This document shows, piece after piece, positions 1-64,000 of a stretch of DNA of 64,000 nt. The DNA lies in the NCBI RefSeq assembly GCF_029633915.1, contig NZ_CP091092.1, positions 1,674,001 through 1,738,000 on the forward strand. The letters run 5' to 3'. How positions within the stretch are numbered: the stretch's first letter is position 1; each line of letters opens with the position of its first letter. The translations under genes and the position numbers were made by a program. A model generated the notes under the pieces. That model had not been told where the DNA came from, made no database searches, and saw nothing but the letters and a program-made list of their open reading frames with translations. This DNA comes from Methanomicrobium antiquum. GTDB taxonomy: Archaea; Halobacteriota; Methanomicrobia; Methanomicrobiales; Methanomicrobiaceae.

Positions 1-1
1 A

Positions 2-85
2 AACACAGGCCTTGAGATTGCGCTTGAGACAAAAGTTGATAACACAGGAATCAGGTTTATTGAAAATCCCGGAGAATTTAATTAA
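2..85 (+). CDS. 3' end of an unidentified protein (partial)
   Basis: An open frame enters from the left edge and ends at TAA (83-85). It encodes 27 residues ending IENPGEFN. Codon use fits the neighbouring genes, and the frame runs toward glmS, which is on the opposite strand, so the two genes converge. Too little remains to name a family. It could be a chance open frame, but the clean stop followed by an inverted repeat suggests the true end of a gene. Confidence 0.4.
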   Translation, partial: NTGLEIALETKVDNTGIRFIENPGEFN

Positions 86-110
86 TTATAATTGAATTGC
101 TGGTGATTTA

Positions 111-164
111 AAACTGGTTTTCAGTCGATTTCAAATTGAAATTTTTGAAATCATCCACCAGTTT
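111..164. terminator. Inverted repeat between convergent genes, possible terminator
   Basis: AAACTGGT (111-118) pairs with ACCAGTTT (157-164), and a smaller palindrome, TTTCAAATTGAAA, lies between them. T-rich stretches follow on the plus strand (161-205). The element sits between the left-edge partial gene and the 3' end of glmS, so it may end transcription from both sides. Archaeal termination depends mostly on T-runs, so the hairpin itself may not matter. Confidence 0.35.
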
Positions 165-258
165 TTCTTGAATTTTTATTATTCAGGATTCCCTTTTTGT
201 TTTATATTCTTTGATTTTAACAGCCATATTTTTATTTCCTGAACTTTTTACAGCCGAC

Positions 259-1998
259 TTAAATTACAGTAACGCTTTTTGCAAGATTTCTCGGTTTGTC
301 AACATCACGTCCAAGCAAAACGGCGGTTTTGTAGGCAAGTACCTGAAGAATGACAGATGCTGTTATTATCTCAGATATTTTTGAAGAGTCAGGGAGAGGA
401 ATATACAAATCACAAATTTCCATCAGATCGATATCATCTCCGGTACCTATAGCAATTACCGGTGCACCCCTGGCTTTAATCTCTTTTATGTTTGACATCA
501 TAACAGGATATGATTCATCCTTTGTGCATAACGCAATTACAGGAGTATTTTCACAGAGAAGAGAAAAAGGCCCGTGCTTTAACTCTCCGGCAGCGTAGCC
601 TTCGGCATGGATGTAAGTAATCTCCTTCATCTTAAGAGCCCCTTCAAGAGATACCGGATAAAATACACCACGGCCTACAAAAAACATGCTCTCTGAATTT
701 TTGCAGAGTTCAGCCGCAGGCTCTGCATCAAACATCAATGCTTCTTCTAATACTGCATGTATCCCGGACAATTCCTCTTCTATATCATATTCGGAAAGAC
801 AGGATACAATTTTTAATAAAACCGCAACCTGGGCAGTGAATGATTTTGTCGCCGCGACACTGATTTCAGGTCCGGCAAGTGTGTACAAAACATGATCTGC
901 GGCTCTTGTTACAGAACTTCCAAGAACATTTGTAATAGCAAATGTTGTGCAGTTTTCAGACTTTGATGACTTTAGGGCAGAAAGGGTATCAGCTGTCTCT
1001 CCGGACTGTGTGACTGCAATCATGACAGAATCCCTGCAGGGTGTGAAATTTGAAAATTCTGAGGCAATTTCGACACGAACAGGTATTTTACAGTATTTTT
1101 CCATCAGGTATCTGAATATTATTCCGGCATGATAAGATGTTCCACAGGCAACAACGGTAATTAAAACTGCTTTTTTAAGGGCTGATATGACATCCTCATC
1201 AATTTTTTTTGCAAAACTGTTATAGAAAACATCCGGCTGTTCAAAAATTTCTTTCTGCATGAAGTGCTCAAAACCGCCCTTTTTGGCAGAATCAAAATCC
1301 CACTCCACAATTTCAGGCATTCTTACAACCTTCTCACCGCTGTTGTAAATACATATATCAGAATCTGAAATATCTGCAAAATCGCCGTCTTCTAAAAATA
1401 TCATCTTCTGTGTATATTCGATAACAGGAGTCATATCAGACGATGCAAACATCTCCCCGTCACCCATTCCAATTACAAGAGGACTTGATTTTTTGGCCGC
1501 AACAATTCTCCTTTCATCCCCGCAGACTGCAAGAAAAGCATATGAGCCTTTCAGTACATCTGCGGTTTTAAATACGGCATCCAGCAAATTTCCAGCATAA
1601 TACTTCTCAATCAGGTGAGGAATAACCTCAGTATCAGTGTCTGATTTAAACGTATGACCTTCGGACTCAAGCATCCGCTTAAGCTCTGTATAATTTTCAA
1701 TTATACCGTTATGTACAACTGCAATATTTTCCTCGCAGTCAGTATGCGGATGGGCATTGATGTCATTAGGCACACCATGTGTTGCCCATCTGGTATGACC
1801 TATTCCAACCGGGCCTGAAAGAGAGATGGCTGATTTACCAAGGTCTGAAATCCTTCCCTGCTTTTTTACAACTTCGATTCCATTATCTGCTATTGCAACA
1901 CCAAATGAATCATATCCACGATATTCAAGCCGTTTTAATCCTTCAACAACAACAGGCGCCGCATTACGCCTTCCGATATACCCGACAATTCCACACAT
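259..1998 (-). CDS. glmS: Glutamine--fructose-6-phosphate aminotransferase (isomerizing)
   Basis: GlmS makes glucosamine-6-phosphate from fructose-6-phosphate and glutamine, the first step to UDP-GlcNAc. The product is 579 residues. It begins MCGIVGYIG, so Cys2 becomes the N-terminal nucleophile of the class II glutamine amidotransferase domain (about residues 1-210). The HTRWATHG and HNGIIENY motifs of that domain are present. Two SIS sugar-isomerase domains follow (about 260-400 and 425-560), with SQSGETADT and the C-terminal end KPRNLAKSVTVI typical of the family. Start: ATG with a GAGG ribosome site seven bases upstream. It is the last gene of a minus-strand run glmM-glmU-nucleotidyltransferase-glmS with gaps of 6 to 14 bp, consistent with one operon for amino-sugar nucleotides. 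Confidence 0.97.
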   Translation of the reverse strand: MCGIVGYIGRRNAAPVVVEGLKRLEYRGYDSFGVAIADNGIEVVKKQGRISDLGKSAISLSGPVGIGHTRWATHGVPNDINAHPHTDCEENIAVVHNGIIENYTELKRMLESEGHTFKSDTDTEVIPHLIEKYYAGNLLDAVFKTADVLKGSYAFLAVCGDERRIVAAKKSSPLVIGMGDGEMFASSDMTPVIEYTQKMIFLEDGDFADISDSDICIYNSGEKVVRMPEIVEWDFDSAKKGGFEHFMQKEIFEQPDVFYNSFAKKIDEDVISALKKAVLITVVACGTSYHAGIIFRYLMEKYCKIPVRVEIASEFSNFTPCRDSVMIAVTQSGETADTLSALKSSKSENCTTFAITNVLGSSVTRAADHVLYTLAGPEISVAATKSFTAQVAVLLKIVSCLSEYDIEEELSGIHAVLEEALMFDAEPAAELCKNSESMFFVGRGVFYPVSLEGALKMKEITYIHAEGYAAGELKHGPFSLLCENTPVIALCTKDESYPVMMSNIKEIKARGAPVIAIGTGDDIDLMEICDLYIPLPDSSKISEIITASVILQVLAYKTAVLLGRDVDKPRNLAKSVTVI

Positions 1999-2011
1999 GA
2001 GAAGCCTCTTC

Positions 2012-3163
2012 TTACATCACTATCGAACTGTCGGGCAGTTTTCCCTCGATTACCCCGCCTTTCTCAATTCTGGAGAGATTTCCGACAATACATTGCTTAA
2101 AAACCGTAAACGGAGCGGAATTTACACTCTCACCTATAATCGCACCAAAATGCCCCCTGACAATTTCATCTCCTAAATTCTGAAGATATGTGCCTGAAAC
2201 AGAAGATGTATGATCCAAAAGAACAGAACCCTCACCAACGACAGAATCTATAATTCTTGAATGAGAGCCAATTGCAGAATCATCCATCAATATTGAATTT
2301 TCAACAATTGTGAAAGGCTCAATCCTGACTCTTGAACCAATGGAAGTCCCGGGCATTATACATGTATGAGGGCCGATATAAGTGTCTTCACCAATTACTG
2401 CAGGACCTTTTATGACAGCATAGGGACTTATAACAGTTCCTTTCCCGACAGAGACAACACCTGACATTACAGAACTTTTGCTCATCTCTCCAGCAAGAGA
2501 GGACCTGACTGTCTTTAAAGCAACTTTGTTAAGCATCAAAAGATCCCAGGGATAAATAGAATCATGCCATCCGATTGCATTTATCGCCTTAATAGCAGTT
2601 CCTTTTTTTATTATCATATCTATAACATCAGGAATCTGGCAAAATGACAGATAATCAAAAATCTCAGGAGTGAGGGAAAATATTCCGGTGCTGACAGTCA
2701 TATCTCCGGACACTGCCGGTTTTTCAACAATTCCTTTGACATAACCATCCTCAACCTCAACAACGCCATAATTAGACGGATAAGGATGTTTTACAACAAG
2801 CATCGAATTTTTTTCCTTTTTTATCCTTGCAATAGATTCCGCATCGATATAGTTGTCTCCCGGAAGAAGCAGGAAATCCTCTTTTATAAGACTTTTTGCA
2901 CATAAAAGGGCATCTGCCGCTCCAAGCTGTTTGTTTTGATAAGCAACTTTGACCTCTGCATCAAGTTCATTTAAATATCTTATCAGCTGTTCACGCCTGT
3001 ATCCGGCAACAACAATAATATCTCTGATTCCGTTTTTTATGAGAGCATCTATTACATAACCAATGATAGGGCGGTTGGCAACCGGAATCATAACCTTGGG
3101 CTGACCACGTGTCAGAGGCCTTAACCTGGAACCTTCACCACCTGCAAGAATTACTGCCTGCAT
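2012..3163 (-). CDS. Sugar-1-phosphate nucleotidyltransferase with left-handed beta-helix tail
   Basis: The 383-residue protein has an N-terminal nucleotidyltransferase domain (about 1-225) with the signature LAGGEGSRLRPLTRGQPK and metal-site motif LLPGDNYID. Hexapeptide repeats follow, forming a left-handed beta-helix (about 240-370). It resembles archaeal GlmU-like and glucose-1-phosphate thymidylyltransferase-like enzymes and is a clear paralogue of the next gene upstream. The helix tail lacks the NLRHD and NRRKFGA blocks seen in that paralogue, so acetyltransferase activity is doubtful. Inference: it is a uridylyl- or thymidylyltransferase acting on a sugar-1-phosphate in the same pathway. 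Start: ATG after GGAAGGT. Confidence 0.85.
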   Translation of the reverse strand: MQAVILAGGEGSRLRPLTRGQPKVMIPVANRPIIGYVIDALIKNGIRDIIVVAGYRREQLIRYLNELDAEVKVAYQNKQLGAADALLCAKSLIKEDFLLLPGDNYIDAESIARIKKEKNSMLVVKHPYPSNYGVVEVEDGYVKGIVEKPAVSGDMTVSTGIFSLTPEIFDYLSFCQIPDVIDMIIKKGTAIKAINAIGWHDSIYPWDLLMLNKVALKTVRSSLAGEMSKSSVMSGVVSVGKGTVISPYAVIKGPAVIGEDTYIGPHTCIMPGTSIGSRVRIEPFTIVENSILMDDSAIGSHSRIIDSVVGEGSVLLDHTSSVSGTYLQNLGDEIVRGHFGAIIGESVNSAPFTVFKQCIVGNLSRIEKGGVIEGKLPDSSIVM

Positions 3164-3169
3164 TTTATC

Positions 3170-4372
3170 TTACCTTCCGATTTTAACATCATCTTCAATT
3201 TTCCCTTCAATAAAAGAACCAGGCGCCGCAAAAACCCGGCTTCCAATTACAGTGCCTGTATTTACTGAACAGTTTATGCCTAGCTGAACATTGTCTCCAA
3301 CAACTGCACCAAATTTTCGTCTGTTTGTATCCTGACCATGGACTTTTACATTTTTTCTGTCATGTCGCAGATTAGCAATCTTTGTTCCCGCACCGAAATT
3401 GCATCCTGAGCCAATTACACTGTCACCAACATAATTGAAATGAGGTATTTTTGTATCAGGGAATATTATGGAATTTTTTAGCTCTGTTGAATGTCCGATA
3501 TGGCAGTTATCACCAATTGCACTACACCCCCTTATGTATGCATGAGGACCTATTATGCAGTTTTTACCTATGATACACGGCCCTTCAATGTATGTACCGG
3601 ATTTGATGACACTTCCCTCTCCAAGAATCAGATTCCCGTTAATAAAAACACTTTCCTCAATTGTTCCGAAAATTTCATCATCAAAAACCTTCATCATAGA
3701 TTCGTTTGCATCCAAAAGATTCCAGGGATCTCCAATGTCAAGCCATGATGACAGAAGAGAAGAATGAAGCTTCCTGTCTTTTATGTAATCTGAAAGTGCA
3801 TCAGTAAGCTCATATTCTCCACGATCTGATAGGGAAAGTGTTTTTAAAATATTGAATATTTCACAGTCAAAAAGATATATACCGGCATTTATTATATTTC
3901 CATGAGGTGTTTTGGATTTTTCAACAAGCTCTTTTACAACTTTTCCTTCAGATACAACCACTCCAAAATCCTCCGGATGGGTGCTTTCAAAAGTTCCAAC
4001 ACAGGGCGCATTTTCTGTCAGGAAATTTCTGATATCTGAAGGCTTTATAATCATATCTCCGTTTAAAAGAAGAAATCTTTCACTTACAAGACCTTCTGCC
4101 GCCAAAAGTGCATCTGCAGTTCCCATCTGACGTCTTTGTGTCGCATATTTTATTTTTACTCCAAAATCCGTGCCATCTTTGAAATAATTTCTAATAGCCT
4201 GTTCATGATAACCAACAACAAATACAAAGCTTGTTATTCCTGATTCAATGACTGCTAAAAGGAGGTGTTCAAGCATCGGTTTGTTTGCAACCGGAATCAT
4301 GACTTTTGGCCGCTTGGAAGTAAGAGGGTTCATCCTCTTTCCCTCTCCGGCGGCAAGAATTACACATTCCAT
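3170..4372 (-). CDS. glmU: Bifunctional GlcNAc-1-P uridylyltransferase / GlcN-1-P acetyltransferase (archaeal GlmU type)
   Basis: The last two steps to UDP-GlcNAc are acetylation of glucosamine-1-phosphate and transfer of UMP. The 400-residue protein starts with a nucleotidyltransferase domain (LAAGEGKRMNPLTSKRPK; LLNGDMII), followed by a hexapeptide-repeat acetyltransferase domain. The acetyltransferase part carries ANLRHD and NRRKFGAVVGD, typical of characterized archaeal bifunctional enzymes of the MJ1101 type. ATG start, with AGGAG nine bases upstream. It lies 13 bp after glmM and 6 bp before the second nucleotidyltransferase, so the three are probably co-transcribed. The gene symbol follows function; archaeal and bacterial GlmU differ in detail. 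Confidence 0.9.
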   Translation of the reverse strand: MECVILAAGEGKRMNPLTSKRPKVMIPVANKPMLEHLLLAVIESGITSFVFVVGYHEQAIRNYFKDGTDFGVKIKYATQRRQMGTADALLAAEGLVSERFLLLNGDMIIKPSDIRNFLTENAPCVGTFESTHPEDFGVVVSEGKVVKELVEKSKTPHGNIINAGIYLFDCEIFNILKTLSLSDRGEYELTDALSDYIKDRKLHSSLLSSWLDIGDPWNLLDANESMMKVFDDEIFGTIEESVFINGNLILGEGSVIKSGTYIEGPCIIGKNCIIGPHAYIRGCSAIGDNCHIGHSTELKNSIIFPDTKIPHFNYVGDSVIGSGCNFGAGTKIANLRHDRKNVKVHGQDTNRRKFGAVVGDNVQLGINCSVNTGTVIGSRVFAAPGSFIEGKIEDDVKIGR

Positions 4373-4385
4373 CTGATAAAACTCC

Positions 4386-5651
4386 TTAATTTAACTGCTT
4401 ATATTTTTTCCCTGCGGATTTGAGAAGGCTGTACCCCCGGCTTCTCATAGATTTAGCAAGATCTTTTGTTTTTCCTTCTGCTGTGATTCTGACCTTTGGT
4501 TCTGTACCGCTTGCACGAATAAGGCACCAGCCATCTTCATCTGCAATTCTAATCCCATCTGTTGGATTTTCAGCACCTAAAATCTTCATAATCCCAACTG
4601 AGTCAGGACACATATATGAGGATCTCAGAATCGGATAATCAGGCATCTCATCAATTAATGTTGATATTTTGTTTTCAGATGCAATACTGCAGAATAATGC
4701 GGCGGCATAAATTCCATCAGGGCAAAGGGTGTGCTTCGGAAAAATCCAGCTTCCTGAAGGTTCTCCTCCAAAATCACCCCACTCGATCAGTTTTTCAGAT
4801 ACAAAGGAATCTCCAACAGGCGTTCTTTTAACCTCCGCTATCTCTTCAATAGCCATTGATGCATCAACAGTAGTTACAACTTTTTTTGCACCGATGTGCA
4901 AAGCAAAAAGCATCAGCAGGTGATCCCCTCCTATAAACCTGCCCTTTTCGTCAAATGCCATAAACCTGTCAGCATCGCCGTCATGAATTAATGCACCATC
5001 AGAACCGCTTTTAATAATCATATTATGAATGTAGGACAGATTTTTCTCAAGCGGCTCGGAAGGTCTTGGGAATCGACCGGATACATTGCAGTTTATACAG
5101 TTAATTCTGACACCTGCAGTCGTTAGAAGAGAGGGTGTTATCATGCAACCTGCCCCGCATCCACAATCCAGAACCATATTTATTTTGCCGTCTATTGATA
5201 TCTCTTTTAAAACAGCCTCTTTATGAGGTGTTATTATATCCATCTCTTTGATTGTGCCCTGTCTTTCAAAAACAGCCTTTGGTTTTTTTTCAATTTTATC
5301 TTCTGTTTCACTCTGCTGTTTTTTTGTAAACGAAGAACCATTAGGATTTATAAGTTTCAGTCCATTGTAAGATTCAGGATTATGTGATGCGGTAATACAG
5401 CATCCAGCATCCATTTTTCCGGTCGCATGTGCAATAGTAGGTGTGGGTGCAACTCCACCATCATATACATCAGCGCCGCAAAACATAGCCCCTGCCATAA
5501 AAGCATCCTGAAGTGCAGGGCCCGTTGACCTTGAATCTCTCCCGGCAACAATCCTGTCTCCGGGATTTGCAATAGCATAACCTGTCTTTAGAGAGAGAAA
5601 AAGAAGTTCCTGATCAAATTTCCGTCTGATTCCGGATGAACCAAAAAGCAT
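4386..5651 (-). CDS. glmM: Phosphoglucosamine / phosphohexose mutase
   Basis: This is an alpha-D-phosphohexomutase family enzyme of 421 residues that should interconvert glucosamine-6-phosphate and glucosamine-1-phosphate. Visible motifs are the phosphoserine loop TASHNPESYNG (active Ser in SHN), the metal loop DGDADRF, the sugar-binding GGEPSGSWIF and the phosphate-binding RASGTEPKVRI. It heads the glm operon. Neighbouring GlmS and GlmU make a mutase for amino sugars more likely than a phosphomannomutase, but family members can be promiscuous. No Shine-Dalgarno precedes the ATG, and a TATA box lies about 26 bp upstream, so the message is probably leaderless. Confidence 0.9.
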   Translation of the reverse strand: MLFGSSGIRRKFDQELLFLSLKTGYAIANPGDRIVAGRDSRSTGPALQDAFMAGAMFCGADVYDGGVAPTPTIAHATGKMDAGCCITASHNPESYNGLKLINPNGSSFTKKQQSETEDKIEKKPKAVFERQGTIKEMDIITPHKEAVLKEISIDGKINMVLDCGCGAGCMITPSLLTTAGVRINCINCNVSGRFPRPSEPLEKNLSYIHNMIIKSGSDGALIHDGDADRFMAFDEKGRFIGGDHLLMLFALHIGAKKVVTTVDASMAIEEIAEVKRTPVGDSFVSEKLIEWGDFGGEPSGSWIFPKHTLCPDGIYAAALFCSIASENKISTLIDEMPDYPILRSSYMCPDSVGIMKILGAENPTDGIRIADEDGWCLIRASGTEPKVRITAEGKTKDLAKSMRSRGYSLLKSAGKKYKQLN

Positions 5652-5676
5652 ATTATTTGTTTTTTACTTCTTTGAA

Positions 5677-5684
5677 GATATAAA
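5677..5684 (-). promoter_or_regulatory. TATA box of the glm operon
   Basis: TTTATATC on the minus strand lies 26 bp from the glmM ATG. Archaeal transcription normally begins about 25 bp after the TATA box, which would put the start at or next to the ATG. That agrees with the lack of a ribosome-binding site. Confidence 0.6.
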
Positions 5685-5824
5685 TTGGCAATATTAACTA
5701 TTTGGAAAAAGAAGACTTTTCTTAAGATCAGGATCATTTACAAATCACATTTATAATAGAAAATAATAGAAAGAGAATATATACACATTTATTATGGGTC
5801 ATTTAAAAAAATTATGAGAAATAT

Positions 5825-5992
5825 GGCTCTTCGCTGTTTTGAATGGGTGAAATTTAATCAGTTGGATCAGCAATTCAGCCAGAAATCTCAGGAATTGATC
5901 AGTTAGATTAAGGAATGTGTTATAATCCTGCTGAAAACCCGGATGATTCAGTAGAAGTTGTAATAACTACCCACACGATCTGACGAAGAGCC
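5825..5992. mobile_element. 168-bp MITE with ISL3-like ends and an 8-bp target duplication
   Basis: The left end GGCTCTTCG (5825-5833) is matched by CGAAGAGCC (5984-5992). The TGGGT block lies at the same offset (19 bases in) from both ends, giving an imperfect terminal repeat of about 24 bp. The element is bracketed by a direct repeat AGAAATAT (5817-5824 and 5993-6000). ISL3-family elements are known for ends beginning GGCTCTT and 8-bp target duplications, so I infer a non-autonomous derivative of that family. No transposase frame fits in 168 bp. The rest of the 5652-6088 gap is AT-rich with no gene seen. Confidence 0.75.
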
Positions 5993-6088
5993 AGAAATAT
6001 ATACATCCAGAAAAAAAATGAATTTTATTTTTATCTCCATGTAGAATTATATATTTGCAGAATTATTTTTGCTTTTTTAGGATTTTTT

Positions 6089-6709
6089 TCATTTTTTCCT
6101 GGCATAAGGGCAGAAATACTCATGATTTTCAATCGTACAAATTCCGGATGTTTCAGGGCCTGTGAATATCACACGCTTTTTAGTTAGAAATTCTTCGGTT
6201 ATATTTAGTTTTTCATCATCAAATAAACCCTCGCCGGATACCAGAATAATATCAGCGTCTTCTGGGCAAGCTGCTATATTTTCAGATACTATATTAGATA
6301 TTTCAGGAGTAAAGCCGTTTAAGAAAACTTTTTTATCACCGATTATTTCTTTTAGCTCTTTTAAACAGGCATCATGTGAATCTTTCCCGCAGGCTCGTGC
6401 AGTCCTCGAAAAGCACATGAAATAACTAAGAACATTTAAAATTGCACATGCTGCTGTCCTCTGAACAGGAGAATCTAAAGGCTGTCCGTACATAAAAGAA
6501 ACCTTTGTCTTCAACTCCAGAGGGTATGAAGTTGCAATCTCAACATGTTTTCCTCCATATGAAGCTTTTATACACTCACCATTTAGATACTGACATTTTT
6601 CCGGTTTTTGTACTTTTGAAAAAGTAACTACTCCGTCATCACAGCCGCTTCCGTAAATTTTTGTTTCAAGCTCTTTTACAGCTTTTGAGATAATATTCAT
6701 TAAAACCAA
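6089..6709 (-). CDS. Conserved hypothetical protein, DUF364/DUF4213-like
   Basis: The protein has 206 residues, no signal peptide and no membrane segment. The middle part has RTAACAILNVLSYFM. The C-terminal half reads like a Rossmann-type fold: FLNGFTPEIS, then DADIILVSGEGLFDDE, then KRVIFTGPETSG. This order resembles DUF364 proteins, which are linked to heavy-metal chelation by annotation only. Nine cysteines are scattered through the chain, including two near the C-terminus (GICTIENHEYFCPYA), so a metal or cluster ligand is possible. The family link is an impression from motif layout. The gene stands alone, 118 bp from the cyclase-family gene that lies upstream of it on the same strand. Confidence 0.6.
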   Translation of the reverse strand: MVLMNIISKAVKELETKIYGSGCDDGVVTFSKVQKPEKCQYLNGECIKASYGGKHVEIATSYPLELKTKVSFMYGQPLDSPVQRTAACAILNVLSYFMCFSRTARACGKDSHDACLKELKEIIGDKKVFLNGFTPEISNIVSENIAACPEDADIILVSGEGLFDDEKLNITEEFLTKKRVIFTGPETSGICTIENHEYFCPYARKK

Positions 6710-6826
6710 TTCCTCATTTTGCTATGAAAATTTTTCATAATTTTCTAAACATTTTTGTTCAATTTCAATTTTTCGTGCAGTTCACATTTATAATTCATCT
6801 GTCACTTTTTTGTTTATTTTTTATTT

Positions 6827-7459
6827 TTATCTTTTTATTCCGGGATTAATTAACAAATTGTCATCAGAAAGTATAACTCTTGCAGGTGAACCGTCAAGAC
6901 CTTTAAACCTAAGTGGAAGGGCACACATCCGATATATTCCCTCATTTACAACAGAGAGATCAAGAAGTTCAATTATAACGATGTTACTCATAAGGAGGAT
7001 TTTATGGACGCTTCCATCACCTTTGTACATCTCAATAGAGGGAGAGTCAATACCAATTAAAAAAACACCCTGTTCTTTTAAATAAGCCGCGGCTTCATAG
7101 GTTATATGCGGAAAATCCTCCTCAAATACATGTTTTCCGGAGAATGCGGTTTTTAAAAGAACTCTTTTTGCCCCAAGAACTTTTCCCTTAAGATCATATC
7201 TTCCAATTGAGCCTTCAACAGTTGTCAAATCAATAACTCTTGCCTCGCCGGTTAATACACTGACTGGGATCCTGTCAACCGTCATCGCAGACTTTAGGTA
7301 ATGCGATGGTGCATCAATATGTGTCCCGCTGTGACTTGAAAAACAGACTTTTGAAACCCGGCATCCACAATCATCAATCGGGTTAATTTTTATTTCAGGA
7401 TCCCCCGGATAGATAATAGTGCTTTCAGACAACTCGCGGGTAATATCATAACTGGGCAT
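6827..7459 (-). CDS. Cyclase-family metal-dependent hydrolase (kynurenine formamidase-like)
   Basis: The 210-residue protein carries the family metal motif HSGTHIDAPSHY near residues 42-53, matching HxGTHxDxPxH of cyclase-family hydrolases. It also has IGIDSPSIE and a conserved C-terminal segment. Family members hydrolyse amides or lactones, or act in unknown reactions; the substrate cannot be told here. It begins 24 bp after sufB on the same strand, so it may be co-transcribed with the Suf genes, but I know of no functional link to Fe-S assembly. Confidence 0.85.
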   Translation of the reverse strand: MPSYDITRELSESTIIYPGDPEIKINPIDDCGCRVSKVCFSSHSGTHIDAPSHYLKSAMTVDRIPVSVLTGEARVIDLTTVEGSIGRYDLKGKVLGAKRVLLKTAFSGKHVFEEDFPHITYEAAAYLKEQGVFLIGIDSPSIEMYKGDGSVHKILLMSNIVIIELLDLSVVNEGIYRMCALPLRFKGLDGSPARVILSDDNLLINPGIKR

Positions 7460-7483
7460 CTAATAAAAAGAAGAGTGTATTGT

Positions 7484-8599
7484 TTAAAAACCTGACTCAG
7501 CAGCATCAATTGCCATGTTAATCTTCTTCTGAAGAGAATCAGGAAGACCTTTTATTTTTACGTCAAGGAAACCACGGATAATTGTTGCTGTTGCCTCCTC
7601 TTCATCAAGTCCGCGTGCCATTAAGTACTCTATCTCATCGCGGGCAATTTTCCCAACCGCGGCTTCATGTGAAAGTTCGGTGTTTGTAAGCCGGCCTTCA
7701 ATCTCAGGGATAGCATGAATTGTTCCATCCTTTAAAATGAGTCCTTTGCATTCAATATGCCCTTTTGTTCCTGGTGCGGCACCAATTACATGTGCACGGG
7801 ATACTGACTTTCCGCCGGTTGTGATAAGACGTGATATGAGCTCGGCACTTGTTCCTTCTGCATTCAATATTGCACGCTGGCCAAGATCCAGTTCAGAACC
7901 TTTTGGCGCAACAACGATTGAATTAAATCTTGCAACAGCATTTTTTCCAACAAGATCAGCAACAGGATACATCTGAACATATCCGACAGGATTCATGCTG
8001 ACATAATTTGAAAGGAATGTTCCGTTCTCCTCAACAACTGTTGCACTTCTTGGAATTACCCTGATGTTTTCTCCCCAGGTATGAATCATAGTGTTTGTTA
8101 CAAGAGCGTCTTTTCCAACATAAATCTCAGTTATTCCATAATGTGTTCCTTTCTTTTTGCCTGAACTGCTTGTACATCCGGTTATAAGATGAAGTTCTGC
8201 TCCTTCTTCTGCAACAATTATGTTATGAACTGTCTGGATTTCGACACTCTTCATAAAAAGGCAGGACTGGAGTGGGAATACGTTTTTGCTTCCCTTTCTT
8301 GCGATTACACAAAAACCGCGTGGACCATCCATATCCTCTTTTTCAGAAACTATTTTTGTTGCCTCATCTTTATCCCGTTTTACAAGATTCCAGTATTTGT
8401 CCTTTAACCAGTCATATTTATTCAGGGCAATATCGAGCGGAAGCATCTCAATTCCTTCAATACTGGAAGAGGAATGATTTATGTGCTGATCTGTTTGGAT
8501 GAAACTTCCGGACCTGTTTTCTCCTTCTAATTCAATACCTGTCATCTCAAGGCGATCTTTATCTTCAGGAGATAATGATGTAATTAATTCTTCTGACAC
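7484..8599 (-). CDS. sufB: SufB/SufD-family Fe-S cluster assembly protein
   Basis: It forms the scaffold complex with the SufC ATPase for building iron-sulfur clusters in the cytoplasm. From the GTG at 8599 the product is about 371 residues. The longer frame back to 8665 would overlap SufC by 82 bp. I chose GTG because AGGAG lies eight bases upstream and the product then begins VSEELITSLSPEDK, with a 16-bp overlap with sufC. The beta-helix core is recognisable (GCTSSSGKKKGTHYG; TTGGKSVSRAHVIG), as is the conserved end LSHEAAVGKIARDEIEYLMARG. As in many archaea there is one SufB/D-type subunit, so the B-or-D name is a convention. Confidence 0.93.
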   Translation of the reverse strand: MSEELITSLSPEDKDRLEMTGIELEGENRSGSFIQTDQHINHSSSSIEGIEMLPLDIALNKYDWLKDKYWNLVKRDKDEATKIVSEKEDMDGPRGFCVIARKGSKNVFPLQSCLFMKSVEIQTVHNIIVAEEGAELHLITGCTSSSGKKKGTHYGITEIYVGKDALVTNTMIHTWGENIRVIPRSATVVEENGTFLSNYVSMNPVGYVQMYPVADLVGKNAVARFNSIVVAPKGSELDLGQRAILNAEGTSAELISRLITTGGKSVSRAHVIGAAPGTKGHIECKGLILKDGTIHAIPEIEGRLTNTELSHEAAVGKIARDEIEYLMARGLDEEEATATIIRGFLDVKIKGLPDSLQKKINMAIDAAESGF

Positions 8600-9315
8600 T
8601 TTATACACTCCTGATAGCCCTTTTCCTGAATCAGCTTTAAAATTTCGCGTGGGTTTCCATGACACTTAATCTCTCCGTCACACAGCATATGACCTGTATC
8701 TGCGTCAATATAATCAAGAATGTATCCTGTATGAGTAATTATAAGGCCGGATTTGTGTCTGTCGATTATGTGCCTGTCTTTTTCGACAAGTTTTGCTATT
8801 GAATGCCCGATTAGTGATATATTCTCAAGGTCAACACCACTTTCCGGTTCATCAAGCATAACAAAATCAGGATTCTGGATTAAAAGCTGGAGCACCTCAC
8901 TTCTTTTTATTTCTCCGCCGGAAAATCCTGAATTTACATCTCTGTCCATAAAGTTGCTCATATTCATCTGAGAACCAAATTTTCCGATATTTTCAGGTGC
9001 GCTTCCTGACAATGCCGACAGGAGTTTTCCAAGTTTAAGTCCTGCTATTGTCGGAGGACGCTGAAACATCATTCCCATTCCATATCTTGCTCTTTCATGA
9101 AGGGATAATCCTGTCACATCGCGACCCTTGAAGATAATTTTTCCCTCTGTAATTTTATAGCTGGAAAAGCCCATTATTGCACGAAGGAGAGTTGTCTTGC
9201 CAGATCCGTTCGGACCCATAAGAACATGCGTTTCACCTTCCCCAATGTGAAGGTTGACATCATGAAGGACTTCTTTTCCCTCAACTTCTACATGCAGATC
9301 AGTTACTTTAAGCAT
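8584..9315 (-). CDS. sufC: SufC, Fe-S assembly ABC ATPase
   Basis: SufC is the ATPase partner of the SufB/D scaffold. The 243-residue protein has Walker A GPNGSGKTT, ABC signature FSGGEIKRSE, Walker B FVMLDEPESGVD and a switch histidine in LIITHTG. The Glu-Ser-Gly-Val-Asp sequence after Walker B is typical of SufC rather than of transporter ATPases. It has a C-terminal CIKC pair. Start: ATG after GGTGA with a seven-base spacer. The upstream region holds tandem copies of ATAACCAAAW (around 9353-9372), possibly part of the promoter. It heads a sufC-sufB-cyclase run. Confidence 0.95.
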   Translation of the reverse strand: MLKVTDLHVEVEGKEVLHDVNLHIGEGETHVLMGPNGSGKTTLLRAIMGFSSYKITEGKIIFKGRDVTGLSLHERARYGMGMMFQRPPTIAGLKLGKLLSALSGSAPENIGKFGSQMNMSNFMDRDVNSGFSGGEIKRSEVLQLLIQNPDFVMLDEPESGVDLENISLIGHSIAKLVEKDRHIIDRHKSGLIITHTGYILDYIDADTGHMLCDGEIKCHGNPREILKLIQEKGYQECIKCQKN

Positions 9316-9435
9316 ATTTTATTCACCACTGATATTGCTTAGTGTTTTACTGTTTTGGTTATATTTGGTTATAGTAATGTCGGATTTGATAATCAGAATT
9401 AATCGAAATATTCAGACTTTTCATTCTGATATGGG

Positions 9436-9540
9436 GGTCATGAAATTATCAATTTATGTAAAATCCGGATGAGGATGCGTTTTTGATTACACAAAAATTC
9501 GATGATAATCTATCGGGTATTTTAGACTTTCATAACAAAT
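9436..9540 (-). repeat. Dispersed repeat, copy 1 (module A plus partial B, minus orientation)
   Basis: Read on the minus strand it matches the family consensus seen at 12017 and 33427: TGTTATGAAAGTC, then GATAGATTATCATC, then TTTTTGTGTAATC, then TTTTACATAA. It is diverged from the other copies. It lies in the 624-bp gap between sufC and the phosphoribulokinase gene. Confidence 0.65.
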
Positions 9541-9682
9541 AAAATTTCAAACGGCAACAGAAGTTTTACCGGGAAATGTCAATGAAACAAATTTTTTTTA
9601 CTTTTTTATACTTTTTAATCAGAATTATACTTTCGCAGTGCACGGACTAATCCAATATATAAGACATGCATAATTCAGGATT

Positions 9683-9880
9683 ATGTCAGATACTTTCCAG
9701 AGTCTTGCAGACAGGGCGGCGTGCCAGAGGCAGGTTATCAGAAAAAGCCAGTTTTCAAAAATTATATTCTCAGGCGGAAGTCAGGACACATCACATAGAA
9801 ATTTGAGCAAATACAAAAAAAAGATTGATCCTGACCTCAAAAAAACCAAAACTGACAGAGCTGTCATTATAATCTGTTAA
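9683..9880 (+). CDS. Doubtful small basic protein (65 aa)
   Basis: The 65-residue frame begins MSDTFQSLADRAACQ and has a Lys-rich C-terminus. In its favour are codon use like the neighbours and a possible TATA element, TTTATACTTTTTAATC, about 70 bp upstream. Against it: the frame is short, the ribosome site (AGGA, two bases before the ATG) is too close, and I recognise no domain. I list it because it is the only reading frame in an otherwise empty 624-bp gap. Confidence 0.25.
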   Translation: MSDTFQSLADRAACQRQVIRKSQFSKIIFSGGSQDTSHRNLSKYKKKIDPDLKKTKTDRAVIIIC

Positions 9881-9939
9881 TCACCATAATTTGATATATT
9901 AAATGCAAAAAAAGTCAGATGATTTGTTAAAAAAATATT

Positions 9940-10929
9940 TCAGATGCGACAATATCGGGCATTAAACTCATCTGGTGATGATGAAATCCTTTTATTGATT
10001 ATCCTCCATGCAAGCAGAAGTGCAATCAGATCAGTTGCATTAACATAGCGTTTTTCAGCGAAAAGAGACAGAGGTCGCATTTTTATCTGATCTTCAATTC
10101 CCTTTTCAAGGTATCTGACTACATCATACTGAAATTCACCATCAAGGAAAAGAGCTCCTGATTTTCTGCCGTATTTATTTGTGTGTTTAAATCCCATGCA
10201 GAAATTTCTGTCAGACAGTGAATTTATGGCAAAAAGATTGAAGTTTAATGATATATTCTGAATTGTTTCATCAATCTTCTCCTGATATAATGTTACTTTA
10301 TAGACATTTCTTGCATTCTGAACTCTTTTTCCATATGTAGAATCTGATATTTCAATGACAGCATTTGCATGCTTTGCCTGAGGTTCAACAAAATTTTTGT
10401 AATCGGCATCTCTTGATTTTAATTCAGCCAAAACATCCTCTTTTTTATAGCCCCTGTCCATTACATCCCGATTTATCTTCCAGCTGTATTTCACATTCGT
10501 GTCAGGATTTACAAAAATTGTAAAGTCTATAAGCTCCCTTAACCGGGATGTAAAAAAAGTGTGAAGCCCTTCAAGGATAATTATTTCTGACGGAGCATAA
10601 GGTACAGGCGGGTCAAACATTCCGGTCTTATGATTGTAAACAGGCTTTTTTATTGTAATTCCGTCTTTTAGATTAGCAACATGCTCCTCAAGCAAAGAAA
10701 GATTGTTGGCTTCAGGTGCAAGAGGAGTTATATTCCTTTTTTTTCTCTCCTCTCTGTCGAATGTGTGATAATCATCAAGAGTTATTGTCGATACAATATC
10801 ATCCCCAAAAATTTTTCTTACAGAATTTGTAAAAGTAGTCTTTCCTGAACCGGAATCTCCTGCAACGCCTATTATAAAGACACGGGGCGATTTAATTATA
10901 ATATCTCTGAAATTTTCATTCCCTGTCAT
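9940..10929 (-). CDS. Archaeal-type phosphoribulokinase / uridine kinase-family protein
   Basis: The 329-residue protein has the P-loop GDSGSGKTT (about residues 21-29), TLDDYHTFDR, the substrate segment YNHKTGMFDPP and the Walker B-like IIILEGLH. Length and layout match the archaeal phosphoribulokinases reported from Methanospirillum hungatei, which make ribulose-1,5-bisphosphate for the RuBisCO-based reductive hexulose-phosphate pathway. Uridine kinase is the main alternative, but those enzymes are usually about 210 residues and lack this long C-terminal part. No RuBisCO gene is in the window. ATG start with GGAG nine bases upstream. The gene stands alone between two copies of the dispersed repeat. 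Confidence 0.8.
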   Translation of the reverse strand: MTGNENFRDIIIKSPRVFIIGVAGDSGSGKTTFTNSVRKIFGDDIVSTITLDDYHTFDREERKKRNITPLAPEANNLSLLEEHVANLKDGITIKKPVYNHKTGMFDPPVPYAPSEIIILEGLHTFFTSRLRELIDFTIFVNPDTNVKYSWKINRDVMDRGYKKEDVLAELKSRDADYKNFVEPQAKHANAVIEISDSTYGKRVQNARNVYKVTLYQEKIDETIQNISLNFNLFAINSLSDRNFCMGFKHTNKYGRKSGALFLDGEFQYDVVRYLEKGIEDQIKMRPLSLFAEKRYVNATDLIALLLAWRIINKRISSSPDEFNARYCRI

Positions 10930-10995
10930 TTAAAAAAACTCCTGTCTGTTTGTATAGCGTATTATTATACTGCCAAACATTATCTGCTGTTTTAT

Positions 10996-11135
10996 AAAAA
11001 CCTTCATGAAATTATCATTTTATGCACCGGTTTTATGTAAGTTACGAAGTAATTTTTCATGTAAAAGCCCGATGATGAGCATTTTTTATCACACAAAATC
11101 TATGATAATCTATTCGAGATTTTAACTTTTATAGC
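10996..11135 (-). repeat. Dispersed repeat, copy 2 (modules A and B, minus orientation)
   Basis: On the minus strand it reads GATAGATTATCATAG, GTGTGATAAAAAATGCTCATCATCGG, then the palindrome ATTACTTCGTAACTTAC, then GGTGCATAAAATGATAATTTCATGAAGG. The order of blocks matches copies at 12017 and 33427. It lies between two divergent genes, the phosphoribulokinase (minus) and the HTH regulator (plus), so it sits in the regulatory space of both. Confidence 0.75.
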
Positions 11136-11436
11136 AGATCAATCCCTTTTTTTTGTGAATAGAAGCTATCATTTTTTTATTTTTTTCTATTCTTTTTTTA
11201 TTATTTTTAGGTTTTTTTCTGTTTTTCTATAATCAAAAAAAATCCAGTTAAGGTAGCATATAAATAAGATTGAAACATCAGGTATGACAGGCAAAGGTGC
11301 ATACCAGAACTGACGCCTCAATGCACGTCTTTCATAAACTCATTAATCCTTCATAAAATCATGGAAAGGCGAATGGAAAACTACTAAAATTAATTTCTCT
11401 GAAGGTGAAAATTAAAAATTTCAGGAGGTTTGGAAT

Positions 11437-11997
11437 TTGAGCGAAGATGATGAGATAGAAAAAGATGAACTTGAAGAACTGGCACTTTTTTGCACTCTTA
11501 ATAAAGATACAGTAAATGCGATTATAAAAGAGATTAAACAGGACAAAAGAGGAGTTACAATAACAGATATCGCTGAGAAAACAGGCCTTAATAAAAACAC
11601 CGTGAGAAAATATGCTCTTATTTTGACATCCGCCGGCCACATAGAAGAACGTTCGTGCGGGCATACAAAAGTTTTTACAATTTCAAACAGAGTCGGGCTT
11701 ACAAACCTCCTGGATTATGTAAATGAAGGTATTATGCTTTTTGATAATGAAAAAAATGTCATTTACAAAAACAAATTTTTCCATGATTTTTTAAGAATTG
11801 ACGATAAAGGGCTTAAAAAATTGACTGATAATGAAATATTCAAAAAAGGTATTTTAAAGATAGCAATCACAGGATTTGCGGAGAAAGAGATAGAACTGGA
11901 GATAAAAAAAGGCATGAAAATCAATCTTAACTTGCGATTTGTTGCAGTAAACAGTTTTGATGGTAAAAAACTAACTGCAATTTTTGTAAAATCATGA
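11437..11997 (+). CDS. HTH transcriptional regulator with PAS-like C-terminus
   Basis: The 186-residue protein has an N-terminal winged helix-turn-helix (about 20-75) containing ITDIAEKTGLNKNTVRKYALIL, and a C-terminal PAS-like region (about 85-185) with GIMLFDNEKNVIYKNKFF. It is probably a ligand- or partner-sensing DNA-binding protein. TTG start with a near-perfect AGGAGGT eight bases upstream. A TATA element (CATATAAATAAG, about 11256) lies some 170 bp before the start and would give a leader of roughly 150 nt containing the stem GGTATG/CATACC. It is flanked on both sides by dispersed repeats. The target genes are unknown. Confidence 0.8.
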   Translation: MSEDDEIEKDELEELALFCTLNKDTVNAIIKEIKQDKRGVTITDIAEKTGLNKNTVRKYALILTSAGHIEERSCGHTKVFTISNRVGLTNLLDYVNEGIMLFDNEKNVIYKNKFFHDFLRIDDKGLKKLTDNEIFKKGILKIAITGFAEKEIELEIKKGMKINLNLRFVAVNSFDGKKLTAIFVKS

Positions 11998-12016
11998 AAG
12001 AAATATCGCACGGATT

Positions 12017-12242
12017 GGATTTGTAATAAAAGTCAAAATTCCTGATAAACTTATCATCACTTTTTTGTGTGATGAAAAAAGCTCATCATGTGCGTTGCTA
12101 TGAAAGTCAAAAATATCTGATAGACTTATCATCACTTTTTGTGTGATGAAAAAAGCTCATCATGTGCGTTTTACATGAAAGTTACTTCATAACTTACATG
12201 AAACAGTTAGCATGAAATATAATTTCATGGACGTTTTCATGG
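12017..12242 (+). repeat. Dispersed repeat, copy 3 (module A twice, then module B)
   Basis: Module A occurs twice in tandem with a 75-bp period. The shared block CTTATCATCACTTTTT begins at 12050 and again at 12125, each followed by GTGTGATGAAAAAAGCTCATCATG. Module B follows: ACATGAAAGTTACTTCATAACTTACATGAAA, then the palindrome ATGAAATATAATTTCAT and GGACGTTTTCATGG. The gene remnant begins where the repeat ends. Confidence 0.85.
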
Positions 12243-12630
12243 TAAATCAAAACCAAAAAGAGTCTATTTCTCACTATTTAAAGCACAAAAAACACACCTC
12301 TTGAAACCTGCGAAAACACTCCCAAATGGAGGACAAACCACCTTTATCAGACATAATACTTAAATCAGGGATTATAATTTCAGGCCGGATGAATTTTATC
12401 AGATTCTTAATGAGGAAAATTTTTTTCCAAACACTGATCCAAAACAAATACTTGCGCAGATTTCTCAAAAACAAAGAGGTTCTTCTTACAGGATGGACTT
12501 AAACAATGCCAGTTATTATGAGCTTGTGCAAATTCCGGGGATTGGAAAAAAAGGCGCAGGAAAAATCTCCAGAAAAAGAAAAAAAAATAAAATTTCTTCT
12601 GTAGATGATCTCTCACGCCTTAAAATTTAA
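12243..12630 (+). pseudogene. C-terminal remnant of a radical-SAM / helix-hairpin-helix protein
   Basis: Three frames must be joined to read one protein. The first gives KRVYFSLFK, the second gives NTPLE and then NHLYQT before a TAA stop at 12352-12354 (where relatives have LYQADWL), and the third gives IRDYNFRPDEF through to the end. The last part is a clean helix-hairpin-helix: LVQIPGIGKKGAGKI, then VDDLSRLKI and TAA at 12628-12630. The order of blocks matches the C-terminus of radical-SAM proteins linked to DNA repair by annotation, which carry a YYSAF, TPLE, REHRLYQADWL, HhH series. The N-terminal radical-SAM core is missing; its place is taken by the repeat. At least two frameshifts and one stop show the gene is dead. 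Confidence 0.75.
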
Positions 12631-12853
12631 GGCAGAACTGCAATTCCATATATAATCTTCAATAATTCAGATTATCAGTCATTAATCACGGAATTTTAAA
12701 GTAAATAATGAAAAAAAAAGAGACAAATGAGAATCAAGAAATTTTTGTTCAGAATTGTCAAATAAAATAGTATTTAGCAGATCCAGTCAATTTATACTAA
12801 ATATTCTGATAAAATACCTGCCCAAAAAAGGCATTTTATAGTTATGGTGAAGA

Positions 12854-14599
12854 ATGCAAACCGGATATCTGCCAAATGACAAAAAAATAACACAATATTT
12901 CTCCTTAATAATTACAGGAACAACAGCCGCGGCACTGGTAATTACAATCGTCTGCCTCACTCACAATATAGACACTATTTATTATCATTTATACTACATT
13001 CCAATAATAATCGCGGCAATCTGCTATCCAAAAAAAGGATTTTACTTTACTCTTCTTCTGACAATTCTTTTTTTGTTCATAACATTTGTAATAACCAAAG
13101 GAGAAGAAGGCATATTTTATGAGAATATCATAAGGAGTATTGTCTTTATCGGAGTTGGCGCAATTGCATCAACTCTTTCTGAAGTACTCCGTGAAGACAG
13201 TCTGAAATATCAAAGACTTTTTGATAATTCAGGCGCGGCGACTGCAGTAATCAGCAAATCAGGAAAAATAATCTATTGCAATAAAGACTTTGAAAGAATT
13301 ACCCGGTATGACTTCAAAGAACTCAAAAAAAAGTTTTTGCCTGAACTGATAAGCTCTGATGACAGAGATGAAATTTTTAAAAAACCTGAAGATACTTTAC
13401 AAAAACCAGATGTAAAAAAGCAAATTCATCCTAAAGAGCTAAAAAATGCAGAAATCAAAATTGTGAAAAAAAATGGTGAGACATGCTATACTCTGGCATC
13501 ACTGCACAAAATAAATGAACTTGGAATAATTTTATTGTCAGTAATAGATGTTTCATTAAAGGTAAAAACAGAAAAAATCCTAAAAATCAAAGAAGAAAGA
13601 TACAAAAATCTCTTTCAGCAATCAACAGATGCAATCTTCATTCATTCTGTAAAAGGAAAAATATTTGATGCAAACAAAAATGCCTGCAAACTGACAGGAT
13701 ACACACTGGATGAATTAAAAGAGATAAATTTGACAGATCTTCACCCGGATACAGAGGCTGAAAAGATTGAAAAATGTATTGAATCCCTGGAAAATTCAGG
13801 TCATTGTGAATTTGAAAGCATATTTAAAAATTCAAACGGCAATACAAATTATATTGACATCCGATCAGTTATCGTTGACAAAGACACAATGGTTGCTCAG
13901 TCAATAATACGCGATATAACTCTTCGCAAAAAAAATGATAATGCCCTTCACACAGCTTCTAAAAAGCTTAGCATTCTATCCTCAATAACAAGACATGACA
14001 TCATAAATCAGATAATGGTTGCTTTAGCAAACCTTGAATTTGCAGAGATGGATTCAAAGGATGAAAATATACTACCTTATCTTGATAAAGCAGGTGCATC
14101 TGTGAGAATAATTCAAAAACAGATTGAGTTTAGCAAAGATTATCAGGATATGGGTGGAAAGCCTCCAAAATGGCAGAATATTGAAGAGATTATTCAAATA
14201 TCTCTAAACAACCAGAATATTCCTGAAAATATCTCAGTATATTCTGATGTCGCCGGTGTTGAAATCTACGCTGATCATATGCTTGAAAAGGTCTTTTCCA
14301 ACCTTATTGGAAATTCGCTTATGCATGGAGGAAATTTTACTGAAATCAAAATAATGTTGGGAAATGATGATGGATTTTTCAGAATAAATTACTCAGATAA
14401 CGGATCTGGAATTCCAAATGATAAAAAAGAGTTCATATTCAGGGCAGGTTATGGAAGCAACCAGGGTTTTGGACTTTACCTTGTAAGAGAAATTCTGGCA
14501 ATCACAGGTATTTCAATAGAAGAGACAGGAATCTTTGGCAAAGGAGTAAATTTCGAGATTAAAGTTCCGGCAAATGACATTAGATTTATAGGAAATTGA
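12854..14599 (+). CDS. Membrane PAS-domain sensor histidine kinase
   Basis: The 581-residue protein has four predicted membrane segments in residues 15-110 (such as YYHLYYIPIIIAAICY), two PAS domains (about 115-235 and 245-370) and a kinase core. The phospho-acceptor is probably His381 in the H-box SSITRHDIINQI. The N-box is FSNLIGNSLMHG and the ATP-lid region is DNGSGIPNDKKEFIFRAG followed by GFGLYLVREIL. The RHDxxNQ H-box is shared with the three other kinases in this window. No response regulator is adjacent. ATG start after GGTGA. It follows the decayed radical-SAM gene, and a repeat lies just after it. Confidence 0.9.
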   Translation: MQTGYLPNDKKITQYFSLIITGTTAAALVITIVCLTHNIDTIYYHLYYIPIIIAAICYPKKGFYFTLLLTILFLFITFVITKGEEGIFYENIIRSIVFIGVGAIASTLSEVLREDSLKYQRLFDNSGAATAVISKSGKIIYCNKDFERITRYDFKELKKKFLPELISSDDRDEIFKKPEDTLQKPDVKKQIHPKELKNAEIKIVKKNGETCYTLASLHKINELGIILLSVIDVSLKVKTEKILKIKEERYKNLFQQSTDAIFIHSVKGKIFDANKNACKLTGYTLDELKEINLTDLHPDTEAEKIEKCIESLENSGHCEFESIFKNSNGNTNYIDIRSVIVDKDTMVAQSIIRDITLRKKNDNALHTASKKLSILSSITRHDIINQIMVALANLEFAEMDSKDENILPYLDKAGASVRIIQKQIEFSKDYQDMGGKPPKWQNIEEIIQISLNNQNIPENISVYSDVAGVEIYADHMLEKVFSNLIGNSLMHGGNFTEIKIMLGNDDGFFRINYSDNGSGIPNDKKEFIFRAGYGSNQGFGLYLVREILAITGISIEETGIFGKGVNFEIKVPANDIRFIGN

Positions 14600-14640
14600 A
14601 ATCAAAAAGCAATTTTCTATTCCCATTAAAAAAAATCTGA

Positions 14641-14788
14641 TTTGCGATAAAAGTCTGAAATCCAAAAAAGACTTATCAACAGTTTTTGTGTGATGAAAAA
14701 CGCTCATCATGTGCGTTGCTATGAAAGTTACTTCATGACATAAATGAATAAAGCCTGAATAATTCGTTTCATTCATGTTTTCATAAAA
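14641..14788 (+). repeat. Dispersed repeat, copy 4
   Basis: It reads TTGCGATAAAAGTC, then GACTTATCAACAG, then TTTTTGTGTGATG followed by AAAAACGCTCATCATG, GTGCGTTGCTATGAAAGTTACTTCATGAC and TTTCATTCATGTTTTCATAAAAAC. The block order is the same as in copies 3 and 6, with a single A module and a diverged B module. It lies 40 bp after the kinase gene. Confidence 0.75.
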
Positions 14789-14899
14789 ACTACCGGATTG
14801 AGAATTTTTTCCGGAACAATTTTAAATTTTTATCTTTCACTAATCCATATCATTTCAAACAGCAGATTAGATTAAACATAAATTACATAACTATCATTT

Positions 14900-15322
14900 A
14901 TGGAAGAGCTTCCAGAATATCAGATATGTCCCAAGTGCGGCAAAAGAAGTACTCCTTATATGGAGAATTGCTGGAATTGCGGCCAGTCCTTTTTTGTTGA
15001 GACAACGACCATAATCAACACAGATGAAGCAAAAGAAACAGAAGAAATTGTTCCCGGAGCAGAAGCAGATTTTGAGCCTGAAAAAATTTCACCATGCAGA
15101 TTAGATGAGATGAATTTTACAGACAGAATGTTTGCATACAGCCTTCTTTTTAGTGGAGAAATGGTTATTGAATTCTGCAACTGTGATATCTGTAAAGAAG
15201 CCTTTAAAGAATCTCTCGCATTCTTCAAAGAGTCAGATCCTGAAGCAGAAGAAATCAAAAAAGAGGCTGAAGATACAGAAATTGAAGGAATGATTCTTGA
15301 TTTATCCGGACTGGGTCTTTAA
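14900..15322 (+). CDS. Zinc-ribbon protein with acidic C-terminal region
   Basis: The 140-residue protein opens with a double CxxC zinc ribbon (ICPKCGKRS, then CWNCGQSF). A linker and an acidic domain follow, with a second cysteine group CNCDIC around residues 95-100. Glu and Asp make up much of the C-terminal half. No membrane segment is seen. Zinc ribbons of this type usually mediate protein or nucleic acid contacts; no specific role can be given. No ribosome-binding site precedes the ATG, so the transcript may be leaderless. Confidence 0.7.
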   Translation: MEELPEYQICPKCGKRSTPYMENCWNCGQSFFVETTTIINTDEAKETEEIVPGAEADFEPEKISPCRLDEMNFTDRMFAYSLLFSGEMVIEFCNCDICKEAFKESLAFFKESDPEAEEIKKEAEDTEIEGMILDLSGLGL

Positions 15323-15466
15323 CATAAATTTTTAAAAAGAAATTATTAAAACAATTCTTTTTAAAAAAACTATTTTTTAACAGAATAAAATGTAGACCAT
15401 AAACACAGATATCCTATAAAACTTTGCTTCAGTCTGTTGTGAAAAAGAGGAAATTTTGATCTTTAA

Positions 15467-16213
15467 TCATTCACCATCGGCAATAATCCACTGATAGAGG
15501 AATGCCGCAAGCACTGCACCAATAACCGGCCCTGCAACATATATCCAGTAAACTGAAAGCACATTTGGCCCTCCAAGCAGGAGATCTGCCAACATCGGAC
15601 CAAAAGAACGGGCAGGATTTATCGATGCACCGGAGATGTTGCCGATTGTAGTGATGATTCCGGCAACGGCAAGTCCGATTGCAAGACCGGCAAATCCAGG
15701 CGGTGCCTTTTCATCGACTGCAACACCCATAATGACCATCATAAGAAGGAATGTCCCGATTATCTCTGCAAGGAGAGCTTCCCAGACAGTTATGCCGACA
15801 AAAGGAGCGGTTGCACCAAGTCCGCCTATAGCAATCGCTTCGGGACCGACAGACAATGCAAACAGAATGCTTCCCAAAAGTGCCCCGATAAGCTGTGCGA
15901 TTACATATACAACCATATCTTTTGCAGGGAAGAGTCCTTTCGCCCATAAAGCAATTGATACTGCCGGATTTATGTGTGCTCCAGATACCCTTCCAAAGGT
16001 ATAGATAACAGCCATCACAGTAATTCCAAAAGCAAGGCCGATTGCGAGCCAGTCGCCCAGACCACCTAATAAACCGATGCCCATATTGAAGGTATTTGGA
16101 GTTTCCTCCCCATCAACCAGCATAAGAGTCATCGCCGCCGCACCTGCACCAAAGTAGACTAAAAGCATAGTGCCTATTGCTTCGGCGGTAAACCTCTTTC
16201 CAAGTGATATCAT
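15467..16213 (-). CDS. MIP-family channel (archaeal aquaporin AqpM-like)
   Basis: This is a six-helix membrane channel for water or small neutral solutes. Both NPA loops are present: HINPAVSIA in the first half and SINPARSFGP in the second. The product is about 248 residues from the ATG at 16213. The GTG at 16222 is unlikely because AAGGA lies only one base before it, whereas it is ten bases from the ATG. The first AEAIGT helix follows directly. It begins 5 bp after the DUF2180 stop, so it is probably translated from the same message as DUF2180 and DUF2193. Archaeal AqpM channels are reported to pass water, some glycerol and perhaps dissolved gases; the solute here is unknown. Confidence 0.9.
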   Translation of the reverse strand: MISLGKRFTAEAIGTMLLVYFGAGAAAMTLMLVDGEETPNTFNMGIGLLGGLGDWLAIGLAFGITVMAVIYTFGRVSGAHINPAVSIALWAKGLFPAKDMVVYVIAQLIGALLGSILFALSVGPEAIAIGGLGATAPFVGITVWEALLAEIIGTFLLMMVIMGVAVDEKAPPGFAGLAIGLAVAGIITTIGNISGASINPARSFGPMLADLLLGGPNVLSVYWIYVAGPVIGAVLAAFLYQWIIADGE

Positions 16214-16218
16214 CAAAA

Positions 16219-16428
16219 TCACGTCCTTTTTATTGATTCAGCACACTCCGGGCAGAGTATTCTTGGAAGGGTTTTGGATACTTTTTTTGCCGGGAATGGA
16301 TAGCCTCCTTCCCAGATTTCCTGATCTTCCCTTATGGCATGTTCCATACAAAGCCCCATTCCACAGACAATACAGATTGCTACAGCATCAGTATCTTTTC
16401 CCATTTGTGCACAGACATAACATTTCAT
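16219..16428 (-). CDS. DUF2180 small cysteine-rich protein
   Basis: From the ATG at 16428 the product is 69 residues, starting MKCYVCAQMGKDTDAVAIC. Eight cysteines in paired positions (CYVC, CIVCGMGLC, CPEC), with a His after the third pair, suggest two zinc sites of ribbon or treble-clef type. The ATG has GGAGG eight bases upstream; the TTG at 16443 overlaps that ribosome site and is rejected. The family is known from archaea, with no assigned function. It sits between DUF2193 (35 bp upstream) and the channel gene (5 bp downstream), so a common task is likely. Confidence 0.8.
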   Translation of the reverse strand: MKCYVCAQMGKDTDAVAICIVCGMGLCMEHAIREDQEIWEGGYPFPAKKVSKTLPRILCPECAESIKRT

Positions 16429-16463
16429 CGTGAAAACCTCCAAAAAATTTTTGGATTTTTTTT

Positions 16464-17960
16464 TCAGACTGCTTCCCTGTACTGGCAGTATTCATGGCGG
16501 AAATCCACAAGAGATGCAGATGCACAGTTCTTGCAGGCACGGACAGGTGCCGCGGCAGTCTTTTTGTCAAGAGCAACTATGTTTGTCATCATTGTTGCAG
16601 TTACAGGCTCGGATGTAAGCAGGCACGGGTAGTCAGCAAGACTCATCATTGCCGCAAATCTGACTGTAATTGCACATGCCGGATATACATAGCGCTGTGG
16701 GTTTTGTATGACATCATGTTTGTCAACAGGTGACAGATCAACCGGAAGTCCGCTGACAGTTGGTTTAAGTGCATTTCCAGAGCCGTTTTTAACTTTCCTT
16801 GCCCTGTCCATTATGCCCCATCCACGATATACCATGTCCATGAAGTCACAGTTGTGAAGCTCTGCTGCAGCTCCTCTTGTTGGATTTAACTGAACGAAGT
16901 TGTGGTACCTTTTTGTGAGAAGCTCTACAACTGTCGGACCGTTGAATCCGTCAAGTTCAAGGATGTATTCCGCCGCGGCGGCTGTTGCTCCGGTTGCAAC
17001 AGATGTCACCTGATATACGCTCTTAAACTTTGATACGTTCTGGCGCAGAGTATTTTCCATTACATCAGTTACTGCCTCTATTATGCCCATGACCATGTCG
17101 TCTTTGCACATGTTGTATGTGGACTGTGCAATGTGATGGGCAATATCTCCAACACAGTACGCAGGAACAGTAACAATGTTTGCATAATGTACTTCGTCAC
17201 TGATGGCCGCTTTTACAACAGGTTCCATCTTCTTCCTGTATTCGGCCATGTATTTTCTGACGTCAAAAGAACTGTGATTGTTTGCATCCATAAGCTCTGC
17301 CTGTGCAGAAACAGGACTTTCATAAATGTGTTTTAACTCATTTATCTCGCCTTTAACAGCATCTGCAAGAGTCATTTCTTTTTCAACACTTTTTGCAAAC
17401 ACATCACCAACACCATATGATGTATTCATTCCCCAGGATTTAGCGGCAAGAAGAGCTTTTTTGTGATCTGCCGGAATATCTGTTTTTGTTAATATCTGGT
17501 TTACAACATTGCTTGTACTTCCGGGAATCATTGCAAAGTCAACAACACATGTAGGCCCGTAAAAGCCTGCATATCTGCGGGCAGATTCACGTCCAATCAG
17601 TGCCTCAGACTTTCCGATCTGCTTGATGAATTTATCAACGCTCTTTTTAAATGCAGGGTCCTCATCATACAGAATTTCAAGAACAACAGGTGTCTGGTAG
17701 TGCTCTACAAATGGATCGTCTTCGGGCTTTACAAAGTCTGTTAATGATGTAAGAGTATTGAAGTGGGCATTGACTGATTCTACATGAAGGTCGATTACAG
17801 TTTTTGACTGCCCTTCTCCGGCCTTCATCTTATTCACCGCATCTACGTACGGTTTTCCGTCTTTTACTTTAAAATCGGTTCCTCTCTTCTTCTGGAGGAT
17901 GGAGACATCAGCACGCTGGGCCCCCATTGCTTCGTCTATCATTTTTCCATAAATTGTCAT
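16464..17960 (-). CDS. DUF2193 protein, methanogen-restricted
   Basis: This 498-residue soluble protein belongs, as far as I can recognise, to DUF2193, found mostly in methanogens and without known function. Notable parts are FYGPTCVVDFAMIPGS (about residue 154), YCVGDIAHHIAQSTYN with paired histidines, and a C-terminal cysteine cluster CKNCASASLVDFRHEYC that could bind a metal. There is no signal peptide or membrane segment. ATG start with GGAGG eight bases upstream, and TTATAAATATC about 45 bp upstream as a likely TATA box. The strong ribosome site and regular codon use suggest high expression. It is the first gene of a three-gene operon with DUF2180 and a channel. Confidence 0.8.
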   Translation of the reverse strand: MTIYGKMIDEAMGAQRADVSILQKKRGTDFKVKDGKPYVDAVNKMKAGEGQSKTVIDLHVESVNAHFNTLTSLTDFVKPEDDPFVEHYQTPVVLEILYDEDPAFKKSVDKFIKQIGKSEALIGRESARRYAGFYGPTCVVDFAMIPGSTSNVVNQILTKTDIPADHKKALLAAKSWGMNTSYGVGDVFAKSVEKEMTLADAVKGEINELKHIYESPVSAQAELMDANNHSSFDVRKYMAEYRKKMEPVVKAAISDEVHYANIVTVPAYCVGDIAHHIAQSTYNMCKDDMVMGIIEAVTDVMENTLRQNVSKFKSVYQVTSVATGATAAAAEYILELDGFNGPTVVELLTKRYHNFVQLNPTRGAAAELHNCDFMDMVYRGWGIMDRARKVKNGSGNALKPTVSGLPVDLSPVDKHDVIQNPQRYVYPACAITVRFAAMMSLADYPCLLTSEPVTATMMTNIVALDKKTAAAPVRACKNCASASLVDFRHEYCQYREAV

Positions 17961-18701
17961 AGGTTATACCTCCTATGGATGTGTCATCATATATTCTGAA
18001 GATATTTATAATTAACTCACACAAGGATTTATCAGCTTTTTTGAAGAGATTAAACCCCAAATAGAGTTTAATTTGTTAAGCTTACATAGAAACAGCAATG
18101 AGAAACTGCATATCAAAATGGTGCAGATACAAAAACAAATAAAGCCACAATAATGAATATAAAATCAGTTTGGTCTAAATTAACAACCTGATATAATAGA
18201 ACCTTATTTAATGTATGAATCCTGTCCCTGAATTTATGAAATCCCAAATAATTCAGGAAATTTTAAAAAAAAACAGGCATTATGTTGCAATATTGCATTT
18301 TAATCATAGTAAATCTGTCACGGGGGGGTGTGACAGAACACTATAATTTCTGGTTTGTAATTTCTGGTCTGGTCAAATTATCCCTAACAATAAGGATATT
18401 GACGAAATTAATAGAAAATGACAGATCTCTCATCTGTCTAATATGAGTTTATTAGAATTATATTAATAAGAATTTGCTAAACTTAAATTTAAGTGATTAT
18501 TAATCACATAAACCATCATATTTTGAAGAATATCCAAATTAGATCAAAATTTGTGAAAAATATTTTCTCAGAATCCTTTGTCCCGGGATCATTTACTGAA
18601 AACAATTATTTCAAAATCAGATTGATATACTCCTTCATAAAAAAACCGAGCATTTGCTCCTGATTTTTAGGAATTATTAACCCGGATTGTATCGGGATTA
18701 T
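17961..18701. other. 741-bp intergenic region without a gene
   Basis: No convincing reading frame is seen. It contains the promoter side of the DUF2193 operon, a short stem ATTAAAC/GTTTAAT (about 18048-18073), a G7 run (18321-18327) and a near-repeat AATTTCTGGT that occurs twice around 18343-18368. The rest is AT-rich. Confidence 0.6.
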
Positions 18702-19655
18702 TCAGATGCCTTTTAAATACATTGATTCACTCTTAGGATTTTTCAGTAAAAGCCTGTAATTATTTATTGCAAGAACAGGATTTCTGGTGGCATAACAATA
18801 GGCACATCCGTGAATACAGGTATTATATTGTCCTGTATCTGTTGAAGGAATGCACCCGCAAAGAGACCTTTGACTTTTATCCTTCCCACTGTTTTCTTCA
18901 AGATATTTTAACATAAAAGAATCATCTGAACAGATCTCCCGTATCAGATTTGGGTCAATGCATCTTCCTTTGGCTATTTTATATTTCAGAAGAGAAATAT
19001 CTTCACTGCATGCAGACAAACCAAGATTCCACTTTTTATTAAGGCTGGAAAGACCGGTTGCAAACTCAGTTATTTCACTTTTCTCAAACTCCCGGATACC
19101 AGAAAATCCAAATTTTTTTAAGTTTTTTTCAACTGATTTATAATTATCAAAAAAACTTATGACAAGCCTTTTTGTATAATCTGAGATTTCATCACCTGTT
19201 TTTTCAATTCGCAACAAAAGATCTTTTAAGGCTATTTTACCAGATAATATAAGTGGATCAGATCGCCAGACAACCTTTTCTTTCCCAATAATATCAGACA
19301 AATTTTTAAAGGTCTCAATTCTGTCTTTAAGCGGTAAAACATTCTTCTCATATCCTTCACGTGAATAATCATTTAAAGTGTACTGAAAGTAATATCTGAT
19401 TCCCAGACTGTCAAAAAAAGGGAGATGCTTAATAATAGGTTTTGGGTTTTTAGTCCAGAAAACTATGAATTTTGTATCACAAAAATTGATTTTATAAGGC
19501 CTGTTGTTATATGGATTAAATTTTATAAGATATCCTTCTTTTATCCGGTTTACAAACCAGTCCGAATAAAATGCCGGAATATCTGTTGCACGGCTTGCTG
19601 AAACAATCACCGGATTGAGCTCTTTTATAGATGAATTTGCTGAATTATTGATCAT
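18702..19655 (-). CDS. DUF1848 family protein
   Basis: The 317-residue protein begins with the family pattern SASRATDIPAFYSDWF and has FVFWTKNP-like FIVFWTKNPKP. The C-terminus carries the conserved cysteine series CGCIPSTDTGQYNTCIHGCAYCYATRNP, whose CxxxCxYCYA spacing suggests a Fe-S or radical-SAM-like cluster near the end rather than the beginning of the chain. DUF1848 proteins are widespread in bacteria and archaea and have no assigned reaction. It stands alone, divergent in context from the sepS operon, with AT-rich DNA on both sides. Confidence 0.85.
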   Translation of the reverse strand: MINNSANSSIKELNPVIVSASRATDIPAFYSDWFVNRIKEGYLIKFNPYNNRPYKINFCDTKFIVFWTKNPKPIIKHLPFFDSLGIRYYFQYTLNDYSREGYEKNVLPLKDRIETFKNLSDIIGKEKVVWRSDPLILSGKIALKDLLLRIEKTGDEISDYTKRLVISFFDNYKSVEKNLKKFGFSGIREFEKSEITEFATGLSSLNKKWNLGLSACSEDISLLKYKIAKGRCIDPNLIREICSDDSFMLKYLEENSGKDKSQRSLCGCIPSTDTGQYNTCIHGCAYCYATRNPVLAINNYRLLLKNPKSESMYLKGI

Positions 19656-19711
19656 AAAATTATAAGATAAATTATCCTTTGGAATTATTAGATTTTTGAC
19701 GACATTTTAAA

Positions 19712-19832
19712 AAATGTTTATGAAAAAATGTTTTTATGCACTATTTAACAGGAATATGAAAAAGTTCATAAAACAATGAATTTACAAAAAAAAGTGTTGA
19801 TGAAAAAAATTTCATGCAACTTTTCATGTAAA
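19712..19832. repeat. Possible degenerate copy of the dispersed repeat
   Basis: The region has many ATGAAAAA / TTTCATG blocks (TTTATGAAAAAATG, ATATGAAAAAGTTCATAAAAC, GATGAAAAAAATTTCATGCAAC, TTTCATG), as in module B. It lacks the GTTACTTCGTAAC core, so membership in the family is uncertain. It lies between the 3' end of sepS and the 5' end of the DUF1848 gene. Confidence 0.35.
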
Positions 19833-19856
19833 TCACAATTTTAATTTCAGTTGAAA

Positions 19857-21470
19857 TTACTCTTCGCAGTCACAGTGGCACTCGGACTGTTCGATCTCCC
19901 ATCTTATTGCAGTAAAAACCGGCCCTCTGACATCAATTTTTTTGTTGTTGTCGGTGATATACCTCATCGCCCAGGGTTCAACTTTCAGATTTATTTCTGA
20001 TGGAACTTTAATCATTTTAAAGTCAATACTGCCATTTTCACCGTAAAAAACTGCTTCTTCTATTTTTGCCGCCGCAAGATTGGCAACAGCGTCAATGAAT
20101 GAAATAGAAGCATTAACCCCCTTTTCACGCTGTTTTTTGTAGCTGGAAGTATCCGGAAGACCAAGAATTCTTCCGTCCGCAACAAAAACATCGTTTAGCG
20201 CCGCAGGGCCTAAAAGTTTTGAGTTTTCCTCATCCTCAAAGACATAAACCTTAACTCTGCATCCAAAACCAAAATCAATATCGCATGCTAAAAATTCACA
20301 GGGACTTTTTTCATCGAAATGATCACGGGCTGTTTTTACAATTGAGTCTGCTATAAAAATACCTTCCTCTGTCTTTGGTGATTCTTTTAGGGAGACTGCA
20401 CGGGCAATATCCAAATCTGTGAAATTCTGCGGAAAGAACTGCGGGTAGGTTAATGCTCTTACATCCTCTGCTCCGTACTCTATCATGGAAAGGCGCTCGA
20501 CACCAAGACCTAAGTTCATAACCGGAACTTCCACACCATATGCCGCCAGAGAATGCGGAGAGTAAATGCCAAATGTTGCAACCTCAACCCAGCCATGAAC
20601 AGGATGTCTGGCATAGACCTCTGTCTGGGTTTCAGGAACATAATATTTTGACTTCTTCTCATCAGGCCTGAACTCAAAATCAGTAAATCCAAATGCAGAC
20701 AATAGACCTGCGGCAACCGCTTTTCCATCCTCAACCGAAACATCCTCATCGGCAATTATACACGATGCCGAATGATATGTCATCAGGCGTGTCGGGCCTT
20801 CTTCCTGTTCACGGCGAAAACACCTGTCAATTGAAAACTGGCGGATTGGAAGAGGAACCCTGTCCCAGATATCGCCAAGTGTCAAAAACCATCCTGAAGT
20901 CATATGTGAACGAAGAGTGACTCTTGAAGACTCCGGTGACAACTCGCGAAATTCCGGAAAAACCTCATCCATTATATTTACAACAAGACCATCGTCCGTA
21001 TCAAGAACTACTGCAAGTTCGTGCGTTAACTCATCACCGTCAATCTCGGATTTTTTGTAGGCATGAAGAGTCTTTCTAAGGTTCTCCTCAGTCTCTTCAG
21101 AAATATCCTTCCCGGTTATTTTTGAAATGCTTTCAAGCTGTTTTTTCCCAATACCAACATTTGGACGGGGAAGACCCCCCAGATAAAAAACCCTGTCCAA
21201 AACTGCGGAGGCCTCAGGACCAAACTGCTTATACACATCAGATTCGTCAATGAAGAGTGGAACACGGGCCTCATCAAAACCCATCATCATATATGCTTCA
21301 CGAAGCCTCTGGATAGTCTCTGCTATGGGATGCTTTTTAGCCGCCCGAATTATATTTCTTGGATATTTCTCTGAGAGTGAAACTGTCTTTTGTATTTTTT
21401 CTCCCTCGTGCCACGCCGCTTCAAAATCTGATTTGGCCAGTTCCCTGAATTTTTCTGCACTAAATCTCAT
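19857..21470 (-). CDS. sepS: O-phosphoserine--tRNA(Cys) ligase (SepRS)
   Basis: SepRS attaches phosphoserine to tRNA-Cys; SepCysS then converts it to cysteine. This is the indirect Cys route of most methanogens. The product has 537 residues, the usual length, and contains the class II motif region [14 protein letters not shown], motif 2 [21 protein letters not shown] and a class II motif 3 segment, [17 protein letters not shown] chose the ATG at 21470 ([17 protein letters not shown]) because AAGG lies eight bases upstream; the ATG at 21491 would add seven residues. It follows taw1 with a 2-bp gap and is the last gene of a translation operon. SepCysS is not in the window. Confidence 0.95.
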
Positions 21471-21472
21471 AT

Positions 21473-22372
21473 TTACAGCCTTCTCATGCAAACCACCCTT
21501 GACAGGGGATTTTCATCTATTATTTTATAATCACAGTATTTTGAGATTTCCAAAGCGAAATCACGAACATAATCATGTTCGGGCATATTCTCCCTCACAA
21601 GTCTCTGCCGGCTGTGCCCGACAAACATATATCCCTTTACCTCAATGAAATCTGCACCTGAACTCTGATACATTTTTGCATATTCTTCTGCACCAAAATC
21701 GTTTAGACCTTTCACAACAGTTGTCCTTATTGCAGAGCGCCGATCTTTTAAAAGCGACAGACTCTTTTGAATTTCTCCCCAAAAGTCTTCTTCAGGCCGG
21801 CAGACTGAAAGATAAGTCTTTTTATCAGGTGCATCAAGTGAGATGTAGGTCTGATACGGATGACAGCGCTCAATCATCTCCGGCTTCGTTGCGTTAGAGA
21901 CTAAGAATGTTGTGTTGTTTCCTCTCTTAAAAAGTTCAATAAGTTCTGGAAGCTTAGAGTAAAGCGTAGGCTCACCGGAAAGCGATATTGCAATCATATC
22001 AGGGTTAAGTGCTTCATTCCATAGCTTCTCTGTTGCTGTGCTTGATTCTAAAATCCAGTTATATCCTGCAAGAGATTTCTTCTGAAGAGCATGCATCCTT
22101 TCAAGGATAATCTCAGGCGGACACTCCTCTTCTTCTTCGACTTCATACTCCATCGAACGCCAGCAAAAAAGGCATCTTTGATTACACTTTAATGTAGGCG
22201 TCATCTGAACACACCGGTGGCTTGAAATATTGTAAAACTGGTGCTTGTAGCACATGTCGCCGCCTAAAAGCGCCCGTTTGTTCCACATGCATGGTTTTAA
22301 GGCGGCAGATGACTTTTTTGAGAAAAACTGATATCCCTGTTTTTCAAGGGATTTACATGCTTCTGACTGCAT
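21473..22372 (-). CDS. taw1: 4-demethylwyosine synthase (Taw1/TYW1), radical SAM
   Basis: Taw1 builds the tricyclic core of wyosine at position 37 of tRNA-Phe from 1-methylguanosine and pyruvate. The 299-residue protein has the radical-SAM cluster motif [10 protein letters not shown] (three cysteines binding [4Fe-4S]), a second cysteine set upstream (C in [18 protein letters not shown]), SLSGEPTLY for SAM binding and [12 protein letters not shown] near the C-terminus. All are typical of archaeal TYW1. Its start overlaps the end of argS by 20 bp and it ends 2 bp before sepS, so the three are translationally linked. Confidence 0.95.
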
Positions 22373-24017
22373 CTATACCAAGTGTTAAAAGAGCTTCGTG
22401 AAGTGTGTTCTGCGCCGCCTTTACAATTGTAAGCCTTGAATCCCTCAATTTTCCCTCTTCTTTTAGCACAGGATTGTAGCGGTAGAAGGTATTGAATAAA
22501 TCTGCAAGTTCACGTGCATAGATTGCAAGGACATGGGGACGAAGATCTCTTGAAATCTCATCAATAATTTTTGGAAACAGTGCTATTTTTTTAACAAGCG
22601 CTATCTCCTGCTCACTCTCAGGAGAATAAATCTCCTCAAATTCTCCTGCTTTCTTTAGAATCGAACATGCACGGGCATGTGCATACTGAACATAAGGAGC
22701 ACTTTGTTTTTCAAAGTCAAGTGCCTCTTTCCAGTCAAAAACGGTTGATTTCTCCTGTGAAACACGGACAATATCATATCTTACAGCACCGATTGCAACC
22801 GATTTTGCAATTGCACACTTCTCATCCTCTGATATCTCCGGCCTTCTTGAATTAACCTCTTCATATGCACGCTTTGTAACTTCTCCAATTAAGTCATCAG
22901 CAGAGATGAATTTTCCTGCACGGGTACTCATAGAACCTTCAGGAAGAGATACAAACTCAAAGAAAACAATCTCAGGCGATTTATCTCCCAAAAGCTTCAT
23001 AGTTGACTGAAGCTGTGTTCCAATTAATTTGTGATCTGCTCCTAAAACGTCAATAACCCTGTCATAATTATCGCTCTTCCATTCGTGGTATGCAAGATCA
23101 CGTGCGGCGTAAACCGATGTTCCATCTGAACGCCTTAATACATAGTCTTTTTCAAAGCCAAATTCTGTTAAGTCAAGAGATAATGTCTCCTCATGTTTTG
23201 CCTGGGGAAGAGCCTCAATTCTGTGAAGGATGTTGTACATTAATTTGTTCCTGACAAAATCACTTTCAAAAATGAATCTGTCATGGGGTGCATTGAGCTC
23301 GTTTAGTGTCTCTTTCATACCGTCAAGGCACAACAAAACAGCTTCACGGAATTTTTTAACCATCTCAGGGTCACCCTGCTCAATAAGAGCCATCCTTCTG
23401 TCAATCTCTTCTTTTATCGAAGGGTCAGCCTCAATTTTTTTGTTTGCCAAAACATAGACATCAGCAACATAGCGATCCCCTTTCTCATTATCCTTCCTTG
23501 CAATGTCAATGTTGTCAAATCCCCATGAGACAATTGCAATCTGACGACCCATATCATTTACATAATAATGGACATCAGTAATATACCCGGCTTTTTTATA
23601 GACTCTTGAAAGAGTATCGCCAATTACTGAATTTCTGATATGGCCGACATGCAAAGGCCCGTTTGGATTTGCGCTTGTATGCTCAATGCAGACACGCACC
23701 CCTTTTTCAGGAAGCTGCCCATATCCCGGCTTTAATGACGCTTTTAAAACATCTGAAAGATATCCGGCGCCAAAAATGAAATTGATGTAAGGTCCTTTTG
23801 TTTCAACTTTTATATCTGATGATTCAAATTCAGCCTCAAGCTTTTTTGCAATTGATGCGGCAATCTTTGCAGGATTTTCCCTCTCTTTTTTTGCAAGCGC
23901 AAAAGCAACTGTTGATGCAAGGTCAGCATGGTCACCGCCATCACCTAAAAAGACGTCATCTTCGCCGGAGACCTTTTTTAAAGCATCCTCTACTTTTTTG
24001 TATGTCTCAAAAAACAT
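22353..24017 (-). CDS. argS: Arginyl-tRNA synthetase
   Basis: This class I synthetase of 554 residues has the HIGH-type motif HVGHIRNSVIGD (about residue 118), the KMSKS equivalent GSMSTRAGKF (about 355) and the C-terminal DALR anticodon-binding domain (about 435-554), ending with YNPVLKEEGKLRDSRL and GIDAVRSM. The N-terminal additional domain is present but short. It begins 39 bp after aRF1 and overlaps taw1 by 20 bp. Confidence 0.97.
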   Translation of the reverse strand: MFFETYKKVEDALKKVSGEDDVFLGDGGDHADLASTVAFALAKKERENPAKIAASIAKKLEAEFESSDIKVETKGPYINFIFGAGYLSDVLKASLKPGYGQLPEKGVRVCIEHTSANPNGPLHVGHIRNSVIGDTLSRVYKKAGYITDVHYYVNDMGRQIAIVSWGFDNIDIARKDNEKGDRYVADVYVLANKKIEADPSIKEEIDRRMALIEQGDPEMVKKFREAVLLCLDGMKETLNELNAPHDRFIFESDFVRNKLMYNILHRIEALPQAKHEETLSLDLTEFGFEKDYVLRRSDGTSVYAARDLAYHEWKSDNYDRVIDVLGADHKLIGTQLQSTMKLLGDKSPEIVFFEFVSLPEGSMSTRAGKFISADDLIGEVTKRAYEEVNSRRPEISEDEKCAIAKSVAIGAVRYDIVRVSQEKSTVFDWKEALDFEKQSAPYVQYAHARACSILKKAGEFEEIYSPESEQEIALVKKIALFPKIIDEISRDLRPHVLAIYARELADLFNTFYRYNPVLKEEGKLRDSRLTIVKAAQNTLHEALLTLGIDAVRSM

Positions 24018-24056
24018 ATATTATTTCCACCTGTATTGTCCTTTTTATAGGTTTTT

Positions 24057-25334
24057 TTAGTATCCCGTTCTATAGCGAAGAATTGCCGCAACACCACCAA
24101 AAGCGTTGTAGAGCATTGCACCTTCTTCAAAGTCATCAGAAATAATCATGACTTTTGTGTTTCCTGAATCTGCAAGTTCAGCAAGTTCATCAATTATGTC
24201 TGTCTCTTCCTCAATATACACAGGAGCAGAGCATTTTGGACATATACCAATCTCAACGTCAGATATTTTCTTTCCGGGTGCAACCTTTACAGTTTCTTCA
24301 CGTGAGTATTCACAATTCTGGCACTGAATCTTAATCCTTGACTCTCTCAAAACAGCCGACAATAAAAGAGTGTCAACCGCTCCAATCTCCAGATTCTTTC
24401 TGACACTCTCCTCACCGTAAGATGAGAGACCCTCATCTTTCACAAGCTCTTTGAAGAAACGGTCCATTACAACCTTTTCTTTCATCACTTCAACGCCGCG
24501 AAGGGCATCGGATGCATTATCAACAAGCTCTGAAAGACCGCTTTCGTTTGTATAGGACACATCAAAAAGACCGATAATTCTTTTCTGAAGTTCGTGGTGA
24601 AGGAAATTTCCGCTTTCAAATTCATCCTTTGTCGGAGTAGGGCCGCCGATTAAAACTCCCTTAAATCTCTCATAAAAATCAGGTTCGGCAAGAAAAATCT
24701 CATTAGCCCTGTCTGCAACTTTTTTATAGAATTCATTTATGGCAATAAGACGCAGTCTTTGAAAACGCATTGCAGACTGACCGCCCTTCCTCTGTTTTCC
24801 GGGAACTGTTGAAGTAATACCAGATACAGGTTCTATCCTGTTTCCGCGCAAAAATCCTATGTATGCCTCTCTTCTGTCAATGACAATAAGACCATAGACC
24901 TCCTTTTCAACAAGCATCTGTTGCAGAGGTTCAAGCTCAAAATTAGAAGAGCACCGGTACATATAGAGGTTTACAGGTTCAGGAGGCTCGATTATTGTAC
25001 AGTCCATATCTGTCCTGTCGCCGCCAAGCTTCACTGTTCCGCAAAAGACTGCCATCCCGCTTGCAGGAGGTCTGTCATAATATTTTAGTCGTGACAGAAT
25101 TGAAGATATTGCACTTTGTACATTGGTTCTTGTCTGCTTGCTTTTGATGTTTGCACACTGCCCGAACTCATCTCTTAGCTGTGCAGTTACATCATAAATC
25201 TGTTTATCCGGAGGAATGTAAATTGTAATTAATTCAGTTCCGCTTCCTTCTTTCTCAGCAAGTTTCTCAAGAGTCTTTTTAAATTCATATCTTTTTCTTG
25301 CGCTGTCAAGCTCCACTTCCACATCTTCTGCCAT
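24057..25334 (-). CDS. prf1: Peptide chain release factor aRF1
   Basis: aRF1 reads all three stop codons and triggers peptide release. The 425-residue protein has the NIKS stop-reading motif (ANIKSKQTR, about residue 61), the GGQ catalytic motif (RKGGQSAMRFQRLR, about 182) and a C-terminal domain containing a four-cysteine zinc site (CQNCEYS and CPKCSAP). It heads the run aRF1-argS-taw1-sepS. Confidence 0.97.
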   Translation of the reverse strand: MAEDVEVELDSARKRYEFKKTLEKLAEKEGSGTELITIYIPPDKQIYDVTAQLRDEFGQCANIKSKQTRTNVQSAISSILSRLKYYDRPPASGMAVFCGTVKLGGDRTDMDCTIIEPPEPVNLYMYRCSSNFELEPLQQMLVEKEVYGLIVIDRREAYIGFLRGNRIEPVSGITSTVPGKQRKGGQSAMRFQRLRLIAINEFYKKVADRANEIFLAEPDFYERFKGVLIGGPTPTKDEFESGNFLHHELQKRIIGLFDVSYTNESGLSELVDNASDALRGVEVMKEKVVMDRFFKELVKDEGLSSYGEESVRKNLEIGAVDTLLLSAVLRESRIKIQCQNCEYSREETVKVAPGKKISDVEIGICPKCSAPVYIEEETDIIDELAELADSGNTKVMIISDDFEEGAMLYNAFGGVAAILRYRTGY

Positions 25335-25398
25335 AATTGTATTTTCACCGTAATTATCTGGAAACTTTACTATAATTCAACCTGTATGGCATTAAGTC

Positions 25399-26307
25399 TT
25401 AGTCTTCTGCCAGCAGGGTTTTGATATATTCATCCACTTCACTATTTATCCCATGAGTCCCGTTAAAGGCTACAAAGTCCTTAGGTTCTTCTGCCTTATT
25501 ATAAAGCGACATCCCGGATTCAAAGTCAATTACCGAATCATCAGGTGCATGGAAAATTACTGTTTTTGAGGGTTTAATCATCCCTATATAGCTGTCAGGA
25601 TTGATGCTTTTAATGAAAAGATCAACAGCCTCACCATTTTTGTTATTCTCCCATTCATAACCTGAAGTAGATATTCCAAAATATCCTTCAAACTCAGAGT
25701 CGATGCCTGCCGCAATTGCCGCATATCGTCCGCCGTTTGATGAACCTGCAATATATACAGGGAAAGATTCACCATATATCTCTTTCAGATAGTCCTTTGC
25801 AGAAATCAGATCAAAAATTATTCTGTAATACTGAGGAGTCATTCCCTTTACAGCTGTTTCATATTCATGCTGGAAATCAAGCGAGACACCTTCGCTCTTC
25901 CCGCCGTTTCCGCGAATATCAACAACCATAAATGCTATGCCTGATTCTGCATAAGAAATTGAGCGGTTTTTGTGTGCATCGGCACTTACACCGGCGCCTG
26001 GTGCGAATACAACTCCGGACAAAGGCTTCTCAGGGGATGCCAGAGTTGTATATACTTCATCTTCTCCATCTTTCATCACAATTTCAGAAAGTTTTACAGA
26101 GCCGTTTTTACCTTCGTTTGAAACATTACAAAGACTGTAAGAATAACTAATCTCATCAACGCTTAAAACTCCGTCATCCGATACAGAATATGCAATATGT
26201 GATGTGAGGTCTGCAGGCTTGGCCGGACTATTGTTTGATGCACAGCCGCAGAAGAAAACTGCCGTGGCAATAATCAAAATTAAAAATACTGATGCTTTGT
26301 ATTTCAT
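25399..26307 (-). CDS. Alpha/beta-hydrolase, predicted lipoprotein
   Basis: The 302-residue protein starts with a hydrophobic signal segment and a lipobox-like FFCGCASN, so it is probably exported and lipid-anchored outside the cell. The hydrolase part has the nucleophile elbow GSSNGGRY (Ser about residue 194), an acid in the HAPDDSVIDF segment and a C-terminal catalytic His in NGTHGINSE. An oxyanion region VVDIRGNGGKSEG is also visible. It is a peptidase- or esterase-like enzyme with unknown substrate. The Nudix gene lies 8 bp upstream on the same strand, so the two may be co-transcribed. Confidence 0.85.
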   Translation of the reverse strand: MKYKASVFLILIIATAVFFCGCASNNSPAKPADLTSHIAYSVSDDGVLSVDEISYSYSLCNVSNEGKNGSVKLSEIVMKDGEDEVYTTLASPEKPLSGVVFAPGAGVSADAHKNRSISYAESGIAFMVVDIRGNGGKSEGVSLDFQHEYETAVKGMTPQYYRIIFDLISAKDYLKEIYGESFPVYIAGSSNGGRYAAIAAGIDSEFEGYFGISTSGYEWENNKNGEAVDLFIKSINPDSYIGMIKPSKTVIFHAPDDSVIDFESGMSLYNKAEEPKDFVAFNGTHGINSEVDEYIKTLLAED

Positions 26308-26315
26308 ATTTTATT

Positions 26316-26822
26316 CTACCTCAGGCATTTGAATACAAGGCAGATTGTCTTTGCATCAACAATTCTGCCATCCTCTATCATCTCAAAAACCTCAGGCTTT
26401 TTTACCTTTACAACCTCTATTACCTCATCATCATCCTTTTGGAATTCATCAGAAGGCGAGAGGGAATATGCTTCATACAAAAAAATTCTCTCGTTTGTAA
26501 ATCCGGGAGTTGTGTAAATATAGCCTTTTGGAACCAACTCTTCGCACTTAAAACCTGTTTCTTCAATGAGTTCACGGTGCGCTGTTTCTTCAGGATTTTC
26601 CCCCTCATTCATCGTTCCTGCAGGTGCTTCATAGATATACTCATCAATCGGATATCTGTACTGCTTTATCAGATAGCAGTATTCGTTATCCATAGGAAGT
26701 ATTGCAACTGCACCACCTGGTTTTACAACTATTCTTTCAAGGGTAATTCCGCCTGGAAGGTCAACTTCAACCTTCTCTACTTTCATTCTGCCGCCACTGT
26801 AAATATCATCAATTTTTTTCAT
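26316..26822 (-). CDS. Nudix hydrolase, ADP-ribose pyrophosphatase-like
   Basis: The 168-residue protein has the full Nudix box GTMNEGENPEETAHRELIEE followed by TGF (G-x5-E-x7-REUxEExGU), with the upstream EAPAG typical of ADP-ribose pyrophosphatases. Such enzymes clear nucleoside diphosphate derivatives. An internal ATG 12 codons in could also be used. It precedes the lipoprotein hydrolase gene by 8 bp. Confidence 0.9.
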   Translation of the reverse strand: MKKIDDIYSGGRMKVEKVEVDLPGGITLERIVVKPGGAVAILPMDNEYCYLIKQYRYPIDEYIYEAPAGTMNEGENPEETAHRELIEETGFKCEELVPKGYIYTTPGFTNERIFLYEAYSLSPSDEFQKDDDEVIEVVKVKKPEVFEMIEDGRIVDAKTICLVFKCLR

Positions 26823-26931
26823 ATTTTCATACTCTCATAAATTTGCATGAATTCAGATCTCTGTTCTTTTTGATTTATATCCACCAATCACTTTTATTCT
26901 TCCGAATCATTTCGGCGTTTAGGATTAATAT

Positions 26932-27690
26932 TTAGGCATAATCAATCGGATCTTTTACTCCAATCTCTTCAAACGCTTTTAAGCGATAATAACAGGAATC
27001 ACATCTCCCACATGCAGGATGATTGCTTTTGTAGCAGGACCATGTATCTTCATATGGAACACCAAGTTTTAAGCCTTTTTTTAAGATCTCAGTCTTGTTT
27101 AGATTTACAAAAGGCGTCATAAGACGGATGTTTGTCTCATCAGATGTACCAAGAGAAATAACCTTCTGAAATGCCTCAACAAACTCAGGTCGACAGTCAG
27201 GATAGCCTGCATAGTCCGATGCCTGAACACCGATAAATATTGCCTCAGCGCCACGAGTCTCTGCATAGCTTGTCGCAATTGACAGTAAATTAGAATTTCT
27301 GAAAGGAACATAGGTGTTTGGAATTGTAGTTGAAATTGTACCTGAGATTGTGTGGGATCCAAAAGATTCTTCATTCCCGGCACCTGTCTGAGTCTTTTCC
27401 TGAGAATTTTTTCTTTTCTCATCCCCTTTTTCATCAGTGTGATCAAGAACATTCATTGAATAATCAGTCAAAGAACTTCCGCCAAACTGTGTCAGATGTG
27501 ATAGTGATATTTCCATAAATTCAAGGGCATCGAGTGATTTGGCAATTTTTTTGGCACACATCAGCTCTTTTTCCTCTGTTCTCTGCCCATACACCGTATG
27601 AAGCGCCAGAATATCATATCCCATATCCTTTGCAACATATGCAAGTGTGGATGAGTCCATTCCCCCTGAAATCAGGCATACTGCTTTCAT
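26932..27690 (-). CDS. queC: 7-cyano-7-deazaguanine (preQ0) synthase QueC
   Basis: QueC converts 7-carboxy-7-deazaguanine to preQ0, the precursor of archaeosine in tRNA. The 252-residue product starts [18 protein letters not shown], with the PP-loop SGGMDSS, and ends with a four-cysteine zinc site ([19 protein letters not shown]). About 35 residues around 85-120 (rich in Lys, Glu, Gly, Ser and Thr) look like an insertion compared with the usual length near 225. I prefer the ATG at 27690 over the TTG at 27702, which overlaps queE. It starts 1 bp after queE. Confidence 0.95.
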
Positions 27691-27691
27691 T

Positions 27692-28300
27692 TTATTCAAC
27701 ACCTATTATTTTGTGAAGCTGGATTTGAAATCTGACAGGCAGTCCGCTGTTTATTACCATCTGTGCAGTTTTTTTGCAATTACTGCCCCATACGGGCGAT
27801 ATGAATATTTGTGAGTTTATCAGGTAATTTTCAATTATATCTTTTGCATAACAAAAATCTGCTTCATCACTGACTACAAACTTAACAGAATCATCTTTTC
27901 GGAGATTTTTCAAAAGCTCCAGGTCGCTCATTTCCCCAGAGGAAGGACATTTTACATCCATACATATTTGGGCATAATCCTGCAGGTCAGAGAAGTCAAT
28001 TGTACCGTTTGTCTCAATCTCTGTTTTGTAACCGGAGTTGTGAAGAATTCTTAAAAGAGGTATCAACTCTTCTTTTGATAATAGTGGCTCTCCGCCTGTG
28101 ATGCAGACATAAGAAACACCGGATTTCTCAATTTTTTCAAATATCTCTTCTGCACTCATCCAGACTCCCCCATTATGAGATTTTTTGGTGTCGCACCAGC
28201 GGCAGTTGAGATTACAGCCGGAGAGTCGTACAAACAGAGTTACTGTTCCCGAAAGAGGCCCTTCGCCCTGAAGGCTTTTGAATATTTCAATTATCTTCAT
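27692..28300 (-). CDS. queE: 7-carboxy-7-deazaguanine synthase QueE
   Basis: QueE is a radical-SAM enzyme of 202 residues that contracts the ring of carboxytetrahydropterin to carboxydeazaguanine. The cluster motif is [13 protein letters not shown] (CxxxCxxC), preceded by the [10 protein letters not shown] start typical of QueE. GGEPLL is the SAM-binding segment. It lies between queD (45 bp upstream) and queC (1 bp downstream) in pathway order. Confidence 0.95.
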
Positions 28301-28345
28301 CAGTGACCTTTTAAAAATTTAACGACATTATAAGTTTTAAAAGCT

Positions 28346-28750
28346 TTAAGGTGTCCACTCTGCATAGCAGGATGTTGACTCCCAGATGCGGCATTTTACA
28401 ACTCTTGCATTTATGTTGTTTTTTCTGCATTCCTCTTCAAGTTCTGAAGAGATTCTCTCAGCTAATAGCTCGCTTGTCGGATCGCCGTCTGTTAACACAA
28501 CATCCTGGAATTTTGAGAGGCATTCAACCATAGGATCGTCTTTATTCAGTATTACCTCATGATCGTATCTTAAAACAACCTCTTTTATCAGATTGTAATC
28601 TACCAGGATCATAGACTCAGGCGTTAAATCACCCTCCATCCAGAATTCTGCTCTCCACTGATGCCCGTGCAGGCGAAAGCACTTGCCCTTGTAATGCAAA
28701 AGCCTGTGACTTGCCTCGAAATATGATTCCTTGTATATCCTGATACTCAT
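28346..28750 (-). CDS. queD: 6-carboxy-tetrahydropterin synthase QueD family
   Basis: The 134-residue protein belongs to the 6-pyruvoyl-tetrahydropterin synthase fold. Zinc ligands are visible as FEASHRLL and CFRLHGHQWRAE (His residues in SH and HGH), with Cys before RLHGH as the catalytic residue. The C-terminal E in WESTSCYAEW is also typical. It makes carboxytetrahydropterin from dihydroneopterin triphosphate and heads the queDEC operon. Confidence 0.93.
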   Translation of the reverse strand: MSIRIYKESYFEASHRLLHYKGKCFRLHGHQWRAEFWMEGDLTPESMILVDYNLIKEVVLRYDHEVILNKDDPMVECLSKFQDVVLTDGDPTSELLAERISSELEEECRKNNINARVVKCRIWESTSCYAEWTP

Positions 28751-29500
28751 TTATTATCACACAATTTGATTTTTATAATATTTTATTTTTATAACTTCAG
28801 ATGTTTTGTTTTTTATAACTTCACACATGTTGATTTTTATTATCACTCATGTTACCGAATTTATCTCTTTGGGCTCTCTTTTGATCTCATTGAATATCCA
28901 TTAGATTTCTTTTATTCTCCTGATTATGTTCAGTAAATAATAAGCGGAAATAGCAGGAACATTTAAAGAAAAAAACATCAGAACCTGCCTGTTCCCACCG
29001 ATTGTTCATTCCGGCTAAGGATATTTTCAGATCAAAATCAGAGTTGAACGATAATGAGATGAAAATCCATGTTTGGTATTAGGAAAAATATCCGGATTGA
29101 ATTTGTTCCTATAAAATTTGTTCTGTCCAAAGGTAAAAGTTTAGATGTAAATAAAAAATTTAAAAAAGATCACTGCCGGATATCACGCGCATCAGAGCAT
29201 GCGCCTGCACCTGTAACTTAAAAAAAATTATTCTTAAAAACAAAAAGAAAATTCTTTACCACACTTTATCAGACAACTACAGTCTGCAAAAAGAAAAAAC
29301 GAAGATTAGTCTATTTTAACAGCAATTCTTAAATTTTCCCAGGGTATTCATGAAGTCCTTCCCCTGTATTTTTGTAAACATTTTTTCTCATTCACTCATC
29401 TTTTTCCACATTCACAAACAATGTATGATTCATGTATAGCAGGCATCTGCCGCGCACACATATGACACACAGCTATTATCTTTAATACCCTTCAGGTCCT
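28751..29500. other. 750-bp intergenic region with small structured patch
   Basis: No reading frame is convincing. The part next to queD has near-repeats of TTTTATAACTTCA. A GC-rich patch contains the perfect stem GCGCAT (29187-29192) / ATGCGC (29199-29204), followed by an A-run. It may belong to a short RNA, but nothing else supports that. Confidence 0.4.
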
Positions 29501-29504
29501 AATT

Positions 29505-29714
29505 TTAGGGAGAAGTCTGATATAGATTGGCAGCGGCGGTGAGGACAGCGGGTTGGTATCTGCCTGTTTTCCGTGGAATTTTGATGAATTTGCCTCGCTT
29601 CTTCGAAAACCCTGTGGGATTACTCTGTAGCCATATCATATCAATTTCGCGCGTTATTCGCGCATCTTAAAGAGGCAGTAATAATGGATATTTTCCATCA
29701 ATTGAGGTGTTCAA
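29505..29714 (+). ncRNA. Structured leader upstream of rps12, or an independent small RNA
   Basis: A possible TATA element (CTTTAATA near 29480) would start a transcript near 29505, about 210 nt before rps12. This stretch is much richer in G and C than other gaps. GGCAG (29529-29533) can pair with CTGCC (29560-29564), and GCGCG (29649-29653) pairs with CGCGC (29659-29663) around a TTATT loop. A leader that binds S7 or S12 for autoregulation is one explanation. I do not recognise a known RNA family. Confidence 0.4.
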
Positions 29715-30143
29715 TTGGGAAACGGTAAATTTGCAGCAAGAAAATGTAAGCGCGACTCTAAAAACAACAGATGGCGCGATGTAAACTATTCAAGGAAGGC
29801 ACTCGGTCTTGACATCAAGTCAGATCCTTTAGAGGGAGCTCCTCAGGGTCGTGGTATTGTCCTTGAAAAGGTTGGTGTAGAAGCTAAGCAGCCGAACTCA
29901 GCTATTCGTAAGTGTGTTCGTATTCAGCTTATCAAAAATGGCCGTCAGGTCAGTGCATTCGCAGTCGGCGACGGTGCAATCAACTTCATTGATGAACACG
30001 ATGAAGTCACAATTGAAGGTATCGGCGGACGTTTAGGCCGTTCAAAAGGAGATATTCCTGGTGTTCGTTATCAGGTTATCGCAGTGAACAATGTATGCCT
30101 TCGTGAAATGGTAATAGGCAAGAAGGAGAAGCCACGCAGGTAA
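29715..30143 (+). CDS. rps12: 30S ribosomal protein S12 (uS12)
   Basis: The 142-residue protein of the decoding centre carries the family hallmarks [17 protein letters not shown] and [20 protein letters not shown] start, with GAGGTG five bases upstream. First gene of the archaeal str operon (rps12-rps7-fusA), 5 bp from rps7. The RNA polymerase genes often found upstream in archaea are absent here. Confidence 0.97.
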
Positions 30144-30148
30144 TCTTT

Positions 30149-30766
30149 ATGAGCGCAGAAGAAATTGCACAGGAAACCACAGAAGCGCCTGTTGTAGAGA
30201 AGAATACAAACCTCCTCTTCAACAAATGGGATCTCTCTGAAGTAAAGGTAAATGATCCGGGCCTTGTTCGCTACGTCAGTGTTGATTCACTTATCGTTGC
30301 GCACTCATGTGGAAGAAAACAGAAACAGCAGTTTTCAAAGTCTGAGATGCTTATTGTTGAGCGTTTAATCAACAGGCTCATGCAGACAGAGAACAACACA
30401 GGCAAAAAAGAGCTTACAACCCGTATTGTAAAGGATTCATTTGAAATTATTTACAAAAAGACAAACAAAAATCCAGTCGAGGTCTTAATTGACGCTATTG
30501 CAAATGCAGGACCGCGTGAGGAGACTGTTCGTTTGAAGTACGGTGGTATAAACGTACCAAAGTCAGTTGACACTGCACCACAGCGCCGCATTGACACAGC
30601 TCTTTTCTTCATTGCACGTGCTGTCCAACAGGGAAGCCGCAAAAAGAAGAGATCAGCAGCTGCAGTCCTTGCAGATGAATTAATCGCCGCTGCCGCAGGG
30701 GACACACGCAGTTATGCTGTAGCAAAGAAGGAAGAACGCGAACGCGTAGCAAAATCTGCACGCTAA
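30149..30766 (+). CDS. rps7: 30S ribosomal protein S7 (uS7)
   Basis: The 205-residue protein has an archaeal N-terminal extension (about 1-60), followed by the conserved core: NPVEVLIDAIANAGPREE, VPKSVDTAPQRRIDTALFFI and a C-terminal basic tail. It nucleates folding of the 3' domain of 16S rRNA, and in bacteria it also represses its own operon. ATG at 30149, five bases after the rps12 stop. Confidence 0.97.
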   Translation: MSAEEIAQETTEAPVVEKNTNLLFNKWDLSEVKVNDPGLVRYVSVDSLIVAHSCGRKQKQQFSKSEMLIVERLINRLMQTENNTGKKELTTRIVKDSFEIIYKKTNKNPVEVLIDAIANAGPREETVRLKYGGINVPKSVDTAPQRRIDTALFFIARAVQQGSRKKKRSAAAVLADELIAAAAGDTRSYAVAKKEERERVAKSAR

Positions 30767-30800
30767 TCAATAATATATTACTTTTTTTTGGTGTTAGATT

Positions 30801-32996
30801 ATGACCAGACGAAAAAAGATGGTGGAAAGAGTTACAGAACTGATGGACAATCCTGAACATATCAGAAACATCGGTATTGTAGCTCACATTGATCATGGTA
30901 AGACAACCCTCTCTGATAACCTTCTTGCAGGCGCAGGAATGATCAGTGAGGAGATCGCAGGTAAAGCCTGCTGGATGGACTCAGATGAGGAAGAGCAGGC
31001 ACGTGGAATTACAATTGATGCATCAAATGTTTCAATGGTTCACGAGTACAACGGCGAGGAATTCTTAATCAACATGATTGATACTCCGGGTCACGTTGAC
31101 TTTGGTGGAGATGTTACCCGTGCCATGCGTGCAGTAGACGGTGCTGTGGTTTTGGTTGACGCAGTCGAAGGAACTATGCCACAGACAGAAACAGTTCTGC
31201 GTCAGGCATTAAAAGAGGGTGTAAGACCTATTCTTTTCGTAAACAAAGTAGACCGTTTAATAAACGAGCTCAAAGTTGATGAGATGGAGATGCAGATTCG
31301 CCTTGGAAAAGTTATCGATAAGGTCAACAAACTCATCAAAGGTATGAATGAAGAGGCCTACAACAACGGCTGGAAACTTGATGCAACAGAAGGAACAGTT
31401 GCATTTGGATCAGCCCTCTATAACTGGGCAGTATCTGTACCATTCATGAAGAAGAGCGGTGTTTCATTCAAGGATGTTTACGAGAAATGTACGGAAGGAG
31501 ATATGAAATGGCTTGCAAAGAACAGTCCTCTTTGTTCAGTAGTTTTAGACATGGTTGTCCGCCACCTTCCAAACCCTCAGGATGCACAGAAGCGCCGTGT
31601 TCCAATCATCTGGCAACACGGAACAAAGGACACTCCTGAAGGAAAAGCAATGCTTACATGCGATCCTAAAGGTCCTGCATGTCTGATGGTTACAGATATT
31701 TCATTTGACCAGCACGCAGGTGAAGTTGCAACAGGACGTCTCTTCTCAGGTACACTCAGACGCGGTACAGAGTGCTACGTTATGGGTACAGCAAAGAAAG
31801 TCAACCGTTTAACACAGGTTGGTGTCTTCATGGGTGCCGAGAGAATTGAAGTTGAAGCACTTCCGTGTGGAAACATCGCTGCAGTTACAGGTCTTAAGGA
31901 TGCAATTGTCGGTTCAACAGTTACAACATTAATGGAAATGACTCCGTTTGAATCCTTAAAGCACTACTCCGAGCCTGTTATGACTGTCGCTGTTGAGGCT
32001 AAGAACATGAAGGATCTTCCAAAGTTAATCACTGTTTTAAGACAGGTTGCAAAAGAAGACCCGACTGTTCAGGTTACAATCAACGAAGAGACAGGTGAGC
32101 ACTTAATCTCCGGTATGGGAGAACTTCACCTGGAAGTTATCACCGGTCGTATCGGCCGTGACAAGAAAGTTGAAATTGTCACATCTCCGCCTATTGTTGT
32201 TTACCGTGAGACAATCACAGGAACAGCAGGGCCGATTGAAGGTAAGTCACCAAACCGCCACAACAGGTTCTATATTGAACTTGAGCCGCTCCCGACAGAT
32301 GTTGTCCAGCTTTTAAAAGACGGCACCATTTCAATGGACCTGCCGGCACTTGAACGCCGTGACGCACTCATTGAAGCAGGATTTGACAAGGAAGAGGCTA
32401 AAAACCTTACTGCAATCGAAGGAACAAACATGTTCTTCGATATGACAAAGGGTATTCAGTACTTAAACGAGACAATGGAACTTGTCCTTGAAGGATGGCG
32501 CGAAGCTCTTGCAGGAGGACCTTTGGCAGACGAACTGGTTCAGAATGTCAAAATCAGACTTGTTGATGTAAAACTTCACGAAGATGCAATTCACCGTGGT
32601 CCTGCACAGGTAATTCCGGCAGTAAGAAGTGCTGTAAAGGCAGGTATTCTTCTGGCTGGCGATTCACTCCTTGAGCCTATGCAGATTCTGCAGATAACTG
32701 TTCCACAGGAGCACATGGGTAGTGCAACAGGCATGATCCAGGGTCGCCGCGGTCAGGTTTCTGATATGACATCTGAAGGTGACACAATCACAGTTATCGG
32801 AAAAGCACCGGTTGCACAGCTCTTTGGATTTGCAGGCGATGTCCGCTCAGCAACAGAAGGACGTGCAATGTGGTCCACAGAGTTTGCCGGCTTTGAAATT
32901 GTTCCGGCAGGAATGCTTAAAGACGTTGTAAAAGAGATTAGAAAGCGTAAAGGCTTAAAAGAACAGATACCAGAGCCTGCTGACTATCTCGCATAA
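30801..32996 (+). CDS. fusA: Elongation factor 2 (aEF-2)
   Basis: The GTPase that drives ribosome translocation, 731 residues. G-motifs: [10 protein letters not shown] (G1), DTPGH (G3) and NKVDR (G4). The diphthamide region is in the C-terminal half ([19 protein letters not shown], with His for diphthamide near residue 600). The C-terminus [18 protein letters not shown] is typical of archaeal EF-2. ATG with GGTG seven bases upstream. The genes for EF-1-alpha and S10, which follow fusA in many archaea, are not here; degenerate fragments come next. Confidence 0.98.
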
Positions 32997-33042
32997 TATT
33001 TTTTAAACATTTCTTGCTTTTTTTTGATTTTTTAGTTTTTTC
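32997..33042 (+). terminator. T-rich terminator after fusA
   Basis: Several T-runs follow the stop codon (ATATTTTTTAAAC, GCTTTTTTTTGATTTTTTAG and GTTTTTTCG). Runs of T are the main signal for intrinsic termination in archaea. Confidence 0.55.
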
Positions 33043-33074
33043 GAGTGCAATTAGCTTTTTTTAATTGGACCCAA

Positions 33075-33185
33075 TTAACAGAGTTTAAGTAATTTCCTTT
33101 TTTTAAGTTCTAAGAAGCACTCTGCACAGATTGTAGCGTCTTCAAGTGCATTGTGTGAACATTTAGGATATTTTCCAAATAATCC
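33075..33185 (-). pseudogene. C-terminal remnant of a DnaQ/RNase T-type 3'-5' exonuclease
   Basis: On the minus strand the frame reads GKYPKCSHNALEDATICAEC, then FLELKKRKLLKLC and a TAA at 33075-33077. The HNALEDA pattern is the ExoIII motif of DEDDh exonucleases (catalytic His and Asp), followed by the usual C-terminal helix. The frame stays open for some residues upstream, but the rest of the exonuclease (ExoI and ExoII motifs) is absent. The plus strand there encodes a winged-helix-like fragment instead. I read it as a truncated gene end. Confidence 0.65.
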
Positions 33186-33429
33186 TCTGTTAAATAAATA
33201 TCCATCAATCTCAAAAAAAATACTTATCGAAGAATTGGAATCTTCAGGTATAAAATTATTAAATAATAAATCAAAAGAGGGTTTGGTTGCTAAATATAAT
33301 GCACTTCAACGAAAATACATAAACCCTCTTATTGAATGGGATTATATACGACTTGAAAAAAATGGAACCAGGCCCATAATCAAACTGACTCAGGAAGGAA
33401 TAAATGCCCTTTCTTTCCTAAAAGATTGA
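33151..33429 (+). pseudogene. Winged-helix domain fragment, probably a remnant
   Basis: The frame encodes 92 residues. Its last 75 or so (from about KYPSISKKILIEELESSG to RPIIKLTQEGINALSFL) resemble the C-terminal half of a winged-helix regulator. The first 15 residues come from the antisense of the exonuclease remnant. There is no ribosome site at the TTG (33151) and no better start. I infer a regulator fragment fused by rearrangement to the exonuclease end. It could still be expressed, so the call is tentative. Confidence 0.4.
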
Positions 33430-33650
33430 TTTGTTATGAAAGTCAAAAATCCCTGATAGACTTTCATCACTTTTTTGTGTGATGAAAAACGCTCATCATG
33501 CGGGTTTGTTATGAAAGTCAAAATTCCTGATAGACTTTCATCACTTTTTTATGTGATGAAAAAAGTTCATCATGTGCGTTTTACATGAAAGTTACTTCGT
33601 AACTTGCATGAAACCGGTGCATGAAAAAAATTATCATGGACGCTTTTAGA
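33427..33650 (+). repeat. Dispersed repeat, copy 6 (module A twice, then module B)
   Basis: Module A occurs twice with a 74-bp period: CTTTCATCACTTTTTT begins at 33461 and 33535, each preceded by TATGAAAGTCAAAAWYCCTG. Module B follows: ACATGAAAGTTACTTCGTAAC, then GCATGAAACCGGTGCATG and ATTATCATGGACGCTTTTA. It is the best-preserved copy along with copy 3 and has the intact core AAGTTACTTCGTAACTT. Confidence 0.88.
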
Positions 33651-33700
33651 TTATGTTAAAAATTAATTTTTCAGGAAATCTTACTCTTCAAAAAATTATA

Positions 33701-33722
33701 TATTGTTATATAATAAACAATA
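33701..33722. promoter_or_regulatory. Operator-like inverted repeat over the antitoxin promoter
   Basis: TATTGTT (33701-33707) and AACAATA (33716-33722) form a perfect 7-bp inverted repeat around ATATAATA, which also serves as a TATA-like element. It ends 5 bp before the antitoxin ATG. This arrangement is typical of autoregulated toxin-antitoxin operons. It also supports the ATG at 33728 over the ATG at 33653, which would put the element inside the gene. Confidence 0.6.
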
Positions 33723-33727
33723 TTCTC

Positions 33728-34009
33728 ATGACTGCATTGACTCAAAAAGGAACAGGAATACATTCACCAACACTTGACAGTATAAAGATGGTTGAGAACT
33801 TTATCAGGGATAATAGTGGTGAATATAAAAAAACAGCTCTCTGCAACGAACTTCCCAAAAAAATGATGTATCAGACATTTATGCAGATTATCGATTATCT
33901 TTTAGAGTCAGGCAAAATTGCAGCAGACAGTGAGGGGCATATATGCTGGATATATAATCCTGAGGTTTTAAAATACTACAAAAACCACGAGGAACTAAGG
34001 ATTAAATGA
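33728..34009 (+). CDS. Putative wHTH antitoxin
   Basis: From the ATG at 33728 the product is 93 residues, starting MTALTQKGTGIHSPTLDSIK. The central part (SIKMVENFIRDNSGEYKKTA, then MYQTFMQIIDYLLESGKI) reads as a winged helix-turn-helix. A C-terminal tail with ICWIYNPEVLKYYK could bind the toxin. The stop overlaps the toxin start (ATGA), which implies translational coupling. An operator-like palindrome lies just upstream. The assignment rests mainly on the partner gene. The longer frame from 33653 adds 25 hydrophobic residues and is not preferred. Confidence 0.65.
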   Translation: MTALTQKGTGIHSPTLDSIKMVENFIRDNSGEYKKTALCNELPKKMMYQTFMQIIDYLLESGKIAADSEGHICWIYNPEVLKYYKNHEELRIK

Positions 34010-34344
34010 AAACCCGTATTTATTTTAATGACGAAAATGCGGCAGCGAAATATAAAAAGATCCAGTCATCTTCTAATTCAAAAGATCTTCGTATTTTAAA
34101 AGAAATAGACAAAGCAATTGATATCCTGCAAAAAGATCCTTTTTCCGGCATTCTAATCCCAAAACGACTGATTCCAAAAGATTTTAATAAAATTTTCAGC
34201 CCGGATAATTTATGGAAGCTCGATTTAAATAAGTCATGGAGACTTATATATTGGATCTCATCCGATAACGAAGGCCGGATTACTCTTCTGATTGACTGGA
34301 TGAATCACAAGCAATATGAAAAATTATTTGGATACCACTCATAA
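34006..34344 (+). CDS. Putative RelE/ParE-superfamily toxin
   Basis: The 112-residue protein has the order of elements of RelE/YoeB-like toxins: an N-terminal helical part (ILKEIDKAIDILQKDPFSG), then LWKLDLNKSWRLIYWI, which is the core beta-hairpin with the usual Arg and Tyr, then RITLLIDWMNHKQYEKLFGYH at the end. Such toxins cleave mRNA on the ribosome or block gyrase; which one cannot be told. It overlaps the antitoxin stop by 4 bp. The pair lies just after a repeat array and decayed genes. Confidence 0.75.
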   Translation: MKTRIYFNDENAAAKYKKIQSSSNSKDLRILKEIDKAIDILQKDPFSGILIPKRLIPKDFNKIFSPDNLWKLDLNKSWRLIYWISSDNEGRITLLIDWMNHKQYEKLFGYHS

Positions 34345-34429
34345 TGAAATAAATTCAAATCCTGCTGATAAATTCCAAAATCCCCGCCACCTTTTATAAC
34401 CTATAAAACTCATTTTGTAATTTAAGTCT

Positions 34430-35224
34430 ATGCCCGGATGCGAATACACTCCCTACAAACCAAAAAATGCCGGTGAAGTTGTATCCTGGTGCAGGAAAAA
34501 CGGAATAATTCCAATACCCTGCCAGCCAAAGTCAAAAGCTCCGCTTGGGATAATATCAAAAAAAGGCATATATAAGAAAAATCCTCCTTCAAAAGAAGAA
34601 CTTTTAAGAATTTATGACAGACGCTTTTTTGGAAAAAATGTCAGCGACTCATTTCATGTTCCTTCACCAAAAAGAATACTTGCAATCAATAATTTCTGGG
34701 ATTCTCATTCACTGGAAAATATGGATGAAAGAACAATCAGCATCTCACTTGGCATGAACTACCCGACAAATGACGGTTATACAATTGCCTGTATTGATAT
34801 TGACAGCGACTCACATAAAGGACTGTCTGAAATCAATCCGTTCATTAAATGTCCGCTTGTAGGAGGAAAAAAGGGAGGAAAAATATTTTTCAGGCTTGAT
34901 AAGGAGAACAAAAATCCAAGTCCTATTATCCAGTACTCAACAAAAGAAAATCTAAACCTTGCAGGGCCAAAACAAAAACCTGCACTGATAGAACTGTTCA
35001 CTGGCCATAAACATGCTTTAATCTATGGCGAACACCCGGACAGCACTTTGGACAATCCGATATTTTACTACTTTAAAAGAGGATTTGACGCAGATGTTCC
35101 TTTAATTACCTGGAATGAAACAACAAAGGCTATTGCAAATTATGCTGATGAGATGAATCTTGTTGTTAGAAAAACATCTTCAGTTATCCCTTATGATCAG
35201 ACAAATCTCACAGACTGGGTATGA
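34430..35224 (+). CDS. Stand-alone PrimPol (archaeo-eukaryotic primase)-like protein
   Basis: The 264-residue protein resembles the N-terminal PrimPol domain found in plasmid and virus replication proteins. Typical features are VVSWCRKNGIIPIPCQPKSKAP at the start, ISLGMNY, the metal-binding CIDIDSD (DxD, about residue 119), GGKKGGKIFFRL and ALIYGEHPDS. In active enzymes a His follows the glycine-rich GGR stretch (the sxH motif); here Lys takes that place, so catalysis may be lost or altered. No helicase domain is attached. A TATA element, CTTTTATAACC, lies about 35 bp upstream. It may be left over from an integrated element. Confidence 0.65.
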   Translation: MPGCEYTPYKPKNAGEVVSWCRKNGIIPIPCQPKSKAPLGIISKKGIYKKNPPSKEELLRIYDRRFFGKNVSDSFHVPSPKRILAINNFWDSHSLENMDERTISISLGMNYPTNDGYTIACIDIDSDSHKGLSEINPFIKCPLVGGKKGGKIFFRLDKENKNPSPIIQYSTKENLNLAGPKQKPALIELFTGHKHALIYGEHPDSTLDNPIFYYFKRGFDADVPLITWNETTKAIANYADEMNLVVRKTSSVIPYDQTNLTDWV

Positions 35225-35234
35225 ATTTAGAATT

Positions 35235-36458
35235 TCAAAAATAACGCCATTTTTCGGCAGGAACTTTTATTTCAAACCGTGCTCCCTTTCCAAAACAACC
35301 AATCTCAATTATTGAATAACCCATAAATTCAAGAATCTCTTTAACAAAAAAGAGGCCATAACCGGTATTTTTACCAACACCTTTCATAAATATCCTCTCT
35401 TTATCCTCTTTTGCAACTCCCACCCCGTTATCCTCAAATGATATAACACCAAAATCTCCATCTTCTCTGAATTTTACAGAAATTAAAGAGACATTTTCTC
35501 CATGCCTGACAGAATTTTCAGATAAACTGGAAAAGACAAATTTCATCATATCATCAGTAAATATCTCACAGTTTCCAGTTTCGATTCTGAGATTTATATC
35601 AGGCTTTAATACATCTGAAACAGAAAGAAGAACCATATTTTTTAAATCCTGCCAGGAGTTATCAAATTTTCCCAGGTTTTCATAATCTTTTGAAAAATTA
35701 ACAAGCCTTTCAATATTTCCAGTACAGTCCTCAATCGCCTTTAAGTAGCCAAAAGCCTTATCATCATCGCTTTGACTATAACACAAAAGTTCTGCATAAA
35801 GTTTAACAGCAGAAACCTGATTAATAACATCATGCCGGGTGATTCCGGTTAGAAAACTTAATTCTTTGTTGACTAAAAGAATCCTGCTTTCTGCTTTTTT
35901 AAGATTTGTTATATCATTAACATGGATTAAAATATTGGCATCTTTGTCATTCAAAGGTATAAGAATTAATTCAAGGTTTGCCTTCCCTTTTTTTGATGTG
36001 CTATAGATTTTTGATTTTTTAATTTTATCGAAATCATAATCAGCCTCAATTCTTTGGTTTTCTCCGAATTCTATAGTATTTATAAGACTGTCAGTAATAT
36101 TTGGATCCTTAAAAAGGTCATTAAATCTTATATTTTGAGGATTTTCTATCCCAAAAATCTCAATAAACGCCAGATTAAATCCAAGAATATCCCTGGTTTT
36201 TGAATTAATAATTATAAGGCCGACAGGTGTTTTATTCCAGACAAGCGGAAGAATATCATGAATTCCACGGTCTTGTTTTGCTGATTTTGAGATTTCTGTG
36301 GATTTTTCAACAAATTTATAAAATTTATTATACATTGATTCATTATCGTTTTCATTATTGATCCAGAAATCAGCAATATCTTTTTGAGTTTTCAAAATAT
36401 CATCGGATTCTTCAGAATATGTCGCGATAAAGGGGTAAAACAATCCCTGATTTCGCAA
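35235..36458 (-). CDS. PAS histidine kinase, main part of a frameshifted receiver-PAS-kinase gene
   Basis: This frame covers 407 residues: the tail of a receiver domain, a PAS domain (about 75-190), the H-box TGITRHDVINQV (His209), N-box FSSLSENSVRHG and a lid region GVGVAKEDKERIF followed by NTGYGLFFVKEIL. The ATG/TTG at 36458 has no ribosome site and lies inside the receiver domain, so the natural start must be the GTG at 36672, in another frame. A shift in an A8 tract joins the two. Whether the kinase is made depends on that site. It shares the H-box with the other three kinases here. Confidence 0.8.
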   Translation of the reverse strand: MRNQGLFYPFIATYSEESDDILKTQKDIADFWINNENDNESMYNKFYKFVEKSTEISKSAKQDRGIHDILPLVWNKTPVGLIIINSKTRDILGFNLAFIEIFGIENPQNIRFNDLFKDPNITDSLINTIEFGENQRIEADYDFDKIKKSKIYSTSKKGKANLELILIPLNDKDANILIHVNDITNLKKAESRILLVNKELSFLTGITRHDVINQVSAVKLYAELLCYSQSDDDKAFGYLKAIEDCTGNIERLVNFSKDYENLGKFDNSWQDLKNMVLLSVSDVLKPDINLRIETGNCEIFTDDMMKFVFSSLSENSVRHGENVSLISVKFREDGDFGVISFEDNGVGVAKEDKERIFMKGVGKNTGYGLFFVKEILEFMGYSIIEIGCFGKGARFEIKVPAEKWRYF

Positions 36459-36486
36459 TTTTTTTATGTTTAAAATGGCATCATCA

Positions 36487-36672
36487 CTAAAAAGTTCTGC
36501 ATTCGAAATAATTGCATCGTAATTGAAAGCAGAGGCTTTTTTTTACACCGTTTAAAAAATCTCCGGATGTATCTACATGAAAAGAAAAGTTCTGTTCAAG
36601 AAAATTTTTCAGGCTTTTTTGTTCAGTTTCATCCTGATTTATGTAAAGTACATATGGCCTGTACCCCTTCAC
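36487..36672 (-). pseudogene. N-terminal part of the frameshifted receiver-PAS-kinase
   Basis: From the GTG at 36672 the frame reads YRPYVLYINQDETEQKSLKN, the start of a receiver domain. At the A8 tract (36537-36544, T8 on the plus strand) it leaves the frame and stops after 61 residues. Removing one A restores VKKASAFNYDAIISNAEL and continues into the kinase frame. In the restored protein the phospho-acceptor position is Asn (IISNAEL against IVSDFEM in the paralogue at 38728), so the receiver is probably not phosphorylated. A C8 run (36684-36691) lies just upstream of the start. Confidence 0.75.
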
Positions 36673-36773
36673 CGGCAGTCAGACCCCCCCCTTAAAAGTT
36701 ATTCAAAACAATTGGTATTTATTATTTCTGAAATTAACTGCACTTTTTTTAATTAATATTTCAAAAATCTAGT

Positions 36774-36847
36774 TTTATATGAAAATTAATTCGTCATTTG
36801 CATAAAATTGTTGCATGAGGTATAACTCCATGAACAATTTTTGTAAG
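36774..36847 (+). repeat. Dispersed repeat, copy 7 (module B)
   Basis: It reads TATGAAAATTAATTCGTCAT, then TTGCATAAAATTGTTGCATG, then AGGTATAACTCCATG and AACAATTTTTG. This matches module B with substitutions in the palindromic core. It lies about 100 bp upstream of the start of the frameshifted kinase and just beyond the 3' end of pdxT. Confidence 0.65.
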
Positions 36848-36894
36848 AAATATTTGATCTATTTTGGATTGTGCAACATTCAGAAGATGAAAAC

Positions 36895-37488
36895 TCATGG
36901 AATAATGCCTGAATTTCGAAGAAATAATTTGTGAATCCTGAAATCACCGGCAATTTCGGGATGAAAGGAGAATGCCATGTGTTTTTTTTCCTTTACCGCC
37001 ACAATTTCATCACCGCAATTAGCAAGAATCTCTACTCCCTCTCCGGCAGACTTCACAACAGGTGCTCTAATAAAAACCGCATTGAAGGAAGAGTTTAGCC
37101 CTTTTATATCAACAGGCACTTCAAAAGAATCCTTCTGACGCCCAAACGCATTTCTACCAACAGAAATGTCAATAACACCAAGTGGATTTACGCGTACATC
37201 ATCAACAGAAGATGCAAGAATAACCATTCCGGCGCAGGTAGCAAAAAAAGCTCCTTTAAAATTTTTTAGAGCTATTCTCATACCATTTTTATCAATAAGG
37301 CGGGATATTGTTGTTGACTCCCCCCCGGGAATTGCTATTGCATCACAACTTTCTATATCTTCAGCCTGCCTTAACTCAAATACTTCTGATCCTTCAGAAA
37401 TTCCGCATGAATCAAGTGCTGACTTAAAAGCGCATATATGCTCAGAAACATTCCCCTGAAGTGCAAGAACGCCGATTTTAATTCCCAC
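36895..37488 (-). CDS. pdxT: Pyridoxal 5'-phosphate synthase glutaminase subunit
   Basis: PdxT supplies ammonia to PdxS for vitamin B6 synthesis. The product from the GTG at 37488 is 197 residues, starting [17 protein letters not shown]. It has [10 protein letters not shown], the nucleophile region [10 protein letters not shown] (Cys) and FHPE near the end (His and Glu of the triad). The longer frame from 37545 lies inside pdxS and gives no family sequence. The start overlaps pdxS by 11 bp, so translation is coupled. Confidence 0.95.
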
Positions 37489-38374
37489 GGACCGAGAGCA
37501 CCTCATCTTCTGATAATGTGTGGACATCAAGGCCGGGCATTGCATCGCCTAAGTTTCTGCTCGCTTTTGCAATAACTGTAGGGTCATTGAAGTTGTTCAC
37601 CGCTTCAACTATTGCAAGCGCCATCTTTTCTGGATTTGAAGATTTGAATATCCCTGAACCGACAAATACCCCGTCACATCCAAGCTGCATCATCATTGCC
37701 GCATCTGCAGGTGTTGCAATACCGCCGGCTGAGAAATTGACAACAGGAAGGCGCTTTAACCGTGCACACTCTGAAACAATCTCAACAGGTGCTTCAATTT
37801 TTCTCGCAAACGCTGAAATCTCCTGAGAGTCCATTCCTTCCAGGCTTCTTACAGCACCCATTATTGCCCTCATGTGCCTTACTGCCTCTACAACATTTCC
37901 AGTGCCTGCCTCTCCCTTTGTCCTAATCATTGCAGCACCTTCATTGATTCTTCTGCATGCTTCACCTAAGTTTCTTGCACCGCAGACAAAAGGTACAGTA
38001 AAGCGGGACTTGTCGATGTGATACTCCTCATCAGCAGGTGTCAGTACTTCACTCTCATCAATCATGTCAACGCCGACAGCCTCCAAAACCTGTGCCTCAA
38101 CAAAGTGACCAATTCGTGCTTTCCCCATTACAGGAATTGAAACAGCATCAATAATCTCTTCAATAATTGACACATCTGCCATCCTTGCAACACCGCCTGC
38201 CTTCCTGATATCTGCCGGCACTCTTTCAAGCGCCATTACAGCAACAGCACCTGCAGATTCTGCAATACGTGCCTGTTCAGCATTTACAACATCCATGATA
38301 ACGCCTCCCTTCTGCATGGATGCAAAACCTCTCTTTAAAAGCTCAGTTCCGTGTCTGAGTTCTTCAAAATTCAT
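37478..38374 (-). CDS. pdxS: Pyridoxal 5'-phosphate synthase lyase subunit
   Basis: PdxS makes pyridoxal phosphate from ribose-5-phosphate, glyceraldehyde-3-phosphate and ammonia. The 298-residue TIM-barrel protein is strongly conserved: [38 protein letters not shown], the Schiff-base lysine in [10 protein letters not shown] and the phosphate loop [14 protein letters not shown]. No ribosome site precedes the ATG. A TTTTTATT box about 28 bp upstream suggests a leaderless transcript. Confidence 0.98.
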
Positions 38375-38502
38375 GCTATATTAATAGTCAATAATCAGCA
38401 ATAAAAACGCCTATTGATATTATTGTGATTTTCATTTGATTAAAAAAGAATCAAAAATTAATAGTTTTTTTCATGACATCCAAATTATCTTAAATCTCAT
38501 TT

Positions 38503-38568
38503 AAAAACGTCTATGAATTTATATTCATGTTGATTTTCATGTTATTACGAAGTAACTTTCATGTACAA
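38503..38568 (-). repeat. Dispersed repeat, copy 8 (module B, minus orientation)
   Basis: On the minus strand it reads ATGAAAGTTACTTCGTAATAACATG, then AAAATCAACATGAATATAAATTCATAGACGTTTT. The palindromic core and the terminal GACGTTTT are kept. It lies between the 3' end of the kinase at 38728 and the start of pdxS. With copy 9 it forms an inverted pair around the kinase gene. Confidence 0.75.
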
Positions 38569-38727
38569 AAAAATAATCAGAAGATGCAATGATTCACATT
38601 TCTTCCGGAATTAAATAAAAAAGATGAAACAGGACAGATTACATCCCGAAAAATAATTTTACATGATAGGCCATCAAATAATCCATATCAGGTTTTCACA
38701 GGGTTTTCCTATTCTTTTATTGCAAAA

Positions 38728-41298
38728 TCAAATGTAACGGAATCTGCCATTTGGTACATTTATTTCAAATCTGACACCTTCACCAGAAACTCCGGATTCA
38801 CAGATATTCATACCTGTCATTGAAAGAACGTATTTTATCAGGAATAGGCCATATCCGGTATTACTGCCAAATCCTTTTAGGAATATTTTATCTTTGTTTT
38901 CAAAGGGAATTCCTGTTCCGTCATCCTCATAGATTATTTTTAGACTTTCACCGGAATTAATGGTCGATAATCTGATTGATGAAATTTTTTCACTTCCATG
39001 GCGAATGGAGTTATCAATGAAGTTATAGAAAACCTTGCCAAACAGGGGATCTGCATAAACCTCAATTTTTTTTTCAACTTCTGTTTCAACATTAAGACTT
39101 GCTGTATCAAGCATAAACTGCGAAAAATTAAAGGTTTCAAGAAGATTCTGCCAGGATGGAGATTTTATACCTGTCTCCTGATAGTCCTTTGTAAAGGATA
39201 ACTGGTGTTGTATTGTTGAGGCGATTGTCTCTATCTTTCCAATAATTTCAACTGAACTTTTATCAGAAATGCTTGTTATTTCTCTTAAAATTTCAAGATA
39301 ACCGATTAATGCAGTAACCTGGTTTAAAACATCATGCCTTGTAACGTTTGACAAAAGGTTTAATTTTTCATTTGCAAGCGTAAGTTTATCCTGGTAATTC
39401 TTTCGAAGAGTTATATCACGTTTTGTCTCACGCCTGCCTGCCCATGTCCCGTCATCATGGTAAACCGGCTGGCAGTAATGGCTTATCCATTTCTCATCAC
39501 CATCTGCCGTTATGATTCTGAAGTCAAAGTGCTCGACGCCTGAATTTTCTTCAATTATATTTTTGTAGTGAGAAATAACCATCTGACGATCCTCAGGACA
39601 GACAATCATTTCAGCCATTCTGAAGGGATCATATGAGAAATCTTCAGCTGAATAGCCGGTTATCCTTTGACAGGACGGAGATACATACACAAATTTCCCG
39701 TCAGGACCAAGCCATGATTCCCAGTCATAGGTATAGTTTGCAAGAGTGCGGAATTTCTCCTCATTTTCACGAAGAGCATATTCCATTTTTTTTCGCTCAC
39801 TTATATCTAAAATTACACCAACAATTCCCTCAACATTGCCTTCTGCACTAAAAAGTGCTGTTTTTGAGAACAATACATCGATTAATTCACCTTTTGAATT
39901 GTTAATTGCATACTCATATTGCTGAAGATGAGGATTTTGAACGATTTCCATGTCTTTTCTTGTATAAACGTCTGCAAGCTCTTTATCAAAGAAATCATAG
40001 ATGTTTTTACCGATGATTTCATCTCTTGAAAGACCAACAAGCTCTTCAAATGCACGGTTACAGTCATGGTATATTCCTTTTTTATCCCTGTAGAAAAAGG
40101 GTGCCGGAATTGTATCTTTTATTGCCTGAACGAAGTTTATTTCATTTAGAAGATCTCTTTCCATCTTCTTTCGTTCACTTATATCCAGGATCACACCAAC
40201 AATTCCGTCAACTGTCCAGTCTGCCTTAAAACGTGCAGTTTTGGAAAACATCACATCAATTCTCTCGCCGCCGGCGTTGTTTATCTGGTTTTCATACTGC
40301 TGAAGATGTGGATTTTGAACAATTTCCATGTCTTTTTTAGAGTACAGATCAGCTAATTCCTTATCAAAGAAGTCGTATATGTTTTTTCCAAGTATTTCTG
40401 ATTTTGAAAAGCCTACAAGCTCTTCGAATGCACGATTGCAGTCATAATAAACGCCGTGTGTATCTCTGTAAAACACCGGAGCCGGAATTGTGTCCATTAA
40501 CGCCTGAACATAATTGACTTTTTCCTGGAGGGATTTATGCATTAATTTTTCGTCAGTTACATCTCTTCCGACAGACTGATATTCGATAATATTTCCTTTA
40601 TCGTCAAAAAAAGCCCTGTCAATCCAGTGTTGCCAGCGCTCTTTTCCATCAGGCATTATGACAATATGCTCAATATCCCCATATGGTTTTTCAGGTGACA
40701 GACTGTTTAGGTGAGTTTTGATTCTTTCAGCCTCATGTTTTGGAACATGAGATTTGAATTTGATTTTTCCTACCGCTCCGTTTTCGAGGTCATAATATCT
40801 GTAAAAAGCATCATTTGCAAATATTATTATAAAGTCGGGCAAAAATCTGCATATCAGCTCGGTCTGGCTTTCAACAACAGCCCTGTAGCGCTCCTCGCTT
40901 TCCCGCAGAGATTTTTCAGCATTCTTTCTTTTAACAGACTGGAAAATCATGTTTCGAAGTTCTGCAAACTGTGATTTTGGTTTTCCACCTTTTTGCAGGT
41001 AAAAATCTGCACCATTATTGATTGCATTGATTAAAACATCTTCACGGCCACGTCCGCTGAAAATTATAAAAGGGGTTTTATCACCGGCATTACGAATTGT
41101 TTTTAAAAATTCAATCCCGTCCATTTCCGGCATTTCAAAATCTGAAACAATTGCGTCAAATGTTTTGGTTTTTAAATTTTCAAGTGCACGGGATGCAAGA
41201 AGAGCAGTTTCAACTTCGATGCCGCCCTCTTTTTCCAAAAAGAGCTTGGTTATTTCAACAAGAGCAGGTTCATCATCAACAAGCAGAACTTTAATCAA
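38728..41298 (-). CDS. Hybrid sensor: receiver-PAS(x4)-histidine kinase
   Basis: The 856-residue soluble protein has an N-terminal receiver (residues 1-120; acidic pocket VDDE, phospho-acceptor Asp53 in VSDFEMPEMDG, FSGRG), four PAS domains (about 133-255, 258-380, 381-505 and 508-635) and the kinase core (His655 in SNVTRHDVLNQV; N-box FYNFIDNSIRHG; NTGYGLFLIKYVL). The second and third PAS domains are near-copies of each other. A receiver at the N-terminus suggests it is driven by another kinase. TTG start with GGAG eight bases upstream. It has a repeat copy on each side, in opposite orientation. Confidence 0.93.
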   Translation of the reverse strand: MIKVLLVDDEPALVEITKLFLEKEGGIEVETALLASRALENLKTKTFDAIVSDFEMPEMDGIEFLKTIRNAGDKTPFIIFSGRGREDVLINAINNGADFYLQKGGKPKSQFAELRNMIFQSVKRKNAEKSLRESEERYRAVVESQTELICRFLPDFIIIFANDAFYRYYDLENGAVGKIKFKSHVPKHEAERIKTHLNSLSPEKPYGDIEHIVIMPDGKERWQHWIDRAFFDDKGNIIEYQSVGRDVTDEKLMHKSLQEKVNYVQALMDTIPAPVFYRDTHGVYYDCNRAFEELVGFSKSEILGKNIYDFFDKELADLYSKKDMEIVQNPHLQQYENQINNAGGERIDVMFSKTARFKADWTVDGIVGVILDISERKKMERDLLNEINFVQAIKDTIPAPFFYRDKKGIYHDCNRAFEELVGLSRDEIIGKNIYDFFDKELADVYTRKDMEIVQNPHLQQYEYAINNSKGELIDVLFSKTALFSAEGNVEGIVGVILDISERKKMEYALRENEEKFRTLANYTYDWESWLGPDGKFVYVSPSCQRITGYSAEDFSYDPFRMAEMIVCPEDRQMVISHYKNIIEENSGVEHFDFRIITADGDEKWISHYCQPVYHDDGTWAGRRETKRDITLRKNYQDKLTLANEKLNLLSNVTRHDVLNQVTALIGYLEILREITSISDKSSVEIIGKIETIASTIQHQLSFTKDYQETGIKSPSWQNLLETFNFSQFMLDTASLNVETEVEKKIEVYADPLFGKVFYNFIDNSIRHGSEKISSIRLSTINSGESLKIIYEDDGTGIPFENKDKIFLKGFGSNTGYGLFLIKYVLSMTGMNICESGVSGEGVRFEINVPNGRFRYI

Positions 41299-41362
41299 AG
41301 TAATTTCTCCATCAGTTTCTCACCAGAAATCTCCATAACCGTGTTTTTCTTAAATTAATTAT

Positions 41363-41453
41363 TGAATGAAAGTTACTTTTTTAACTTACATCAAATTGTT
41401 ACAATGAAACTGTTACATGAAATATAATTTCAGGAACGCTTTTTATGAAAAAC
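41363..41453 (+). repeat. Dispersed repeat, copy 9 (module B)
   Basis: It reads TTGAATGAAAGTTACTTTTTTAACTTACATC, then GAAACTGTTACATGAAATATAATTTCAGGAACG and CTTTTTATGAAAAAC. The block order matches copy 3; TTC in the core is replaced by a T-run. It lies about 65 bp upstream of the kinase start. Confidence 0.75.
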
Positions 41454-42040
41454 ACTTTGAGATCTGCATAAAAAGTGCATAATACATCAGTTTCATGAAC
41501 CTTTTTCCTGAAAAAATTCGGGCAGGAAATTTATTATATTTACCAGTATTCTATTGATATAATCTACTTTATTGGGGGACATTATAATTTTTTTTATTCG
41601 TTTGTATCATGAATACAATTTGATTTAATCCAAAACTTAGATTCAGGAAATTTAAAAGAATAATCAGTATTTATCCTTAGAATAAAACAAAAATAATCAA
41701 ATTACTTATAAAAAACAGAAACTGTAAAATTAATTTTTAAAATTAAATATAACAGACAAAATTACACATATAATAAGTTCAAAAATAGTTTAAAATAACT
41801 TCAAAAATAAATTCAAAAATCATTTTAAAATTCACAGATGACATGAATTAACAAAATTCTTAAAAAAAGTCTGCAAAAAATTAGTTTTTATCCTAATCAT
41901 TAATTTTTTAGATTGAATTTACATAGAATTTTACATTGAACAATGAATAAACAATTGCCTGAAAAGTTTCTAAATCATTTGCTTATTGTTTAATCACAAA
42001 ACAAAGAGACTTTCCAAATCATTTGCTTAAAAGAACACAT
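41454..42040. other. 587-bp AT-rich region without a gene
   Basis: No reading frame is convincing. The stretch 41770-41840 is low-complexity, with near-repeats of TTCAAAAATA. The block AAATCATTTGCTTA occurs twice (about 41971 and 42016). Confidence 0.5.
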
Positions 42041-42220
42041 TTATTCTTCTTTTACAATCATTGCACCGCCGATTGCGAGAACCAGACCAAATACTATTGC
42101 CACAATTCCTATAAATGAAGCCATTATTGTCTCAATAATTGCTATGTCAAATGTCAGTCCAATGCCGATAATAATCAGCATTACCCCTAAAATAAGAGAA
42201 ATCAACCCTAACCAGTCCAT
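42041..42220 (-). CDS. Small membrane protein, 59 aa
   Basis: The frame runs from ATG (42220) to TAA (42041). It encodes MDWLGLISLILGVMLIIIGI, then a short link and a second hydrophobic segment (SFIGIVAIVFGLVLAIGGAM), ending IVKEE. Two membrane helices with a charged C-terminus are typical of small archaeal membrane proteins. AGGT lies about ten bases before the ATG. The gene stands alone upstream of the AI-2E family gene's 3' end, and no function can be given. Confidence 0.6.
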   Translation of the reverse strand: MDWLGLISLILGVMLIIIGIGLTFDIAIIETIMASFIGIVAIVFGLVLAIGGAMIVKEE

Positions 42221-42405
42221 TAATAATCACAACCTATAACAAACAAAATTTCCCTGAATTTACTTAATTTTAAACCAGAAAATGCAGAAAAATCTGCAAT
42301 TTTCATATACAAAAGATATCACACAATTGATAAATAAGTTTTGTTTCAAGAAGAACATGATATTCACACATATAAATAAAACAATAATTTGTTTATTTAG
42401 AGATT

Positions 42406-43422
42406 TTATGCATTCTTTTTTGATTTTTCAATTAAAATTCTGTAACCGGCCAGCATCAGTGCAACAAAAATGGGGCCCATAATAAACCCAAGCAGTCCCA
42501 TCGCCGCAATACCTCCAAAAAAAGCAATAAACATCAAAACGGCATTGACACTTGCCCTTTTTCCCATTAGAACAGGCCGCATCCACCAGTCAGGAATTGC
42601 ACAAAGAAGGGGCCAGGCAAAAATCAGAATTATAAAAAGGCCACCCCAGTCTGATATTGAAGCTGCATATAATGCCAGAAATGCGATTAAAAAAACCGGC
42701 CCAAACACAGGTATCAGTGCTAAAATTCCAGATACAACAGCGAAAAACAAAATATGTCCATAGCCAAGCAGGTAAAATACCGGAAACGACACAAAAAAAA
42801 CAACAACTGCGACTGCCAGATGCACATTAAATATTGCATAAAGCATATCAGAAACACTTTTTTTAAGAATGGAAATATCATCTAGGCAGTTACATGGAAT
42901 AATTCCTTTTATCTCTTCAATAATTCTGTCGCCATAAACCAAAAACAAAAACAGCGATAAAAACATTATCATTATTTTTATAGTCATTATAGGCATCAGA
43001 GTCAGATATTCAAGAGCACTCTCCTTGAAAGATAAAGTCAGGTCTGAAAACAAAGAATAGATCATATCAGGAGGAGTTTCCATAAAAACTGACATCTCAG
43101 GAAAAATCTTCAGATTTATCCAGGATACAATAGAAAATATCATATCAACAATATAATCACCATTCTGATAGATTACAGACGCTGCTACATAAAGTGTTAC
43201 TATAACCAAAAATCCAACCAGAAATGTAATTATGAATGATGAATACTCCGGTCTTGCATATCTGCACATATATCTGTGTGCAGGCATCAAAACAGCGGCA
43301 AAAGAACCTGAAACAATAATTACGCCAATAAATTCCCTAAAAGCCATAACTGATAAGATAAATATCAGAATTATGAGACCATAAGTAAATTTATCGCTGT
43401 TATCCATCTGTATAATTCTCAT
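42406..43422 (-). CDS. AI-2E transporter family (PerM/YdiK-like) membrane protein
   Basis: The 338-residue protein has about eight hydrophobic helices. Visible features are the paired N-terminal helices, the long amphipathic part in the middle (residues 90-140) and the C-terminal block SGILALIPVFGPVFLIAFLA, which carries the family PxxG motif. Members export autoinducers, ions or unknown solutes; the family name does not prove autoinducer transport in an archaeon. Confidence 0.88.
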   Translation of the reverse strand: MRIIQMDNSDKFTYGLIILIFILSVMAFREFIGVIIVSGSFAAVLMPAHRYMCRYARPEYSSFIITFLVGFLVIVTLYVAASVIYQNGDYIVDMIFSIVSWINLKIFPEMSVFMETPPDMIYSLFSDLTLSFKESALEYLTLMPIMTIKIMIMFLSLFLFLVYGDRIIEEIKGIIPCNCLDDISILKKSVSDMLYAIFNVHLAVAVVVFFVSFPVFYLLGYGHILFFAVVSGILALIPVFGPVFLIAFLALYAASISDWGGLFIILIFAWPLLCAIPDWWMRPVLMGKRASVNAVLMFIAFFGGIAAMGLLGFIMGPIFVALMLAGYRILIEKSKKNA

Positions 43423-43609
43423 TCCTTAAAACATAAAATATCATCTGATAAATGATTTGAAAGAAATTAATTAAACTTTTTTTTAACCACATTACTCTGT
43501 AATCGTTAATCTTTTTTTAGTAATCGTTAATGTATCAGGTTAAATTATCAGATTAAATTAATTAAGAATATATGAGTCCAAAGACTACAAATACTTAGGA
43601 GTTACAGTT

Positions 43610-44266
43610 ATGGGTTTTGAGCCATCACCACAGTTCATTCTTACAGCAGTTTTCGGATTGTACGTAATCTTTATGATTTTTGCAATATTCACGATTAAAA
43701 AACGCAAATCTGAACGCATCAGGGACAGAGACGACATCAGACAGGAGAAACGATTCAAAGCTAAATTTTTCAAAAATATTACCGAAGGTTTTCAGCTAGA
43801 GTCAATAAAAAATCTGGATGATATAATAAACATCTATGAGGCTGTTGCAGGACTAAGCGATGAAGACCTAAACTACCACTACGGTCTTTCAAGATACTTA
43901 AGAGAATATTTAATCGCACTTATCTCAAAAGATGACAAAATTATTCCGGACTCAACAACAGAAGAAGAAATTCGTGAGTGGAAACAAACACTTGACAAAA
44001 TTATCTCTCTAAACGATATTCAGACACCTTTCTCAGATCTTCCGCCGCTTGAGAGAAACATACTAAACGACATCACAATATTTCTTAAAAGAGATGACAA
44101 AGAACACATCAATGATAAATTAAAGGAACTGTCAAGGCTTATTAAAGCAAGAGACAGTGAACTTAACAAAATATATAAGAAAAATGACGGTTCAATGCAG
44201 ATTGCAGTAATTAGTCTTCTTGCATCTCTTATATTCGGACTTGTTGCAATAAAGCAGTATATCTGA
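43610..44266 (+). CDS. Hypothetical protein with membrane anchors at both ends
   Basis: The 218-residue protein has a transmembrane helix at 10-28 (FILTAVFGLYVIFMIFAIF), then a basic, charged cytoplasmic-type region of about 165 residues with helical character, and a second membrane helix at the C-terminus (AVISLLASLIFGLVAI). The middle is rich in Lys, Asp and Glu and may form coiled coils. ATG with GGAG eight bases upstream. I do not recognise a family. Confidence 0.7.
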   Translation: MGFEPSPQFILTAVFGLYVIFMIFAIFTIKKRKSERIRDRDDIRQEKRFKAKFFKNITEGFQLESIKNLDDIINIYEAVAGLSDEDLNYHYGLSRYLREYLIALISKDDKIIPDSTTEEEIREWKQTLDKIISLNDIQTPFSDLPPLERNILNDITIFLKRDDKEHINDKLKELSRLIKARDSELNKIYKKNDGSMQIAVISLLASLIFGLVAIKQYI

Positions 44267-44438
44267 AAAAATATTACCTGAATAATTTTTTTGGCTCTCC
44301 ACCGGCATTGTCATAAAAAAAGGATTTAATTTTCATAGTTAATATATTGACAAATCTTTTTTAGAACACTAAAAAAAATTCACAATAGAAAAATTCCGGG
44401 GAATTTTTTGGTAAAGCCTGAATGTTAAAATCTGCAAT

Positions 44439-45017
44439 TTATAAAAATACAGTCTCCGTCATGCTTTCAGGTGCTGTTCTGTCAACAGAAAGCGGCGCTC
44501 CAAGCGGCGGAAGGATATTTATCCTGAAATCCTGACCTGGTTTTACCTGCATATCTGACGGGAGATTTATCATTATTGTGACATAATGTCCGGTTGATAA
44601 AATGCTTCCAAAATTTTCTCCTTCAGTATTGGAGATTATACGCCATGTTCCGGGAGAAGGTTCAGCCTCGCTGAAAAAAGGATCTGCCCGGTTTAGCCTT
44701 CTTAATAAATCTGAAGTCATGAAATGTATTGTTACATATTTTAAGTCAATGTCCATAAGAGCATAAGGGCTTCCAACAGACAGACGGATTCTGTCAATGT
44801 TTCCGGTTGTCGAATTCCTAAGACCAAGAATATTTTCTCCGACAATCATCGTGGATGAACCCTGTTCAACTGCAGAATAAATAACAGACTGAGATTTCTG
44901 AATAGTGAAAAAACCGGCGCTTAAAACAACATATGAAAAAACCGCTGCTACAACTACAAATGCAATAAGAACCAAAGCCGCCTCAAGACCTGTAAAAGCG
45001 TCATTCCTTTCAGTCAT
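44439..45017 (-). CDS. flaB: Archaellin (archaeal flagellin)
   Basis: The 192-residue protein starts MTERNDAFTGLEAALVLIAF. It has a class III signal peptide cut by the prepilin-like peptidase before FTGLEAA, followed by the hydrophobic assembly helix (VVVAAVFSYVVLSAGFF) and TIQKSQ. It forms the filament of the archaellum. The later part is a beta-rich outer domain. No other archaellum gene is nearby, so this is a detached or single copy. Confidence 0.9.
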   Translation of the reverse strand: MTERNDAFTGLEAALVLIAFVVVAAVFSYVVLSAGFFTIQKSQSVIYSAVEQGSSTMIVGENILGLRNSTTGNIDRIRLSVGSPYALMDIDLKYVTIHFMTSDLLRRLNRADPFFSEAEPSPGTWRIISNTEGENFGSILSTGHYVTIMINLPSDMQVKPGQDFRINILPPLGAPLSVDRTAPESMTETVFL

Positions 45018-45261
45018 ATATTCCTAAAAATTATAATATAAAATTCTTAACACATCAATATCTGAAAAAAATCATCCTTTCCAGATACTTCTTCTAAAGA
45101 CCGGTGTTATTTAGAGACTGGTGTTAATTATTACTTTTCATAGATTTATATTTTAAAAAGCAATAACAATATCGCACTTATCAAACATCGTATCGCCAGT
45201 TGTCAATTTCAGTTTTCAAATGGAAAACAATCAAATACTAACGGCAATAAGTAAATAAATT

Positions 45262-46461
45262 ATGAATATAGGAGAACTTCCTTCAATTGAATTGCAGATG
45301 AGTCTGCTCTTGTTCGTCGCTTTGGGAGGATATCTTCTCGCATCAAGAATTAATCAGTCCGCAGTGGTAGGTGAAATTTTAATCGGACTAATAGTTGGTC
45401 CGAGTTTTCTAAATCTCATCACATATACCGATTTTGTTCAGAGTATTGCCGCTCTAGGTGCAGTAATTTTAATGTTTGTCATTGGTTTTGAATTCAACAT
45501 AAAAGAATTAAGCAATATAAAATTCGGAATCATAGGATTTTCAGGTGTGATAATTCCATGGATTTGCGGATATTTTATTGCAGTTCTGTTTGGATTTGAC
45601 TTTATTAGTGCTCTTTTTATTGGAACAGCACTTACTGCAACAAGTATAGCAATAACTGCGAATGTTCTTCGTGAGATGTGTCTTTTGGATACAGAAGTTG
45701 CAAAGGCAATAATTGGTGCAGCAGTAATTGATGATGTCTTAAGTCTTTTGGCACTTTCTATAACAGCTGATGTCGCATCAGGATCATTCTCTTATACGGG
45801 AATTGCTTTATCAATTGTAAAACAGGTCGGATTCTTATTAATAGCAGGGTTCATAGGAATCGTATTCATATCAAAATGGATTGAAAAGATTGATAAAACA
45901 CGCCTGGCAATGAAAAATCCTGAATTTGTATTTATCTTTGTTATGATGATTGCATTTTTGTTTGCAACACTATCTGAGTATGTCGGAATTTCAGCTATAA
46001 TCGGAGCATTCATCGCAGGTGTTTCATTTAACGGAGTAAATTTGAAGCACAGCCATGATATTGAGGCAGGTGCTGATTTTCTCTATATCATCTTCGGCTC
46101 AATATTCTTTGTATCTCTTGGCATTCTCGTAGATATTCATGTAATGACACAGGAAGCTGTCGTCTTTTTAGTTGTTCTGACAATTGCGGCTGTTATTACA
46201 AAACTCATAGGCTGTAGTATTCCTGCAAAGATTATGGGTTATTCAGGACGTGACTCACTTGCAATAGGCTTTGGTATGTCTCCCCGTGGAGAGGTTGCAA
46301 TGATTGTTGCATTAATGGGGCTTACTATGGGTCTTATCGGACAGGGGGTATATGCGGCAATTGTTTTAATGAGTCTTATTACAACAATTTTAACCCCGAT
46401 TCTCTTTAGAAACTGGCTGTTTAAAAAAGAAGTAATAGCATGTGATTTAGAGAATAAATAA
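45262..46461 (+). CDS. Na+/H+ antiporter, CPA2 (KefB/NapA) family
   Basis: The 399-residue protein has about 12 membrane helices. The ion-binding pair of Asp residues is visible in GAAVIDDVLSLLAL. Other conserved parts are GEILIGLIVGPS near the start, ATSIAITANVL and SPRGEVAMIVA near the end. No TrkA-N domain is attached. The probable role is sodium or potassium/proton exchange across the cell membrane. Confidence 0.9.
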   Translation: MNIGELPSIELQMSLLLFVALGGYLLASRINQSAVVGEILIGLIVGPSFLNLITYTDFVQSIAALGAVILMFVIGFEFNIKELSNIKFGIIGFSGVIIPWICGYFIAVLFGFDFISALFIGTALTATSIAITANVLREMCLLDTEVAKAIIGAAVIDDVLSLLALSITADVASGSFSYTGIALSIVKQVGFLLIAGFIGIVFISKWIEKIDKTRLAMKNPEFVFIFVMMIAFLFATLSEYVGISAIIGAFIAGVSFNGVNLKHSHDIEAGADFLYIIFGSIFFVSLGILVDIHVMTQEAVVFLVVLTIAAVITKLIGCSIPAKIMGYSGRDSLAIGFGMSPRGEVAMIVALMGLTMGLIGQGVYAAIVLMSLITTILTPILFRNWLFKKEVIACDLENK

Positions 46462-46509
46462 TTTTTTTTCCAATACATTTATCTTTTTTTCAAATCAATT
46501 AAAAAAATT

Positions 46510-46989
46510 ATGGAAGTAAAAGAAACTCTAAAAGGAGTCCCCGGACTTCTAAGACCCTTTAAAAAATTCTTAGAGGATGAAAACCTATCAGAAAACAGCC
46601 AGATTGTATTTTACGGATGCCCCGGAACATGTCTTCCGTTTATAGAGCTTATTGCATTTGCAATACGAAGTCTGCCGGTAAAATGCATTTTTGTACCTTT
46701 CCTTGAGGAGGAAAAAGCCGCGGCCCTCACAATAATTGATGGCATGGGTGCACAGATAAATCCCGGAAAAGTAAAGCCTGACCCAAAGGTGGTTGTTATA
46801 ATGGGCGGACTTTCGATGCCAAACATTCCTGTAACAGCAGAAGATACACTAAATACAATCTCAAAATATGACGCAAAAGTTGTTGGAATATGCTTTATGG
46901 AGATGCTTGAAAAAGAGGGCTGGACTGAGAAGATAAACTTTGATATGATTATTGACGCCGCAATAGATCCGGTAAAAGTCTATCGTTAA
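46510..46989 (+). CDS. DUF2124 family protein
   Basis: The 159-residue soluble protein has FYGCPGTCLPFIELIAFAIR near the N-terminus and KVVVIMGGLSMPNIPVTAED in the middle, which I recognise as DUF2124, a small family of methanogens. Alternating strand and helix segments suggest a Rossmann-like fold. Two cysteines (CPGTC) could bind a metal. The function is unknown. It starts 48 bp after the antiporter stop and may be co-transcribed with it. Confidence 0.75.
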   Translation: MEVKETLKGVPGLLRPFKKFLEDENLSENSQIVFYGCPGTCLPFIELIAFAIRSLPVKCIFVPFLEEEKAAALTIIDGMGAQINPGKVKPDPKVVVIMGGLSMPNIPVTAEDTLNTISKYDAKVVGICFMEMLEKEGWTEKINFDMIIDAAIDPVKVYR

Positions 46990-47085
46990 AGTTAAGATAA
47001 TTCTAATCTTAATGACTCTTCGCCATATTTCTGATCACCCTAATTTGGAATTGATTTGTCGCGATGTACACAATATCCCCGGGAA

Positions 47086-47161
47086 CCGGAGGGGCTTAGC
47101 CCCCCTCCGGTGACCTATCGTAAGCGGGGTGGGTTTAAGGGAGGGGCCTGTCCCCTCCCTT
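47086..47161. repeat. Pair of GC-rich perfect hairpins
   Basis: CCGGAGGGG (47086-47094) pairs with CCCCTCCGG (47102-47110). AAGGGAGGGG (47137-47146) pairs with CCCCTCCCTT (47152-47161). The 9- and 10-bp stems have no mismatches and are far richer in G and C than the surrounding DNA. They may be a REP-like mobile sequence, a transcription barrier or part of an RNA. The rest of the gap (46990-47568) shows no gene. Confidence 0.7.
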
Positions 47162-47439
47162 GCTAATAATCGATTAGCTTTGATTGTTTTCCAGTCAAGG
47201 CCAGTAACCTAAGAAACTGATGAAATCTTCCATATCAATAATCTTAAAAGCCCACAAATGAGAACATAGATGTGAATGCAGAAATGCATTCCCTCCATTT
47301 GTAATGTTTATTGGACATATCATCAGATTTGGAGGTTATTCTCTAAGTTGTTTCTCTTTTTGGATAGTCCTAACTTTCAGAAAAATGGAGAAGAACCATC
47401 TTAATTAATTAACTCCAAAAAAACTCATTAAATTCTATT

Positions 47440-47543
47440 TTATGTAACAGCCTCATATAAGTCACAAAGTAAATTTCATGCAAATTAAACCTGTTTTACA
47501 GAATAAACTTATATATGAAAGTAAGTTACGAAGTAACTTTCAT
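47440..47543 (-). repeat. Dispersed repeat, copy 10 (module B, minus orientation)
   Basis: It contains TATATGAAAGTAAGTTACGAAGTAACTTTCAT, in which ATGAAAGT and ACTTTCAT also pair, and a second half-site GTCACAAAGTAAATTTCATG upstream. It ends 26 bp before the 3' end of frhB and could act in termination or mRNA 3'-end structure of the frh operon. Confidence 0.65.
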
Positions 47544-47568
47544 CTGAAATTAAAAAAAATAAAAAAAT

Positions 47569-48432
47569 TTAGATGTAAGGGTTGCGAAGGCCCTTGCCGA
47601 CACCAAAGGAGGCACGCTCCTCAAGTGTCTTCTGATTCTTGTCAATCTTGCCTGTTGCAAGTTTTGTGACAAGGTCAAGGCCTGGCTTTACGCCTGCAAT
47701 GTCCTTTGTCTCAAAGTAGCCTGCGGCTACTGCCTTTGACCAGACATCCTCACCCTTCTTTGTGCGTACAAAGACTGTGCTCCATCCATCAGGGCTTCCA
47801 ACTGAACCTGTTGAAACATCAGCAAGGTTTGCTACGTAGTCAAGACATACGTGGCATCCGGGCTGTTCATATTTGTGTGTTGCACCGAGCGGAATCTGTG
47901 AAAGAGCTCCACGCTCTGTGTATACTGAGAACTTGCCCTTTCCGATATCCATCTTAACTGCAGATTCCATCTTGATATTACAGTGGTCTTCAACAATTGA
48001 TTCAAGACCCTGATATGGGAAGTTTTCCATGCAGAAAATACCAATTGCAAGTGCAATTTTGTCAGGAACTTTACGCATTCCAAGTGGGTAAAGCTGTGCT
48101 TTTCTCAAAGCCTGCATCTGGCATGGGGTTCCCACAATACCAACCTTATCAAGACCATATGAACGTGTTGCTTCTTTGATAAGCATCATGTTCGGGCTGA
48201 TTGAATATTTGGTACCACGTGCTGCAAGAAGTTCTGCTTTTGATGTTGCGACAATTGGCTCAGGCTTGAATGGCTCATCGCCAGGTCCTGCAACAATTGC
48301 TCCGTCAATAATACCCTCTTCGAGAGCATATGCAAAGAGCTGTGTTACAATTCCTCCGTCCTGGGAGCATTTCAGAATATCTGCGTCTGCTGCACGTGCA
48401 GATACTGCTGTCTTGTAATTTCCAAGTACCAT
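47569..48432 (-). CDS. frhB: Coenzyme F420-reducing hydrogenase, beta subunit
   Basis: FrhB carries FAD and one [4Fe-4S] cluster and passes electrons to F420. The 287-residue product starts MVLGNYKTAVSARAAD. Family signs are SQDGGIVTQLFAYALEEG, GTPCQMQALRKAQ, FCMENFPY and CHVCLDYVANLADVS. The ATG at 48432 has GGAGG eight bases upstream and begins 1 bp after frhG; the longer frame from 48486 would run into frhG. Last gene of frhADGB. Confidence 0.97.
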   Translation of the reverse strand: MVLGNYKTAVSARAADADILKCSQDGGIVTQLFAYALEEGIIDGAIVAGPGDEPFKPEPIVATSKAELLAARGTKYSISPNMMLIKEATRSYGLDKVGIVGTPCQMQALRKAQLYPLGMRKVPDKIALAIGIFCMENFPYQGLESIVEDHCNIKMESAVKMDIGKGKFSVYTERGALSQIPLGATHKYEQPGCHVCLDYVANLADVSTGSVGSPDGWSTVFVRTKKGEDVWSKAVAAGYFETKDIAGVKPGLDLVTKLATGKIDKNQKTLEERASFGVGKGLRNPYI

Positions 48433-48433
48433 T

Positions 48434-49381
48434 TTACTCTCCTCCCTTACCCATTGCACCATCAATTGCTTCAATGATTCCTTCAAACTGATTTACTACA
48501 TCAAAGCTGAAGAAACTGCGTGGGCACTGTGCATAACATGCACCACATTTAATGCACATTTCACGGTCAATGTTTGGCCTTCCATATTCAATTGTGATTG
48601 CACGTACAGGGCAGCTTGCCGCACATGTACCGCATCCCATACAAAGACCCTGGTTTATGACATCAACCATTAAGTCACAGCCACATGCTTCAGTTCCGCG
48701 TTTTGCAAGGTCCATGAGAGGCTTTAAGTAAGCTCCTGCAAGTGCCTTCTGGTCATCATTGCCCTGTAAGAGCAGGTATGCCATAACACAAACGTTTCTG
48801 ATTGCTTCTGCTCCCGGCGGGCATGATGGCAGATATACATCTACATCAATTAAGTCGCCAATTGGAACATAGGACTCATGCTGAGGCTGGTTCCACTGAC
48901 CGCCACGGCAGAATCTTGTAATATTTCCATATGCTGCACATCCACCAAGGGCGACAACAACTTTTGCCTTCTCCCTGGTTTCTTTAATCTCTCTGACGGA
49001 ACACTCGTCCTGGAGACATACTGATCCTTCTACTAAAGCAACATCCATTTCAGGAATGTGCCTTACATCTGCAAGTGTCAGACAGTATACAAGGTCTGCA
49101 TAGTCATCCAGAATCTTGAAGAGCCCCTCATAGTTATCTGCAAGGGACACAAGACATCCGGTACATCCGGACATATGAACGTGTCCAACGGTAATTTTGT
49201 TTACCACAGGCTTTTCCTCCTTAATTTTTCCATCCTGTTTTTGTTCAACCTTCACATCTTCGGGCTTCTGAGCCGGTTTAGGCTCTGCGGGTTTCGCTGC
49301 AACCTTAACCTTTTCAGGCTTCTTTTCAGGCGCCTGCGGGCTCCCCGTGAAGATCTCTTTAAGACGTGATAGTAGTCCCAT
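48434..49381 (-). CDS. frhG: Coenzyme F420-reducing hydrogenase, gamma (small) subunit
   Basis: The small hydrogenase subunit relays electrons through Fe-S clusters from FrhA to FrhB. After an N-terminal part of about 60 residues rich in Lys, Pro, Glu and Val, the core starts VGHVHMSGCTGCLVSL. It has GGCAAYG, SCPPGAEAI and two ferredoxin-type sites, CMGCGTCAASCP and CIKCGACYAQCP. The 315-residue length exceeds the usual size because of the N-terminal stretch. ATG with GGGGTGG upstream; overlaps frhD by 23 bp. Confidence 0.97.
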   Translation of the reverse strand: MGLLSRLKEIFTGSPQAPEKKPEKVKVAAKPAEPKPAQKPEDVKVEQKQDGKIKEEKPVVNKITVGHVHMSGCTGCLVSLADNYEGLFKILDDYADLVYCLTLADVRHIPEMDVALVEGSVCLQDECSVREIKETREKAKVVVALGGCAAYGNITRFCRGGQWNQPQHESYVPIGDLIDVDVYLPSCPPGAEAIRNVCVMAYLLLQGNDDQKALAGAYLKPLMDLAKRGTEACGCDLMVDVINQGLCMGCGTCAASCPVRAITIEYGRPNIDREMCIKCGACYAQCPRSFFSFDVVNQFEGIIEAIDGAMGKGGE

Positions 49382-49874
49382 AATCCACCCCTACTTCTGA
49401 CAGTGCAAGTTGCACTGCCTTCGGAATGGCCTTTCTAACGCTTTCAGTGACCCAGAACTCCGCGTCTTCCGACTCGTTGTCAATCTGGGATATGTCGATG
49501 TTTTGCGGCTGGCATCCGAATATTACAATATCAGTTCTTTCAGACAAAACATTCAATGGTTCTTTAAGGCCCCATGAATGCGGATCGGTATATGCACCGG
49601 GTGATAAAACATCAGGTGTAACTCTAGTGATCTCGCCGGGTTCTCCCCCAAAGTCCATAATATCAATAATAATCAGTTTTTTAACAGAAATGTCGGACTG
49701 CGCCATAAGTGTAAAAAGATAATGCGGACCTGCAAGCCCTGCATCCAGCACTTTAACACTTTCAGGAAGTGACAATTTTTTCATCTCAGCAATAACTGCC
49801 GGTCCGAAACCGTCATCAGTCTGAAGCGGATTTCCGCATCCGACAATCATATTTTCAGCATACCAGTCAGACAT
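49359..49874 (-). CDS. frhD: Hydrogenase maturation endopeptidase FrhD
   Basis: FrhD trims the C-terminus of FrhA after nickel insertion. The 171-residue product starts MSDWYAENMIVGCGNPLQTD, with the family motif GCGNPLQTDDGFGP (metal-binding Glu/Asp region) and LIIIDIMDFGG. Upstream GTG (49880) and TTG codons are possible starts; I prefer the ATG at 49874. It lies between frhA (9-bp gap) and frhG (23-bp overlap). Confidence 0.93.
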   Translation of the reverse strand: MSDWYAENMIVGCGNPLQTDDGFGPAVIAEMKKLSLPESVKVLDAGLAGPHYLFTLMAQSDISVKKLIIIDIMDFGGEPGEITRVTPDVLSPGAYTDPHSWGLKEPLNVLSERTDIVIFGCQPQNIDISQIDNESEDAEFWVTESVRKAIPKAVQLALSEVGVDYGTTITS

Positions 49875-49883
49875 CAACACAAC

Positions 49884-51254
49884 TCACTGAACAAGCTTCT
49901 GGGCCACTACCTTCTTCTCTTCATCGACCACCATCATGTGTGTAGCACATGACACACATGGGTCGTAGGCACGAACAATTACCTCAGCAAGCTGCCATGG
50001 CGCACCTTCAAGTGCACGGCTGACTGTTGGGAAATTCCATGTGGTTGGCACAAGAAGTGAATACCACTGGACACGTCCGTCCTTTACCTTTGCAAGGTGT
50101 ACATCTGTTCCACGTGGTGCTTCGTTGGCACACCATCCAAGTGAGCCGTCACCCTGTGGAATTTCGTCTGCTATTACACTGCCGGATGTATCAAGTGCAT
50201 CTATTGCATCAATCATGCTGTATAGAGTGTCAGGATATTCCATCTGGCGTGCGATCTGAAGACCCATTGCACCTTTTCTGTCATAGTTACGGAACATTGC
50301 AAGACGTGCACGTGGACCTACCTCTACAGGTGCTCCATCATACAGAGGAACTGCAGTACATGCTTCCATCTGTGGCCATGCCTTTCCACCTGCCGGTGTT
50401 GTAGCATGGTTTGGATAGTTCGGATCGTCAAGTGTTATATCTTCCTGACCCATGTACCAGTCCCATGGTCTTACATCTGTCCAGCGTTCAGGGAACCACC
50501 TTTGATCTGCATCAAGGTTTGTGTTTCCATAGAGCGGATCTACTGCCATGTAACCCTGGTCGTGGAATCCGAACTTGCTGTTCTTCTCTACTTCGTAACT
50601 TCCTGCAACTGCTGCTGTTCCACGCTCATCCCAGTTCTTAAAGACTGAGATCATGAAATCCATCTGTGCTACAGCAAGAGAGACACCCTCTTTTGCAAGA
50701 TCGTACATCTTTGCTTTTGCACGCGGTGAAACATTCTTGTACATACCACCGATTCTTGGGTTTGACGGGTGAATAGGCTCTCCACCAGCGATCTCACCAA
50801 TAGTCTGGCCGATCTCACGAAGTCTCTGTAGACGCAGTGCAACGCTGCGTACTGGTTCTTCCTTTGAGAACGGGTTGATCTGTACATCAGTGCCTGGAAG
50901 ATACATGTCCGGCAATGAAAGGATGTTGTGCAGTGCATGACTGTGCAGTCTGTTTGCACACTGCAGAATTATACGCAGGAGATATGCATCGTCAGGAATT
51001 TCACAGCCGATGGAACCCTCCATTGCTTCTATACCTGCGAGAGTGTGCGCAATTGGACAGATACCACAGACACGTGATGAAATCTTTGGTGCCTGATGCA
51101 TTGTTTTTCCAATTGCGAGTTTCTCGATACCCCTCACAGGTGTGATACTGAGCCAGTCACCACGCTCAATTATGCCCTCATCGTTTACCTTAAGGACGAG
51201 CTTTGTGTGACCCTCATGCCTTGTGGTTGGGGAAACCTCTACAACTTTCGACAA
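49884..51254 (-). CDS. frhA: Coenzyme F420-reducing hydrogenase, alpha (large) subunit
   Basis: FrhA holds the NiFe site that splits H2. The 456-residue protein has the N-terminal nickel-ligand motif SRVCGICPIAHTLAG (RxCGxC) and the C-terminal DPCVSCATHMMVV (DPCxxCxxH). Cleavage by FrhD would follow the His-Met of that motif. All four ligand positions are Cys; no selenocysteine codon is seen. TTG start with GAGG eight bases upstream. It heads frhADGB. The upstream region holds an inverted repeat TGTG-TTTTA-CACA (about 51298-51310) that could be an operator. Confidence 0.97.
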   Translation of the reverse strand: MSKVVEVSPTTRHEGHTKLVLKVNDEGIIERGDWLSITPVRGIEKLAIGKTMHQAPKISSRVCGICPIAHTLAGIEAMEGSIGCEIPDDAYLLRIILQCANRLHSHALHNILSLPDMYLPGTDVQINPFSKEEPVRSVALRLQRLREIGQTIGEIAGGEPIHPSNPRIGGMYKNVSPRAKAKMYDLAKEGVSLAVAQMDFMISVFKNWDERGTAAVAGSYEVEKNSKFGFHDQGYMAVDPLYGNTNLDADQRWFPERWTDVRPWDWYMGQEDITLDDPNYPNHATTPAGGKAWPQMEACTAVPLYDGAPVEVGPRARLAMFRNYDRKGAMGLQIARQMEYPDTLYSMIDAIDALDTSGSVIADEIPQGDGSLGWCANEAPRGTDVHLAKVKDGRVQWYSLLVPTTWNFPTVSRALEGAPWQLAEVIVRAYDPCVSCATHMMVVDEEKKVVAQKLVQ

Positions 51255-51528
51255 ATTAATCGCCTCATTAATAAATTTTTGTTCATTTCGCTATACTCTG
51301 TGTAAAACACACATTGTTTTATTGCAACACACGTACCTGAACCTTAAATTTCAGTACGCTAATTTCTAATTTCAGTTCTTTCTTTAAAAATAGCTTTCGT
51401 TGTTGATTTGTGAGTTTGCTATTTTTATAATTTTTCGTAACACTCTTTGCACAACATAGCCAAAAGAGTGAGGACGCAAAAATCCCAAAAAAATGATTTT
51501 AAGAAAAATATTAATTCAAATTTAAATT

Positions 51529-52467
51529 TCAGGCAGATTCATTGAGTTCTGCACGAAGTTCCGCGATTGTCGCTTTTCTTTCAGCATACGCATCATGCTG
51601 ATGAATGCTCTCTTCGTTTGTTTGTCTGATTCTGATTAGAGAATCTCCAGGCAAAAATGCAAAATCACTCAAAACTCTTTTTGCCATTTCCCTGACACAG
51701 TCCTCAACAAAGCGGGCATTTTTATGCGCACTATAGACAACGTGGCTCTCATCTCCGCGTTTTAATAATTCATATATTTTTGCACTCATTGAATCCTTAA
51801 GAACAGTGATTAAATCCTCAAGATTGACACGCTGATCATCATCTGTTTCAATACACAAAAATCCCTTGCCACGCTGGTTGTGTGTGGCCATGGGAACTTC
51901 AGATAAAAATGCCTCAATCTTCTCCTCTTCAATTTCAAGTTCACGAAGTTTGTTTGAAGCAATCTCCTTCATTATATTTTGTGCACAGGGACATGCAGTA
52001 ATTCCGGTAACCTCTGCACCGATGCTCTTTCTTACAATCGGATTGGAATTGTTTCTTTGTGCAATTGCACTTGCAACAACCTTTACAACCTCATCACATT
52101 CTGTTCCGGAAACAGGAGTCTCTCTTCTCACCATAAAGGTGCTGTTCATTCTGACCTCTGTCCTGTCAGCATATTCATGATGATCAAGAAGTTTTCTTGC
52201 AACAGAATTGCATACATCTTCTATTCCATCAACCTTTCCCTTGACAGTCTGTTGCAAAACTTCGTCAATTACTTCAAAGTTTCTGGACATATTTGCGCCC
52301 TTAAGACTGCTTGGAAGGTCAACAAATACATCAAAACTTGATATGAATATTACAGGGCGTTTTCCAGGCCTTGCAACTTCTACTAATTTCTTTACGTTTT
52401 TCACACCAACCCTTGTCAGATTGATGCGAACTTCAGGTAAAGTAGACTGGGTATCAGGTAATTCCAT
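51529..52467 (-). CDS. mptA: GTP cyclohydrolase MptA (archaeal, Fe(II)-dependent type)
   Basis: MptA opens GTP to the cyclic phosphate of dihydroneopterin, the first step toward methanopterin. The 312-residue protein begins MELPDTQSTLPEVRINLTRVGVKNVKK. It has ITACPCAQNIMKE (Cys ligand region shared with FolE2), MATHNQRGKGFLCIE and ESIHQHDAYAER near the end. ATG with GAGGT seven bases upstream. It lies about 275 bp downstream of frhA's promoter on the opposite side, so it has its own promoter. Confidence 0.95.
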   Translation of the reverse strand: MELPDTQSTLPEVRINLTRVGVKNVKKLVEVARPGKRPVIFISSFDVFVDLPSSLKGANMSRNFEVIDEVLQQTVKGKVDGIEDVCNSVARKLLDHHEYADRTEVRMNSTFMVRRETPVSGTECDEVVKVVASAIAQRNNSNPIVRKSIGAEVTGITACPCAQNIMKEIASNKLRELEIEEEKIEAFLSEVPMATHNQRGKGFLCIETDDDQRVNLEDLITVLKDSMSAKIYELLKRGDESHVVYSAHKNARFVEDCVREMAKRVLSDFAFLPGDSLIRIRQTNEESIHQHDAYAERKATIAELRAELNESA

Positions 52468-53007
52468 TGAATAAACCTCTTATATGGCGTCATTTTATCT
52501 CTGCAACGAAAGAATTACCTCCACTTGGCAGTCAGACAAAATACCATATTTCTATTTGGTCTTTGTACCTATTTTCTATCACAAATATAATATTTATGAA
52601 GTTGCACACGACTTCAATAAGAAAAAAAATAACCATAAGATATTTTTCGATTAAAAGAAGAGGTTAATTGAAAAAATTACGACTAATTCAGATGTTAAAA
52701 AAATATTAATGAAAAAAAAGTATATTTTTTTCAAAATTCTCCAGAACCTGTTTGCGCGATTAAAAAATCTTTTATGAAACGTCCGGATAAATAAAAAACA
52801 GCCTTAGAGTTTGTCATTTAGATAATAGCCAACGATTTTTCACTCAAAACACTAAAACATCAGATAAAAATAAGATCATCCATGCCGCAGGTATCAGGGC
52901 AAAAGATGAGAACTTTATTTTTCCCTCTTATCTGACTTAGTATCCGGGTTCTATTCTAACTTCTTACCTGACATCTTACAACATTCTTCATCTAAAATCT
53001 GATGAGC
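52468..53007. other. 540-bp intergenic region upstream of mptA
   Basis: No gene is supported. It contains the mptA promoter region and a stray ribosome-site-like GTGGAGGT on the minus strand (about 52514-52521) followed only by a three-codon frame. The end next to purL is T- and A-rich. The block GGCAGTCAGAC is shared with the DNA just upstream of the frameshifted kinase (about 36675). Confidence 0.5.
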
Positions 53008-55098
53008 TTAAAATCTCATAAGATTTGTTGTAGAAGAGAGAAGTTTTTCAGTCTCTTCCTTTGAAAACTCAATTGTTCCTTCACCCGTATGAATTATAAA
53101 GGACTCTTCTCTGACAACACCGAGTGGAGTAAAAGAAGTGCCTGTTTTAGAAATAATTTCAGCAATCTTTGATTCATCTTCATATGCAACCAAAAAACGT
53201 CCATATGACTCAGAGAACAGCTCTTCAAATGCATTTTCGCCTGCATCTATCTCACAGGACGGACAAAATCCACTGAGAGCACCTAAAAGTCCGCCTCTTG
53301 AAATATCAGTTGCAGAATAAACAGCTCCTGAATTAACAAGCTTTCGCATAATCTCAAGAATAATTACATCAGGAATCCCTGGCGCACTTCCACCACATCC
53401 TGTTAAAAGATCAATTACTGATCCTCCAAACTCAGGCTTTGACTCTCCGATTATTCCAAGCTTCATACCAAAGACAGGTCTTCTAAAAGGCTTTGCAGGA
53501 CCTTTTCCTGCCATACCAACAGAGGGTGTCGGAAGAATGCTTGTATTAAACTCATCAGATTCATTGTATAAGGATACATTTCCGCCGACAACCGGAATTG
53601 AAAGCTTTCTGCACATATCCCCCATTCCCCTGACAGATTCTTTTATCTGCCAGAAAATCTCTTCATGAACAGGGCTTGCAAAATTAAGGCAGTTTACAAT
53701 ACATAATGGCTCAGCACCCATTGCCGCCATGTTTGCGGCGTTTTCATAGACAGTATTTGCACAGCCTTCATAGGGCTTTAGATAAATCTGTCTCGGACTG
53801 CATCCGCAGGATAAATAAAGCGCTGAATCACCAAGGCGAAGGACTCCACAGCCGCTTTCTGTTGATATTGTCTTTAACCCCACATCATGATCATACTGCC
53901 GTTTCACCCAGTCTTTTGATGCGATGTCAGGGTGTGACATAACCTTTGTGCAGAGCGTTTTTAAATCATCTGAGGGCCTATTAAAAGGTTTTTCAGCAGA
54001 GTAAGGCTTTCCTGCCCACTCTTCCTCAGGTGCTCCTCCTACCAAAAGATCAACAGGGAGATCGCATACAACCTGTCCATGGAAAGTAACAATATAGCGA
54101 TTCTCTGCTATTACTTCACCAATATCGCTCCAGCTGAGATCATACTTCTCAATTATAGCTCCGATTTCTAAAACATCTTCAGGCGCAACTTCAATAAGCA
54201 TTCTTTCCTGAGATTCAGCAAGCATAATCTCTACTTCGTTCATTCCTTCCTCACGAAGATGAACCCTGTCAGCGGCGATTCTCGCGCCAAATGTACTTGA
54301 CATCTCAGATGATGCACCGGCAAGACCTGCCGCACCCAAATCCCTGCAGGAGAGTATTTTTCCTGTCGCAGAAAGTTCCATCGTTGCCTCTATGAGAAGC
54401 TTTTCTGTATATGGATCGCCGACCTGAACAGCAGGTCTGTCTTCAGCTTCAGAGTCTTCTGACAGATCGCGGGATGCAAACGATGCTCCGCCAAGACCGT
54501 CCCTTCCGGTTGAAGAACCGTAGAGAATCAGGCGGTTTTTTGGAGCTTTCACACGCGCTGTTAAGAATTTGTCCGGATGCACAACACCGACACAAACAAC
54601 ATTTACAAGAGGGTTTCCGCTGTAATTTTTGTCAAACGTAAGCTCTCCTCTTACAACAGGAACACCTATGCAGTTTCCGTAGTCTCCTATTCCTGAAACA
54701 ATGTGCTCAAACAGATACCTGTTTTTTTCACCGTCAAGATCGCCAAAATAGAGTGGATCCATAAGTGCAACCGGCCTTGAACCCATCGAGATGACATCAC
54801 GAATAATCCCCCCGACACCTGTTGCCGCTCCGTCATAGGGATCGACATAACTTGGGTGATTGTGTGATTCCATTCCTATTGCTATTGCAATGTCATCAGA
54901 AAAACGGACAATTGCGGCATCATCACCAGGCCCTAAAAGAACATTTTCACCATCGGTTGGCAGAGTGCGCAGAAGCGGCTTTGTTGAACGGTATGAACAG
55001 TGTTCACTCCAAAGGTTCTCAAAGCATGCCATTTCAAGTTCTGAAAGAGATCTCTTAATTTCCTTTTCAATATAATCAATATCGCGGGAGCACAGCAT
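53008..55098 (-). CDS. purL: Phosphoribosylformylglycinamidine synthase, PurL subunit
   Basis: PurL amidates FGAR to FGAM in purine synthesis, working with PurS and PurQ, which are not in the window. From the ATG at 55098 the product is 696 residues, the usual size for the small-type PurL. Motifs are FENLWSEHCSYRSTKPLL, GPGDDAAIVRF, ESHNHPSYVDPYDGAATGVG and GAAGLAGASSEM. The frame extends to a TTG at 55155, but those 19 residues are hydrophobic and unlike the family. A TTTTTATATC box near 55160-55170 would start transcription about 40 nt before the ATG. Confidence 0.95.
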   Translation of the reverse strand: MLCSRDIDYIEKEIKRSLSELEMACFENLWSEHCSYRSTKPLLRTLPTDGENVLLGPGDDAAIVRFSDDIAIAIGMESHNHPSYVDPYDGAATGVGGIIRDVISMGSRPVALMDPLYFGDLDGEKNRYLFEHIVSGIGDYGNCIGVPVVRGELTFDKNYSGNPLVNVVCVGVVHPDKFLTARVKAPKNRLILYGSSTGRDGLGGASFASRDLSEDSEAEDRPAVQVGDPYTEKLLIEATMELSATGKILSCRDLGAAGLAGASSEMSSTFGARIAADRVHLREEGMNEVEIMLAESQERMLIEVAPEDVLEIGAIIEKYDLSWSDIGEVIAENRYIVTFHGQVVCDLPVDLLVGGAPEEEWAGKPYSAEKPFNRPSDDLKTLCTKVMSHPDIASKDWVKRQYDHDVGLKTISTESGCGVLRLGDSALYLSCGCSPRQIYLKPYEGCANTVYENAANMAAMGAEPLCIVNCLNFASPVHEEIFWQIKESVRGMGDMCRKLSIPVVGGNVSLYNESDEFNTSILPTPSVGMAGKGPAKPFRRPVFGMKLGIIGESKPEFGGSVIDLLTGCGGSAPGIPDVIILEIMRKLVNSGAVYSATDISRGGLLGALSGFCPSCEIDAGENAFEELFSESYGRFLVAYEDESKIAEIISKTGTSFTPLGVVREESFIIHTGEGTIEFSKEETEKLLSSTTNLMRF

Positions 55099-55200
55099 AA
55101 TTGTAGGAATATGTACTCTTACAAACAGATAATAGATGCCTAAAGAGAGGCACAATTAGAGAAGATATAAAAAAATACGCATATGATTTATCAGATATTA

Positions 55201-55581
55201 TTAAAGAAGTGCAATTTTAATTGCCATATTTAGCTCAAAGTCCTCAAAAGGCTTTGCAATATATCCGGAGGGGCGTGTTTTAACAGCTCTTTCAATAATA
55301 TCATCTTCCATATGAGAACTCAGATAAATTACAGGTATGTCAGGCATATTCACTCTGATTTTTTCAACTGCTTCTATCCCGTCTATTTCTCCGGGCAGAG
55401 TTATATCCATCAATATAAGATCAGGTTTGTATGATTCGGCTTTTAAAACTCCTTCCTCACCAGTCATCGCAATTAAATAATCGCTGTATCCTATCTCTTT
55501 AAGACGCCACTGAATAAGATCTGCTAAAATTTCGTCATCTTCTACAACCAGTATTTTAATATCCGTCAACTTGCTTACCAC
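55201..55581 (-). CDS. Single-domain response regulator (receiver)
   Basis: The 126-residue protein is a receiver domain alone, with the acidic pocket VVEDDE (residues 13-18), phospho-acceptor Asp59 in LILMDITLPG, YLSSH (Ser at the Thr/Ser position) and IAKPFEDFEL with the conserved Lys. It has no output domain. The GTG at 55581 or a TTG at 55569 could be the start. It lies 85 bp after the five-PAS kinase on the same strand, so it is the probable partner of that kinase. Confidence 0.92.
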   Translation of the reverse strand: MVSKLTDIKILVVEDDEILADLIQWRLKEIGYSDYLIAMTGEEGVLKAESYKPDLILMDITLPGEIDGIEAVEKIRVNMPDIPVIYLSSHMEDDIIERAVKTRPSGYIAKPFEDFELNMAIKIALL

Positions 55582-55666
55582 CGTTTTTTTATTTTTAAAG
55601 ATTATACAATAAATATCTATTCCGGACTAAATATTATTTAAAATAAACAATATTCAAAATAACTGA

Positions 55667-58603
55667 TTAATCCAAAACCTCATCATTTACAATTCTATAA
55701 TATTCGGGAGGAAGAATTATCTCAAAGTGTGCTCCTTTCCCATATATTCCTGTTTCAACAATCTTTAAGGTCGTAATGCCTAATATCTCCTTTGTTAGGA
55801 ATAAGCCAAGACCTGTATTGCTCCCAAACCCATGATCAAAAATACGGGATTTTAATTTCTCAGGAACACCAATACCATCGTCCTCTACCACAATAACACC
55901 TGTTTTATTCTTTCTCTCAAATGAAATATCAACTAAAGAAACCTTTTGTCCATGTCTTACTGCATTGTCAAGCAGGTTGAAAAATATTTTTTCAAGCATT
56001 GGATCGGCATAAATCTCCAGATGAGGCATTGAAACGTTCAGATTTATTCCCATACTTTTTGCTTTGGACTGCATTTTTTTCGTAATCAGATCAACTCTTT
56101 GCCAGACGGGACTTTCAACTCCGATATTATGATAATCCCTTGTAAAGATGATCTGTTCCTGAATATTTCCAGATGCCTGCTTTATTCTTTCAAGGTGGTG
56201 AATCAGCTCTTCATTTCCCTCGACTTTTCTATACATCAGATCTGTAAATCCGTTTATTCCGGCAATCTGGTTTAGTATATCATGCCGCGTTATACTTGAC
56301 AAAAGGTTTAATTTTCGGTTGGCTTCAGATATTGCATTTTGGTACTGCTTTATCTGGGTAATATCCTGCATTATGCCGACAATACGAACAGGTATTCCTA
56401 AAGCGTCTGATTCCGCAATCTTTCCCATTACATTTATCCACTTATATCTGCCATTTTTGCACAGGATATGATATTCAGATTCAAACTGATGGCTGTCCGG
56501 GTCAAATTTTTTTCCCTCAACACCGGTTATGCCGGTGAAAAAGTCCATAACGTCTGAGAAGAACTGAATCTGAAGTAATTCTCTCCAGTTGGTTTGTAAA
56601 CATTCCTCATCCAGATTCCCATAACCAAACATTTCTTTGTAATTTCCTGAGAAGAATATGTGATCATTTTTCATATCCCAATCCCATACACATACACCGG
56701 CACCCTGGATTGCAAGATTTAAGCGCTCTTCACTTACCAAAAGGGCCTCTTCCATCTTTTTTCGTGTAGAGATGTCAATTCCGATTCCTCTTGCACCTGT
56801 AACATTTCCGCTCTTTTCAATAAGGCTTACATAAACAAGCATCGGGAATTTTGTTCCGTCAAATCTCTGTGCAGTGTATTCAAATGATGTCTCAGAATTG
56901 TGACCTGAAATTATCTGATTGAAATTTTGTCTGGAAATTTCTTTTTCTTCCGGTGCTATTGCCTCCCAGAAACAGATTCCCTTCCCGATTATGTCATTAT
57001 CTGCCTGGAATGATTCAAAGCCGTTTTTGTTCAGGAATGTTACACGACCTTCAGTGTCTAATTCAAAGACAATCTGTGGCAGAAGATCTGTTAAATTCCT
57101 AAATCTCTTCTCACTTTCAATCAGTGCATCTTCAGCTATTTTCTTCTCTGTTATATCTCTGACAACAGACTGTACAATCCCTTTCTCGCCTGAAACAATG
57201 CTTGCACTTACCTCAACAATAACATTTTTCCCATCTTTTCTTACCATTTCAGACTCAAAAAAAAGATTTTTCTTCTTTTTAAGTTCAGAAATAATATCAT
57301 TTACAGAATTACGGGAATCCTTAGAGAAAAGATCAAAAATATTTCCTCCAAGAATATATTCGCTGTTGTAACCAAGCATCAGTGCAAGCCGCTCGTTTAT
57401 ATCAATTATTTTTCCGTTTGTGTAATGAATTAAGACAGCATCGTTTGAATTTTCAAACAGACTTCTGTACTTTTTTTCACTACTCTTAAGAGCACTTTCC
57501 ATCTGCTTTCTCTGGCTGATGTCAATTGCAATTCCACGAAGTCCGGTAATTGTCGAGTCTGAAAAAACATAGCTTATATTCATCATTACAGGAAATACGG
57601 AGTTGTCTTTTCTTTTTCCTGTGTATTCGGTAGCACCTACAATGTGCCCTGTCATGAACCAGTCAAAATTCTGTTTTGCCCTTTCTTTATCTGAATCTGC
57701 AAGAATATCCCAGAATTTCATCCCATTTGTCAGTTCATCAGGCTCATATCCAAACATGTTTATAGAATATCTGGTTGCAAAGGAGAAATTACCCTGCTCA
57801 TCTAATTCAAAGATTAAATCAGGTATCTGATTTGTAATGACACGAAACCGGTTTTCGCTCTCCTGCAAGGCATCCAGAGCATTGTTTCTCTCTGTAATAT
57901 CACGGATGAAAGCATGAACATAGCCATTTTCAGCATCTGTAATACTTGAGCTCATCTCAAAATAACGATAATCTCCCGAGGGAATTTTTACTTTTCCTTC
58001 TGCATATGAGTGACCTGTTTTTTTTAATTTTTCAAAACCTTCATCAAAAAGAGATGTTTCTCCGGATAAACCAAGACTTTTAATTGTCAGACGGCATTCT
58101 TTCTCAATTTCAAAAATCTCATTCCCTTTATTGTTGCAACACAATACATCTCCATCCAGATTATAGACCATAACGATGTCGTTTGTATTTTCAAAAAGAT
58201 TCAGATAATTTTTCTTGTACTGTCGAAGCTTTTTTCCACCGGTTTTAAAGCCCTCTGATAAAACTGATGATCCGATTCCTACGCCAAGATATGTAAAAAC
58301 AAACAGGATTGCGGCCGCAAGGTTGTAATAATCGTCATATGATACGAAAAGAATAAGCAGATAATACAAAATACCAAGAACAATGGTTATCCAAAAACCC
58401 TTTTCCGGGTACATGTAAATTAAAAGAAAGAGAGGAAAATAAAAGATATGAGATATGAAAAAGATTATTCCGTCACTAAAAAGATATAACGCAATTTCAC
58501 TAATTAAAATTGTGAATATCAGCACTCCGAGAAGAATATAATTCCAAAAAGGCTCTATTTCTTTTTTACTTTTAAGCTTTAGAAAATTGATATTATAAGA
58601 CAA
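55667..58603 (-). CDS. Membrane sensor histidine kinase with five PAS domains
   Basis: The 978-residue protein has four or five membrane helices in residues 18-115 and then PAS domains at about 131-245, 250-370, 372-490, 495-615 and 620-755. Each of the middle ones ends in the typical RDITE or IDISxRK linker. The kinase core has His774 in SSITRHDILNQI, the N-box FFNLLDNAVRHG and NTGLGLFLTKEIL. TTG start with AGGTG seven bases upstream. Its arrangement resembles the kinase at 12854 with extra PAS units. The following receiver gene is its likely target. Confidence 0.93.
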   Translation of the reverse strand: MSYNINFLKLKSKKEIEPFWNYILLGVLIFTILISEIALYLFSDGIIFFISHIFYFPLFLLIYMYPEKGFWITIVLGILYYLLILFVSYDDYYNLAAAILFVFTYLGVGIGSSVLSEGFKTGGKKLRQYKKNYLNLFENTNDIVMVYNLDGDVLCCNNKGNEIFEIEKECRLTIKSLGLSGETSLFDEGFEKLKKTGHSYAEGKVKIPSGDYRYFEMSSSITDAENGYVHAFIRDITERNNALDALQESENRFRVITNQIPDLIFELDEQGNFSFATRYSINMFGYEPDELTNGMKFWDILADSDKERAKQNFDWFMTGHIVGATEYTGKRKDNSVFPVMMNISYVFSDSTITGLRGIAIDISQRKQMESALKSSEKKYRSLFENSNDAVLIHYTNGKIIDINERLALMLGYNSEYILGGNIFDLFSKDSRNSVNDIISELKKKKNLFFESEMVRKDGKNVIVEVSASIVSGEKGIVQSVVRDITEKKIAEDALIESEKRFRNLTDLLPQIVFELDTEGRVTFLNKNGFESFQADNDIIGKGICFWEAIAPEEKEISRQNFNQIISGHNSETSFEYTAQRFDGTKFPMLVYVSLIEKSGNVTGARGIGIDISTRKKMEEALLVSEERLNLAIQGAGVCVWDWDMKNDHIFFSGNYKEMFGYGNLDEECLQTNWRELLQIQFFSDVMDFFTGITGVEGKKFDPDSHQFESEYHILCKNGRYKWINVMGKIAESDALGIPVRIVGIMQDITQIKQYQNAISEANRKLNLLSSITRHDILNQIAGINGFTDLMYRKVEGNEELIHHLERIKQASGNIQEQIIFTRDYHNIGVESPVWQRVDLITKKMQSKAKSMGINLNVSMPHLEIYADPMLEKIFFNLLDNAVRHGQKVSLVDISFERKNKTGVIVVEDDGIGVPEKLKSRIFDHGFGSNTGLGLFLTKEILGITTLKIVETGIYGKGAHFEIILPPEYYRIVNDEVLD

Positions 58604-58625
58604 TTATTTTCACCTGAAAATTATC

Positions 58626-58689
58626 AAAAAACGTCCATGAAATTATATTTCATGCACGATTTCATGTAAGTTACGAAGTAACTTTCATC
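58626..58689 (-). repeat. Dispersed repeat, copy 11 (module B, minus orientation)
   Basis: It reads AAAACGTCCATGAAATTATATTTCATG, then CACGATTTCATGTAAGTTACGAAGTAACTTTCAT. The perfect core AAGTTACGAAGTAACTT and the palindrome ATGAAATTATATTTCAT are both intact. It starts only 23 bp upstream of the TTG start of the five-PAS kinase, where it must lie in the promoter or the 5' leader. Confidence 0.85.
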
Positions 58690-59001
58690 TAAAACCAAAT
58701 TTTTGCTACATTTGCATATTAACAGTTGCATATCCTGTTGAAGCACCCATATTATATTGATATATTATGGAAGTATAACTCATACTGTTATAACACATTC
58801 GATTCTTATCTGCAATAATCATTACTGATAATTTCTATCGATATTAATTATTTTGAACAATATTTCAATAAAACCTGAAAAACGAAATATTCCATACCAT
58901 TATAGAAAATAAACCATATACAATAAAATCAGAGTACGGGATTTATGTAAAGATGTTTAAAAAAGATACTTAATTACAGAAAAAGATCATATAATATAAG
59001 C

Positions 59002-59613
59002 ATGACCGACCCGTATGAATCTCTTTTAAAGGAGGCTTACAGCAATATTACCGAAAAGTCCGGAGATGAAGGACGTTTTATAGTGCCGGATGCCAAAGTC
59101 TACATCGAAGGAAAAACAACTGTTCTTGAAAATTTTTCTGAAATTGTTTCAACCTTAAGGCGCGAACCTGATCATGTGATGAAATATCTTCTGGGAGAGC
59201 TTGGAACTGCAGGAAAAATTGACGGAAACAGGGCAATTTTCAATGGTAAATTTGATAAAACACAGATTTCCGGATTGATCTCAAAATACACAGAGGACTA
59301 CGTAATATGTTCTGAATGTGGAAAGCCTGATACAAGACTTGTAAAAGACGGAAGAATAATTACCCTTAGATGTGATGCCTGCGGAGGTCACAGACCTGTC
59401 AGGAAGAGAAAGGCAAAGCCCGAAGGCGCCGCAGGACAGCTTGAAGAAGGAGCTGAAATGAACGTTGACATCCAGTTCCTGTCAAAACGTGGAGATGGTG
59501 TTGCAAAGGTTGGCAAATACACACTTTATGTCGCAGGCACAAAACCGGGTCAGACTGTAAAAGTCAAAATTACGAGAGTTGCAGGCTCCATTGGCTTTAC
59601 AGAAAAGATTTAA
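59002..59613 (+). CDS. Translation initiation factor aIF2 beta with TRAM domain
   Basis: aIF2-beta helps deliver initiator tRNA. Residues 1-135 match aIF2-beta, including [20 protein letters not shown] and a four-cysteine zinc site (CSECGKPD and CDACGGHR). Residues 150-203 form a TRAM RNA-binding domain ([19 protein letters not shown], then [14 protein letters not shown]). Fusion of the two is known from some methanogens. No ribosome site precedes the ATG; the transcript is probably leaderless. Confidence 0.95.
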
Positions 59614-59679
59614 ACAATTTCAAAATATTCAGATTTTTCTTTCATTTTTTTAAATTTTCAAAGTTTTCTAAGTTTTTGC

Positions 59680-59755
59680 CATGAAACTTAAAAAAAATCC
59701 GAAAAGATCTTCATTGCTTTCTGTGTGATAAAAAAACGCCATACGGGTTTTTAAC
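59680..59755 (+). repeat. Dispersed repeat, diverged copy 12 (module A)
   Basis: CCATGAAACTTAAAAAAAATCCGAAAAGATCTTCATTGCTTTCTGTGTGATAAAAAAACGCCAT follows the order of module A (ATGAAAGTC, TCCTGATAGACTTTCATCAC, TTTGTGTGATGAAAAACGCTCAT) with gaps. It lies between the convergent aIF2-beta and rpoL genes. Confidence 0.5.
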
Positions 59756-59813
59756 AGTAAATATAAATAAAATGAAAAAAATTAAAATGTAAAAAAAATT
59801 TCCCGGTTTTTCT

Positions 59814-60083
59814 TCAGGCCTTTTCAACAAGTTCAATCAGATTTGCGCAGTCCGATGAAACGGCTTTTGCCGCGTTAATAATTGCCTCAATTGGATCTTT
59901 TTTGTTTTTTGTTGAAACCAGTAAAACAGGATCTGTAAATGTGTACTCATTATAGTACTGGGCAACATCAACATCCGGGTTTTTTAAGATCTCTTCTTTT
60001 AAAGTGTTCATATAGGTATGGTTTTCACCCAGAAAAGCAATCCTTGCTTTATCCTCTGTCAGCTCAAGTATTTTTATTTCCAT
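59814..60083 (-). CDS. rpoL: DNA-directed RNA polymerase subunit Rpo11 (RpoL)
   Basis: Rpo11 pairs with Rpo3 during RNA polymerase assembly, like eukaryotic RPB11. From the ATG at 60083 the product is 89 residues, the usual length, starting MEIKILELTEDKARIAFLGE. Typical family parts are the DHTxxN-like NHTYMNTLKEEIL and YNEYTFTDPVLLV. The frame from 60116 adds 11 residues without family character. Confidence 0.92.
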   Translation of the reverse strand: MEIKILELTEDKARIAFLGENHTYMNTLKEEILKNPDVDVAQYYNEYTFTDPVLLVSTKNKKDPIEAIINAAKAVSSDCANLIELVEKA

Positions 60084-60237
60084 AGATAACCATACGTTTG
60101 TGCTTTTTGAAGTCATAAGATTATTGGTTATTGCATTACAGAAAAAGATGTCATAATAGTATCCATAACCTCTGCTCCTCTGCTAAAACATATTAAAGAT
60201 TAAAATAAGTTTACAAATTTTAAGCAGAAATTCAGAA

Positions 60238-60957
60238 CTAAATCTCAAATATATCGCCATCTGATGCGATATTATCCCAGTTGAACGGAATGTTATGACT
60301 CATGTGGATAAACCGAAATTCCTTTGGCGAAAGGGATTTTGCAAGATCTAATGCTTCTTTGTAATTCATGTGTTTTCCAATATGAACAGAAGGAGGCATC
60401 AGCGCATCCAGGAATAAAATATCACAGTCTTTTAGCGCTTCTAAGGTCTCATTGGATAATTTATTGTTCGTATCAGAAGTAAATCCAATTCTTTTTCCAT
60501 CGCACTCAACAACAACGCCGCATGTGTACATCGGCGGGTGGTTTACCTCAACAAATTTAAAATTCATTCCAAAAAGAGAAAAGGATTCATACGGAATTAT
60601 CCTGTTCTTCTCAAAATGAAGGAAGTGGAAAAACCCTTCAATATCATCCATCGCACGGTCTGCCGCGTATGCCGGGGGAAATGCCTGGACGCGGTAGAAC
60701 TCGTTGTAGCCGGCAATATGATCGTAATGCCCGTGAGTCCATAAGACTGCATCAATGTGGGGCGAACTGTAAAGCAAAAGCTGTTTTCTTAAATCCGGCG
60801 ATGTGTCAATTAAAATATGGTGGTTCTCATTTTCAATTAAAAATGACGTCCGAAGTCTCTCTTTTCCCTCACTGAGTGCAAATTTACAGTTTTCGCACTG
60901 ACAGCCGATTCTGGGTGTACCTACAGTATCACCTGTTCCAAGTACCGTTACTTTCAT
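60238..60957 (-). CDS. MBL-fold metallo-hydrolase (PhnP-like)
   Basis: The 239-residue protein has the metallo-beta-lactamase metal motif THGHYDHIAGYNEF (HxHxDH), a second set in VEVNHPP, FTSDTNNKLS (Asp) and HMSHNIPF (final His). The N-terminal GTGDTVGTPRIGCQCENCKF has a CxCxxC zinc site, a mark of PhnP-type phosphodiesterases. The substrate here is unknown. It starts with ATGA overlapping the AAA ATPase stop (4 bp), so translation is coupled. Confidence 0.88.
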   Translation of the reverse strand: MKVTVLGTGDTVGTPRIGCQCENCKFALSEGKERLRTSFLIENENHHILIDTSPDLRKQLLLYSSPHIDAVLWTHGHYDHIAGYNEFYRVQAFPPAYAADRAMDDIEGFFHFLHFEKNRIIPYESFSLFGMNFKFVEVNHPPMYTCGVVVECDGKRIGFTSDTNNKLSNETLEALKDCDILFLDALMPPSVHIGKHMNYKEALDLAKSLSPKEFRFIHMSHNIPFNWDNIASDGDIFEI

Positions 60958-62237
60958 ATTGAGGCACTCTGACGAATATTATCTCTGTCGCGGACGGAAT
61001 CCATACCCTGTTCAATATCAGAAGCAGTCATGACAAAACTGTCACGCATAAGAGCAGAAATTACCGACTCTTTTATCATTATCCTTAAATCAGCGCCTGT
61101 GAAACCTTCGGTGTCTTCGGCAAGCTCATCATAATTGCAGGTGCAGTCAAGCTCTTTTGTAATCTTTAAAAGAATCTTCTTTCTCATCAATAGATCAGGA
61201 AGCGGGAACTCGACAACATCATCAAACCTTCTCCATGCCGCTTCATCAAGCATTCCGGGGTGGTTTGTCGCACCAATCAGAAGAACTCCGTTTTTGACAA
61301 AGCTGATTGTGTCAATGTTTTTAAGAAGCATGTTTACAGCACGCTTCATAGCGCCGTTATCCTCTGTAACCCTGCTTCTTGCGACAAAGTCAAATTCATC
61401 AATGAACAGAATACACGGAGAAAGTCTTCTTGCAAGGTCAAATATCCGGTCGATGTTTTTGGATGTCTCCCCTAAATACTGGGATGTGACCATTGCAAGC
61501 CTGACTTCCAAAAGAGGCATACGAAGCTTTTTTGCCATTGCAAGCGCCAAAGATGTTTTTCCGGTTCCTGGCGGACCTACAAACAAAAGCTTTCCAAGCT
61601 CGTATATCTTTCTTTCACGCAGAAAGTCCAGATTTTTAAGAGCAATGTCAATTTTCCTTATAGTTTCCTCCTGTCTTGCAGTGCAGACCAAATCCTCAAG
61701 CGAATACTCTCCCTCTTCAGGTGAACTTATAAGGATTAAATTTCTCGCCGACTTTAACTCCTCGTCATCGCCGACAATCTCCTCAATCCTTGCCTCAAGA
61801 TACTCTTTTGAGTCCTGATATCTTACAATTGAATTTTTTGATTCCTCATAGGAAACATCTCCCATTTTTGCCTGTTCATAATAGTAGGCAAGAACAGGAT
61901 TGTTTTTTACCCTTTCTTTACAGTCCTGCCTGAAAAACCACCCGGCCGCTGCTTCAAGCGCGGATATGCCAATTCTCTTTCCAAAATCGTCATATTTTAC
62001 GAAGGGATTCTTACTGACATGGGAATATGCATCAGAAATCCCAAGCACTTTATCAGCAACACTTTCACTGACGGTGACAGGCCTTTCTATGTCTATATTG
62101 CATCCTTTCGCACAGGTGAGTTTTCTGAATTTAACTGGGAGATCATCCATATTCAGATTTTCATATTTGTTTACAATCTCCGCTGTTAACAAAAGCTCCA
62201 GTACTTCTAAGGACATTATATCTGTTTCTGTAGACAT
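60954..62237 (-). CDS. AAA+ ATPase
   Basis: The 427-residue protein has an N-terminal helical part (1-170) and one AAA module: Walker A GPPGTGKTS, Walker B ILFIDEFDF, sensor 1 GATNHP, an arginine-finger region DEAAWRRFDDVVEFPLP and a C-terminal lid (GFTGADLRIM). The N-terminal region is not a known protease-partner domain. TATA-like TATATAA (62250-62257) lies too close to the first ATG; the ATG at 62216 (MSLEVLEL) may be the real start. It overlaps the MBL-fold gene by 4 bp, which suggests a joint role. Confidence 0.9.
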   Translation of the reverse strand: MSTETDIMSLEVLELLLTAEIVNKYENLNMDDLPVKFRKLTCAKGCNIDIERPVTVSESVADKVLGISDAYSHVSKNPFVKYDDFGKRIGISALEAAAGWFFRQDCKERVKNNPVLAYYYEQAKMGDVSYEESKNSIVRYQDSKEYLEARIEEIVGDDEELKSARNLILISSPEEGEYSLEDLVCTARQEETIRKIDIALKNLDFLRERKIYELGKLLFVGPPGTGKTSLALAMAKKLRMPLLEVRLAMVTSQYLGETSKNIDRIFDLARRLSPCILFIDEFDFVARSRVTEDNGAMKRAVNMLLKNIDTISFVKNGVLLIGATNHPGMLDEAAWRRFDDVVEFPLPDLLMRKKILLKITKELDCTCNYDELAEDTEGFTGADLRIMIKESVISALMRDSFVMTASDIEQGMDSVRDRDNIRQSASI

Positions 62238-62306
62238 GCGTACAACTTATTATATAGCTCTTTAATTGGCATATATGTATCTCTGATTTACTATACCGTG
62301 CATTTT

Positions 62307-63182
62307 TTATGCAGTTGTTACAATGCACCCGTCTTCTGTTACAATCAGAGTGTGCTCTTTTTGTGACACATATGATCCTGAAACGTCATGTAAGACAGGA
62401 TATCCGCGAAGGATTCCCTGCTGACATAGCCTGACAAGATTTATGTCTTTATTGGGAGTTTTGTACCATCTTCGTGAAAAAGGCAGTGTTTTTCTCTTTT
62501 CAATATCTTTCATAAGCCTTCTTGCACTTGGGAGACGGGTCTGTTTTTTTGATATCTGGCTGAATATCTCAACCCGCTGACCGTCAGTTACCTGACCTGA
62601 ACCGGTAGAGGCAAAAGGCTCGACTGCAAAGACCATTCCTTCTTCAATTACAGTTCCACCGTTTATTGAAACATTCGGAATTATAGGAATCCCATGTAGC
62701 AGGAATTTTCCAAGTCCGTGTCCTGTAAGATTTGATACAGGTCTGTAGCCTTTCTTTTCAATCTCGGCTTCTACAGCTCCTCCAAGCTCTCCTGTTGTGA
62801 TACCGGGTTTTACAAGCGCAATTACCGCATCCAGTGCATTTGAAGAGGCTTCAACAAGACTTTTATGATCTCCCAAATCCACTGTCACTGCAGTATCGGC
62901 AACATAGCCTTCAATATGAACACCAAGATCTACTTTGACAACATCCCCTTTTGAAAATACTCTTTCATCACCTTCGGATGCGGTGTCATGCGCCGCCGCA
63001 TCATTTAAAGAAATATTTACAGGAAATGCAATTTCTGCTCCTTCTGAAAGTATTGCCTGTTCTGCAAACTCTACGACATCAAGAATCAAAACTCCGGGTT
63101 TTACCATCGCCGCGGCTTCATCCCGATATTTTTTAGCTATCTTTCCGGCTGTGATATAATTATCAAATATCTCGTCATCCAT
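62307..63182 (-). CDS. map: Methionine aminopeptidase, type II
   Basis: This enzyme removes the N-terminal Met from new proteins. The 291-residue protein has the metal ligands spread as in the family: DVVKVDLGVHIEGYVADTAV (two Asp), GHGLGKFLLHG (His) and FAVEPFAST (Glu). The type II insert is present around residues 180-245. Its ATG overlaps the stop of the upstream peptidase gene by one base (TAATG). Confidence 0.95.
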   Translation of the reverse strand: MDDEIFDNYITAGKIAKKYRDEAAAMVKPGVLILDVVEFAEQAILSEGAEIAFPVNISLNDAAAHDTASEGDERVFSKGDVVKVDLGVHIEGYVADTAVTVDLGDHKSLVEASSNALDAVIALVKPGITTGELGGAVEAEIEKKGYRPVSNLTGHGLGKFLLHGIPIIPNVSINGGTVIEEGMVFAVEPFASTGSGQVTDGQRVEIFSQISKKQTRLPSARRLMKDIEKRKTLPFSRRWYKTPNKDINLVRLCQQGILRGYPVLHDVSGSYVSQKEHTLIVTEDGCIVTTA

Positions 63183-64000
63183 TATATTCTAAGCTCCTCT
63201 TTGTATTGTGTAAAGCAGTCAAAACCAAAATCGGTTACAAGACCTATGTCTTCAAGGCGGACACCGCCGTGTTTTTTGTAATAAAGGCCAGGCTCCACTG
63301 CAATTATATTTCCTGACTGAAGTTCTTTTCCGGACGGGGAAAGTGAGGGGGATTCATGAATTGCAAGTCCGACACCATGGCCCAGACTGTGAATGAACCC
63401 TTCGGTCTCAGTCATATATCCATTCTCTTCAAAAAAATTCATCACTGCATCATACAGGAATTTTCCAGTCACATTTGAACGGATGAGACTTTTTGCATGC
63501 ATTTTTGCGTCATATACACATTTATACATATCCTCTATCTCTGAAGAGGGCTCACCCCTTACAACAGTACGTGTCATATCAGAGTGGTATCCTGTCTTTA
63601 TTTCACAGGGGAAGATGTCGATTACAACAGGCTCATTTTCTAATATCACGCCATCTCCTGTTGCATGTGGCATTGCAGTTTCATATCCACATGAAGCAAT
63701 TGTGTCTTTGGCAGTAAAACCCCTTTTTAAAAGAAAACACTCTATTTCTGATTTTAGATAATCAGATGTAAGCGGCACTTCATTTATTTCAAGTTCGCCG
63801 TTATCTGAATCCGCATTTTTTATCATTTCAATTGCAAATTCCATTGCGGCATCGGTTGCTTTCTGGCATCTGCGAACAGCACTGATCTCATCTGCCGATT
63901 TTACAGAGCGCATCTCTTCAATACTGCCTCTATCAATTCTAACCTCGCAGAATTTTTCAAGCTCTTTTGCAAGTATGATCGGGAAGTTATGAGGAACAAG
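63182..64000 (-). CDS. Xaa-Pro peptidase, M24B family (N-terminus outside window)
   Basis: The frame is open to the right edge, beyond the ATG at 63913, so the gene is cut by the window and its N-terminal part is missing. The 272 visible residues hold the pita-bread catalytic domain: EMRSVKSADEISAVRRCQKA at its start, then VVIDIFPCE, GYHSDMTRTVV (two metal ligands), HSLGHGVGLAIHE (His), AVEPGLYY (Glu) and GVRLEDIGLV (Glu). The order is that of PepQ/PepP-type dipeptidases. It overlaps map by one base. Confidence 0.93.
   Translation of the reverse strand, partial: LVPHNFPIILAKELEKFCEVRIDRGSIEEMRSVKSADEISAVRRCQKATDAAMEFAIEMIKNADSDNGELEINEVPLTSDYLKSEIECFLLKRGFTAKDTIASCGYETAMPHATGDGVILENEPVVIDIFPCEIKTGYHSDMTRTVVRGEPSSEIEDMYKCVYDAKMHAKSLIRSNVTGKFLYDAVMNFFEENGYMTETEGFIHSLGHGVGLAIHESPSLSPSGKELQSGNIIAVEPGLYYKKHGGVRLEDIGLVTDFGFDCFTQYKEELRI

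Follow-up and report, generated by a model that had tools for sequence, protein, structure and literature searches.

The window, that is the whole 64,000-nucleotide stretch of DNA analysed here, carries an operon in which genes for a DUF2193 protein, a DUF2180 protein and an AqpM-type channel of the MIP family follow one another, and the coupling of DUF2193 to the channel is strongly supported by a gene order conserved across genomes. We read this operon, tentatively, as a channel with a cytosolic partner linked to one-carbon (C1) metabolism. The DUF2193 and DUF2180 families and the AqpM channel are already known. The conserved channel-partner unit, the pairing of DUF2193 with different channel lineages, and the neighbourhood links to MtrH-like and mer genes were unreported in the literature searched (one open library), and no Methanothermobacter locus tags were found in that literature. 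In methanogens and Archaeoglobaceae, most AqpM-type channels are encoded alongside one and the same uncharacterised protein, which offers a genetic handle on the cargo of the channel, and two orphan families are tied, via separate neighbourhoods, to the methylene/methyl-tetrahydromethanopterin (H4MPT) branch.

The operon and its conservation across genomes

The three genes lie on the minus strand in the order DUF2193, DUF2180, AqpM-type channel (17960 to 15467, from the ORF list and the sequence), with intergenic gaps of 35 bp (DUF2193/DUF2180) and 5 bp (DUF2180/channel). In profile searches the window genome gave a single match each for DUF2193, DUF2180 and MIP. The operon is real, and has the following features.

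18003-18013, minus strand: TATA-box-like stretch, candidate archaeal promoter, ~45 bases 5′ of the DUF2193 ATG (sequence reading)
17968-17974, minus strand: AGGAGGT, strong ribosome site of DUF2193 (sequence reading)
16464-17960, minus strand: DUF2193 protein, 498 aa, predicted all-helical, first gene of the operon (PF09959, E 2e-271)
16485-16535, minus strand: codons of C476-x2-C479-x9-H489-x2-C492 at the DUF2193 C-terminus (conservation in 74 sequences)
16436-16441, minus strand: GGAGGT, strong ribosome site of DUF2180 (sequence reading)
16219-16428, minus strand: DUF2180 protein, 69 aa, seven Cys and one His, predicted FYVE/RIM-like two-zinc cross-brace finger (PF09947, E 2e-38)
16224-16230, minus strand: AAAAGGA, weak ribosome site of the channel, within the DUF2180 end, 10 bases 5′ of the ATG (sequence reading)
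15467-16213, minus strand: AqpM-type MIP channel with two NPA motifs and an F-I-A-R filter (PF00230, E 3.4e-47)

The ORFs and profiles confirm what the sequence-only reading had described: three minus-strand genes in this order with these gaps, soluble proteins of 498 and 69 residues, and a MIP channel as the third product. Its range of 16213-17960 spans DUF2193 and DUF2180 and omits the channel gene (15467-16213). Strong ribosome sites, which it had given to the whole operon, precede DUF2193 (AGGAGGT) and DUF2180 (GGAGGT), and the channel has AAAAGGA only. The eight paired cysteines that it had counted in DUF2180 are in fact seven (positions 3, 6, 19, 22, 27, 59 and 62), together with His30.

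We searched 294 genomes of the window's phylum (phylum draw) with PF09947, PF09959 and PF00230. A MIP channel follows on the same strand at 79 of 81 main-type DUF2193 genes (>800 bits), and DUF2180 sits between the two in 64 of those 79 linked loci; one genome counted as lacking DUF2180 (G276) has a weak match (2.6e-8), the position of which is not listed. The two exceptions are a genome with DUF2193 and without any MIP match (G033), and one in which only 852 bp of contig are left after DUF2193, with no channel in them (G369). At 80 named loci a channel was present in 76, DUF2180 in 75 and both in 74; among the four channel-less loci a contig end truncates L105 and L106, and L080 and L089 are not truncated. 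A second draw, at phylum level around a Methanobrevibacter genome, gave DUF2193 in 82 of 151 genomes. Thirty-one loci of these genomes, mostly the best-scoring, were inspected: a channel was found in 30, with DUF2180 as well in 12, and the remaining locus (L233) is ended by a contig edge.

The linkage of DUF2193 to a MIP channel (79/81, 76/80 and 30/31) is far beyond chance. Because DUF2180 is in only 12 of the 31 loci of the second draw and the channel in 30, the core of the unit is DUF2193 plus the channel, and DUF2180 is accessory. An association of the soluble proteins with the channel had been proposed from the sequence, with conservation of gene order as the check; rather than being unlinked nearly everywhere, the genes keep their order in both draws, which strongly supports the proposal. 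One control genome argues against obligate pairing: Methanosarcina acetivorans has DUF2193 and DUF2180 matches and no MIP match in the profile search. Conversely, one locus (L198) keeps DUF2180 and the channel and has lost DUF2193, and at another (L200) only a DUF2193 remnant is left. Beyond the operon, the most recurrent neighbouring families were found in just 12 of 96 loci, and recurrent neighbours at a fixed position were in loci whose kinship with Methanoculleus we infer.

The unit extends beyond methanogens. One family (f9) contributes 21 genomes with main-type DUF2193, 20 of which lack a McrA match; in a dsrA search of 24 f9 genomes, 12 exceeded the cut-off. In one of them (G247) the channel beside DUF2193 and DUF2180 matches 3NE2, the crystallised A. 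fulgidus AqpM, at 244 of the 245 residues aligned and differs at the first one only. Because of the McrA absence, the dsrA presence and the 3NE2 match, we conclude that (i) f9 corresponds to Archaeoglobaceae, an assignment to Methanobacteriaceae being rejected on the same grounds; and (ii) the crystallised A. fulgidus protein comes from a DUF2193-DUF2180-channel operon. The earlier view of DUF2193 as restricted to methanogens is wrong on this account. At two other loci (L212 and L214) the channels closely resemble the M. marburgensis AqpM of known structure.

The channel, its filter and its cargo

The window channel scores above the PF00230 cut-off, with NPA motifs at 83 and 200 of the ORF. 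Its closest PDB matches are 3NE2 (5.4e-95) and 2EVU (3.2e-93), and the next match lies at 1.4e-29. When aligned to AqpM (reference filter residues F62, I187, S196 and R202), its filter reads F-I-A-R, which falls in the Phe-Ile-small-Arg class. It thus has the two NPA motifs and the filter class in common with its closest PDB relatives, the AqpM proteins (2EVU/2F2B and 3NE2), but carries Ala at the third filter position, where both solved proteins have Ser.

All 157 distinct linked channels counted, among them the one beside the DUF2193 remnant, have an F-[IV]-[SAGT]-R filter (FIAR in 69, FISR in 66, FIGR in 18, FVSR in 3 and FITR in 1); channels of <215 residues or <60 bits, including L269 and L270, were left out of this count and of the channel tree. 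The 31 unlinked channels are more mixed, with F-I-A/G-R in 9, FLGR in 1, F-H-x-R in 10 and other filters in 11. A His occupies the second position in 12 of them, and Thr, Ser or Cys at the first position is combined with Ile at the second in 7. The F-I-A/G-R filters among the unlinked channels belong to six f10 channels, two f14 channels and L253, the last of which was placed with the His-filter group in the tree. The six f10 and two f14 proteins are AqpM-type channels without DUF2193, and these eight count against obligate pairing from the side of the channel.

DUF2193 is paired with more than one channel lineage. At two loci (L183 and L272) it adjoins a different MIP subfamily, in which the first filter position is Phe in both linked channels vs. 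Thr, Ser or Cys in the seven unlinked ones compared; the channels of L112 and L119 are divergent yet linked to DUF2193. Six changes of the linked label are required on a tree built from 70 of the 157 linked channels (chosen at random), the 31 unlinked ones and a single channel with DUF2180 only. This figure is to be read with the long branches of the tree, which leave the placement of L183 and L112 unsure and the number of partner exchanges uncertain. These sequences may be read as DUF2193 having exchanged channel partners under a constraint on the filter.

Structures of AqpM have been solved, and its physiological role is without consensus (PMC3287591; PMC6912568). DUF2193 and DUF2180 are not mentioned in the available portions of these two papers. 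The hydrophobic AqpM-type filter is reported there to conduct water weakly (PMC6912568), and it is stated that AqpM has been shown not to transport H2S (PMC3287591, in part). Sulfide, one of the cargoes proposed from the sequence, is weakened by the latter statement; CO2 or another small neutral solute is possible.

The two soluble proteins

The window DUF2193 protein matches PF09959 over its full length (901 bits, 2-498/498). AF2, run with 74 sequences, gives an all-helical model (mean pLDDT 83.2, pTM 0.86) with a C-terminal tail of low confidence. In this tail C476, C479 and C492 are invariant and H489 nearly so in the 74 sequences, and in 170 of 173 DUF2193 sequences, paralogues included, the final 60 residues contain a looser CxxC...[HC]xxC pattern. 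Metal binding by the tail is plausible from this pattern. A comparison of 162 main copies with ten paralogues, which are 34-51% identical to the window protein, yields 61 window positions that every paralogue and ≥97% of the main copies have kept. They include H66, E86, E125, R128, W176, H275, H276, D287, R351, H369, D372, D375, C446, E451, C476, C479 and C492. Many of the kept positions are polar, and as a set they would resemble an active site.

Relatives that might reveal an activity were sought in several ways. No PDB sequence relative was found by single sequence, and profile matches had E values of at least 0.4. No credible PDB fold relative was found among the families in the structure lists compared, the best hits being E 0.29 in Foldseek and Z 5.0 (rmsd 5.6) in VIA. 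NCBIfam holds no name for DUF2193 or DUF2180. DxHxxG is the corrinoid (cobalamin-binding) motif; it is absent from the window DUF2193 and present in 1 of 173 DUF2193 sequences, and corrinoid binding was rejected on this basis. An anti-phage role was likewise rejected, as neither DUF2193 nor DUF2180 had a PADLOC match at E 0.01.

The DUF2180 protein of the window matches PF09947 (130.8 bits, 1-67/68). Its ligand pattern, C-x2-C-x12-C-x2-C-x4-C-x2-H-x28-C-x2-C, is kept in 52 of 52 aligned sequences, and metal binding is plausible. The AF2 model (pLDDT 89.8) has the RIM2 zinc finger 2a20 as its top VIA row (Z 5.2, rmsd 2.3, 49 residues), with a second RIM finger and a FYVE domain among the further top rows and ribosomal rows close behind (Z 4.5). 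In Foldseek the FYVE/RIM score is weak (E 0.4) and the first row is ribosomal eS26 (E 0.3). The eight-ligand cross-brace spacing and the top VIA rows are those of FYVE/RIM fingers, and DUF2180 is predicted to be a FYVE/RIM-like two-zinc cross-brace finger. RxHHCR is the basic phosphoinositide motif of FYVE fingers. Because a motif of this type is missing from all 52 DUF2180 sequences, and with structural scores this weak, the predicted likeness is limited to the level of the fold.

Links to C1 metabolism and alternative readings

Under the reading that we tentatively prefer, AqpM would pass a very small neutral solute through the membrane, and cytosolic DUF2193 would be a dedicated partner that binds the solute or acts on it, possibly as an enzyme and in physical contact with the channel. 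DUF2180 would be an accessory two-zinc adaptor, which the operon of some lineages lacks. The likeliest solute would be a one-carbon compound or CO2 entering or leaving the H4MPT pathway. In GlpF-GlpK, AmtB-GlnK and FocA-PflB a small-solute channel is likewise encoded with a soluble partner, which uses, traps or gates the solute of the channel. Their partner families differ from DUF2193 by annotation, and the coupling described here is known from genomic linkage. Besides the linkage in both draws, the filter constraint on linked channels and the 61 kept positions, three observations from gene neighbourhoods and expression argue for this reading.

The first concerns DUF2193 paralogues. The phylum draw holds 15 divergent paralogues (575-686 bits), 12 of them in f9. 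In 13 of the 15 loci (all but L188 and L280) the paralogue is preceded on the same strand by an MtrH-like gene, three of these genes being verified as PF02007. Two paralogue loci (L196 and L197) also carry AOR and Mer-type reductase genes, and L196 carries MtaA-type and DUF2284 genes as well. This setting recalls MtrH/MtgA/CmuB-type corrinoid-H4MPT/H4F methyltransferases, but DUF2193 differs from them in being predicted all-helical and without DxHxxG, and the operon of the window lacks an MtrH-like gene. Neither a channel nor DUF2180 stands beside any of the 15 paralogues.

The second concerns a tandem DUF2180 in the Methanosarcinaceae-like family f8. It is divergent from mer within 2 kb in 30 of 39 genomes and at a distance of ≤~5 kb in 35 of 39; mer is on a separate contig in three of the remaining genomes and far off in one (G150). 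The 39 do not include two f30 genomes that carry a tandem DUF2180 and have mer on a different contig.

The third is transcriptional. DUF2180 transcripts of an organism named Methanobacterium thermophilum in the abstract of PMC10560149 went down when H2/CO2 was replaced and up on resupply. The taxonomy papers cited in that source suggest to us that the organism is a Methanoculleus. The test is confounded: the removal of H2/CO2 coincided with the addition of volatile fatty acids (VFA), and DUF2180 was accompanied in its changes by histone and Hsp20 genes and not by methanogenesis genes (PMC10560149).

A further possible clue comes from f10, where Mer matches are missing in most genomes, McrA is divergent, and AqpM-type channels are present and DUF2193 absent. 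This family would be ANME-1-like, and the pattern could be explained by kinship alone.

Some observations stand against the preferred reading of a channel with a C1-linked partner: DUF2193 occurs without a channel nearby in M. acetivorans, L080, L089 and G033, eight AqpM-type channels occur without DUF2193, the paralogues have no adjoining channel, the transcript data are confounded, and no sequence or fold relative reveals an activity. Because the paralogues are not beside a channel and the only MtrH match of the window genome is far from the operon, the C1 link of the window's own DUF2193 is one of association.

A bolder version is speculative and rather doubtful. DUF2193 would be the founder of a new all-helical class of H4MPT-linked C1 enzymes, with a channel-paired branch, in which AqpM and its replacements supply or remove a small neutral C1 substrate, and an MtrH-like-paired branch. 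This would make AqpM a metabolite channel serving C1 metabolism in archaea and not a water channel.

A doubtful but serious alternative is that DUF2193 and DUF2180 regulate or gate a water channel in osmotic or pressure adaptation, without small-molecule chemistry. At 25 MPa the AqpM transcript of Methanocalculus sp. 1H1Hc7 rose ~fourfold, from 2.17 to 9.19 normalised RPKM (PMC12727201); this rise fits a pressure role and also the CO2-limitation reading given in the available part of that paper. At two loci (L178 and L181) a gene for an MscS-type mechanosensitive channel is near, upstream of DUF2193 and in opposite orientation, and a finger of the predicted FYVE/RIM-like kind would be apt for an adaptor between proteins. 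A gating protein, however, would hardly call for 61 kept and often polar positions that resemble an active site, nor for an MtrH-adjacent paralogue with no adjoining channel, nor for a DUF2193 in M. acetivorans, where no MIP match was found. The linked filter is moreover of the hydrophobic, weakly water-conducting AqpM type (PMC6912568).

It is unlikely that the operon serves oxidative or redox stress, with AqpM passing H2O2 and the Cys-rich proteins sensing or removing it. AhpD-like, flavoprotein and multihaem cytochrome genes lie near the tandem DUF2180 of f8, as does a rubrerythrin-type gene in three of nine clustered loci (one of the three Pfam-checked), and DUF2180 moved alongside Hsp20 and histone genes in M. 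thermophilum (PMC10560149, in part). Such neighbours, however, belong to the unlinked tandem DUF2180, and none recur across distant lineages at the channel operon; the eight DUF2180 ligand positions are spaced as in zinc sites.

Quite unlikely is a role in iron-sulfur or sulfide handling, as proposed for DUF2193 of Methanococcus voltae. That protein, Mvol_0354, had a higher abundance on FeS2, and Fe-S ligation was proposed for its C-terminal motif CX2CX6DX2(H/C)X2C (PMC9431491, in part), but the exchange of His and Cys at the third ligand of DUF2193 suits zinc at least equally, and AqpM is stated not to transport H2S (PMC3287591). PMC9431491 is the sole paper naming DUF2193 that was found in the literature search.

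That three functionally uncoupled genes merely persist as an old operon is very unlikely: L198 and L200 keep DUF2180 and the channel with DUF2193 lost or a remnant, and L080, L089 and M. acetivorans keep DUF2193 without a channel, but the gene order is held over two draws and several families, and DUF2193 pairs with other channel lineages.

Operon members missing from some genomes

At one locus from another genome (L200), DUF2193 survived as a decayed remnant (L200:6415-6537) and DUF2180 and the channel gene were still present; at L198 both were present and DUF2193 was absent. DUF2193, the partner, can thus be lost first. In family searches of the control genome, Methanosarcina acetivorans, DUF2193 and DUF2180 matches were detected and no MIP match; this species is a natural case of DUF2193 without the channel.

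DUF2193 paralogue and MtrH-like genes

An MtrH-like gene was observed upstream of a divergent DUF2193 paralogue, mostly as its direct neighbour, at L189-L197, L279 and L281-L283, and the hosts were Archaeoglobaceae and two further families (f30 and f31). The two genes form a separate, uncharacterised pair, which merits dedicated study. At two of these loci the pair was clustered with aldehyde ferredoxin oxidoreductase and Mer-type reductase genes:
L196:124-7021, cluster of all four genes
L197:1154-6491, cluster of all four genes
The L196 cluster additionally contained DUF2284 and MtaA-type genes. It is possible that these clusters represent a new C1 pathway.

Tandem genes and window neighbours

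DUF2180 genes occurred in tandem at L169-L176 and L186. At L169-L176 (Methanosarcinaceae-like family f8) multihaem cytochrome and flavoprotein genes were close by, as were AhpD-like, mer and FrhB-like genes at most of these loci. A tandem of MIP genes was present in Methanobrevibacter cuticularis, the second gene having the selectivity filter FLGR:
L093:7594-9512, two consecutive MIP genes downstream of DUF2193

A Pfam search with the 140-residue protein listed first below returned matches below the cut-off only.
Window 14900-15322, plus strand, 140-residue protein, N-terminal stretch resembling a zinc ribbon; its gene and that of the channel are convergent
Window 18702-19655, minus strand, DUF1848 protein, upstream of and codirectional with the operon at a distance of ∼740 bp
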